DNA of 37,154 nt, taken from positions 1 through 37,154 of the forward strand of contig JQIS01000018.1 of NCBI GenBank assembly GCA_000830175.1, in the 5' to 3' direction. Shown in pieces: positions 1 through 37,154 of the stretch (position 1 is its first letter; every line of letters starts with the position of its first letter). Position numbers and translations under genes: made by a program. The notes below the pieces were generated by a model, which searched no databases, was not told where the DNA came from, and was given only the letters and a program-made list of their open reading frames with translations. The DNA comes from Sulfurovum sp. FS08-3. GTDB lineage: Bacteria > Campylobacterota > Campylobacteria > Campylobacterales > Sulfurovaceae.

Positions 1-94
1 TAGAGAAAAACATCACTTATGGATACGATTGGTAACAGGAGGAGCTAACCGATTAGCCTGTTAAAAATATATCAAAAATCAAGGAGTCTATGCC
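1..94. other. Left edge: possible 3' end of an upstream gene plus a hairpin
   Basis: No complete gene is visible. Two plus-strand frames are open from the window edge. One stops at 33-35, ending in an aromatic-rich NITYGYDW; the other stops at 62-64. Either could be the tail of an upstream gene and I cannot choose. A nested hairpin lies at 33-63: TAACAG (33-38) pairs with CTGTTA (58-63), and inside it GCTAA (44-48) pairs with TTAGC (53-57). It has no T-run after it, so it is only a weak terminator candidate. The Shine-Dalgarno AAGGAG at 81-86 belongs to the next gene. Confidence 0.3.
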
Positions 95-992
95 ATGCTC
101 ATTGCAAATAGTCAACACAAACCAACGACCCAAACACCCAAACGCACCATCACCGTATCCGAAACCTACCTCCAAAATGTGGTAGAAGCCATAGCAATAC
201 CACGCCATTATATCTATGAGAAAAAGAATAATCTCAAGGTGAGGAACTGGATCAAAAATGAGTTCGATTCCTTGGGTTTGGATAGCTTTTATCAAGGGGA
301 GTATGATAATATTGTGGCGACTTATCATGGTGTCTGCATGGATGATTGCACTATCATCATCGGTGGACACTACGACTCCGTCCCCCATTCGCTGGGTGCG
401 GATGACAATGCGAGTGCTATCGCAGGGCTACTAGCTACCGCCAAAGCTCTAGGGGAAATCGCCCCATCTTTGCCCGTGATGTTCGTGGCGTTTAATAGGG
501 AGGAGGATGGGCTTCTTGGGAGTCAAGATTTCATGGATAGACTCCCACAAGCCATGAGGGGGCGAATCAAATGTGTCCATATACTAGAGATGATTGGGTA
601 CTGTAGTCACGAGCCAAATTCTCAATCCCTCCCCGAAGGACTCCCAATCAAAATAAGCGATGTGGGCGACTTCATAGCCATCATCTCCAACAGAGACTCC
701 AACCACCTCATCAAACCCCTCATCCAAATAGCCAACCGCACGCAACCACAACTATCCATCAAAGCCCTCAAAGTATTTTTGGGCATAGAGAGGTTCTTCC
801 CCCCATCTCTCACGAAGTGACCACGCTCCTTTTTGGGAGAGTCGCATCCCTGCCCTCATGTGGACAGACACTTCAGAGTTCCGCAACCCCCACTACCACC
901 GCCCCACCGACACCCCCGACACCCTCGATTATGAGTTTATGCGAAGTGTTGTGGAATTGTTGGGTGAGGTGGTTTTGGAGGAGTTGGGGTGA
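95..992 (+). pseudogene. M28-family zinc aminopeptidase, frameshifted
   Basis: This would be a co-catalytic zinc aminopeptidase of family M28. The first open frame (95-820, 241 aa) carries the HxD zinc motif (H92, D94), the bridging aspartate in GADDNAS (about D103), the catalytic EE pair (E136-E137) and a possible third ligand near E165. It then runs into a stop. In another frame from about 795 to 992 the family C-terminus continues, with RSDHAPFWESRIPALMWTD holding the last zinc-binding histidine. Removing one C from the C6 run at 799-804 restores a single frame of about 298 codons reading ERFFPHLSRSDHAPFW. The ATG at 95 is chosen because AAGGAG (81-86) lies 8 bases upstream. As given, the 241-residue product lacks the last zinc ligand and should be inactive. 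A sequencing error, a recent mutation or slipped-strand variation would all fit. No signal peptide is evident. Confidence 0.85.
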
Positions 993-1600
993 AGATAAAT
1001 TTAGACAACATTACAAAAGAAAAAATAATTTATTTCATTGCAGGACGACGAGATAGAGAGGATATAAGAGGGATAGCCGATACTATTTTATCCTCAGGTG
1101 ACGCTTCATCTCAAGCTATTATAGATATTTATATCCATCATGATTTACCAATAGAAGAGATGAGTTCACTCTTGCATCAAGGTTTGTTTGAGTTGGATTT
1201 ACTCTATATTGAGACATCCTCAAAAGCAACGCTTTATTTGATTAGTCATATAGCTTTTGAAATGGTACGAAAAAGCATAGATTACTATGATGGATTTTGT
1301 GAGATGAGAAAAATTGTCAAAGAGTACAATGAACTCAATAAAAGTGATGATTATTTTGGAGAAGCTATCTCTACTACTCTAGCTACACTATTACATGAAT
1401 TTGATTTGACTGAGGATATTTATGCAAGTGAGACTCCCGACGGAATGATGTCAGAGGAATGGTTTAATCAAAAGTATGAAGACTCAACTGTAGATGAAAC
1501 ATTACTGGAGTTATGTGATGAGTCTATATTCAAAGATGGGACTTCATTTTTATCAAATGAGGGGGGAGTTTACCGTAGATGTGACCGTGTCACACGATAG
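989..1600 (+). CDS. Hypothetical protein of unknown family, coupled to the M28 gene
   Basis: I do not recognise this 203-residue acidic protein. It is predicted soluble, with no signal peptide or membrane segment and mixed helical content. The GTG start at 989 overlaps the TGA of the restored M28 frame (990-992) in a GTGA arrangement, and GGAG-type bases sit just upstream, so it is probably translationally coupled to the peptidase. The last eight or so codons (VYRRCDRVTR at the end) are read from the REP-like palindrome that begins at 1575. The native C-terminus has therefore probably been replaced or extended by the repeat. The start is plausible but not certain. Confidence 0.55.
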   Translation: MKINLDNITKEKIIYFIAGRRDREDIRGIADTILSSGDASSQAIIDIYIHHDLPIEEMSSLLHQGLFELDLLYIETSSKATLYLISHIAFEMVRKSIDYYDGFCEMRKIVKEYNELNKSDDYFGEAISTTLATLLHEFDLTEDIYASETPDGMMSEEWFNQKYEDSTVDETLLELCDESIFKDGTSFLSNEGGVYRRCDRVTR

Positions 1601-1648
1601 CACCGTTGAGGTCGATGGGGTGTTTTTGTGCGACATGGTCGCACCTAC
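1575..1648. repeat. REPIN-like inverted pair of GTAG-headed palindromes
   Basis: Two hairpins of one family face each other. The first runs GTAG (1575-1578), then TGTGAC-CGT-GTCACA (1580-1594). The second, in reverse, is GTGCGAC-ATG-GTCGCAC (1628-1644) followed by CTAC (1645-1648). Reverse-complementing the second aligns it with the first almost base for base, and the stem differences are compensatory (GTGAC/GTCAC against GCGAC/GTCGC). A GTAG head on a short palindrome, in inverted pairs, is the known layout of REP/REPIN elements moved by RAYT transposases. No RAYT gene is in this window. Confidence 0.7.
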
Positions 1649-1815
1649 TATGCTTTAAATTCAGACAACAAAAGAACAAGATATGAGAGTTTTATTTTTG
1701 TATCGGATAATTCCAATTTGTAAGTTATCTTTGGAGCTTCATAATAAGGGAAGCGATGAAGCCAAAATATCCCCTCGTTTTACTACATATATAAGAGGCT
1801 ATTGAATGCTTCAAA

Positions 1816-1836
1816 CTCGGCTAAAGCCGAGGCTAC
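1816..1836 (-). repeat. Single GTAG-headed REP-like palindrome
   Basis: CTCGGC (1816-1821), loop TAAA, GCCGAG (1826-1831), then GCTAC ending at 1836. Read on the minus strand this is GTAG followed by a strong GC-rich hairpin, the same design as the other palindromes here. It lies 30 bases beyond the RNase J stop codon, so it would sit in the 3' end of that transcript and could block exonucleases or help stop transcription. There is no clear T-run. Confidence 0.6.
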
Positions 1837-1865
1837 ACTTTCACTTGCTCCCATTAAGGGAGAGC

Positions 1866-3782
1866 TTAGATGATAAAGATGGTAGGAATGATAAGCGGAT
1901 AACGCTTTTTGGTGCGTACAATGTGGCGTTTGAGTGCTACTCGTATCTCATTTTCGACAATCGTATGGTTTTTGAGTGCTTCGGGTTTGATGTTGGGAAG
2001 CAACAACTCCAAAATATCTTCAATCTCTTTGCTAAATCGCTTCGCCTCTTTTTCGGCTACCAATCCGTAAGTCGTCACGACAGGTTTACCTACAAGGCGT
2101 TGATTCTCTTGGGAGATTTGTGCTACGACATTGACAATACCATCACTGGCAAGTTTTTGACGATCCAATACCACACTGTTTTCAATAGTACGATTGTTTT
2201 GGTTGTCGATATAGGTCTTACCGCTCTTGACGGTTTTGACTTTTTTGAGATATTTGGGTGTGATTTCGACTTGGTCGCCGTCACTCATCAAAATAATGTT
2301 ACGCTCAGGCACACCGCAAAGGATAGCCGTTTGGGCGTGTTGGGAGATATGGTTGTACTCTCCGTGTACGGGCAAGAAAAATTTAGGCTGTATAAGGCGA
2401 AGCATCAACTTTTGCTCCTCTTGTGCGGCGTGACCTGAGACGTGAATATCGCTAAACTCTTTGTATCGTACCGTTACTCCTGCTTTCATCAGTAGATTCA
2501 TCAATCTCGAAACCGCCCCCTCATTGCCTGGGATAGCCGAAGCGGAGATGATGACGGTATCGGTAGGTTTGAGCTTGATATGGCGATGTTCATCGGTTGC
2601 CATACGAGAAAGTGCCGCCATTGCCTCGCCTTGCGAACCAGTAGTCACAATCAAAATATCGCTATCTTTATGCTTGTTTACTTCATGTGCATCAATAAAA
2701 TTTTTATCCGATATATCAATATATCCCAAACGTCTCGTAGTCTCGATGTTTCGCTCCATCGATCGACCAATAATGCAGATTTTTTTGCCTACATTGACGG
2801 CTCTATCCATCGCTTGATAGATACGGTGAATATTGGAAGAGAAGGTGGACATAATCACCCTTCCTTTAGCTTTGGCAAAAAGCTCATCAAAGGTCTTGCC
2901 CACCACTGCTTCGCTTTTGGTAAAGCCTGGATTGTGGGAGTTGGTACTATCGGAAAAGAGACACAATACTCCCTTTTCGCCGTAATACGCCAATCGGTGC
3001 AAGTCGGTCGTGTAGTTATCGATAGGGGTATGATCAATTTTAAAATCGGCGGTGTGTATAATCGTCCCTGCAGGTGTTTGGATAGCCAAAGCACACGAGT
3101 CGATAATGGAGTGCGTTACATGAATCCACTCTATCTTAAAATCACCCACATCATAGACTTCACGTTTGGTGACATAATTAAAATACTTCGCATCATCTTT
3201 GAGTCCATGCTCTTGGAACTTATTGTCAATCATCGCCAAAGCTATAGGTGTAGCATAGACGGGGAATTTGAACTTTTTGAAAAGATAGGGCATAGCACCG
3301 ATATGGTCTTCGTGTGCATGGGTAATAATGACCCCTTTGATTTTCTCTTTGATGGTTTGCAAATAGGAAAAATCGGGTACTAAAATATCAACGCCGTGCA
3401 TCGTTTCATCAGGGAAGCTCATCCCTACGTCAATGATAATCGCACTCTCTTCGGTCTCCAATACTGCCATATTTCCACCAATCTCGCCCAATCCCCCTAG
3501 CGGTGTAAAGCGGATTTTGTTATTGTTGCGTGGGTCGATTTTACGCCACGGTGTCATACGACTCTCTTGCACTTTTTTGTTGCTAATGATGGCTAGTTTC
3601 ATATCCTCTGACAAATCACTGCTCATAGTGGTTCGCTTTGCCCCTTTGGTTCGGTTGCGGTTGCGGTTGTGATTGGGTGATTTTTTGTTGGGTTGGTCGG
3701 TGACCTCGTGGGTCTGTGGGTTGTCGTTAGATTGCGAAGCATTGTTGGTACTATTATCTATACTGTTGTTTTCATTTTCCAT
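1866..3782 (-). CDS. rnj: Ribonuclease J
   Basis: This is a metallo-beta-lactamase/beta-CASP ribonuclease with 5'-3' exonuclease and endonuclease activity, which in Campylobacterota takes a central part in mRNA decay. The zinc motif HAHEDH (H155, H157, D159, H160) is present and the beta-CASP region follows. The first 75 or so residues are a polar, Asn- and Lys/Arg-rich tail that looks disordered (NHNRNRNR near residue 40). A long N-terminal extension is known for Helicobacter pylori RNase J, where the enzyme works with the helicase RhpA. I start at ATG 3782 (638 aa) rather than TTG 3788, because GAGG is about 7 bases before the ATG but abuts the TTG. The start is 2 bases after the ksgA stop, so the two are probably co-translated. 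Confidence 0.95.
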   Translation of the reverse strand: MENENNSIDNSTNNASQSNDNPQTHEVTDQPNKKSPNHNRNRNRTKGAKRTTMSSDLSEDMKLAIISNKKVQESRMTPWRKIDPRNNNKIRFTPLGGLGEIGGNMAVLETEESAIIIDVGMSFPDETMHGVDILVPDFSYLQTIKEKIKGVIITHAHEDHIGAMPYLFKKFKFPVYATPIALAMIDNKFQEHGLKDDAKYFNYVTKREVYDVGDFKIEWIHVTHSIIDSCALAIQTPAGTIIHTADFKIDHTPIDNYTTDLHRLAYYGEKGVLCLFSDSTNSHNPGFTKSEAVVGKTFDELFAKAKGRVIMSTFSSNIHRIYQAMDRAVNVGKKICIIGRSMERNIETTRRLGYIDISDKNFIDAHEVNKHKDSDILIVTTGSQGEAMAALSRMATDEHRHIKLKPTDTVIISASAIPGNEGAVSRLMNLLMKAGVTVRYKEFSDIHVSGHAAQEEQKLMLRLIQPKFFLPVHGEYNHISQHAQTAILCGVPERNIILMSDGDQVEITPKYLKKVKTVKSGKTYIDNQNNRTIENSVVLDRQKLASDGIVNVVAQISQENQRLVGKPVVTTYGLVAEKEAKRFSKEIEDILELLLPNIKPEALKNHTIVENEIRVALKRHIVRTKKRYPLIIPTIFII

Positions 3783-3784
3783 TC

Positions 3785-4582
3785 TCAATCCTCTATTGTA
3801 TTTTTATATTCAAGTGTTTCAAAGAGCCGATTGTAGGTGGATGTTGTAGCTTCATGCGGTCGGATATTGGTATCCAAATCCAATGCAATAAAAACCTCTT
3901 GCAAACTATCTTTGGAGTAACAAGTAGCAAGATTGCTAAAGAGTTTTTTGCGAGGTTGCTTAAAAGCTACCTTTAAAAATGCTTCAAATTCTCTATCCTC
4001 TTGGCTTCTTGTTTTCCTAATTAAAAGCACCGAAGAGGTGACCTTGGGTACGGGGATAAAAGCCTCAGGCTCTACATCAAAGCAGATCTGTGCTTCTCCC
4101 GTATTTGCCGCCAAAACCGCAAGCGCACTAAACTCTCGCTCTTTTGGCTTAGCTGCAAATTTTAAAGCCACCTCTTTTTGTACCATTACCAAAATGGAAC
4201 GGCAATAGGTATCTTTTAGTGCTTTTAAGATGATAGTTGTCGATATATAGTAGGGCAAATTGGCTACTAGATGATAAGGCTCATCCAGTAGAGTATTTTG
4301 CTCCCAACGCTCAAGCACATCCCCGCAACGCAACTCAAAGACTCCTTGTGAGATAGAGTCTTGAAATTCGTTGTTTAGATGCTCACATAACCTCTTATCG
4401 ACCTCAAATGCTACAACATTTCTCTGTTTAATAAGCTCTCGTGTCAAATCACCTAACCCAGGTCCAATTTCAGCTACCTTTAGCCTATCCTTGGGCATCG
4501 ATTGGATGATCTTTTGTTTGTAGTAGTCACTTTTTAAAAAGTTCTGTCCAAATTTTTTGTCGGCAAATTTTTCTAAATCCAT
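3785..4582 (-). CDS. ksgA: 16S rRNA dimethyladenosine transferase KsgA/RsmA
   Basis: KsgA dimethylates the two adjacent adenines in the helix 45 loop of 16S rRNA late in 30S assembly, using S-adenosylmethionine. The 265 residues show the family landmarks in order: FGQNFL near residue 11, the SAM-binding EIGPGLGD (38-45), the acidic VAFEVD strand, and the catalytic NLPYY (108-112). The C-terminal helical domain is complete. The ATG at 4582 is preceded by AGGGAA at a normal distance. It is the first gene of a minus-strand pair with RNase J, so an rRNA maturation enzyme and an RNA decay enzyme share a transcript. Confidence 0.96.
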   Translation of the reverse strand: MDLEKFADKKFGQNFLKSDYYKQKIIQSMPKDRLKVAEIGPGLGDLTRELIKQRNVVAFEVDKRLCEHLNNEFQDSISQGVFELRCGDVLERWEQNTLLDEPYHLVANLPYYISTTIILKALKDTYCRSILVMVQKEVALKFAAKPKEREFSALAVLAANTGEAQICFDVEPEAFIPVPKVTSSVLLIRKTRSQEDREFEAFLKVAFKQPRKKLFSNLATCYSKDSLQEVFIALDLDTNIRPHEATTSTYNRLFETLEYKNTIED

Positions 4583-4758
4583 AATTCCCTATATTCTACT
4601 CTAATTTTACTTATATCTTGCCATGAGTTACTCTCAAGAACCCATTTATACAATGATATGTATAATAGTAGCATTATTTAGTGTAAATTATGGATATTTC
4701 CACAAAAATCACAAGAATAGATACATCACGATTTAACTTATCAAAAGTTACTAATAGC

Positions 4759-4764
4759 TAGAAT
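4759..4764 (+). promoter_or_regulatory. Candidate -10 element for hisF
   Basis: TAGAAT lies about 38 bases before the hisF start, with AGGAA (4793-4797) as the ribosome binding site. A better consensus TATAAT at 4661-4666 in the same divergent spacer (4583-4801) would give a longer leader. Neither has a recognisable -35, which is usual for sigma-70 promoters in Campylobacterota. The choice between them is open. Confidence 0.35.
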
Positions 4765-4801
4765 ACAAACCAAAAAGCATTAAAAGTAAGATAGGAACAA
4801 G

Positions 4802-5566
4802 ATGGATTATTTTGCAAAGAGGATTATTCCTTGTTTGGATGTCGATAGAGGTCGAGTTGTCAAAGGGGTGAACTTCGTAGGGCTTAGAGATGCAGGAGAC
4901 CCTGTAGAGGTAGCCAAACGCTACAATCAAGAGGGGGCAGATGAGCTAACTTTCCTTGATATTGGTGCTTCGCACGAGGGGCGTGATACCATTGTCGATG
5001 TAGTACGAGAGGTGGCTCGTGAAGTCTTTATACCTCTTACCGTTGGTGGTGGGATACGCAAACTTGAAGATATTTATGCTTTGCTTAATGTGGGATGCGA
5101 CAAAGTAAGCATCAACTCCGCTGCTATCAAACGCCCCGATTTTATTGATGAGAGTGCCAAACGTTTTGGTTCGCAATGCATTGTTGTCGCCATTGATGCC
5201 AAAAGAGTAGGTGAACACAGATGGCATATTTTCACCCATGGCGGACGCAACGATACAGGTATAGATGCCATTGCGTGGGCAAAAGAGGCGTTTGAAAGAG
5301 GAGCAGGGGAGCTACTCGTCACCTCCATGGATGCCGATGGTACGAAGGCGGGATTTGATAATGAACTTAATCGTCGCATCGGTGAAGTGACCAACATTCC
5401 CATTATTGCCAGTGGTGGAGCGGGAACGATGGAGCATATCAAAGATGCCTTTACATTGGGCAACGCCGACGCTGCACTCGCTGCAAGTATCTTTCACTTT
5501 CGAGAGATTGATATTATGGATTTGAAACGTTATCTAAAAGAGCAAACTATTCCTGTAAGGCTCTAA
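4802..5566 (+). CDS. hisF: Imidazole glycerol phosphate synthase, cyclase subunit HisF
   Basis: HisF is the (beta-alpha)8 cyclase that, with ammonia from the glutaminase HisH, converts PRFAR to imidazole glycerol phosphate and AICAR, linking histidine and purine synthesis. The 254-residue length is standard. The two catalytic aspartates are in place: D13 in IIPCLDVD and D132 in VVAIDAKR. The phosphate-binding glycines appear in TVGGGIRK and IIASGGAGT. The gene stands alone here, without hisH or hisA, as often happens where his genes are scattered. The ATG at 4802 has AGGAA 4 bases upstream. Confidence 0.97.
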
Positions 5567-5572
5567 ATATCT

Positions 5573-5687
5573 GTAGGTGGTTGTGCCATCGGCATTTCGG
5601 AGGTGGGACTTTGGTCCCACTTATTAGCTTCGATACTAATGACAACCAAATCTTGGCTTTTTGTGAGACTAAAGTCCCACTTCCGAT
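5573..5687. repeat. Inverted pair of REP-like palindromes downstream of hisF
   Basis: The interval 5567-5837 has no gene. It starts with GTAG (5573-5576). The first hairpin is GTGGGAC-TTTG-GTCCCAC (5603-5620). The second is GTGAGAC-TAAA-GTCCCAC (5663-5680) followed by TTCCGAT. Reverse-complementing the first matches the second with few changes, so they form an inverted pair about 40 bases apart. A third copy of the same family, starting ATCGGAAGTGGGACTTTAG, is at 37088. As transcribed hairpins after hisF they may also act as a terminator or decay barrier. Confidence 0.65.
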
Positions 5688-5826
5688 AAAAAAGTGTGCA
5701 ACATTAAATATTACATTATATTTGAGGAAAAATATTTTCAAAATCATCAGCCTCTGTCCACATATCATTCTAAAGGTTTTATTCATTCTTAGTAAATCAA
5801 TAAACAAACTATAACCACTCTTAAGA

Positions 5827-5832
5827 TACAAT
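5827..5832 (+). promoter_or_regulatory. Candidate -10 element placing the rarA start at the transcript 5' end
   Basis: TACAAT ends 5 bases before the rarA ATG at 5838. Transcription starting about 7 bases downstream would begin at or next to the start codon. No Shine-Dalgarno-like sequence precedes this ATG (CTCTTAAGATACAATTTTCT). A leaderless rarA transcript is possible; an upstream promoter with weak initiation is the alternative. Confidence 0.3.
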
Positions 5833-5837
5833 TTTCT

Positions 5838-7031
5838 ATGAAACTAGCCCAAAAATACAGACCTCAAACATTAGCCGATATAGTATCCCAAGAGCATTTG
5901 GTGGGTCAAAATGGTATTATCAAAAAGATGGTAGAAGCCAACGCTCTTACGCATTCGTTTTTTTACGGACCTTCAGGAGTAGGCAAAACAACCCTTGCAC
6001 GAGCGATTGCCCGTGAACTTGATGCACCCTTTTATGAAAAAAACGCTACCACGCTCAAAGTAAGCGATATTCGAGAGATTGTTGCCCAATACAAACATTC
6101 ACTCCTTACCCCCATTCTCTTTATCGATGAAGTACACCGCATGAGTACAACCCAACAAGAGGTGCTACTGCCCTACATGGAAGATTTGCACTGTATTGTA
6201 TTGGGTGCTTCAACCCAAAACCCCTACTACTCCCTCACCTCTGCCATTCGCTCAAGGTCGCATAGCTACCCGCTAAACGCCATCTCAACTCAAGCAATGC
6301 AAGATTTTTTGGAAAAAGTTTTGGAAAATGAAAAGATAGAGATTCAAGACCCAGCCAAAGTCTATCTCATGGAGTCAAGCAGCGGTGATATTCGAGCGAT
6401 GTTGCATCTACTAGAGAGTGCCAATGCAATTGAAAATCCCATCGCACTCGATACCCTCAAATCGATTCGGCAAGAGCCTCTACGGGCGGGGAGTAAGGAA
6501 GAGGATTCGCACTACGATGTCATTTCGGCTATGATTAAAAGCATAAGAGGGAGCGATGTTGATGCGGGGCTTTACTATTTGGCTTTGGCGATTAATGCGG
6601 GTGAGAGCAGTGATTTTATTGCACGGCGTTTGGCGATACTTGCTAGTGAAGATATTGGCAATGCCAACCCCAACGCCTTAAATCTTGCCGCTTCGACGCT
6701 GAGCGTTGTCTCCACTATTGGTTTTCCAGAGGCTCGGATTCCTTTGGCTCAACTCGTTATCTATTTGGCATCCTCTCCAAAATCCAACAGTGCCTATTTG
6801 GCTATTAATGAAGCATTAAAAATAGCAACAAACGATAGAGGCGTACCAGCACATATCAAAACCCACTCCAAAGCTTATAAATATCCCCATGATTTTGGCG
6901 GATGGGTAGAACAAAAATATGTTACAGATGAAGTCAAATTTTATAAAAGCAAAAAAATAGGGTTTGAAAAAACCCTACAGGAGTGGCTAGAGAAGATTAA
7001 AAGCTCAATCTACTCTATGAGTCCCAATTGA
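5838..7031 (+). CDS. rarA: Replication-associated recombination protein A (RarA/MgsA) AAA+ ATPase
   Basis: RarA is a clamp-loader-like AAA+ ATPase that acts at stalled forks and single-strand DNA-duplex junctions. The 397 residues carry Walker A GPSGVGKT (44-51), Walker B LFIDEVH (94-100) with the metal-binding DE, and sensor/arginine-finger regions around SAIRSRSHSY. The RarA/MgsA C-terminal tetramerisation region is complete, recognisable by ASEDIGNANPNAL and later by HDFGGWVEQKY. The last 22 bases overlap the end of the convergent gene at 7010-7432. It has no clear ribosome binding site. Confidence 0.95.
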   Translation: MKLAQKYRPQTLADIVSQEHLVGQNGIIKKMVEANALTHSFFYGPSGVGKTTLARAIARELDAPFYEKNATTLKVSDIREIVAQYKHSLLTPILFIDEVHRMSTTQQEVLLPYMEDLHCIVLGASTQNPYYSLTSAIRSRSHSYPLNAISTQAMQDFLEKVLENEKIEIQDPAKVYLMESSSGDIRAMLHLLESANAIENPIALDTLKSIRQEPLRAGSKEEDSHYDVISAMIKSIRGSDVDAGLYYLALAINAGESSDFIARRLAILASEDIGNANPNALNLAASTLSVVSTIGFPEARIPLAQLVIYLASSPKSNSAYLAINEALKIATNDRGVPAHIKTHSKAYKYPHDFGGWVEQKYVTDEVKFYKSKKIGFEKTLQEWLEKIKSSIYSMSPN

Positions 7032-7432
7032 TACCTAGCCTCGTTGGCATCAATGCTCCCAGATAAAAACTTCGTCTCAACGCCCTTAACTACCTTATCG
7101 ACCGCTCTTCGCAAATCGCTATCTTCGATACGGGTTCGAGTGAAACTGTACATCAAATCAAACTTTGGAAATTTGGATATCATCTCATCTTTGAGCGGAC
7201 TACGAGACCAAATATCTTTCTTCTCTTGCAAACTCAATCCTGTACCCACAAAAACATCCTGCCCTAATGAGTCCACTTTATGGTATTTTTTGTCTTTGTC
7301 TTCTACTTTTTTCTTAATGTAGTTGGTATGCATATCGTTGTTATCTTCAAGTTTTTTTGTGCCATCGACTACTTTGGTTACAAGAAAGTAAGCACCCACT
7401 AACAACACAACGACAATAATGAGATTTTTCAT
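7010..7432 (-). CDS. Hypothetical single-pass membrane-anchored protein
   Basis: This is a 140-residue protein of unknown function. Residues 3-20 form a hydrophobic segment (LIIVVVLLVGAYFLV) that fits an uncleaved N-terminal anchor or signal peptide. Next come a highly charged Lys/Asp linker (about 24-55) and a C-terminal domain with predicted helices and no cysteine or metal motif. GGGAG stands 7-8 bases before the ATG. It lies 60 bases downstream of typA on the same strand and may be co-transcribed. Its 3' end overlaps rarA tail to tail by 22 bases. Confidence 0.75.
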   Translation of the reverse strand: MKNLIIVVVLLVGAYFLVTKVVDGTKKLEDNNDMHTNYIKKKVEDKDKKYHKVDSLGQDVFVGTGLSLQEKKDIWSRSPLKDEMISKFPKFDLMYSFTRTRIEDSDLRRAVDKVVKGVETKFLSGSIDANEARYQLGLIE

Positions 7433-7492
7433 ATTTTAACTCCCTTAAACATTGATTTGCACAATACTACCATAACTTCGATAACAAAGAGA

Positions 7493-9310
7493 CTATTTTG
7501 AATTTTTCTTGTCTCTTTGGATACGTTTTCGCATATTGGGATCAAGGTAGCGTTTTCGGATACGAATAGTAAGCGGTGTAATCTCGACAAGCTCATCATC
7601 CTCAATCCACTCCATAGCCGATTCAAGCGTAATAGGTCGTGGCGGTATCAATTTAATAGCTTCATCAGCTCCTGAGGTTCGCATATTGGTCAATTGTTTT
7701 CCTTTGAGCGGATTGACTTCCAAATCCCCTGGTCGTGAACTCTCACCAATTACCATCCCGTCATAGACTTTATCTTGTGGCTTAATAAAAAGTGTTCCTC
7801 GTGCTTGAAGGTTAAAGATTGAAAAAGCAATCGCCTCTCCATTATCCATAGAGATAAGCGCACCTGGCGTTCGACTTTCAACCGTACCGCTATAGGGTCG
7901 ATACTCAAGGTAAGAGTGGTTCATAATCCCCTCCCCTTTGGTATCGGTCAAAAACTCACTTCGGTAACCAATCAATCCTCTTGCGGGAATTTCAAACTCA
8001 ATTCTTACTGTACCATCGGGCATTGGAGTCATTGATGTCATTTCTGCTTTTCGTTTGCCCAACTTCTCAATAGCTGCTCCTTGAAATTCTACGGGTACAT
8101 CAACAACCAAATGCTCAAAAGGCTCCATTTTTACACCGTTTTCAACTTTGACGACAACTTCAGGTCTTGCAATCAAAAACTCAAATCCCTCACGTCGCAT
8201 ATTCTCTGCCAAAATTCCAATCTGAAGCTCTCCACGACCCGAAACCTTGAAGGAAGCATCTCCCATAGGCTCCATACGCATAGCGATATTGGTCTCTACC
8301 TCTTTTTCAAGTCTTTCACGAATTTTGTTGCTTGTGACGTGTTTGCCCTCTGTTCCCGCCAAAGGTCCATCGTTTACTGAAAAGACGACCGATAGGGTAG
8401 GCTCTTCGATGTGCATCGGGTCAAGAGGTACGGGGTTGTTAATATCGCAAAGGCTATCACCCACATCAATATCTCCAAATCCTGCAATCGCTACAATATC
8501 TCCCGCTTCTGCCTCTTCGATGTCGATACGCTCCAATCCTTTGAAACCAATAAGCTTCGATATTCTTCCCTTTACCTTCTCGCCTGAAGCTTTGACAAGC
8601 AACAACTCTTGGTTTTTGGCAACTCGTCCGTTAAAGACACGGGTAATTCCAATACGTCCCACAAAGTTATCGTACGCCAAAGTAAAGACTTGTGCTTGGG
8701 TGTCGTTATCGGGTGAACCTGTTGGATAGGGGACTTTTTCTAAAATCGCTTCAAACAAAGGTGCAAGATCTTTGTTTTCATCTTCCATATTCCATTTGGC
8801 GTATCCGTCTCGTGCAGCGGCATAGAGCACAGGAAACTCCAACTGCTCCTCATTGGCTTCAAGGGCGACAAGTAAATCAAACACTTCATCCATTACTCTA
8901 TCGGGCTCGGCACCGTCTTTGTCAATTTTGTTGATAACTACGACGGGGATTAGGTCAAGCTCAATCGCTTTTTTGAGTACAAATTTGGTTTGAGGCATAA
9001 CACCCTCTTGTGCATCCACAAGCAACAATACCCCATCAACCATCTTCAATACACGCTCAACCTCGCCACCAAAATCGGCGTGTCCTGGAGTGTCGATAAT
9101 ATTGATTTTGTGATCACCGTATCGAATGGCTGTATTTTTGGAGAGGATTGTAATACCTCGCTCTTTTTCAATGTCATTGCTATCCATTGCTCGTTCGGTC
9201 AGTTCTTGGTGGGCTTCAAAGGTACCGCTTTGTCTAAGCAGACCATCGACCAATGTCGTTTTACCGTGATCGACGTGGGCAATTACGGCAATATTTTTTA
9301 TTTTTTGCAT
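7493..9310 (-). CDS. typA: Translational GTPase TypA/BipA
   Basis: TypA is an EF-G-like GTPase that binds ribosomes and is needed for assembly or translation under stress such as cold. The 605 residues contain G1 AHVDHGKTT (11-19), switch I ERGITI, G3 [11 protein letters not shown] and G4 NKIDKDGA. Domain II, the EF-G-like domains III and V, and the BipA-specific C-terminal domain ([17 protein letters not shown] region onward) follow. The length is standard. AGGAAA precedes the ATG at 9310 by about 6 bases. Confidence 0.97.
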
Positions 9311-9358
9311 AAGGGTTTCCTAGTGAGTTTCTCTATCATTGCTATGATTTTTTTTGCA

Positions 9359-9364
9359 ATTATA
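9359..9364 (-). promoter_or_regulatory. Candidate -10 element for typA
   Basis: A consensus TATAAT on the minus strand (context CGATATAATTGC) about 50 bases before the typA start, inside an AT-rich stretch. No clear -35 is seen. It sits back to back with a plus-strand candidate at 9491. Confidence 0.5.
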
Positions 9365-9490
9365 TCGAAAATATTTAGATTTAGACTTTTTTGTGGAGCA
9401 AAGTGATGAAGCCATAGCAAGAGTAGGCTATTTGTATTCATTTTGTGACCATTTTGGACTAAATGTAGCAAAAATATTATCGTCTTTGAT

Positions 9491-9496
9491 TATACT
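9491..9496 (+). promoter_or_regulatory. Candidate -10 element for the gene at 9528
   Basis: TATACT lies about 31 bases before the preferred ATG at 9528, leaving a leader of about 25 bases that contains AGAGG. If real, it excludes the longer reading frame that begins at 9354, because transcription would start inside that extension. Confidence 0.4.
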
Positions 9497-9527
9497 TCTC
9501 CCACTACACCCCATCAAAGAGGTTAAA

Positions 9528-10121
9528 ATGTTGGAATTAAGCTATGTGGGTCCTAAGCCCATTATCAATCAATACGGTGTGTTTTTTCAAAAATCCAAAA
9601 TCGATAAATACATCTATCTCCCTTATGCTATTGGCATCTTCCAATCTATCCATCAATCTCACAAAGCTCACGTTGATATCTATACCCATAGATTGCCAAG
9701 CGATTTGGAGATTATACAAATCATTCATCACCACTATCCTAATTTGCACGAAAAAATGATGAAAAAAAAGAGAAAAATTGAGAGAGATTTGGTAGCTTTG
9801 ACAAAGCACATTGAAAACAAAAACTATCTTAGCAAAGAGGAGAAGCGTATTTGGATAAAAAATATTGAGATAATGACACCCTATGTTGTACAAAGAAAAA
9901 TCAACAAACTCTACTATATCTACACGCTCAAACTTATCACAAAAGCTATCCACGAGCGTCAAATATCCTCAATTGCTATTGATTTTGATTTGCACAAGTG
10001 GCATATCTTGCGTTCGATATCGGGAAACCTAACGTATGAAGTTGGCTCTATAAAACCCTCTATGATTTTGGAAACCAACCACACCGAACAACTGCTCATC
10101 AAACTCTATATTAGAGCATAA
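9528..10121 (+). CDS. Conserved hypothetical protein
   Basis: This is a 197-residue soluble protein, basic in the middle, with a KKKRK stretch at about residue 82 of the short form. It opens LELSYVGPKPIINQYGV and then YIYLPYAIGIFQSI, a pattern I associate with hypothetical proteins of Campylobacterota, though I cannot name a family. The frame is open back to ATG 9354 (255 aa). I prefer ATG 9528 because AGAGG is about 5 bases upstream and a -10-like TATACT lies inside the extension. It has no signal peptide or membrane segment. It diverges from typA, and its 3' end faces the ribosomal operon terminator. Confidence 0.65.
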   Translation: MLELSYVGPKPIINQYGVFFQKSKIDKYIYLPYAIGIFQSIHQSHKAHVDIYTHRLPSDLEIIQIIHHHYPNLHEKMMKKKRKIERDLVALTKHIENKNYLSKEEKRIWIKNIEIMTPYVVQRKINKLYYIYTLKLITKAIHERQISSIAIDFDLHKWHILRSISGNLTYEVGSIKPSMILETNHTEQLLIKLYIRA

Positions 10122-10163
10122 GATTACAATACAATTTTCACTATATTTTTTGAAATTTAGGTT

Positions 10164-10198
10164 AAAAAGTCGGAAGCGATTTTCAAAGCATCACTTCC
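10164..10198 (-). terminator. Intrinsic terminator of the S10-spc operon
   Basis: On the minus strand, GGAAGTGAT and ATCGCTTCC form a nine-pair stem (10172-10198) with one G-U pair and a nine-base loop, followed by GAC and five Ts (10164-10168). It lies 22 bases beyond the infA stop codon and is the clearest rho-independent terminator in the window. On the plus strand the hairpin has no T-run, so it is oriented for the ribosomal operon. Confidence 0.8.
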
Positions 10199-10220
10199 AA
10201 ACAGAAGGATAAGTAGATGC

Positions 10221-10439
10221 TTATTTGTATCTAAAAGTAATTCTTCCCTTGTCCAAACTATAAGGTGTGAGTTCTACCTTGACTTTATCTCCAGGGAGAA
10301 TTTTGATGTAGTGCATACGCATCTTACCAGCTATGTGACATAAAATAATATGTCCATTGTCCAACTCTACTCTAAATGTTGCATTAGGAAGTGCTTCTAC
10401 TACTTTACCATCGATCTCAATTACATCATCTTTTGCCAT
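10221..10439 (-). CDS. infA: Translation initiation factor IF-1
   Basis: IF-1 is a one-domain OB-fold protein that binds the 30S A site during initiation. The 72-residue length and the sequence are typical: [34 protein letters not shown] and the closing GRITFRYK. It is the last gene of the operon, 12 bases after map, and a terminator follows. The genes that follow infA in many bacteria (rpmJ, rpsM, rpsK, rpsD, rpoA, rplQ) are not here. Confidence 0.98.
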
Positions 10440-10451
10440 TGGCTTTCTCCT

Positions 10452-11207
10452 TTACAGTTGTGTTAATATAACGGGCTTGTTGTTTATTATTGCTATTTGA
10501 TGCTCATAATGGCTTGTTCTAAGACCATCTTGACTCACGACTGACCACTTATCCTCTAGCACAACGGGTGTCGAACTTTTTTGACATACCATTGGCTCTA
10601 TACAAAAAACCATACCGTTTTTAATCTTGGGACCTTGTTTGGGTTTGCCATCAAGGTAATTGGGGATACTAGGCTCTTCGTGAGGTTTCGTTCCAATTCC
10701 GTGACCGCAAAAATCCCTTAGAGGGACATAGCCCCGCTCTTGAATAAAATCTTCCAAAATCTTTGAAAGTTCTTTGAAACGCATACCTACATGAATCGAA
10801 TCAATTGCATAATAGAGTGCATCTTTGGAGCAATCAATAAGTTGTTGGTCGGCTTGTGTTATCTCGCCAATAGGTATCGTAATAGCCGCATCGCCATAAT
10901 AGCCATCCAAATTAGAACCAATATCAAGCCCCAAAATATCACCCTGTGCCACTTTTTGTTCCGATGGAAGCCCATGAATGACCACTTCATTGAGCGAGGT
11001 ACATACCGAACCGCCAAATCCATAAAGCCCTTTAAAGGAGGGTTTGCCGCCAAGAGAACAGAGATAGGCTTCGCCCATTTTGTCAATTTCGTTTAGCGTC
11101 ATACCCGCACAAATATTTTTTTGGAGATAGTCAAGTGTTTGTGCCACAAGAGCAGCCGCTTTGTGAAGCTTAGCAATCTCTTGCGGTTTACGTAAGGGTA
11201 TCGCCAT
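10452..11207 (-). CDS. map: Methionine aminopeptidase, type I
   Basis: Map removes the initiator methionine from new proteins. All five dinuclear metal ligands of the pita-bread fold are visible: D95, D106, H169, E204 and E235, together with substrate-contacting H79. The 251-residue length is that of type Ia enzymes. The start ATG shares its A with the secY stop (TAATG at 11205-11209), so translation is coupled. There is no adk between secY and map. Confidence 0.97.
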   Translation of the reverse strand: MAIPLRKPQEIAKLHKAAALVAQTLDYLQKNICAGMTLNEIDKMGEAYLCSLGGKPSFKGLYGFGGSVCTSLNEVVIHGLPSEQKVAQGDILGLDIGSNLDGYYGDAAITIPIGEITQADQQLIDCSKDALYYAIDSIHVGMRFKELSKILEDFIQERGYVPLRDFCGHGIGTKPHEEPSIPNYLDGKPKQGPKIKNGMVFCIEPMVCQKSSTPVVLEDKWSVVSQDGLRTSHYEHQIAIINNKPVILTQL

Positions 11208-12469
11208 TAGAGACCTACGTTACCCAAAGTATTGTATTGATTCATGGTTCTTTGGGCTTCGACTTTACGCATCGTATCCAAAGCAACTTGAACGATAATA
11301 AGTACCGCCGTCCCACCAAAATAGAAACTCGCCCCCATACTATTGATAAAGACAAACGGTATCGTTGAGATGATAGCCAAATAGGTTGCACCCGTTGTTG
11401 TTAGTCTTGAAGCTACCTCATTGAGGAAATCTTTGGTATGTTCGCCTGGTCTCACACCTGGGATAAATCCACCTTGACGCTTAAGATTTTCAGATATGTC
11501 TTTGGCATTAAAGGCAATGGATGCGTAGAAAAATGCAAAAAAGACCACCAACCCAAAGGTGACAACGTTAAAGACTATACCGCCTGGTGCCAAAATATCG
11601 GCAATAGCTAGAAGTGTCTCATTTTTACTGGATTGCAACATTGTAAGCGGGAACATTAAAATCGCTGAAGCAAAAATAGGTGGAATAACACCTGAGAGGT
11701 TTACTTTAACGGGAATATAGTTCATAACACGCTTATTTTGGTTTTGCATAATCGTTTTTCGTGAGTAGCTAATAGGCACTCTTCGCTCACCCAACTCTAC
11801 ATAAATAATAGAGAGAATTGTAATAACCATAATCGCCAAAATCGCCAAAATAACCAAGAAGCTCATTTCACCTGCGTTTACCGCCTTGACAGTATTGGAG
11901 ATTGCCGAAGGAATACCCGAAACAATACCCGCAAAGATAATCAATGAAATACCGTTACCAATCCCTCTTTGGGTGATTTGCTCACCAATCCACATCAATA
12001 ACATCGTACCTGCAAGCATCGAGAATGTAGAGATAGCTACAAAGGTCGTAGGATCAATCATAACCGCACTAGCTCCACCTTGACCGCTTAGCGATTGAAG
12101 TCCCATCGATACACCAATGGCTTGAACAACCGTAATAAAAATGGTGAAATATCGAATGATTTGCATATATTTTTGCATTCCGTCACGCTCTTTTTTCATT
12201 TGACCAAGAGCTGGGAAAGTAGCAGCAAGAAGTTCCATAACGATGGAGGCGGTAATATAGGGCATAATACCTAGAGAGATAATACTAAATCGCTCAATAG
12301 CATTACCTGAAAACATATTGGCCAATCCCAACGCATTGTTGGCATTGGTGTTGAAAAAATCGGCAATTACACCTGTATCAACACCTGGGACTGGGATGTA
12401 GGCTAAAACTCTGTAGGCGAATATAAATCCTAAGGTGATTAGGATTTTGTGAGTTAAAGCATTACTCAT
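11207..12469 (-). CDS. secY: Preprotein translocase channel subunit SecY
   Basis: SecY forms the protein-conducting channel of the inner membrane with SecE and SecG. The 420-residue protein has ten hydrophobic segments. The N-terminal YRVLAYIPVPGVD, the plug region (NMFSGNAIERFSIISLGIMPYI) and the cytoplasmic loop ERRVPISYSR are typical. The later loop GGFIPGVRPGEHT matches the SecA/ribosome-contacting region. The start lies one base after the rplO stop. Confidence 0.97.
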   Translation of the reverse strand: MSNALTHKILITLGFIFAYRVLAYIPVPGVDTGVIADFFNTNANNALGLANMFSGNAIERFSIISLGIMPYITASIVMELLAATFPALGQMKKERDGMQKYMQIIRYFTIFITVVQAIGVSMGLQSLSGQGGASAVMIDPTTFVAISTFSMLAGTMLLMWIGEQITQRGIGNGISLIIFAGIVSGIPSAISNTVKAVNAGEMSFLVILAILAIMVITILSIIYVELGERRVPISYSRKTIMQNQNKRVMNYIPVKVNLSGVIPPIFASAILMFPLTMLQSSKNETLLAIADILAPGGIVFNVVTFGLVVFFAFFYASIAFNAKDISENLKRQGGFIPGVRPGEHTKDFLNEVASRLTTTGATYLAIISTIPFVFINSMGASFYFGGTAVLIIVQVALDTMRKVEAQRTMNQYNTLGNVGL

Positions 12470-12470
12470 T

Positions 12471-12869
12471 TTATTTTCCGCTTGTTGTAATGGCTTCGTC
12501 TTTGATTTTAACAGCTAACGCATTGGCACTGCTTCCAATCAATTTGACTTTTTTAACCGATGAGCCAACCTTGTGAACGCTTCTAATCGTCTCAAGTGTA
12601 ATCTCTTCAAGTTCTTTAATGGCAGTGACTCGCTCAACATTGATGACATAAGGCTTAATGACTCTCGAAGTAAATCCAATCTTTGGAAGTCTTTTGGCAA
12701 GAGGTTGTTGTCCGCCTTCAAAACCTCTCTTGTGATTGTATCCACTACGAGCTTTTTGTCCTTTGTTACCTTTTCCAGCCGTCTTACCTGTACCTGAACC
12801 TTGCCCTCGACCCAATCGCTTTTTAGCGTGTGTTGATCCAGGAGCGGGTTGTAAATTGTGTAGTGACAT
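12471..12869 (-). CDS. rplO: 50S ribosomal protein L15
   Basis: L15 is a late-assembly large-subunit protein. The 132 residues have the glycine- and lysine-rich N-terminal arm ([18 protein letters not shown]) that threads into 23S rRNA, then the [15 protein letters not shown] segment and the globular C-terminal domain. It follows rpsE directly. The gene for L30 that lies between rpsE and rplO in E. coli is absent, as is usual in Campylobacterota. Confidence 0.97.
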
Positions 12870-12880
12870 ATCTTTACCCC

Positions 12881-13324
12881 TTATGCTTTGATTCGTGTAA
12901 GTGCTTGAACTGTTGCTCTTACCAAGTTATTTGGGTTGTTTGAACCAATGGATTTGGTCAAAATATCTTTAATACCCGCAAGTTCCAATACAGGTCTTGC
13001 AGCACCCCCAGCAATTACTCCTGTACCTTCACTAGCAGGTCGCAAAATAATCTTACTGGCATTGAACTTATGTTCAATATCGTGAGCAATGGTAGAACCT
13101 TTGACATTGACCTTTACAAGGCTCTTGAAGGCATCATCGACTGCTTTTTTAATCGCATCAGGTACCTCTTTGGCTTTTCCAAATCCATATCCAATGGTTC
13201 CCTTTTTGTCACCAATTACAACAAGAGCCGTAAATCTAAAGCGTCGTCCACCTTTAACAACTTTAGTAACACGACCAATATTTACGATGACCTCTTCAAA
13301 ATCTTCTCTGTTAATATTTTCCAT
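12881..13324 (-). CDS. rpsE: 30S ribosomal protein S5
   Basis: S5 takes part in decoding accuracy and mRNA entry. The 147-residue protein has the double-stranded RNA-binding-like N-terminal domain ([21 protein letters not shown]) and the C-terminal domain with [20 protein letters not shown]. It is a little shorter than the E. coli protein at both ends. AAGGA precedes the ATG. It lies 8 bases after rplR. Confidence 0.97.
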
Positions 13325-13332
13325 AATTATCC

Positions 13333-13689
13333 TTATAACTTAATGCCAGCTTCTCTTAAAGCATCCGCAAATGATGCTATCACACCGTGATAGAGATAAC
13401 CGTTTCGATCAAATACAACAGCGTCAATGTTTTGAGCGTTTAAAGCTTGAGCTAAGTTTTTTGCCAAAACTTGCACATCCTCTTTATTGGCTTTCAAACC
13501 TGCTTTTTTGCCATCGACACTTGCAAGTGTTACTTGTGCATTATCATCAATAGCTTGAGCGTAGAAGTATCTGTTGGATTTAAAAACCGATACTCTAGGT
13601 TTCGTAGCCGTGCCAAAGATATTTTTTCTTACTCTTGCTTTTCTCTTCGCTCGTAGTTTATTTTTTCGTGCTTGAATACTTTTTAACAT
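13333..13689 (-). CDS. rplR: 50S ribosomal protein L18
   Basis: L18 binds 5S rRNA with L5 and helps dock it in the central protuberance. The 118 residues show the basic N-terminal tail ([15 protein letters not shown]), the [15 protein letters not shown] core and the C-terminal [23 protein letters not shown] is about 6 bases before the ATG. Confidence 0.97.
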
Positions 13690-13699
13690 TTACGACTCC

Positions 13700-14242
13700 C
13701 TACTTCTTCTTACCAGATGACTTACCAGCTTTTCTAATGATTTTCTCATCACTATACTTCACGCCCTTACCTTTGTACGGTTCTGGTGGTCTAAAGTCTC
13801 TAATCTCAGCAGCCACTTGTCCTACAGCTTGTTTGTCACTACCTTTGATGACTACAACGTTTTTATCCACGGTAATCTCTAACCCTTGAGGAATTTCGTA
13901 GTTGATGTCATGTGAGTAGCCCAATTGCATGACAAGTTTATTGCCTTGAATAGATGCTCTGTAACCTACCCCATTAATCTCCAACGACTTTTGAAATCCT
14001 TGGTCTAAACCAATAATAATGTTGTTAAACAACGCTCTGTAAGTACCCCAGTAAGCTGCACTCTCTTTAGTATTGCCTACACAAGAGAATACTACTTCTG
14101 TATCGTTTACTTCAATTCCTACTCGTCCGTGTGTCTCAAGGCTCTTTTCAAGATTGCCTTTTTTGGCACGAATCACACTACCATCGACGCTTACTTCAAT
14201 CCCCTTAGCGATAACTACGGGTTTTTTACCAATTCTTGACAT
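13700..14242 (-). CDS. rplF: 50S ribosomal protein L6
   Basis: L6 has two similar domains and lies near the GTPase-associated centre. The 180-residue sequence begins MSRIGKKPV and contains the family signature [11 protein letters not shown] near the C-terminus. Gene order rpsH-rplF-rplR is standard, with 10 bases to each neighbour. Confidence 0.97.
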
Positions 14243-14252
14243 TCAACCCTCC

Positions 14253-14648
14253 TTACCATATACTACAGATGACTTCGCCGCCAATGCCGCGTTTGAATGC
14301 CTCATCGTTTGGAAGCACACCTTGAGAAGTCGATACCACCAAAGTACCGTAACCGTTTTTAAACGATCGAATATCCTCTTTGCCTTTATAGATTCTTCGT
14401 CCAGGCTTAGAGATTTTTTTCACCTCATTGATAACGCTATAGCCCTTTTCATTGTACTTTAACGTTACATCAATTGTCTTTTTGTTGCCATTTTCATTGA
14501 CGTTGAAGCTCTCTAAATAACTCTTTTCTACAAGAATAGAAACAATTGCCTCAACGGTTTTTGAGTGAAGAAGAGTAGTTGTATCCAATCTTCTTTGCGC
14601 AGCATTTCTTATTCGGGTAAGAGAGTCTGCAATTATATCTGTCATCAT
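14253..14648 (-). CDS. rpsH: 30S ribosomal protein S8
   Basis: S8 is a primary 16S rRNA-binding protein of the platform and, in enterobacteria, the translational repressor of the spc operon. The 131 residues start [16 protein letters not shown] and end with the [23 protein letters not shown] signature region. Either of the two adjacent ATGs could be used; AAGGAG is 6 bases before the first, which I keep. Confidence 0.97.
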
Positions 14649-14663
14649 CTGTTACTCCTTAAA

Positions 14664-14849
14664 CTACCAGCTTGATTTACGCATACCAGGAATCAATCCC
14701 TCGTTTGCCATTTTTCTTAAACATACACGACAAATTCCAAAGTCTTGATAGACGGAATGGGGTCTGCCACAAAGCGTACATCGTGTATAACCTCTTACAG
14801 CAAACTTAGGTGTTCGCTTTTGTTTGTTGATCATCGATTTTTTTGCCAT
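14664..14849 (-). CDS. rpsN: 30S ribosomal protein S14, zinc-binding type
   Basis: This 61-residue S14 is the short zinc-ribbon (C+) form, with C24-X2-C27 and C40-X2-C43. It lies in the head of the small subunit. The start codon shares its A with the rplE stop (TAATG), so translation is coupled to L5. The C+ form is the usual one in Campylobacterota. Confidence 0.97.
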
Positions 14850-15394
14850 TACTTTTTCCCTTTAGCAAAAGGCATACCCAATTTTTCGAGTAGTACAAAT
14901 GCCTCTTTGTCATTTTCTGTGGTTGTGACGATGTTAATGTTCATACCGTGAGTTTTGAGGATATTATCATACACTACTTCAGGAAACATAAGTTGTTCAT
15001 TAAGTCCAAAGCTGTAATTTCCTCGTCCATCAAAACCTTTGCGTGGTGTACCTCTAAAATCTTTCACCCGTGGAAGTGCAATAGAGACCAACTTATCAAA
15101 GAAGTTGTACATTTGCTTTCCACGAAGCGTTACTTTGATACCGCTTGGCGAACCCTCTCTAGCCTTAAATCCCGCAACCGATTTTTTAGCATTTACAATA
15201 ATCGCTTTTTGACCAGCAATCAAAGAGATAGTCTCAGCCATATTGGCGATGAGTTTGTTATCTTTTCCCTCTTCACCTGCACCAACTGAAATGACAATCT
15301 TCTCTAGTTTGGGTGTTTGCATAACATTTTTGATGCCACACTCCTCTTGAAGAGCGGGAATAATCTCTTTGTACTTTTGTTGCATTCTGCTCAT
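14849..15394 (-). CDS. rplE: 50S ribosomal protein L5
   Basis: L5 binds 5S rRNA and contacts the P-site tRNA and S13 through the B1b bridge. The 181 residues include the conserved [14 protein letters not shown] (bacterial consensus NxGxGE), [17 protein letters not shown] and [18 protein letters not shown] motifs. It lies 3 bases after rplX. Confidence 0.97.
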
Positions 15395-15397
15395 TGA

Positions 15398-15631
15398 TTA
15401 CCCCTCTACTTTTTTAACATTAGAGATATGGATAGGCATCTCAATTTGTGCAAATCCGCCCTCTTTGTTCTCTTCGGTTGGCTTGATTGCTTTTTTAACC
15501 ATTTTGCAACCCGCTACTACTACCGCATCTTTTTTTGGAAGCACTTTAAGCACTTCACCTTTTTTGCCTCTATCATCACCAGCGATAACGAGAACCTCGT
15601 CGCCCTTTTTGATTTTAAATTTTTTTGCCAT
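15398..15631 (-). CDS. rplX: 50S ribosomal protein L24
   Basis: L24 starts large-subunit assembly by binding the 5' end of 23S rRNA. The KOW motif is clear: [22 protein letters not shown] start at ATG 15631, which shares its A with the rplN stop (TAATG) and gives 77 residues. The GTG at 15637 lies inside the last codons of rplN and has no better binding site. Confidence 0.95.
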
Positions 15632-15999
15632 TACCACACCTCTGGAGCCAATGATACAATCTTCATAAATCCTGCATATCGTGTCTCTCTCGAAACAGGA
15701 CCAAAAATACGTGTACCAATTGGGTTTCTCTTATCATCAATAATTACAGCTGCGTTATCGTCAAATCGAATCAGTGATCCATTTTCTCGTTGAATCTCTT
15801 TTTTGGTTCGCACAACAACGGCTTTAACCACTTTACCTTTTTTAACTTTTCCTGTTGGAAGTGCTTTTTTCACCGACGCTATAATGACATCACCGACAGT
15901 GGCGTATCGTCTTTTTGAACCGCCAAGTACTTTGATACACATAATCTCTTTAGCACCTGAGTTGTCAGCTACGTTTAATCTTGTAAAAGCCTGAATCAT
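15631..15999 (-). CDS. rplN: 50S ribosomal protein L14
   Basis: L14 forms bridge B8 with the small subunit. The 122-residue length and the sequence ([18 protein letters not shown], then [15 protein letters not shown] and FGPVSRE) are standard. The gene overlaps both neighbours by one base (TAATG at both ends), so rpsQ-rplN-rplX should be translated as a linked set. Confidence 0.98.
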
Positions 16000-16247
16000 T
16001 ACTCTTCACCTCTTTTAACGATATTAAGAAGCGTAAAAGCCTTTCGCTTAGATAGCGGACGACACTCAATTGCACTAATCTCATCGCCCACATTGGTATT
16101 ATTCTCTTCATCGTGTACCAAATATTTCTTAAATCTTTTTACAGTTTTATGGTACCGTGGGTGGAGAACTTTACGCTCTACTAAAACCGTAGCGGTTTTG
16201 TCTCCAGCTTTTTTAATGACAGTACCTTGTATCTCTCTTTTTGGCAT
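15999..16247 (-). CDS. rpsQ: 30S ribosomal protein S17
   Basis: S17 is an OB-fold primary binder of the 16S 5' domain. The 82 residues include [18 protein letters not shown] and the signature [18 protein letters not shown]. The stop codon TAA shares its last A with the rplN ATG. Confidence 0.97.
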
Positions 16248-16257
16248 CTTGCTACCC

Positions 16258-16446
16258 TTATTTTCTTAAAGCACTAAGTGCTGTATTGATTTTTGCTATA
16301 TCTTTTTTAGCAACTCTCAGTTCACTTGTATTGGTAAGTTGCATGGTTCTTTGCTTAGCTTTGAGTGTAAAAAGTTCTAACTTTTTGCTTTTAAGCATTT
16401 CAAGCAACTCTTTTTCATTTTTAGATTGAATATCAGTATAGTTCAT
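16258..16446 (-). CDS. rpmC: 50S ribosomal protein L29
   Basis: L29 is a small two-helix protein at the peptide exit, next to L23. The 62 residues show the helical hairpin pattern with [20 protein letters not shown]. Its start overlaps the end of rplP by 14 bases, so ribosomes translating L16 probably re-enter here. Confidence 0.96.
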
Positions 16447-16858
16447 TGCTATCCTTTGCTGTGATAATCTTTGTCTTAAAAGGCAACTTATGACAAGCTA
16501 GAGTGAGAGCCTCACGTGCTAATGACTCCTCTACACCCGCCATCTCAAAAATGATGCGTCCAGGCTTGATGTTCATAACCCACTTCTCAACAGGACCTTT
16601 ACCTTTACCCATCCGTACCTCAAGAGGTCTTTGTGTAATAGGTTTATCGGGGAATACTCGAATCCAGCTCTTACCTTGACGGTTGATTTTACGTGTCATG
16701 GTAATCCGTGCTGCTTCAATTTGACGTGAATCAATTCTTCCCGCAGTGGTTGCTTTGATCGCAATGTCACCAAATTCAATCTTGTTACCTGTAAAAGATT
16801 GACCTCGGTTACGACCCTTTTGTTGCTTTCTCCATTTGGTTCGTTTAGGCATTAACAT
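16433..16858 (-). CDS. rplP: 50S ribosomal protein L16
   Basis: L16 lies near the A site and is important for tRNA accommodation. The 141-residue protein begins [19 protein letters not shown] and contains the conserved [14 protein letters not shown] keep the first ATG (16858); GAGG of the rpsC end lies about 8 bases upstream. It starts 2 bases after the rpsC stop. Confidence 0.97.
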
Positions 16859-16860
16859 AA

Positions 16861-17553
16861 CTATTCACCTCTTCTTCGTGTTCTTTTAGGAGCTTTTTCC
16901 TCTTTGGGTTCTGCTTGAATACCCTTTTGAAGCACCTCACCTTTAAAAATCCATACTTTAATACCGATAATTCCGTAAGTTGTATGGGCTTCTGCAAAAC
17001 CGTAATCAATTTTTGCTCTAAGCGTATGAAGTGGCACACGACCTTCCAAATACCACTCAGTTCGTGCCATTTCAGCACCACCCAATCGCCCAGCTACTGA
17101 TATTTTGATACCTTTTGCTCCGCCTTTGAGTGCACCTTGAATCACTTTTTTCATCGCACGTCTAAAGGCAATTCTTCGCTCCAATTGCGTTGCAACGTTT
17201 TCTGCTGCCAATTGGGCTGAAATTTGAGGTTTTTTCTCCTCTTTAATGTTGAGCGATACATCTTTTTGCAACATAGTGGTCAAAGTATTTTTGAGCTTTT
17301 CAATATCTGTACCCTTTTTACCAATAATGATACCTGGACGTGCAGTTATAATATTCACTCTCAATTTTTTGGCTGTTCGCTCAATGATGATATTGCTTAC
17401 ACCCGCATAGAAAAGCTCTTTTTTCAAAAACTTTCTAATTTTGTAATCTTCAGCAATAAAATCAACCGCTCTACTTTTAGCTGGAAACCATCGTGACTCC
17501 CAGTTTCTGTTAATCCCCAATCTAAGACCTATTGGATTTACTTTTTGACCCAT
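16861..17553 (-). CDS. rpsC: 30S ribosomal protein S3
   Basis: S3 lines the mRNA entry tunnel and has helicase activity with S4 and S5. The 230 residues have the N-terminal [14 protein letters not shown], the KH type 2 domain with [15 protein letters not shown], and the C-terminal [21 protein letters not shown]. The last 17 or so residues are Lys/Arg/Glu-rich. It is 2 bases from rplV. Confidence 0.98.
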
Positions 17554-17555
17554 GG

Positions 17556-17891
17556 TTACGCTTCCTTCCCACTGTTTACTTCATTTACTTCTACCAAAAT
17601 GTGAGATGTTGGCTTAATCACTCTAGTGGCTGTACCTCTTGCCCTAGGTCTCCATCTCTTCATTACCGCTGCTTTATCAACTCTGCATGATGTAATTGTT
17701 ACCTCTTGAGGCTCATAGTCGCCATTTGCAACCGCTGAAGCAATCACTTTTGAGATAATTTTAGCTGCTTTGTTTGGCATAAATTCCAATGAAGCCATTG
17801 CAAGTTCGGCATTCATCCCTTGTATTTGCTTTGCAATAAGTCTTGCTTTAGTAGGAGATACTCGTGAAAATCTTAATAATGCTCTACTCAT
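17556..17891 (-). CDS. rplV: 50S ribosomal protein L22
   Basis: L22 extends a loop into the exit tunnel, where macrolide-resistance changes occur. The 111 residues contain [15 protein letters not shown] and the loop region [15 protein letters not shown]. The family C-terminus is complete. It is 3 bases after rpsS. Confidence 0.97.
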
Positions 17892-17894
17892 GGA

Positions 17895-18173
17895 TTATCC
17901 TACTTTCTTCTGTACAGAGCCTTTGTGACCCTTAAATGTTCGTGTAGGTGCAAACTCACCCAATTTGTATCCTACATGGTTTTCGGTTACAAAGACAGGC
18001 ACAAAGCTTCTGCCGTTGTGTACATTAATGGTGAGACCAATAAATTCAGGAAAAATAACTGAACGTCTTGACCATGTTTTGATAGGTTTTTTATCACCAC
18101 TCTCTTTTGCTGCTAATACTTTTTTCTTTAGGTGGTCATCTATAAATGGACCTTTTTTTGTTGATCTTGCCAT
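17895..18173 (-). CDS. rpsS: 30S ribosomal protein S19
   Basis: S19 forms the head-to-central-protuberance contact with S13. The 92 residues begin [12 protein letters not shown] and include [22 protein letters not shown] and [12 protein letters not shown]. It sits between rplB and rplV in standard order. Confidence 0.98.
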
Positions 18174-18187
18174 CTTATTCCCTTACC

Positions 18188-19015
18188 TTATTTCTTTCTC
18201 TTAGAGATAATGAGTTTATCACTAGCTTTTTTCTTTCTGGTCTTATAACCCTTCGTTGGCATACCCCATGGGCTTACAGGATGTCGTCCAGAGTTTGTCT
18301 TACCTTCACCACCACCGTGTGGGTGATCGACTGGGTTCATTGCCGAACCTCTTGTTTGAGGTCTAATTCCCAAGTGTCGTGTACGACCTGCTTTACCCAA
18401 TACCATGTTGGCAAAATCTTCATTACCAACCGTTCCAATAGTCGCCATACACTCACCTAAAATGTAACGCATCTCACCAGAAGGAAGTCGAAGAGAGACA
18501 TATTTGCCATCTCTACCCATGATTTGAGCGTAACCACCTGCTGAACGTGCCATTTGTCCGCCGTGTCCTGGAGACATTTCGATGTTGTGTACCAATGTAC
18601 CCACAGGAATAGCTTTGAGCTTCATAGCATTACCTGTTTTAATATCAAGACCCTCATGAGCTGAGCTAATCATGTCACCTACTGCCAATCCTTTGGGTTG
18701 AAGAATGTATCTTTTTTCACCATCGGTATAGTTAATCAAACAGATACGGCAGTTTCTGTAGGGGTCATACTCAACCGTTGCTACTCTTCCCTCTACGCCA
18801 AATTTGTTGCGTTTAAAATCAATGATTCGGTAGAGTTTTTTAGCTCCCGCCTCTTTGTGACGGCTTGTAATTCTACCGTTGTTGTTTCGTCCTGCTTTTC
18901 TAGGAATATTTACCAAAAGTGAGCGAACACTTGCTTTAGCCGTAATATCGCTCGTATCCATTGTAGTCATAAAACGACGAGCAGGAGTAATTGGTTTAAA
19001 TGTTTTAATTGCCAT
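18188..19015 (-). CDS. rplB: 50S ribosomal protein L2
   Basis: L2 is one of the most conserved large-subunit proteins and is needed for subunit joining and peptidyl transferase activity. The 275 residues have both RNA-binding domains and the catalytically implicated histidine in the signature [12 protein letters not shown]. The lysine-rich C-terminus ([17 protein letters not shown]) is typical. Confidence 0.98.
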
Positions 19016-19025
19016 TGTCTTCTCC

Positions 19026-19307
19026 TTATACCGCTAAGCTTTCAATTTTAGCATCTTCAGGAAGTTTTACATAGAACTTCTTGCTATCGGGTCGCTTACC
19101 CGCTCTTCCTCTAAACATCTTTTTTTTGCCACTCACGTTGAGTGAGTTAATGCGAAGAGGATTGATTCCAAAGAACTCTTTAAATACCTCTTTGAGACCG
19201 TTTTTAGTCATTCTTGGAGTTGTTTGAACGACGATAATACCCTCTTCTTGGAGTTCAATACTCTTTTCTGTGTACATAATTGCTTTAATATCTGTAATAT
19301 CTGCCAT
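19026..19307 (-). CDS. rplW: 50S ribosomal protein L23
   Basis: L23 sits at the exit tunnel and docks trigger factor and SRP. The 93 residues have the N-terminal [13 protein letters not shown], the EVFKEFFGI helix and a basic loop [17 protein letters not shown]. It follows rplD by 3 bases. Confidence 0.96.
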
Positions 19308-19310
19308 CTC

Positions 19311-19904
19311 TTAACTCTCTTTTGTTATTTTTTCCAATACTGCTTTTTCAATCACGATAGAGTGATAAGCAGCAGCCAAATAAGCGTTTAACTCGTTTGA
19401 TTCAATGAGATAACTATTTTGTAAATTTCTAAATGCCAAATAGGTTTTATCATCAATCATCTCTTTTACAATCAATACATCTCTTTGTCCAAGCCCATTG
19501 ACAAACGCCAAAGCGTCTTTGGTCTTGCCCGATTCAATGCTTAGAGTATCAACAACAAAGAGTGCCTCATTTTGTGCTTTTTGAGCAAGAGCAAGTTGCA
19601 AAGCCAATCTCTTTTGCTTTTTATTGACTTTGAGATTGTAATTTCTATTGTTTTGCGGACCAAAAGCAACACCCCCGCCTACAAACACAGGAGAGGTAAT
19701 CGAACCCGCTCTTGCTCGACCGCCACCTTTTTGAGCCCATGGTTTCTTACCTCCACCGCTCACCATTGATCGGTTTTTAGCTTGAGCTGAGTTGGCTCTA
19801 ATCGACGCTGTGTACGACTTACAATAGAGATAGAGGTTGTGCGGATTAATTTCCAAAAAACTTGAAGGAAGTTCATCTACTTTTACTAATACTGTATTAC
19901 TCAT
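19311..19904 (-). CDS. rplD: 50S ribosomal protein L4
   Basis: L4 reaches into the exit tunnel and, in E. coli, represses the S10 operon. The 197 residues include the tunnel loop region [20 protein letters not shown]. The N-terminus is somewhat divergent, as in other Campylobacterota. The ATG overlaps the rplC stop in ATGA, so L3 and L4 are coupled. Confidence 0.96.
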
Positions 19905-20485
19905 TTAACAATCCTTACAATTCCCATAGCACCATTAGGACCAGAAACCGAACCCTTTAGTACCAAAATTCCATTTTCGCTATCAAACGATACTACATCG
20001 TTTTTAACTGTATTTTTTACATTACCGTATTGTCCTGGCATTTTTCTACCTTTTTGGACACGACCAGGCCATTCGCAGTTACCAATTGAACCCACTCTTC
20101 GTCCAAATCGGTGTCCGTGTGATTCAGGACCACCGCTGAAGTTGTGTCGTTTCATAGCACCTGTAAAACCTCGACCTTTTGAATCAAACGATGATTTCAC
20201 CAATGTTGCTTCGCTCAAAGCAGCTGTACTTAAATCACCTGCTTCTGTGCCATTGGCGACCTCTATGGTCATAAATTTATTAAACTCTTTTGCCACGCCA
20301 TACTTTGATTGCTGACCTTCGATTGCTTTATTGAGCTTTTTGCTGCCGTTATAAGCTACCAATGCTTTGCCATCTTCTCTTACTTCACAAACCTTAACAT
20401 CATGAACTTTAAGAAGCGTAACAGGAACACTTGGTACTTGAACCGTTCTACTCATACCAATTTTTTCTACTAAAAATTCCATCAT
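19901..20485 (-). CDS. rplC: 50S ribosomal protein L3
   Basis: L3 is an early assembly protein whose loop approaches the peptidyl transferase centre. The 194 residues start (M)[13 protein letters not shown] and contain [20 protein letters not shown] and [10 protein letters not shown]. Two adjacent ATGs are possible; GGAG lies 4-7 bases upstream. It is 7 bases after rpsJ. Confidence 0.97.
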
Positions 20486-20492
20486 TTACTCC

Positions 20493-20804
20493 TTACTTAT
20501 CCATTGATCTGATTTCTACTTCGATCTCTGGAGCCAAATCTAGCTTCATTAGAGAATCGATTGTATCTGAAGTAGCCGATACAATATCAATCATTCTTCC
20601 ATGAATACGAATTTCAAACTGCTCACGTGAATCTTTGTTTACGTGAGGCGATTTAAGTACTGTATATTTTTTGATTTTAGTTGGCATTGGAATTGGCCCT
20701 CTAATCTCAGCACCTGTACGCTTAACAGCATCAACAATTGATGCAACCGATCTATCTAGCACACGATGATCATAAGCTTTAAGCTTCAATCTAATCTTTT
20801 CCAT
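20493..20804 (-). CDS. rpsJ: 30S ribosomal protein S10
   Basis: S10 is a head protein and also the antitermination partner NusE. The 103 residues begin [20 protein letters not shown] and contain [10 protein letters not shown] and the [13 protein letters not shown] segment. It is the promoter-proximal gene of this 23-gene run. AAGG is about 7 bases before the ATG. Confidence 0.98.
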
Positions 20805-20828
20805 TTTTTGACCTTAAATAAAGAACTC

Positions 20829-20843
20829 GTCAGCGTAGCCGAC
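20829..20843 (-). promoter_or_regulatory. Leader hairpin before rpsJ
   Basis: On the minus strand, GTCGGC-TAC-GCTGAC forms a six-pair stem with one G-U pair. It lies between the predicted promoter and the rpsJ start, inside a leader of about 50 bases. It is too short to be the E. coli-type L4-responsive leader. It could be a small regulatory or mRNA-protecting hairpin, or chance. Confidence 0.35.
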
Positions 20844-20859
20844 ATATTTTTGGAGCATA

Positions 20860-20891
20860 ATTATAACCAAATAAAAAGTAATGTGTATCAA
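20860..20891 (-). promoter_or_regulatory. Candidate promoter of the S10-spc operon
   Basis: Minus-strand TATAAT (20860-20865, context GGTTATAATTATG) with TTGATA (20886-20891) upstream at a long 20-base spacing. The -10 is a full consensus match and the flanks are very AT-rich. The -35 assignment is weaker, and Campylobacterota promoters often lack one. Confidence 0.6.
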
Positions 20892-21038
20892 AAAAGTGCA
20901 AATTTTAAAATTTATTTTCCTTTTTATAAGGAATAATAGAGCCAATAAACTTGAAAAATTCTACCCGTTTGCATCAAAATGCTTCCTAACTTTAAGAATC
21001 ACTTGCTATATTTAGCATCTATATTAAATAATTATCGG

Positions 21039-21044
21039 TATAAT
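21039..21044 (+). promoter_or_regulatory. Candidate -10 element for the nfu-murE cluster
   Basis: A consensus TATAAT (context CGGTATAATAATT) 33 bases before the TTG start of the Nfu-type gene, giving a leader of about 26 bases that carries AAGGAG. No -35 is evident. It is divergent to the S10 operon promoter, with about 170 bases between them. Confidence 0.55.
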
Positions 21045-21076
21045 AATTGATTATTGATACCTCAAGGAGAATAGGT

Positions 21077-21355
21077 TTGATTCCTTTTAGTGATGAAGAG
21101 CTGCAACCCGCTGTAGCCAATGTGATAGAAAAAGTGAGACCCTCAATTGTACACGATGGAGGCGATATTAAACTTTTGGAGATTCGTAATGGAGTAGTCT
21201 ATGTCCAGCTTCAAGGGGCTTGTGTCGGGTGTGCAAGTTCGGGTACGACGATTAAGTATGGGGTTGAACGGCAAATGCAGATGCTTATTCATCCTGAAAT
21301 AACCGTGATAAATGTACCCATTGGCATGGAAGATAAAATAGATCAGATGAGATAG
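21077..21355 (+). CDS. Nfu-type Fe-S cluster carrier (NifU C-terminal domain)
   Basis: This 92-residue protein is the stand-alone NifU C-terminal (Nfu) domain, which carries a 4Fe-4S cluster through a CxxC pair for delivery to target enzymes. HDGGDIKLLEI and GACVGCASS with the CxxC are diagnostic. I choose TTG 21077 because AAGGAG (21064-21069) lies 7 bases upstream and a TATAAT box stands at 21039. The longer frame from TTG 21047 would start at or before the likely transcription start. The order Nfu-like, TPR-like protein, murE matches Campylobacter jejuni Cj1639-Cj1641 as I recall it. Confidence 0.9.
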   Translation: MIPFSDEELQPAVANVIEKVRPSIVHDGGDIKLLEIRNGVVYVQLQGACVGCASSGTTIKYGVERQMQMLIHPEITVINVPIGMEDKIDQMR

Positions 21356-21366
21356 GGGCAAATACG

Positions 21367-21939
21367 ATGAAACGTTTACTTAAGCGTGCTCAAATGAAAT
21401 TTTTGGGCGGGAGTTTTGATGAGGCATTACGGGATTACGGTATGGTTCTCAATGACAATCCTTCGCTTTCTGAAGCCAAAGTAGGCGTAATCCTCTCCGA
21501 TTTGGCACTAGAGAGCGAAGATGAAGCAAAGGCGTTGTTTGATTACTATCAAGTGATAAAAACCAGCAGTGACAATGCCGATGAGATTATAGACCAACTT
21601 GTTGAGAGTATCTATAACTCCAAAAGCAAAATCCATGAGATACTCCTCGAACCCCTCAAAGAACAAGCCGAGTATGAAGATGGTATTCGCTACAGTGATT
21701 TTTTAAAACACATTCAATCACGCAATGGATTTAGGGAGGCATTTGAGGATATTATGTTCTCTACACGTGTCATATTGACAACCAAAAAGGAGTTTATGAG
21801 TTTTGTCACTCAACTTATCACAAACGATTTTCACTCCATGGCACTAGAGTATCTTGACAATACCGCTCCTCTCTTTGGCAACGATCAAGAGGTACTAGCA
21901 CTCTACACAAAGCTTAAAAACAATGAAAATAGCCTTTAA
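21367..21939 (+). CDS. TPR-like conserved hypothetical protein
   Basis: This 190-residue, mostly helical, acidic protein has no signal peptide. The N-terminal 45 residues look like a tetratricopeptide repeat (KFLGGSFDEALRDYGMVLNDNPSLSEAKVG). The C-terminal half (FMSFVTQLITNDFHSMALEYLD) is also helical. It starts 11 bases after the nfu gene and overlaps murE by 17 bases, so the three genes are probably one transcript. Its position next to murE is kept in Campylobacterota. Its role is not known; a scaffold for protein contacts is an inference from the repeat. Confidence 0.8.
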   Translation: MKRLLKRAQMKFLGGSFDEALRDYGMVLNDNPSLSEAKVGVILSDLALESEDEAKALFDYYQVIKTSSDNADEIIDQLVESIYNSKSKIHEILLEPLKEQAEYEDGIRYSDFLKHIQSRNGFREAFEDIMFSTRVILTTKKEFMSFVTQLITNDFHSMALEYLDNTAPLFGNDQEVLALYTKLKNNENSL

Positions 21940-23221
21940 TAAGCGTGATGGCTTTGACTCCATCACCGACGATACCCATCTTCTTGAGCGCTCAACGCTC
22001 TTTTTAAAAACCGCTCAAAACAGCAAATACTTTGATGCACTTCCTACCAAACCGCACCACATTACACCCAAAGAACTCTTCACGCTTTGGGAGCTTGAAA
22101 CTATCCAAATCGTTGGCATTACGGGTACTAATGGCAAAACAACCGTAAGTGCGGCTATCTATTCGATTTTGTTGGATTTGGGAAGCAAAGTAGGATTGCA
22201 AGGTACTCGGGGTTTTTTTGTCAATGATAAACGCATAGAAGAGCGTTCCATGACAACTCCCTCTATTTTGGAGACGTTGCACAATATCTTTCAAGCCAAA
22301 GCACAAGGAGCCTCCTTTTTTGTGATGGAGGTTAGCTCACACGCTATTGATCAAAATCGTATCGAAGATATTCCTTTTGCTCTCAAAATTCACACCAATG
22401 TGACGCAAGACCATTTGGATTATCACCACTCTATCGAAGAGTATCGAGCCACCAAAAGCCGTTTTTTTGCCGATGAGAGCCTAAAACTGCTCAACAAAGA
22501 TGCCTTAGATACCATTACCTACAATCCCAAAAATGCCTACAGTTATGGGATTGATAACCCCGCATCGTTTAAAGTTCAAGCCTTTTCACTGCTCAATGGC
22601 ATTACCGCTGGGATTACCCACATCGCCCAAGAGGCTACCTTCTATTCTCCCATGATGGGACTTTTTAATCTCTCCAATCTTCTTGCTGCTATTGGAGCGG
22701 TAAGTTTGCTCACCAAAAAACCGTTACAAGAGATAGGCGACGCCGTTGAGGGCTTTGCGGGTGTGTCGGGCAGGATGGAGGTGGTGAGTCACCATCCCAC
22801 TATCATTGTCGATTTTGCCCATACGCCCGATGGAATGTTGCAAGTGCTAGAGAGCATCAAAGAGAGAGATATTTCGGTTGTTTTTGGAGCGGGAGGCAAC
22901 CGTGACCACGACAAACGCCCCAAAATGGGTGCTATTGCTGCCAAATTTGCCAAAAAAGTCTATGTCACTAGCGACAATCCACGCGATGAGAAGCCCGAAG
23001 ATATTATCAATGAAATTCTTGCGGGTATCAAAGACCAAAGCCACACAAGAGCCATGGCTGATAGAACCTTTGCTATCTCTGAGGCGATTGGCGAGCTAGG
23101 AGACGATGACGTATTGATGATACTAGGCAAAGGAGACGAACCCTATCAAGAGATAGCAGGAGTCAAATACCCCTACGATGACCGCCAAATCGTAAGAGCC
23201 ATTTTGGGAGAGAAACAATGA
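21923..23221 (+). CDS. murE: UDP-MurNAc-tripeptide synthetase MurE (meso-DAP adding)
   Basis: MurE adds the third residue of the peptidoglycan stem peptide to UDP-MurNAc-L-Ala-D-Glu. The 432-residue protein has the Mur ligase P-loop VGITGTNGKTT (64-74), EVSSHAIDQNR, TNVTQDHLDYH and GAGGNRDHDKRPKMG. The DNPR motif (351-354) is the known marker for meso-diaminopimelate as substrate. It is shorter than the E. coli enzyme, as in other Campylobacterota. The start overlaps the upstream gene, and its stop overlaps the next start in ATGA. Confidence 0.97.
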   Translation: MKIAFNKRDGFDSITDDTHLLERSTLFLKTAQNSKYFDALPTKPHHITPKELFTLWELETIQIVGITGTNGKTTVSAAIYSILLDLGSKVGLQGTRGFFVNDKRIEERSMTTPSILETLHNIFQAKAQGASFFVMEVSSHAIDQNRIEDIPFALKIHTNVTQDHLDYHHSIEEYRATKSRFFADESLKLLNKDALDTITYNPKNAYSYGIDNPASFKVQAFSLLNGITAGITHIAQEATFYSPMMGLFNLSNLLAAIGAVSLLTKKPLQEIGDAVEGFAGVSGRMEVVSHHPTIIVDFAHTPDGMLQVLESIKERDISVVFGAGGNRDHDKRPKMGAIAAKFAKKVYVTSDNPRDEKPEDIINEILAGIKDQSHTRAMADRTFAISEAIGELGDDDVLMILGKGDEPYQEIAGVKYPYDDRQIVRAILGEKQ

Positions 23222-24087
23222 TACGCAAGATAGTCCTTATAACATTAACCATACTAAGTCTAAAAGCCAACGAGTGCCACGTACCTGCTTCGATTGCTTC
23301 GATGACAAAAGAGTTCGCAACACCCACAAACGATACGTTGCGTCATACCCGTGCCTTAAGCTCACTTTGCGTCAAAGAACTCTCTTTTAAGGAGGGGAAA
23401 TACCATTGGAGAATGTTGCTCGTTTGGAATCCACAACAACCCAAAGGGGCTTTTTGGTATCTTCCTCACGACAATGAAAACGTCGCCTTTGATAGCGCAC
23501 TCTACGCTACCCAAAAATACGGAGGGGGTTTTTTGAGCGTCATAAGCAACGATGAGCGTCTCTTTAGAGGGCAAGACCCCAATCGCAACTTTGGCACAAC
23601 CGCTGCCCATGCAAGAGTTTGCAGCGAACAAAAATATCCCGCACCGCTCTATGTCGCCCATGTTTTTAAGGTTATCAATGCTTTCAAAGAGAGAGGCTAC
23701 CCCTATTTGACACTTCATAGCAACTCCAATGGCTACACGGGCAACGGTGGCGAGGGGCATATTTCGATGCTTCAAAACAGCTCAACGGTGCTTTCTTATC
23801 CCGCTCATGCGATTAGACAAGGCAAACGATTGGGGCTAAGCGATGAGGATTCACTTATCTTTATCGCCTCCACCACACGCACACCCGATCTTGCCAAAAT
23901 CAAACGCTTCAACGCTTTGGGCATTAATGTCAAATACGAGTGGGTCAATGCCAATCGCAACGACTGTTCTATGTCCAATTACGTCATATTGACTCTTGGC
24001 ACTTCCTCTTATATCAACATCGAAGTCGAACACGGCGATAGCGATACCCAAAAAGTAATGATTGATAAAGTGTTGTCGCTCTATTAG
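23218..24087 (+). CDS. Exported M14-like zinc carboxypeptidase, divergent
   Basis: This 289-residue protein starts with a signal peptide (about residues 1-17, KIVLITLTILSLKA). The mature part shows a spaced pattern fitting the M14 metallocarboxypeptidase fold: HDNE (84-87) as HxxE zinc motif, DPNRNF (120-125) matching the substrate-carboxylate NRNF motif, H167 as third zinc ligand, and NIEVEHG (E269/E271) as candidate catalytic glutamate. Its ATG overlaps the murE stop by 4 bases, so it is translationally coupled to peptidoglycan synthesis. A periplasmic peptidoglycan DL/LD-carboxypeptidase role, like the M14 shape enzymes Csd4 and Pgp1, is an inference. It is not a close relative by eye and is shorter than those. 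Confidence 0.65.
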   Translation: MIRKIVLITLTILSLKANECHVPASIASMTKEFATPTNDTLRHTRALSSLCVKELSFKEGKYHWRMLLVWNPQQPKGAFWYLPHDNENVAFDSALYATQKYGGGFLSVISNDERLFRGQDPNRNFGTTAAHARVCSEQKYPAPLYVAHVFKVINAFKERGYPYLTLHSNSNGYTGNGGEGHISMLQNSSTVLSYPAHAIRQGKRLGLSDEDSLIFIASTTRTPDLAKIKRFNALGINVKYEWVNANRNDCSMSNYVILTLGTSSYINIEVEHGDSDTQKVMIDKVLSLY

Positions 24088-24111
24088 ATACTATCAAAAA
24101 AAGGCTAAAGA

Positions 24112-25455
24112 GTGAAAGAAATTCTATGGTTTCGGCGTGATTTACGAGTAAGGGACTCTGCTTTGTTGGCGTATGCCAAAGGGGAGGTGTTGCCTATTTT
24201 TATCTTTGATACCAACCTACTCAAAAAACTCTCCAGAGAGGATAGGCGTGTAAGCTTTATTTTTTATTGGGTAGAGGAGCTTAAACGAGAGCTTTGTGCC
24301 ATGGGGCTTGATTTGGCGATTTTTTACGGTGATCCTGTGGAGATTTTCAAATCCCTCAAAAAGCAAAAATTTAGCCGTGTCTTGTGCAGTGTTGATTACG
24401 ATAGCTACGCATTGGAGCGAGACAAAAAGATAGACAAAATCATTCCCATGATGCCACTAAACGACGCATGGCTCATAGACCCCGCCCAAGCACTCAAAAG
24501 TGACGGCACTCCCTACAAAGTCTTTACCCCTTTTTACAAATCGCTCAAGCCCCTTTGGAACGCACACACAATCGAGGAGTACCAGCCTAGCACCTATTTG
24601 CGTAAAGCTTCGTTTGATTATGAAAACACAATCAGCGTAGAGTCGATGGGCTTTAGATGGATGCGTCTTGAACCCTTTTTGTACCAATCACCCTTTGAAC
24701 TCCTCGACGCTTTCAAACCCAAATTGAACACCTACCAAGAGAATAGAGACTATTTCTATCTCGATGCTACCTCCAATATCTCTACGCATCTACGCTTTGG
24801 GGTTGTTTCGCCTCGTGAGGTGTTTAACTATTTGCGTCCTCTCCCCCAAAGCCAATTTTACATCCGAGAACTTTTTTGGCGAGAGTTTTACAATACCATT
24901 CTCTATCACTTCCCCCAAAGCCAAACTCGCAACTTTAACGCTCTCACGATAGCATGGGAGAGCAATGAGGAGCATTTTGAGGCGTGGTGCGAGGGGCGTA
25001 CGGGTGTGCCTATCGTTGATGCGGCTATGCGTCATCTCAACCAAACGGGCTTTATGCACAATCGATTGCGTATGGTAGTCGCCTCCTATTTGACCAAAAA
25101 TTTGCTCCTTGATTGGCGAAAAGGTGAAGCCTATTTTGCCTCCAAACTTATGGATTATGAAGCTTGTAGCAATATTGGCTCGTGGCAGTGGGCGGCTAGT
25201 ACGGGTGCCGACGCTGTGCCTTATTTTAGAGTCTTTAACCCCTATACCCAATCGCTCAAATTTGACAAAGATTGCCTCTTTATCAAACAACTCTTGCCTC
25301 AGCTTGAAGTCTTGCCCAATGCCCTTATTCACAAAGAGTACGGGCTTAAAGATTGGGCAATGTTTATAGGCGACTACCCCACCATGCCCATTGTCGATAC
25401 CAAATCCTCCCGCCTTAGAGCCATAGAACGCTTTAAAGAGAGTCAAACACCTTGA
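24112..25455 (+). CDS. phrB: Deoxyribodipyrimidine photolyase
   Basis: This FAD enzyme uses blue light to split cyclobutane pyrimidine dimers. The N-terminal antenna domain begins ILWFRRDLRVRDS (4-16). The FAD domain shows STHLRFG (224-230), RELFWREFY (252-260), TGFMHNRLRM (312-321) and NIGSWQWAASTGADAVPYF (354-372), including conserved tryptophans of the electron path. The 447-residue length suits class I CPD photolyases. The start is GTG 24112. The 24-base gap to the upstream gene allows read-through. It suggests exposure to light at some stage of life. Confidence 0.94.
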   Translation: MKEILWFRRDLRVRDSALLAYAKGEVLPIFIFDTNLLKKLSREDRRVSFIFYWVEELKRELCAMGLDLAIFYGDPVEIFKSLKKQKFSRVLCSVDYDSYALERDKKIDKIIPMMPLNDAWLIDPAQALKSDGTPYKVFTPFYKSLKPLWNAHTIEEYQPSTYLRKASFDYENTISVESMGFRWMRLEPFLYQSPFELLDAFKPKLNTYQENRDYFYLDATSNISTHLRFGVVSPREVFNYLRPLPQSQFYIRELFWREFYNTILYHFPQSQTRNFNALTIAWESNEEHFEAWCEGRTGVPIVDAAMRHLNQTGFMHNRLRMVVASYLTKNLLLDWRKGEAYFASKLMDYEACSNIGSWQWAASTGADAVPYFRVFNPYTQSLKFDKDCLFIKQLLPQLEVLPNALIHKEYGLKDWAMFIGDYPTMPIVDTKSSRLRAIERFKESQTP

Positions 25456-25495
25456 TTTTGGGTTTTGATAGGTCTTGACAAAGGCAATTACAAGA

Positions 25496-26563
25496 TTATT
25501 TCAACTCCTCCAAATCATCTTTCACCAACTTTTCAAGTTCTTTGATTGTAGGTAGTGCAACTTTGTACTTTGATACAAAAAGATTCTCATCAAGCCCTGC
25601 GGTGGCATATTCTACTTTGACACTGTTTTTCTCTGTGCACAGTATGATACCTATTGGTGGATTATCCGTAGGTGTTGAAATCTCATTTTTGTAATAGTTG
25701 AGATAAAAGTTCATCTGTCCCACATCGGCATAACTAAAAGCTCTCACTTTCAAATCTACAAGCACATGACATTGAAGCACCCGATGATAAAAGACTAAAT
25801 CTATTCGGTCGTGTTCATTTTCTATTGATATTCTTTTTTGTCGTGCCTCAAAACAAAATCCACTGCCAAGCTCTAGCAAAAATGCTTCTATATGATTTAA
25901 CAAGGCACTCTCTAGGTCACTCTCACTGTAGCATTGTTTGCTCTCAAGCCCTGTAAACTCCAAAATATAAGGCTCTTTGATAATTGAAGCTGGATTGAAT
26001 ACCTCTTTTTTATTCTCTAGGGATTGAAGTAAACTTTTTTTATCAGCAGATAGACCCACTCTTTCAAAAAGTAGCGATTCTACTTGTCTTTTTAGCTCTC
26101 GCACACTCCAATTGCCTTTGATGGTTTCAACTTCGTAAAATGTTCTTTTGAGTTCATTATCTATTTTGATAAGTTCAATAAAATGGGTAAAAGTACAAGT
26201 TCTCAAAAGCTTATCTATAGGCACCTGCAAAGATTGGTCAGTCAGTGATTGACTTTTTTTATCAGAGATTTTAAATTGGTCAGACAGTGATTGACTTATT
26301 TGCGGATAGGTGAGATAAAATTGTCTCATAAGCTTTAAAGCAGTAGAAGAAACTCCTTTGATATGTACTAGCTTTTGAGCTAAATTCTCTATAACTCTTT
26401 GTCCATAAGTTGCCCTATCACTCCCATTTTGCTCATACTCGACTATATAGTAACCGATAACAAAATTTCTTAAAGTAAGATTGACACTTACACTTTGTAA
26501 GGCTTTTGCTTGAAAAGTATTGTGTGCTGTTTCGATATTTGAAATAAGTGTTGATAGGGTCAT
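25496..26563 (-). CDS. DUF1016/YhcG-type PD-(D/E)XK nuclease, coupled to the GHKL gene
   Basis: This is a 355-residue protein of the DUF1016 (YhcG) group. It has an N-terminal helical domain (about 1-175, containing LRNFVIGYYIVEYEQNG and GNWSVRELKRQ) and a C-terminal PD-(D/E)XK nuclease domain. In the latter, D255 (RIDLVFY), D270 and K272 (LVDLK) and Q283/Y287 (QMNFY, the QxxxY helix) fit the active site. A 23-bp direct repeat inside the gene, at 26233-26255 and 26275-26297 with one mismatch, encodes the twin QSLSDQ/QSLTDQ segments. The start overlaps the GHKL-nuclease stop in ATGA. DUF1016 proteins are common in defence islands; the function of this one is inferred. Confidence 0.88.
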   Translation of the reverse strand: MTLSTLISNIETAHNTFQAKALQSVSVNLTLRNFVIGYYIVEYEQNGSDRATYGQRVIENLAQKLVHIKGVSSTALKLMRQFYLTYPQISQSLSDQFKISDKKSQSLTDQSLQVPIDKLLRTCTFTHFIELIKIDNELKRTFYEVETIKGNWSVRELKRQVESLLFERVGLSADKKSLLQSLENKKEVFNPASIIKEPYILEFTGLESKQCYSESDLESALLNHIEAFLLELGSGFCFEARQKRISIENEHDRIDLVFYHRVLQCHVLVDLKVRAFSYADVGQMNFYLNYYKNEISTPTDNPPIGIILCTEKNSVKVEYATAGLDENLFVSKYKVALPTIKELEKLVKDDLEELK

Positions 26564-28722
26564 TTAGAATTACCCATCAACTTATCAATAAATATATCAT
26601 TTCTATTTTTTGCTCGTTCTAATAATGTTGAATATGAAATAATTTCTGTATATATATTAGCATCACCTTCTCTATAAATACCTGCAATCGGTTCACTAGG
26701 ACGAAATAGATAGTTAAAATGATATGAATGTTGAAATCTTGCTGCATGCATTCTAATTTCATTTGGTGTAAATTTTTCACCAATTAAATAACCATAAAAA
26801 GTATTAAATTGAAACTCTTTTTTTGCAAAATTCCAAATTAAAGCTGCATAGTTGTCAATTTGTTTTAGATGTTTTGCAATATTTACCTTGGTACTTTTAA
26901 ATTCAATTATAATACATTTACCCTCATTTGGAAATAGTAGAACATCGGGCTTATTGGCATAACGATTTTCATTTAAAGATGTAATATATTCTTTCTCGTC
27001 AGCACTCAATTCATCATTATCTTTTAATATTTTTTGACCATTAATTTGGATATCACCTAATCTTTTTTCTGATGCACCCCTAAAATAAATAAAATCTTCA
27101 CTAATTAACCATAAATCACTTTTATCGGGATTATTTGAACTTTGTTGAAAAATTAAATTATGCAGTAAGCTTTCATCAATCTCTCTTTTCTTATCAATCT
27201 CAATCTCTTTTTGAATATCTAACTCTTTGTCAAGTGTTTTTTGAAATAAATCAAGTACAATTTTTCTTCTTGCCACATAATGTGTAAGTGCAGTTCTATT
27301 TTGTAAAGGTATAGCTTTAACCAAAGATGAAGTTCTCTCATTTAGCTCATCTTGATAATCTTTTGAAGCAGGATTGAGTTCATTAATCCTATCTATTTGT
27401 TCTTTAATATTTGCATCTTTCTCTGCAATTAGTTTCGCATCTGCTTTATAGACTTTTCTCAAAATGGTTTCATCTGTATCTTGTACATTTATTTTTATAC
27501 TTTTTAAAGTATCTTTATCTAGCAAAAACATCTCTTGTAATCTATCAATATCTTGTTTATGTTTATTTGATATTTCAAGAATTTCACTATACATGTTCAA
27601 AATTTTATTATTAATTTGATTTTGTATATCATCAAGTAAAATCACTTCTTCTTGTAATAAAGGAGGACTCTTTTTAAATTCTTCTTCTGTAGTAATGTTA
27701 ATATTGCCTCTGATATTATTTTCATTATCAAGCCTATCAATATAATCACTTGAAATTAAAAATAAATATCTATGATTCTTTATAGCATCATCAGGTTTTA
27801 AAATTTCTAACTTAAACTTATCTGCAATATCTCCTTCTATAATTTCATGTTTACTTGTAAATTTAATATCATTATACTGAAGAGTTTTTTCATTAATTTT
27901 GAATGCTTTAATAAAAAACACTTCTTTGTTGTCATTTCTTAAAATAGTTTTACCATCAGGTGATAATTGTCTATATTCAATTTCTACTTCATCTTTTTTA
28001 TCATCAAGAGGTATATCCTCGGGAGTTATTTCAACGGTTTCTTTTAAATTTTCACTTTCATATCTATTGATACCTATACTAGGAAGATTATCTCTATTTT
28101 CACAAAAATAATCAAGGTAGTGTGAAACAATTTTTTGTTTTAATTCATTTGTAGTTAACTTATTGTAAAACTTTTTATCTTTTTCTTGCAATGGTTTTTT
28201 AAAAGTCACCTTTGTATATGTATTTTGTATTTCTACCTTTTGTGGTTCGTAGTGATAAATAATTGAATTATTTTCTAAAAAAGATTGTGACTTAGATAGT
28301 GTAAAAATTCTTTTTAAATATCCTGTACTTGATTTTTCATCTTTATATATGCTTTCAAATTCAATTTTTTCAAAAAAATGCATATATTGAACTCTCCCTG
28401 AACCATGGTTTGAGTAAGCTTTGCTGTTATCATACAAATTTTTAAATCTTTCAAATTCGTTGTCATTAAATCCAATGCCACTGTCTTTAATAATCAGTTC
28501 ATGCAATTCATAATCATTGGTTTCCCTTGAAAATAAATTGGGATTGAATTTTAAATCAATAGTAATTTGATTGCTTTTTATAGTGTCGTCCATCTTGATA
28601 GCTTCAAGAGAGTTGGTAAAAGCCTCATAGATTGGCTGTAGTTGAATTTTTGATTTAGAATGTTCAGAAAAAAATCCACTATATTTAATTCCTGTAGCAT
28701 TTATATATTTACCATTTATCAT
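26560..28722 (-). CDS. GHKL ATPase fused to a PD-(D/E)XK nuclease, candidate defence effector
   Basis: This 720-residue protein has an N-terminal GHKL (Hsp90/MutL/MORC-like) ATPase. The N-box is E33-AFT-N37-SLEA, the G1 motif DSGIG is at 80-84 with IGFND following, and a lid-like NHGSGR is at 105-110. The middle (about 350-560) is long, charged and helical, with coiled-coil character. The C-terminus is a PD-(D/E)XK nuclease: KPD with D593, IIEFK with E607 and K609, then QIDNY (Q621-Y625). The gene is markedly more AT-rich than the flanking core genes, a sign of transfer. It is coupled by ATGA to the DUF1016 gene. Linked GHKL ATPases and nucleases are known in restriction-like systems, but I cannot match this one to a named system. 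AGGAAA is 7-9 bases before the ATG. Confidence 0.85.
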   Translation of the reverse strand: MINGKYINATGIKYSGFFSEHSKSKIQLQPIYEAFTNSLEAIKMDDTIKSNQITIDLKFNPNLFSRETNDYELHELIIKDSGIGFNDNEFERFKNLYDNSKAYSNHGSGRVQYMHFFEKIEFESIYKDEKSSTGYLKRIFTLSKSQSFLENNSIIYHYEPQKVEIQNTYTKVTFKKPLQEKDKKFYNKLTTNELKQKIVSHYLDYFCENRDNLPSIGINRYESENLKETVEITPEDIPLDDKKDEVEIEYRQLSPDGKTILRNDNKEVFFIKAFKINEKTLQYNDIKFTSKHEIIEGDIADKFKLEILKPDDAIKNHRYLFLISSDYIDRLDNENNIRGNINITTEEEFKKSPPLLQEEVILLDDIQNQINNKILNMYSEILEISNKHKQDIDRLQEMFLLDKDTLKSIKINVQDTDETILRKVYKADAKLIAEKDANIKEQIDRINELNPASKDYQDELNERTSSLVKAIPLQNRTALTHYVARRKIVLDLFQKTLDKELDIQKEIEIDKKREIDESLLHNLIFQQSSNNPDKSDLWLISEDFIYFRGASEKRLGDIQINGQKILKDNDELSADEKEYITSLNENRYANKPDVLLFPNEGKCIIIEFKSTKVNIAKHLKQIDNYAALIWNFAKKEFQFNTFYGYLIGEKFTPNEIRMHAARFQHSYHFNYLFRPSEPIAGIYREGDANIYTEIISYSTLLERAKNRNDIFIDKLMGNSK

Positions 28723-28854
28723 TATATAGTTTTCCTTTTCTTAATTCAATCTTCATAAAATTATCTTAACTTTTCTTCTAAATTCTTCACTATAATAGTA
28801 AAGTAAGACGATATTTTGTAACAAATAGGTCTCTAATTTTTATCACAATTCCCA

Positions 28855-28968
28855 CTACTCAAAACTCCAATCATTCATAAGCTTCTGTTTATAGCTCAAC
28901 ATATCAAAATCCCTCACTCTTTTTGATACATCATCTCCTACATACCAAAATTTTACCATTTTTTCCAT
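28855..28968 (-). pseudogene. Possible small ORF or remnant in the island spacer
   Basis: A 37-codon frame with natural-looking composition: KFWYVGDDVSKRVRDFDM, then LSYKQKLMNDWSFE and a stop. AAGGA is only 2 bases from the first ATG, which is too close. A second ATG at 28959 is about 11 bases away. The region upstream gives protein-like text in other frames (KKYSFIDEETVV), so a decayed longer gene is as likely as a small live one. No family recognised. Confidence 0.25.
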
Positions 28969-28996
28969 TATCCTTGCACACATCAAACTACGGTTT
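28950..28996 (-). repeat. Direct repeat, copy 1
   Basis: A 47-base segment between ATTTTACCATT and CTACGGTTT. It matches copy 2 at 30132-30176 with three substitutions and one 2-base gap, in the same orientation. The two copies bracket the second DUF1016 gene, and both lie in leader regions of minus-strand genes. Confidence 0.8.
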
Positions 28997-29055
28997 CCTC
29001 ATCAATGAAAGAATATTTTTTATCTATACATCCTCTATTGGTGTTGCATTCCCCA

Positions 29056-30084
29056 TCAATCCTCGCCTTTTTGTTCTATTTCAAATACATCTCTCTCGAT
29101 CTCTCTTTTTAGTTCTTCTTCGCTTGGTAGATATATCTGATATTTTGAGGCAAAAAGATTTTCATTGTCATTTAAAATAGAGTATTTTACTACCGTTTCA
29201 TCTTTGTCGGTGCAGAGGATTATCCCGATAGTTGGGTTGTCATCTTTTGATTTTTCCAAATCATCAAACATTCGCACATACATATCCATTTGCCCCACAT
29301 CTTGATGGGTGAGTTTGCCTGTTTTGAGGTCTATGAGGACAAAGCATCTCAAAAGGTAATTATAAAAAACCAAATCAATATAAAAATCACTCATCTGGGT
29401 TTTGATTCGTTTTTGTCGAGCCACAAATGCAAACCCACGCCCCAACTCCAATAAAAACTCTTGGATTTTTCCCAACAAAGCCATTTCAAGTTCACTTTCT
29501 CTAAATGCCCGATTCTCTTTCAAATCCAAAAACTCCAAAACATAGGGGTCTTTGATAATCTCCTTTGATGTGAGTAATAAATCTTTTGTTTTTTCTTGTG
29601 CCTCTTGTATCACGGGATTTTTATCTTGGCTTGATAAAAGTCTTTCATAATAAAATGAGTTTATTTGCCTCTCCAAAGCCCTCACGCTCCAGTTTGACTT
29701 TATGGTTTCTTCAATATAATAATCCCTTGCTTTTGCATTTTCTACTCTCATAATAAGCCGATAGTGACTCCAACTCAATTCGCTACACAGTGTGTGGCAA
29801 TTTGGAAAAATCAAATAAAACTGTCGCATATTTCTAAGATTTTGTGGAGTAAATCCCGCACCAAAATCAGCTCTCAATTGGCTTGATAACTCATTGATAA
29901 GCTTTGAGCCATATTTTGCTTTTGTTTGCCCATTTTGTTCTACTTCGACTATCTTTTTTCCCACATTCCAGTAGGCTTCCACCATGATAAAATTGACTGA
30001 TTTATACGCTGTATCTCTTGCTTTTTGTAAGATAGATTTTATATCTTCATACAAACTATCTTGTCTATTTATCGCTTCTTTCAT
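29056..30084 (-). CDS. DUF1016/YhcG-type PD-(D/E)XK nuclease, second copy
   Basis: This 342-residue protein is a classical YhcG-type member. The N-terminal domain contains VEAYWNVGKKIVEVEQNG, NLRNMRQFY, ELSWSHYRLIMRVEN and SNWSVRALERQ. The C-terminal nuclease domain has D237 (YIDLVFY), D252 and K254 (LIDLK) and Q265/Y269 (QMDMY). It is a distant paralogue of the gene at 25496-26563; that one lacks the SWSHY motif and has a repeat insert instead. AGGGG precedes the ATG by about 8 bases. The gene is flanked by direct repeats (28950-28996 and 30132-30176), which suggests it arrived or moved as a cassette. Confidence 0.9.
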   Translation of the reverse strand: MKEAINRQDSLYEDIKSILQKARDTAYKSVNFIMVEAYWNVGKKIVEVEQNGQTKAKYGSKLINELSSQLRADFGAGFTPQNLRNMRQFYLIFPNCHTLCSELSWSHYRLIMRVENAKARDYYIEETIKSNWSVRALERQINSFYYERLLSSQDKNPVIQEAQEKTKDLLLTSKEIIKDPYVLEFLDLKENRAFRESELEMALLGKIQEFLLELGRGFAFVARQKRIKTQMSDFYIDLVFYNYLLRCFVLIDLKTGKLTHQDVGQMDMYVRMFDDLEKSKDDNPTIGIILCTDKDETVVKYSILNDNENLFASKYQIYLPSEEELKREIERDVFEIEQKGED

Positions 30085-30131
30085 CTACAAATCCCCTTTG
30101 TCTCCATCGCTCAAAATCTTCAGATATAAAG

Positions 30132-30176
30132 ATTTTACCATTTTTTGCATTATCCTTACACAAATCAATACGGTTT
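30132..30176 (-). repeat. Direct repeat, copy 2
   Basis: A 45-base segment ending in ATACGGTTT, 48 bases before the second DUF1016 start. It is a near copy of 28950-28996. On the minus strand it includes AAGGATAATG and a poly-A stretch, resembling a ribosome binding site and start codon. The frame reads ISEDFERWRQRGFVDERSDK in one phase, so it may be the edge of a former gene. Confidence 0.8.
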
Positions 30177-30277
30177 AACTATCTAATATTCAACTCGTTG
30201 CTTGTGGCACTGCAAAGATGGCTTGTAAGGTCAAATGCGTAAATGAGTTGGGAAGAGTTGGTGTGCGAATGCTAGAC

Positions 30278-30300
30278 AAACAGGGGGTTTCCCTATTTGT
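30278..30300 (-). terminator. Hairpin downstream of the phytase gene
   Basis: On the minus strand CAAATAGGG and CCCTGTTTG pair over nine positions with one T-G pair and a five-base loop. It lies 14 bases after the phytase stop. There is no T-run after it, so it is a weak intrinsic terminator or a 3' stabiliser. Confidence 0.4.
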
Positions 30301-30314
30301 ATGCGAAGTTGATT

Positions 30315-32822
30315 TTATCTTCTATTGGTAGATGTTCGTGGGTTGTATGTGGAGGTAAATGTTGTCTCATCAAGCCCCGTTGCTATATCTTCCCACTTCA
30401 CCCATTTGAAGTTTGTCTCTGTGTCGTCGGGGTTTGCTGTGGTATCCATACCGTCTTGAGCGATAAATGCTCCATTTGGAAACTCGCTTCCAAGGGCTAT
30501 ATTGGTGACATCGATACTATCGGTCTCTGATGTGCCATCAATACCGTTGGTATCATCTACTATCGCAAAAGATTTAAGATAGGTGTTTTTCACACCCACT
30601 TTGGTTCTATCAAATACGCCATAGGTGTTGTTTCCTTGACTTGAAACAAAGAGATACCCCGTTCCATCATTTTTGTAGTAGATAGTCATGCCCTCCAAAT
30701 CCTCTACCAACCCATTTTCGCCCTCTTCATTTAAGAAGTCCTCTTGGGTAAGTTTGAGCGTAGGATTGCCATTGGGTTCTGCATCAAAGGTGTAGATACC
30801 CACACCCTCTTGAGCTACATAGGCTTTGCCGTACTCTTGATCTATCACAAACCCTTCTGCGTATTTATCCTCATCATCGGCTTCTAGTGTAATATCTCTT
30901 ACCTTATTCCAACCAATTTTGTCACCCTTTGCTACAAGCTCAAACTGTGCTGCGTTCCAATAGCCGTTTTGTGTAGCAAAAGCGTAAAATTTGCCCGTAA
31001 TAGGACTCTTGTAAACACCCTCACCATACGCCGTATCATCTCCCACTGTTTCTGCACTAAAAAGCTGAGGACTTGTGTAGTCTGTGACATCTACGATATA
31101 GGGAGCGTTTTCTTGGATTGTGTAAATCGCAAATTGGTTGGTCATTCTATCGGTAAAGAGGGCAATATCCACAAGTCTGCCACTGAGATTAAAATCATAC
31201 ATCACATCGACATTGTTAAATCGAATATTGCCTGGATTGGCATCGAGCAGTGTTTTGCCTTTTGTGTCATAAATCGAATAACCTGCCTCTTTTTGCGTAC
31301 CGATAATGAGACTCTTTGTGTTATCGGTTGGGTGTATCCAAAACGCCACATCGTCGGCATCGGGATTGTCCATCGTTGTTCGTGCTGTCTCAATAACGGG
31401 CTTGACAAGCATTGTGGCCGTTTGTGCGATGTTGGTAGAGGCAGGCGTGGTGTATTGACTATCAAATGTCCATGCTGAAATTGAACTCATTTTGTCGTCT
31501 TTGTACCGTGTGGCACTTATCGCATCGGTATCGTTTTTCAAATCCGAATAAGATGTTGAACCCCATCCGATATTATCAAGCAAAGTTGCACCAACGGGCA
31601 AATCGATTGTGCCATCGTCGTTTGTATCAAAATCGGTCGTCGTGCTTATCGCATGGTTTGGGCTATAGAGCAATACAAAAGCGTTGGGGCTAATGTTACC
31701 TTGTGTTGCCATCTCTACAGAGGCTACCGCACTGCCTGTTGCTATAGTAGCGTCTGTGCTTTTAATGACGGTAATGCCTGTCTCTTTTGCCGTTGTTCCT
31801 GTGAGATTTAGGACAAATGAAGGAGTGCCTTTTGAATTGGCATCAAGCGATACCAAATAGATACCCTCCATCGATTGTGCTGCATTGGAGAGCAACTCAA
31901 TGTAGGGATTGCCTGTCGTTACCACTTCGTTTAAAAGGACAAATGGAGCTTGTGTGAAGTTGTGTTTGCCTGGTGTGAGCATTGCTTTGGGAGGGAGATT
32001 GGAACTCATCTGAAGCGTATCGTAGAGTACCTCATCGGCTAATTCATCATCGCTCTTGTTTGGGTCTTCATAAATATCGCCGTTTGCCCACGCTGTAGGT
32101 GTCAAGGCTACAATGTTGTCATAAAATCTTGAAGCCGCATCGGGGTCACTGGCTGATTGTTTGAGTTTCACATCGCTGTATGTTTGCCCACCTGCTTCCC
32201 AACCTATCGAATCCAAAACGATTGCTCCCTTTGGAAGCTCCAACACTCCATCATTATCTTTGTCCAAATCGCTACCCGCTACAATAGGCGTATCGGATTG
32301 AATAAGCATAAAAGTGACGGCATCGTGCTCTAAAATACCATCTCCAAACGCCTCACCATCGACATCTTTATCGTATGTTTTGATGTTGGCATCATCTACA
32401 AGGGTGGTTTTTGGATCGGCAATCGTATTGTATTGGTTTGGATTTTGGATAAGAATGAGACCGTTTTCACCCACTTTGACCCCATTGAGTGATTTTGCAT
32501 AATCAACATATCCCCAATCCTCAAAAGGCTTCTCTTCATCACCCTTTTCATCGCCATCAAGTGCTACGACATAAATATTTTTGAGCGTACTACCTGCCGT
32601 ACCTCTTAGTTCGATGTACTGTTTTTCGTGTAGATCTTCAGGAATGTTTGCTTTGAGTTCATTCAAAACAAGGCTTTGATTGGCATCGTGCGTCGTCTCA
32701 TTGTTCTCATTGAGACTTTGATTGGTATCGTGTATCTCATCTGTACTCTTGGTGGAACTACTCCCGCAACCCGCTAGCAAAAGTGTCGCAACAACCATAG
32801 AACCCATAAATCTTTTTTTCAT
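30315..32822 (-). CDS. Lipoprotein with two LTD-like modules and a beta-propeller phytase domain
   Basis: This is an 835-residue surface or periplasmic lipoprotein. The signal peptide ends in the lipobox LLAGC (C19). A short Asn/Ser/Thr-rich linker follows. Two repeated modules then resemble lamin-tail (LTD) domains (about 50-250 and 293-460). Each has a Ca-type acidic motif followed by LPxGAxxLDxIGW: DLDKDNDGVLELP near 185 and DTNDDGTIDLP near 399. Residues from about 465 to the end match beta-propeller phytase (DADDVAFWIHP 488-498, FNNVDV near 535), a Ca-dependent enzyme releasing phosphate from inositol hexaphosphate. I start at ATG 32822 (MKKRFMG) because it opens the signal peptide and GAGG is upstream; the frame runs back to 32888. 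A phosphate-scavenging role is inferred. Confidence 0.88.
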   Translation of the reverse strand: MKKRFMGSMVVATLLLAGCGSSSTKSTDEIHDTNQSLNENNETTHDANQSLVLNELKANIPEDLHEKQYIELRGTAGSTLKNIYVVALDGDEKGDEEKPFEDWGYVDYAKSLNGVKVGENGLILIQNPNQYNTIADPKTTLVDDANIKTYDKDVDGEAFGDGILEHDAVTFMLIQSDTPIVAGSDLDKDNDGVLELPKGAIVLDSIGWEAGGQTYSDVKLKQSASDPDAASRFYDNIVALTPTAWANGDIYEDPNKSDDELADEVLYDTLQMSSNLPPKAMLTPGKHNFTQAPFVLLNEVVTTGNPYIELLSNAAQSMEGIYLVSLDANSKGTPSFVLNLTGTTAKETGITVIKSTDATIATGSAVASVEMATQGNISPNAFVLLYSPNHAISTTTDFDTNDDGTIDLPVGATLLDNIGWGSTSYSDLKNDTDAISATRYKDDKMSSISAWTFDSQYTTPASTNIAQTATMLVKPVIETARTTMDNPDADDVAFWIHPTDNTKSLIIGTQKEAGYSIYDTKGKTLLDANPGNIRFNNVDVMYDFNLSGRLVDIALFTDRMTNQFAIYTIQENAPYIVDVTDYTSPQLFSAETVGDDTAYGEGVYKSPITGKFYAFATQNGYWNAAQFELVAKGDKIGWNKVRDITLEADDEDKYAEGFVIDQEYGKAYVAQEGVGIYTFDAEPNGNPTLKLTQEDFLNEEGENGLVEDLEGMTIYYKNDGTGYLFVSSQGNNTYGVFDRTKVGVKNTYLKSFAIVDDTNGIDGTSETDSIDVTNIALGSEFPNGAFIAQDGMDTTANPDDTETNFKWVKWEDIATGLDETTFTSTYNPRTSTNRR

Positions 32823-32849
32823 CGCTTTAACCTCTGTGTTTTTATAAAT

Positions 32850-32951
32850 GGGATATGATACAAAGAAACAATTACACAATACAAACACAACAATTTCAAT
32901 TTGGCAACATTGGACTTTTCTCTATCCCAATCGGTTTAAATACCATATCCC
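32850..32951. promoter_or_regulatory. Separated inverted repeat upstream of the phytase gene
   Basis: GGGATATGATA (32850-32860) and TACCATATCCC (32941-32951) are inverted copies matching at 10 of 11 positions, about 80 bases apart, upstream of the phytase ATG. They could be two half-sites of an operator. The spacer 32823-33033 is otherwise AT-rich without a gene. No Pho-box could be confirmed. Confidence 0.3.
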
Positions 32952-33017
32952 AAAAAAATTCGAGAATACTATACCCCAAGTTTGGCAGACTAGGATTTTT
33001 GGTAGAGTTTAGCATAA

Positions 33018-33036
33018 TAGGCAAAAGCATTGCCTA
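33018..33036 (-). terminator. Hairpin over the stop codon of the NifU-like gene
   Basis: TAGGCAA-loop-TTGCCTA, a seven-pair stem with a five-base loop, overlapping the stop codon of the NifU-like gene. On the minus strand it is followed by TTATGC, not by a T-run, so termination would be weak. TAGGCAA occurs once more at 33039-33045. Confidence 0.35.
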
Positions 33037-33777
33037 AATAGGCAATACCCGAATATGCTCATCGAGTTCTTTTTTGAGTGTCGCTTCGATAGCAAAAAGC
33101 GTACCCGTATTGGCACTTGCACATCCGCTACAAGCCCCCAAATAGCGAATATAAATGTCAATATGCGGACCGTTTTCTTTGATATCGAGTATCTCCATAT
33201 TGCCTCCATCGGCGACAAGCATGGCACGTATATGCTCATCGATTACCCTATCGACGGCTTTGACTTTGCCTACGATGGTGAGGTCTCTAAAGGTATCCTC
33301 TTTTTGTTGGGGCGTTTGCGTGGCTTTGGGTATCTCCAAAGAGGCTACCTCTACGCCTTTGTAGGTCGCTATTGCCTCATAAATAACCTCTTGCATCGTT
33401 TGCACTTCGCTTAGTTTACGAGAGGGAAATGCAGGGGTATCGTCGCTATCACGCAAGGCTTTTTCGATACGTTCAATCGTCAATCCCAACACCTCATCGA
33501 CGCTTTTGCCTAGACAAAGCTCCACTGCTACATCACTACTGGCTATCATCACGGGTGTACCGTAGCATTGAAATTTGGCAACTTTTATCGTATCGTTTGC
33601 CTCCTCAATCGCCATGTAGAGTCGTATCGCTCCCGCACCACGAGGGGCTACGATAAGCTTCGTTCCCCACTCCAACGCCTCTTGGGGTGTGATTTCTCCT
33701 TGATGGAGTGGGGCATTCATACGCTCCATCATCGTTTGGCTGTAGTGGTTGTTGGCTACTAGACTATCTATTCCCAT
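33034..33777 (-). CDS. NifU-like protein lacking the IscU scaffold cysteines
   Basis: This 247-residue protein resembles Campylobacterota NifU. It shares the YSQTMMERMN, LHQGEIT and GTKLIVAP start and keeps IASSDVAVELCLGKSVDEVLG and EKALRDSDDTPA. However, the three cluster-scaffold cysteines are gone. By alignment from memory with H. pylori-type NifU, ACGD has become GAGA (around 47-50), FGCGTA has become YGTPVM (72-77), and KMHCSV has become KLSEVQ (121-126). The central 2Fe-2S cysteine domain of NifU is also missing. The C-terminal Nfu domain is intact, with HIRAMLVADGGNMEILDI and C216-SG-C219. ATG 33777 is chosen for its AAGGAGATAACA leader; the frame is open to 33846. It overlaps the NifS-like gene by 14 bases. 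Confidence 0.85.
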   Translation of the reverse strand: MGIDSLVANNHYSQTMMERMNAPLHQGEITPQEALEWGTKLIVAPRGAGAIRLYMAIEEANDTIKVAKFQCYGTPVMIASSDVAVELCLGKSVDEVLGLTIERIEKALRDSDDTPAFPSRKLSEVQTMQEVIYEAIATYKGVEVASLEIPKATQTPQQKEDTFRDLTIVGKVKAVDRVIDEHIRAMLVADGGNMEILDIKENGPHIDIYIRYLGACSGCASANTGTLFAIEATLKKELDEHIRVLPI

Positions 33778-34789
33778 TGTTATCTCCTTGTGAAATGGTT
33801 CGTAATCGTTTGACCGCTTTTTGTAGCGCTTCAATAGTATCATCAATCTCCTCTTGGGTTGTCAATCGACTCAACGCAAAACTTACACTGTTTGGCTTTT
33901 CGCCCATACTTGCTACGATACCCGCTTGACCCAAATCCCACAACATCGCTTCACCGTGAACACCCTCAAAGGCTAGAGCAAGAGTATGAGGAGTGCGTAT
34001 CGTTTGAGGGGTTAATGAAAGGGTATGGGGAAGTGTAAGCAAAGCCTCTTCGAGTCTATCACGCAACTCTTTGGTATCTTCTAGCTCAAAATCCATCGCA
34101 TCAAAAGCAAGTTCCATTGCTTTGCCCATACCAATGACTCCAGCGACATTGACGTTACTCTCCCAAAACACCCTATCAAGCTCTTTGCCTTGACGCATAT
34201 AAAGCCCTCCGACTCCTTGGGGCCCGTGAAACGTATTGGCACGAAAGCTCACATAATCCACAGGCGTATCTTTGAGCGAGATAGGGATTTTGCCAACGGC
34301 GTGGGTAGCGTCGCTATGAAACAATACCCCTTTGGCTTGACACATAGCAGCGATGGAGTCTATGGGAAAGATCGCCCCACTCTTACCACTAGCCCACGGT
34401 ATCGAGACAAATGCCGTTTGAGGAGTAATAAAATCATACACCGTATGCGCTTCAACCACTCCTTGGGCATTGAGAGGCAAATAGGTCACCTTAACGCCTT
34501 TGGATTGCAAAAAATCAATACTTTTAGTTAAAGATTGCTCTTTGATAGTAAGAATATGATTTTTTTTGCTATGAAGAATGTGTTGAAAATAGAGTCCCCA
34601 TACCACCATAGACTCTTGTGCCATTGGGATAATGGTATCTTCGTGCGAGGCATTGAGTGTGGCGTAGATACGTTCATAGGCATCTCTTAGGGGTTGATAC
34701 TCATTCTCACGCCCCTCAAAAGAGTCCATAAAGGCTTTGACTTGCAAATCAAGCGTAGTAGCGGTGTTGTTGTCCAAATAGATAGGCAT
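33764..34789 (-). CDS. NifS-like aminotransferase-fold protein lacking the PLP lysine and catalytic cysteine
   Basis: This 341-residue protein follows NifS/IscS throughout (PIYLDNNTATTLDL, LRDAYERIYATLNAS, GVKVTYLPLNAQGVVEA, FHGPQGVGGLYMRQG), yet the active site is stripped. At the Schiff-base motif SAHKFHGPKG it reads RANTFHGPQG, so lysine is T186. The PLP-stacking histidine region EHPAV reads EQSLT. NNETG reads SGKSG (134-138). The Q of DAVQA is H163, although D160 stays. The loop that carries the catalytic cysteine is missing (ASMGEKPNSV). No frameshift or stop occurs. AAGGAG is 4 bases before the ATG. Together with the NifU-like gene it forms an overlapping pair of apparent pseudoenzymes. 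A working NifS/NifU must lie elsewhere in the genome. Confidence 0.88.
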   Translation of the reverse strand: MPIYLDNNTATTLDLQVKAFMDSFEGRENEYQPLRDAYERIYATLNASHEDTIIPMAQESMVVWGLYFQHILHSKKNHILTIKEQSLTKSIDFLQSKGVKVTYLPLNAQGVVEAHTVYDFITPQTAFVSIPWASGKSGAIFPIDSIAAMCQAKGVLFHSDATHAVGKIPISLKDTPVDYVSFRANTFHGPQGVGGLYMRQGKELDRVFWESNVNVAGVIGMGKAMELAFDAMDFELEDTKELRDRLEEALLTLPHTLSLTPQTIRTPHTLALAFEGVHGEAMLWDLGQAGIVASMGEKPNSVSFALSRLTTQEEIDDTIEALQKAVKRLRTISQGDNNGNR

Positions 34790-35024
34790 AGGACTCCTTA
34801 AAATTAGACTATTTTACTCTTAAAATGCTATACTACATCAACAACTCTTAAATTTATCTTTTTGAAACCCAACTCTTGATTTGGCTCATAGGTTACACAC
34901 TCTCAAACCCATCCACTTCGACGCTTCACTTATGCAAAGTTACTGCTATTAAGTTAAGTCATCAATAAATTTTCTTACATTTCACTTTGACAAAGAATGG
35001 AATGAGAAAAACGAATGGATAAAC

Positions 35025-35627
35025 CTAGCGAATGTGTGACAACTCTAATTTTTCACTGAGATATTCACAGAGTTGATAGAAAAACTCCAAAAAATCCCCC
35101 TCTAATCCATTAAGATTTTCAACGACATCATCGAAATAACCACTTGCAGTCTCTTTTTCACGGAGTTTTATGGAGAGCCTATCATCTATTCTACCAAAAC
35201 TCTCTCGTAGCTGTTCAAGTGTATTATAACGATTGAGGCGGTCATTTTTGATAAGATTTAATACAAGCTCTTGTGGTAGAGTTGGTAATTCTAATGCTCG
35301 ATGGTAACCATTATAATTGAATGTATTCAAAAATTCTACCTTAGGGATATAGGAAAATCTCTCCCAATGCTTGGTCAATAGATAATCATAAGTGAGGTCG
35401 ATAATAACGGGCTTAAGTAAGCCTTTCTTGCGTAGTCTTGCCTTACTTATCGAGACCATAGGATGAGAATCGGTATAGCTGTCAATTATTTGATGGATTC
35501 TCATCCCCTCGCACATATCACGACTTGCACCATCCCAGACTTGACACTTAAGCGGGTCAGCCAAATAGTTACCGAGTTGGCAATCTATAGTTTGTTTAGA
35601 GAGAAATATGTGTGCTAACCAATTCAT
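35025..35627 (-). CDS. acpH: Acyl carrier protein phosphodiesterase-like protein (AcpH family)
   Basis: AcpH hydrolyses the phosphopantetheine arm from acyl carrier protein. The 200 residues begin MNWLAHIFLS and follow the family pattern: GNYLADPLKC, GMRIHQIIDSYTDSHP and LTYDYLLTKHWERFS, with an HD-like arrangement of His and Asp. It stands alone; 235 bases downstream and 248 upstream hold no other gene. A -10-like TAGAAT on the minus strand lies at 35691-35696. Activity on ACP is inferred from the family only. Confidence 0.85.
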   Translation of the reverse strand: MNWLAHIFLSKQTIDCQLGNYLADPLKCQVWDGASRDMCEGMRIHQIIDSYTDSHPMVSISKARLRKKGLLKPVIIDLTYDYLLTKHWERFSYIPKVEFLNTFNYNGYHRALELPTLPQELVLNLIKNDRLNRYNTLEQLRESFGRIDDRLSIKLREKETASGYFDDVVENLNGLEGDFLEFFYQLCEYLSEKLELSHIR

Positions 35628-35822
35628 GGTATCTAATTTTTCCTTTTATTCTTTGTACTCATCATTCTTAAATTGAGAAACATACCCACTATTCTAGCTT
35701 AATTTGAGTTGCAATCCAACACCAATAGAAAACTTAATGAGAGTGTTTTAAGGAGCATTTCAATCGTAACTTTTTGTATCATTATGAAAATAAATAGTTT
35801 TATATCTACAATAATTTATTTT

Positions 35823-35828
35823 ATACTA
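35823..35828 (+). promoter_or_regulatory. Candidate -10 element for the FadL-type porin gene
   Basis: TATACT in a very AT-rich stretch, about 48 bases before the ATG at 35876. AGGAG (35863-35867) is 8 bases before the start codon. The flanks have the T-rich character typical of Campylobacterota promoters. The overlapping TATAAA a few bases on is an alternative. Confidence 0.4.
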
Positions 35829-35875
35829 TAAATTTATGTTATCTTTTTGAATAAATTATTTTAGGAGAATAGATT

Positions 35876-37066
35876 ATGAAAAAAATTATCGCTTTATCCA
35901 TCGCTGCTGCGTCGTTTGTGTTTGCTACCAATGGAGACAATATGATAGGCTTAGGACCCGAATCAAGGGCTTTGGGTGGTACGGGTATTGCTTTGGGAAT
36001 GGGAGCCGATTCGGTCTTCAAAAACCCTGCATGGCTTGTTAATACCAAAGGATTAGAGGGGATGTTTGGAGCTACTATCTTTATGCCCACAGTCAAAGCA
36101 ACCATCACCAATCCCATGATGGGCAACGGCGTAGGAGTCGAGAGTAAGGCGGATATGTTTATGATTCCTGAAATATCGGTCACTGACCACATCACCGATA
36201 CGCTCTCGTACGGTTTTGGAATGTTTGGCGTATCGGGCATGGGGGTGGATTATCGCAACGAAAACCCCGCTACGGGCGTGGCAAGTATGCGAACCAACTT
36301 CCAATATATGCGTTTTGTCCCCTCTCTAAGCTACTCTATGGGCGATTTGCGAATCGGTGCTGGGGTGACTTTGGCGTACGGTTCGCTTACGATGGGGGCA
36401 ATTACTCCCGATGGCACAGGCAATCCTCTCACAGCAGCCCAACGAGGCGGTGGGGTGAGTGAAGATTTTGGGTTTGGTTTCCAAATAGGTGCGGGGTATC
36501 ATGTGAGCGATGCCATTACCCTTGGGGCGTACTACCAAAGCGAAGTCGAAACAGAATACGAGGGAGTTTTTGATTTCAATTTCGATGGCGTTTACGACAA
36601 TCTCAAACTCTCGCAACCAACCGAATACGGTGTAGGTATAGCCTTTAAGAGCGGTGATTTGAGCGTAACGGCGGATTATCGCAAAATCCTTTGGTCGGAG
36701 GCGGATGGATACGACAACTTTGGATGGGCGGATCAAGATATTTTTGCCGTGGGTGTTGCTTACGGATTGGGCGATTTGACGCTAAGGGCTGGATACAACT
36801 ACGGAGAGTCTCCGCTTAAAGATTTGGAGACTTTAGCACCTACAACTCCTGCTATTGCCCAAAATATCTACTTTAATATGCTAGGCTTCCCTGCCTTTAG
36901 CGACTCCCACATAACGCTTGGATTTGGCTACAAAATCAGCGAAAAGATGGGGTTAGATATGGCGTATGTTTATGCTCCTGAGGCAAGTATCGCCTCTCCT
37001 ATGGGCATAGAGGCCTCCAATGAGCAAAACTCCCTCACCTTTGCCATTCGATACAAATTTAATTAA
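35876..37066 (+). CDS. FadL/OmpP1/TodX-family outer membrane channel
   Basis: This 396-residue outer membrane beta-barrel probably takes up hydrophobic compounds. The signal peptide is MKKIIALSIAAASFVFA with cleavage near residue 17. The mature N-terminus has the family pattern SRALGGTGIALGMGADSVFKNPAWL with the NPA motif, where FadL proteins form the hatch. Alternating strands fill the rest, for example FQIGAGYHVSDAITLGAYY and LTFAIRYKF at the end. The final residue is Asn rather than the usual aromatic, though Phe precedes it. FadL-type proteins occur widely in hydrocarbon- and lipid-using marine bacteria; the substrate here is unknown. Confidence 0.92.
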   Translation: MKKIIALSIAAASFVFATNGDNMIGLGPESRALGGTGIALGMGADSVFKNPAWLVNTKGLEGMFGATIFMPTVKATITNPMMGNGVGVESKADMFMIPEISVTDHITDTLSYGFGMFGVSGMGVDYRNENPATGVASMRTNFQYMRFVPSLSYSMGDLRIGAGVTLAYGSLTMGAITPDGTGNPLTAAQRGGGVSEDFGFGFQIGAGYHVSDAITLGAYYQSEVETEYEGVFDFNFDGVYDNLKLSQPTEYGVGIAFKSGDLSVTADYRKILWSEADGYDNFGWADQDIFAVGVAYGLGDLTLRAGYNYGESPLKDLETLAPTTPAIAQNIYFNMLGFPAFSDSHITLGFGYKISEKMGLDMAYVYAPEASIASPMGIEASNEQNSLTFAIRYKFN

Positions 37067-37087
37067 TCTCTGACATTACGCACTTTT

Positions 37088-37120
37088 ATCGGAAGTGGGA
37101 CTTTAGCCATCCCTATCTAC
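37088..37120 (+). repeat. Partial REP-like element downstream of the porin gene
   Basis: ATCGGAAGTGGGACTTTAG (37088-37106) repeats the reverse complement of 5669-5687 exactly. The right half of the palindrome is decayed (GCCATCCCTAT), and CTAC follows at 37117-37120. It is a third member of the family found after hisF, about 31 kb away. The last 88 bases of the window hold nothing else. Confidence 0.6.
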
Positions 37121-37154
37121 ACAAATCATACATTAAACCCGAGCAAACTATCAA

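Follow-up and report, generated by a model that had tools for sequence, protein, structure and literature searches.

A nifS/nifU-like gene pair of Sulfurovum with catalytic residues lost from both partners and purifying selection on the altered forms

Gene layout and loss of the catalytic sites

The window, by which we mean the whole 37,154-nucleotide stretch of DNA that was analysed, contains two overlapping minus-strand genes that encode a NifS-like and a NifU-like protein (Table 1). The first-pass annotation, made from the letters alone, had described them as an operon with good ribosome-binding sites; its coordinates, strands and 14-base overlap are correct, as is its call of the ribosome sites, with AAGGAG lying before both ATGs. 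A sigma-70 scan showed no site on the minus strand before the nifS-like gene, and no signal that exceeded shuffled sequences. In Pfam, the NifS-like protein matches Aminotran_5 (E=1e-30), and the NifU-like protein matches NifU_N (1.7e-21) and NifU/PF01106 (1.1e-18). In what follows, G000 is the genome of the window, and G012, G013, G014 and G015 are genomes of the same genus.

Table 1. Features of the nifS-like/nifU-like pair, in window coordinates
Feature	Position	Strand	Remarks
nifS-like pseudoenzyme gene	33764..34789	-	341 aa; fold type I, aminotransferase class V (NifS/IscS fold), PLP site gone
nifU-like gene	33034..33777	-	247 aa; degenerate IscU (NifU_N) domain, linker and intact Nfu domain; ferredoxin domain lost
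nifS-like/nifU-like overlap	33764..33777	-	14 bases; translational coupling likely
Shine-Dalgarno of nifS-like, AAGGAG	34794..34799	-	4 nt 5' of ATG
Shine-Dalgarno of nifU-like, AAGGAG	33784..33789	-	6 nt 5' of ATG; within nifS-like gene
nifS-like codon 186, ACG (Thr)	34232..34234	-	PLP-lysine position (E. coli IscS K206); G012 has AGG (Arg)
nifS-like junction GEKPNSVS, residues 296-303	33881..33904	-	site of deleted 22-residue catalytic-cysteine loop; R354 position is Ser
Degenerate NifU_N/IscU domain, about residues 12-143	33349..33744	-	ligands C37, D39, C63, H105, C106 gone; K103 kept
Nfu domain of NifU-like, about residues 160-247	33037..33300	-	best-conserved region of the pair (78% identical to canonical consensus); dN/dS 0.047
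Nfu CxxC motif, C216-S-G-C219	33121..33132	-	cluster-ligand motif; kept in G012

To assess the NifS-like active site, the protein was aligned with 20 canonical NifS proteins from the family and order, and 11 PLP/substrate positions were scored in E. coli IscS numbering (T76, H104, N155, D180, Q183, S203, H205, K206, T243, C328 and R354). All 11 are invariant across the 20 canonical relatives; T76, N155, S203, H205 and T243 are residues that we take to be PLP/substrate positions. H104, D180, Q183, K206, C328 and R354 come from the published IscS active-site list (PMC9978102). The NifS-like protein keeps one of the 11 (D180, D160 here), whereas it keeps 111 of 209 invariant columns elsewhere (Fisher p=0.005). 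At the position of the PLP lysine, K206, which is K in 20 of 20 canonical relatives and in the second, type-b NifS described below, it has T in G000 and R in G012. In-frame deletions have removed 22 residues at the catalytic-cysteine loop (C328), 12 at the N-terminal substrate loop, 4 from the PLP-phosphate loop, 2 at the H104 site and 9 from the GG-RSGT loop, and C150 is the sole remaining cysteine. The emptied PLP pocket carries substitutions that are common to both species (S203→R, H205→N, Q183→H and R354→S). Against the family model TIGR03403 (nifS_epsilon), the protein scores 299.4 bits (E=3e-89), compared with a curated NCBIfam cut-off of 587.7.

The first-pass claim that T186 replaces the PLP lysine and that the catalytic-cysteine loop is missing was therefore right and, with 10 of the 11 active-site residues gone, understated. 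Because any one of the substitutions H104Q, Q183E and K206A inactivates IscS (PMC9978102), desulfurase activity of the NifS-like protein is not expected. Conservation of T186, which had been proposed as a check together with that of N185 and C216/C219, was not found: the sole orthologue has R at that position, and a special role for T186 was rejected on this ground. N185 is kept in G012; what persists at position 186 is the absence of lysine.

In the NifU-like protein, the ligands of the IscU site are lost in both species, C37 by deletion and the others by substitution (D39→G, C63→T, H105→S and C106→E). A deletion of ~66-68 residues after residue 148 has taken away the ferredoxin domain with its four cysteines, and the protein scores 83.8 bits against TIGR02000 (NifU), compared with a curated NCBIfam cut-off of 273.3. 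The annotation had reported the loss of three scaffold cysteines and of the ferredoxin domain, with the Nfu CxxC kept; this holds, and the scaffold Asp has gone as well. C216 and C219 are both present in both species.

Selection on the pair and its origin

One other genome, the Sulfurovum MAG G012 (isolate SulCav_AS07-7), was found to carry orthologues of both genes, at 95% identity and with identical catalytic losses wherever the two copies can be compared; its nifS-like gene starts at residue 51, where a contig ends, which places residues 1-50 outside the comparison. Further orthologues were found neither among 175 family genomes and 397 phylum genomes searched with the NifU-like protein nor among 399 order genomes searched with the NifS-like protein, and scans of viral contigs and, with strict peptide patterns, of 84,980 species genomes yielded G012 alone. 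A sequencing or frameshift artefact was rejected, as a separate assembly shows the same open frames and the same losses. The gene neighbours of the pair differ between the two genomes, a phytase gene in G000 and TerC/TerD-like genes in G012, and no conserved neighbour names a client.

Because the catalytic losses are common to both copies, all of the divergence between G000 and G012 arose after the loss. In this comparison, on which all of the selection estimates rest and which involves two genomes, dN was 0.026 and dS 0.216 for the NifS-like gene, and dN was 0.026 and dS 0.227 for the NifU-like gene, giving dN/dS of ~0.12 for each. The dead pair lies at the median of sampled G000–G012 gene pairs (0.119, from 19 usable pairs in the sampled regions, including the dead pair itself and a few antisense frames). 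Amino-acid changes number 16 in the NifS-like and 13 in the NifU-like protein, compared with means of 36.5 and 32.0 when the same number of changes is placed at random; both counts fall below all 2000 of these neutral simulations, the lowest of which gave 25 for the NifS-like protein. Neither gene has a stop or an indel between the species. By region, dN/dS is 0.047 for the Nfu domain, 0.17 for NifU_N and 0.12 for the NifS-like protein. Read in two antisense frames, this DNA gives 1.9 and 5.5, which places the constraint in the proposed frames. Purifying selection thus acts on the dead forms of both genes. The first-pass view that the pair is not decaying is well supported by the orthologue, the dN/dS and the absence of stops and frameshifts, and the opposite outcome that it had envisaged, a pair missing from all relatives and under relaxed selection, is not what was found.

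A tree of NifS proteins unites the NifS-like protein with the canonical G014a, from the same genus, and with G143 (support 82/95). The stem of the NifS-like branch measures 2.2 changes per column and its tips 0.03, a shape that suggests rapid change and constraint afterwards. The NifU tree leaves the NifU-like protein on a long branch, without placement inside the family; a common origin of both genes is instead indicated by the NifS tree together with the operon. The dead pair would accordingly descend from the ordinary nifSU of the family, a descent shown by the tree for the NifS-like member.

A check for a canonical nifSU elsewhere in the genome, also proposed by the annotation, revealed an intact second nifSU on contig C35 of G000 (66707-68944; L042:6705-8945). 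This type-b pair belongs to another lineage, the two lineages being ~34% identical in NifS. Within the family, type-b NifS was found in G000 and G014 only, and a fragment of the matching NifU lies at a contig end in G012; in the sampled order, two further families, f8 and f15, include genera that have type-b NifS, with the K and C present. In several of these f8 and f15 genera, the search of the 399 order genomes with the NifS-like protein gave no match of the original type. The simplest reading is that type b was acquired in this genus, and catalysis is now apparently done by this intact and apparently foreign pair. The genus offers a natural series, with the original pair only (G015, 77% complete), both pairs intact (the sister species G014), and a dead original (G000 and G012) beside an acquired pair (type b, intact in G000).

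Predicted folds, known relatives and a possible role

AlphaFold models (AF2) were built from input alignments that included canonical homologues, a bias toward the canonical fold. In them, the NifS-like protein (pLDDT 87.5) superposes on 5zss with a Z of 44.7 and an rmsd of 1.6 across 335 residues, and the NifU-like protein has an IscU fold with a Z of 17.2 across 122 residues and the ligands absent. Both the NifS and the IscU fold are thus predicted to be retained. With reference to the published map of the IscS–IscU interface (PMC2854127), the interface segment in the helix α8 region is kept ((H)GEAMLWD versus (E)GEAMLWD). The C-terminal helix still begins with RLR-IS, and on the IscU side K103 is present. 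Two parts of the IscU-binding surface, the E347 turn and the C-terminal tail, are missing from the NifS-like protein.

The parent family of the NifS-like protein is the Campylobacterota NifS (TIGR03403; Hydrogenimonas thermophila 5zsp and Helicobacter pylori 5wt2), to which its model aligns with 43-49% structural-alignment identity and a predicted Z of ~44.7; unlike those enzymes, it has neither the PLP lysine nor the Cys loop, nor 10 of the 11 active-site residues. The NifU-like protein resembles the NifU scaffold (TIGR02000; NifU_N, ferredoxin and Nfu) in its NifU_N fold, its Nfu CxxC and its place after nifS, and differs in having no scaffold cysteines, Asp or ferredoxin domain. Archaeoglobus fulgidus IscS also has neither PLP lysine nor desulfurase activity and gives a cysteine ligand to the IscU-bound cluster, and Methanosarcina acetivorans IscS1, which has no PLP lysine, may resemble it; both adjoin an IscU (PMC7585200). 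The predicted NifS-like fold matches the A. fulgidus protein (4eb5/4hvk) with a Z of 39.7-40.8. However, the cysteine loop of the NifS-like protein has been deleted and its IscU partner is dead too, so that the cysteine-ligand mechanism of A. fulgidus is inapplicable. In E. coli NfuA, a degenerate A-type domain targets the protein and the C-terminal Nfu carries a [4Fe-4S] cluster (PMC8593673). The NifU-like protein may follow the same logic, with a ligand-less N-terminal domain joined to an Nfu domain for which we propose cluster carriage, except that its degenerate domain is of the NifU_N/IscU rather than the A type and that a dead NifS partner is present. The standalone Nfu of H. pylori (PMC8144621) and that of the window exemplify an Nfu carrier in a NIF-only organism, as here, but lack both an adaptor domain and a partnering NifS gene. 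Single dead Fe–S partners are therefore known, namely the lysine-less A. fulgidus IscS and NfuA's degenerate domain. In the present operon the two partners are both dead, and no description of such a NIF pair was found in the open-licence literature.

It is reasonable to infer that the role of the pair is common to both proteins, given their joint loss, overlapping genes and similar constraint. Our best explanation, offered tentatively and at somewhat less than an even chance, is that the pair is a neofunctionalised, non-catalytic offshoot of the nifSU native to the lineage, a dead NifS dimer together with an Nfu carrier that bears an IscU adaptor. Gain of the second, type-b nifSU would have released the original pair from catalysis, the catalytic loops of both proteins would then have been lost by in-frame deletions and substitutions, and ordinary purifying selection would have taken hold of the dead pair. 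The NifS-like protein, retaining the NifS dimer fold, would serve as a structural platform only, onto which the NifU-like protein might dock through its former scaffold domain, with an Fe–S cluster held by the CxxC of its Nfu domain. Type-b NifSU would build this cluster, which would be handed to particular apo-proteins; the dead IscU domain, together with the NifS-like platform, would act as an adaptor that chooses the donor or client, much as NfuA uses its degenerate A-type domain. What we infer is the sequence of events, the formation of a complex, the binding of a cluster and its delivery to clients. This platform-and-carrier arrangement is favoured by the predicted folds, the partly kept interface, the Nfu domain being the most constrained part, the presence of an intact type-b nifSU and the NfuA precedent; against it count the lost C-terminal tail and E347 turn, the lack of a conserved neighbour that names a client, the standalone Nfu and complete NifU that the genome already has, and the occurrence of the pair in two genomes only, one of them cut by a contig end. 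That the two proteins form a two-component pseudoenzyme complex, evolved as a unit after NIF replacement and now a dedicated Fe–S chaperone or regulator, seems to us evenly balanced between true and false.

The retention of predicted folds and interface parts with all catalytic parts gone, and the active-looking type-b partner in the same genome, would also suit a regulatory pair, dominant-negative or titrating, in which the dead proteins bind type-b NifS or NifU or their partners and curb or redirect cluster synthesis. We consider this unlikely, as ~34% identity between the NifS lineages makes mixed dimers less probable and the highly constrained Nfu CxxC domain would be superfluous for pure titration. 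It is a little harder to believe that the Nfu domain alone matters, the NifU-like protein being a plain Nfu carrier whose companion gene, nifS-like, persists mainly to serve its folding or coupled translation. The low dN/dS of Nfu against 0.12-0.17 elsewhere is consistent with such an arrangement, as are the gene overlap and the nifU-like ribosome site within the nifS-like gene; yet the NifS-like protein is itself constrained, unlike a mere leader gene (16 changes, where neutral simulations give 25 or more), and NifU_N is constrained too.

The pocket residues newly common to both species raise the prospect of a function outside Fe–S delivery, such as another ligand held in the emptied PLP pocket with the NifU-like protein as partner, which we judge improbable in view of the intact CxxC, the strong constraint on the Nfu domain and a gene context that indicates no other pathway. 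Ordinary decay, in which a redundant nifSU becomes a pair of pseudogenes after takeover by type b, would account for the very long stem and for the absence of the pair from all other relatives searched, and type b does render it dispensable. The selection tests reject decay, however: dN/dS is ~0.12 after the loss, neither gene in either species has a frameshift, stop or indel, the ribosome sites are intact, neutral simulations never reach the observed conservation and the antisense frames lie far higher, at 1.9-5.5, which leaves this reading very improbable. Residual desulfurase activity or PLP binding is barely credible. Some PLP is retained by IscS K206A (PMC9978102) and D160 is kept, but H104Q, Q183E and K206A each abolish IscS activity, and T76, H104, N155, Q183, S203, H205, K206, T243, C328 and R354 are all gone here. 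The natural series within the genus makes it possible to ask whether NifS and NifU also do something other than catalysis for which a foreign NifSU is no substitute.

Other Fe–S genes, and neighbours of the pair in the window

Type-b NifS carries M at the R354 position of IscS, or I in another family, and S at T243; it appears to be the sole NifS in several Campylobacterota genera of f8 and f15, which would make it an unusual housekeeping desulfurase. A rhodanese-like open reading frame overlaps the end of the type-b nifU, and radical SAM genes resembling moaA and queE come next; G000 and G012 share this arrangement (L042:4124-6946 (-) and L041). No match to the SufB/SufD family of the SUF core was found in the genus. 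The standalone Nfu gene of the window lies at 21113-21310 (+), 12 kb from the pair. G013, 99% complete, has a standalone Nfu only, and no NifU_N, NifS-type match or SufB/D was found in it, a pattern that reflects either an assembly gap or an unfamiliar Fe–S route.

Directly downstream of the pair, at 30315-32888 (-), is a gene for an 857-residue protein with a C-terminal phytase domain, which does not adjoin the pair in G012. A PADLOC resemblance of the NifS-like protein to DndA/SspA was set aside as merely family-level NifS similarity. Farther along, two paralogues of the DUF1016/YhcG-type PDDEXK nucleases (25496-26563 and 29056-30084 (-); PADLOC PDC-S02) flank a gene for a 720-residue protein (26560-28722 (-)) with no Pfam or PADLOC match, and the whole of 25496-30084 (-) looks like a defence-type cluster.
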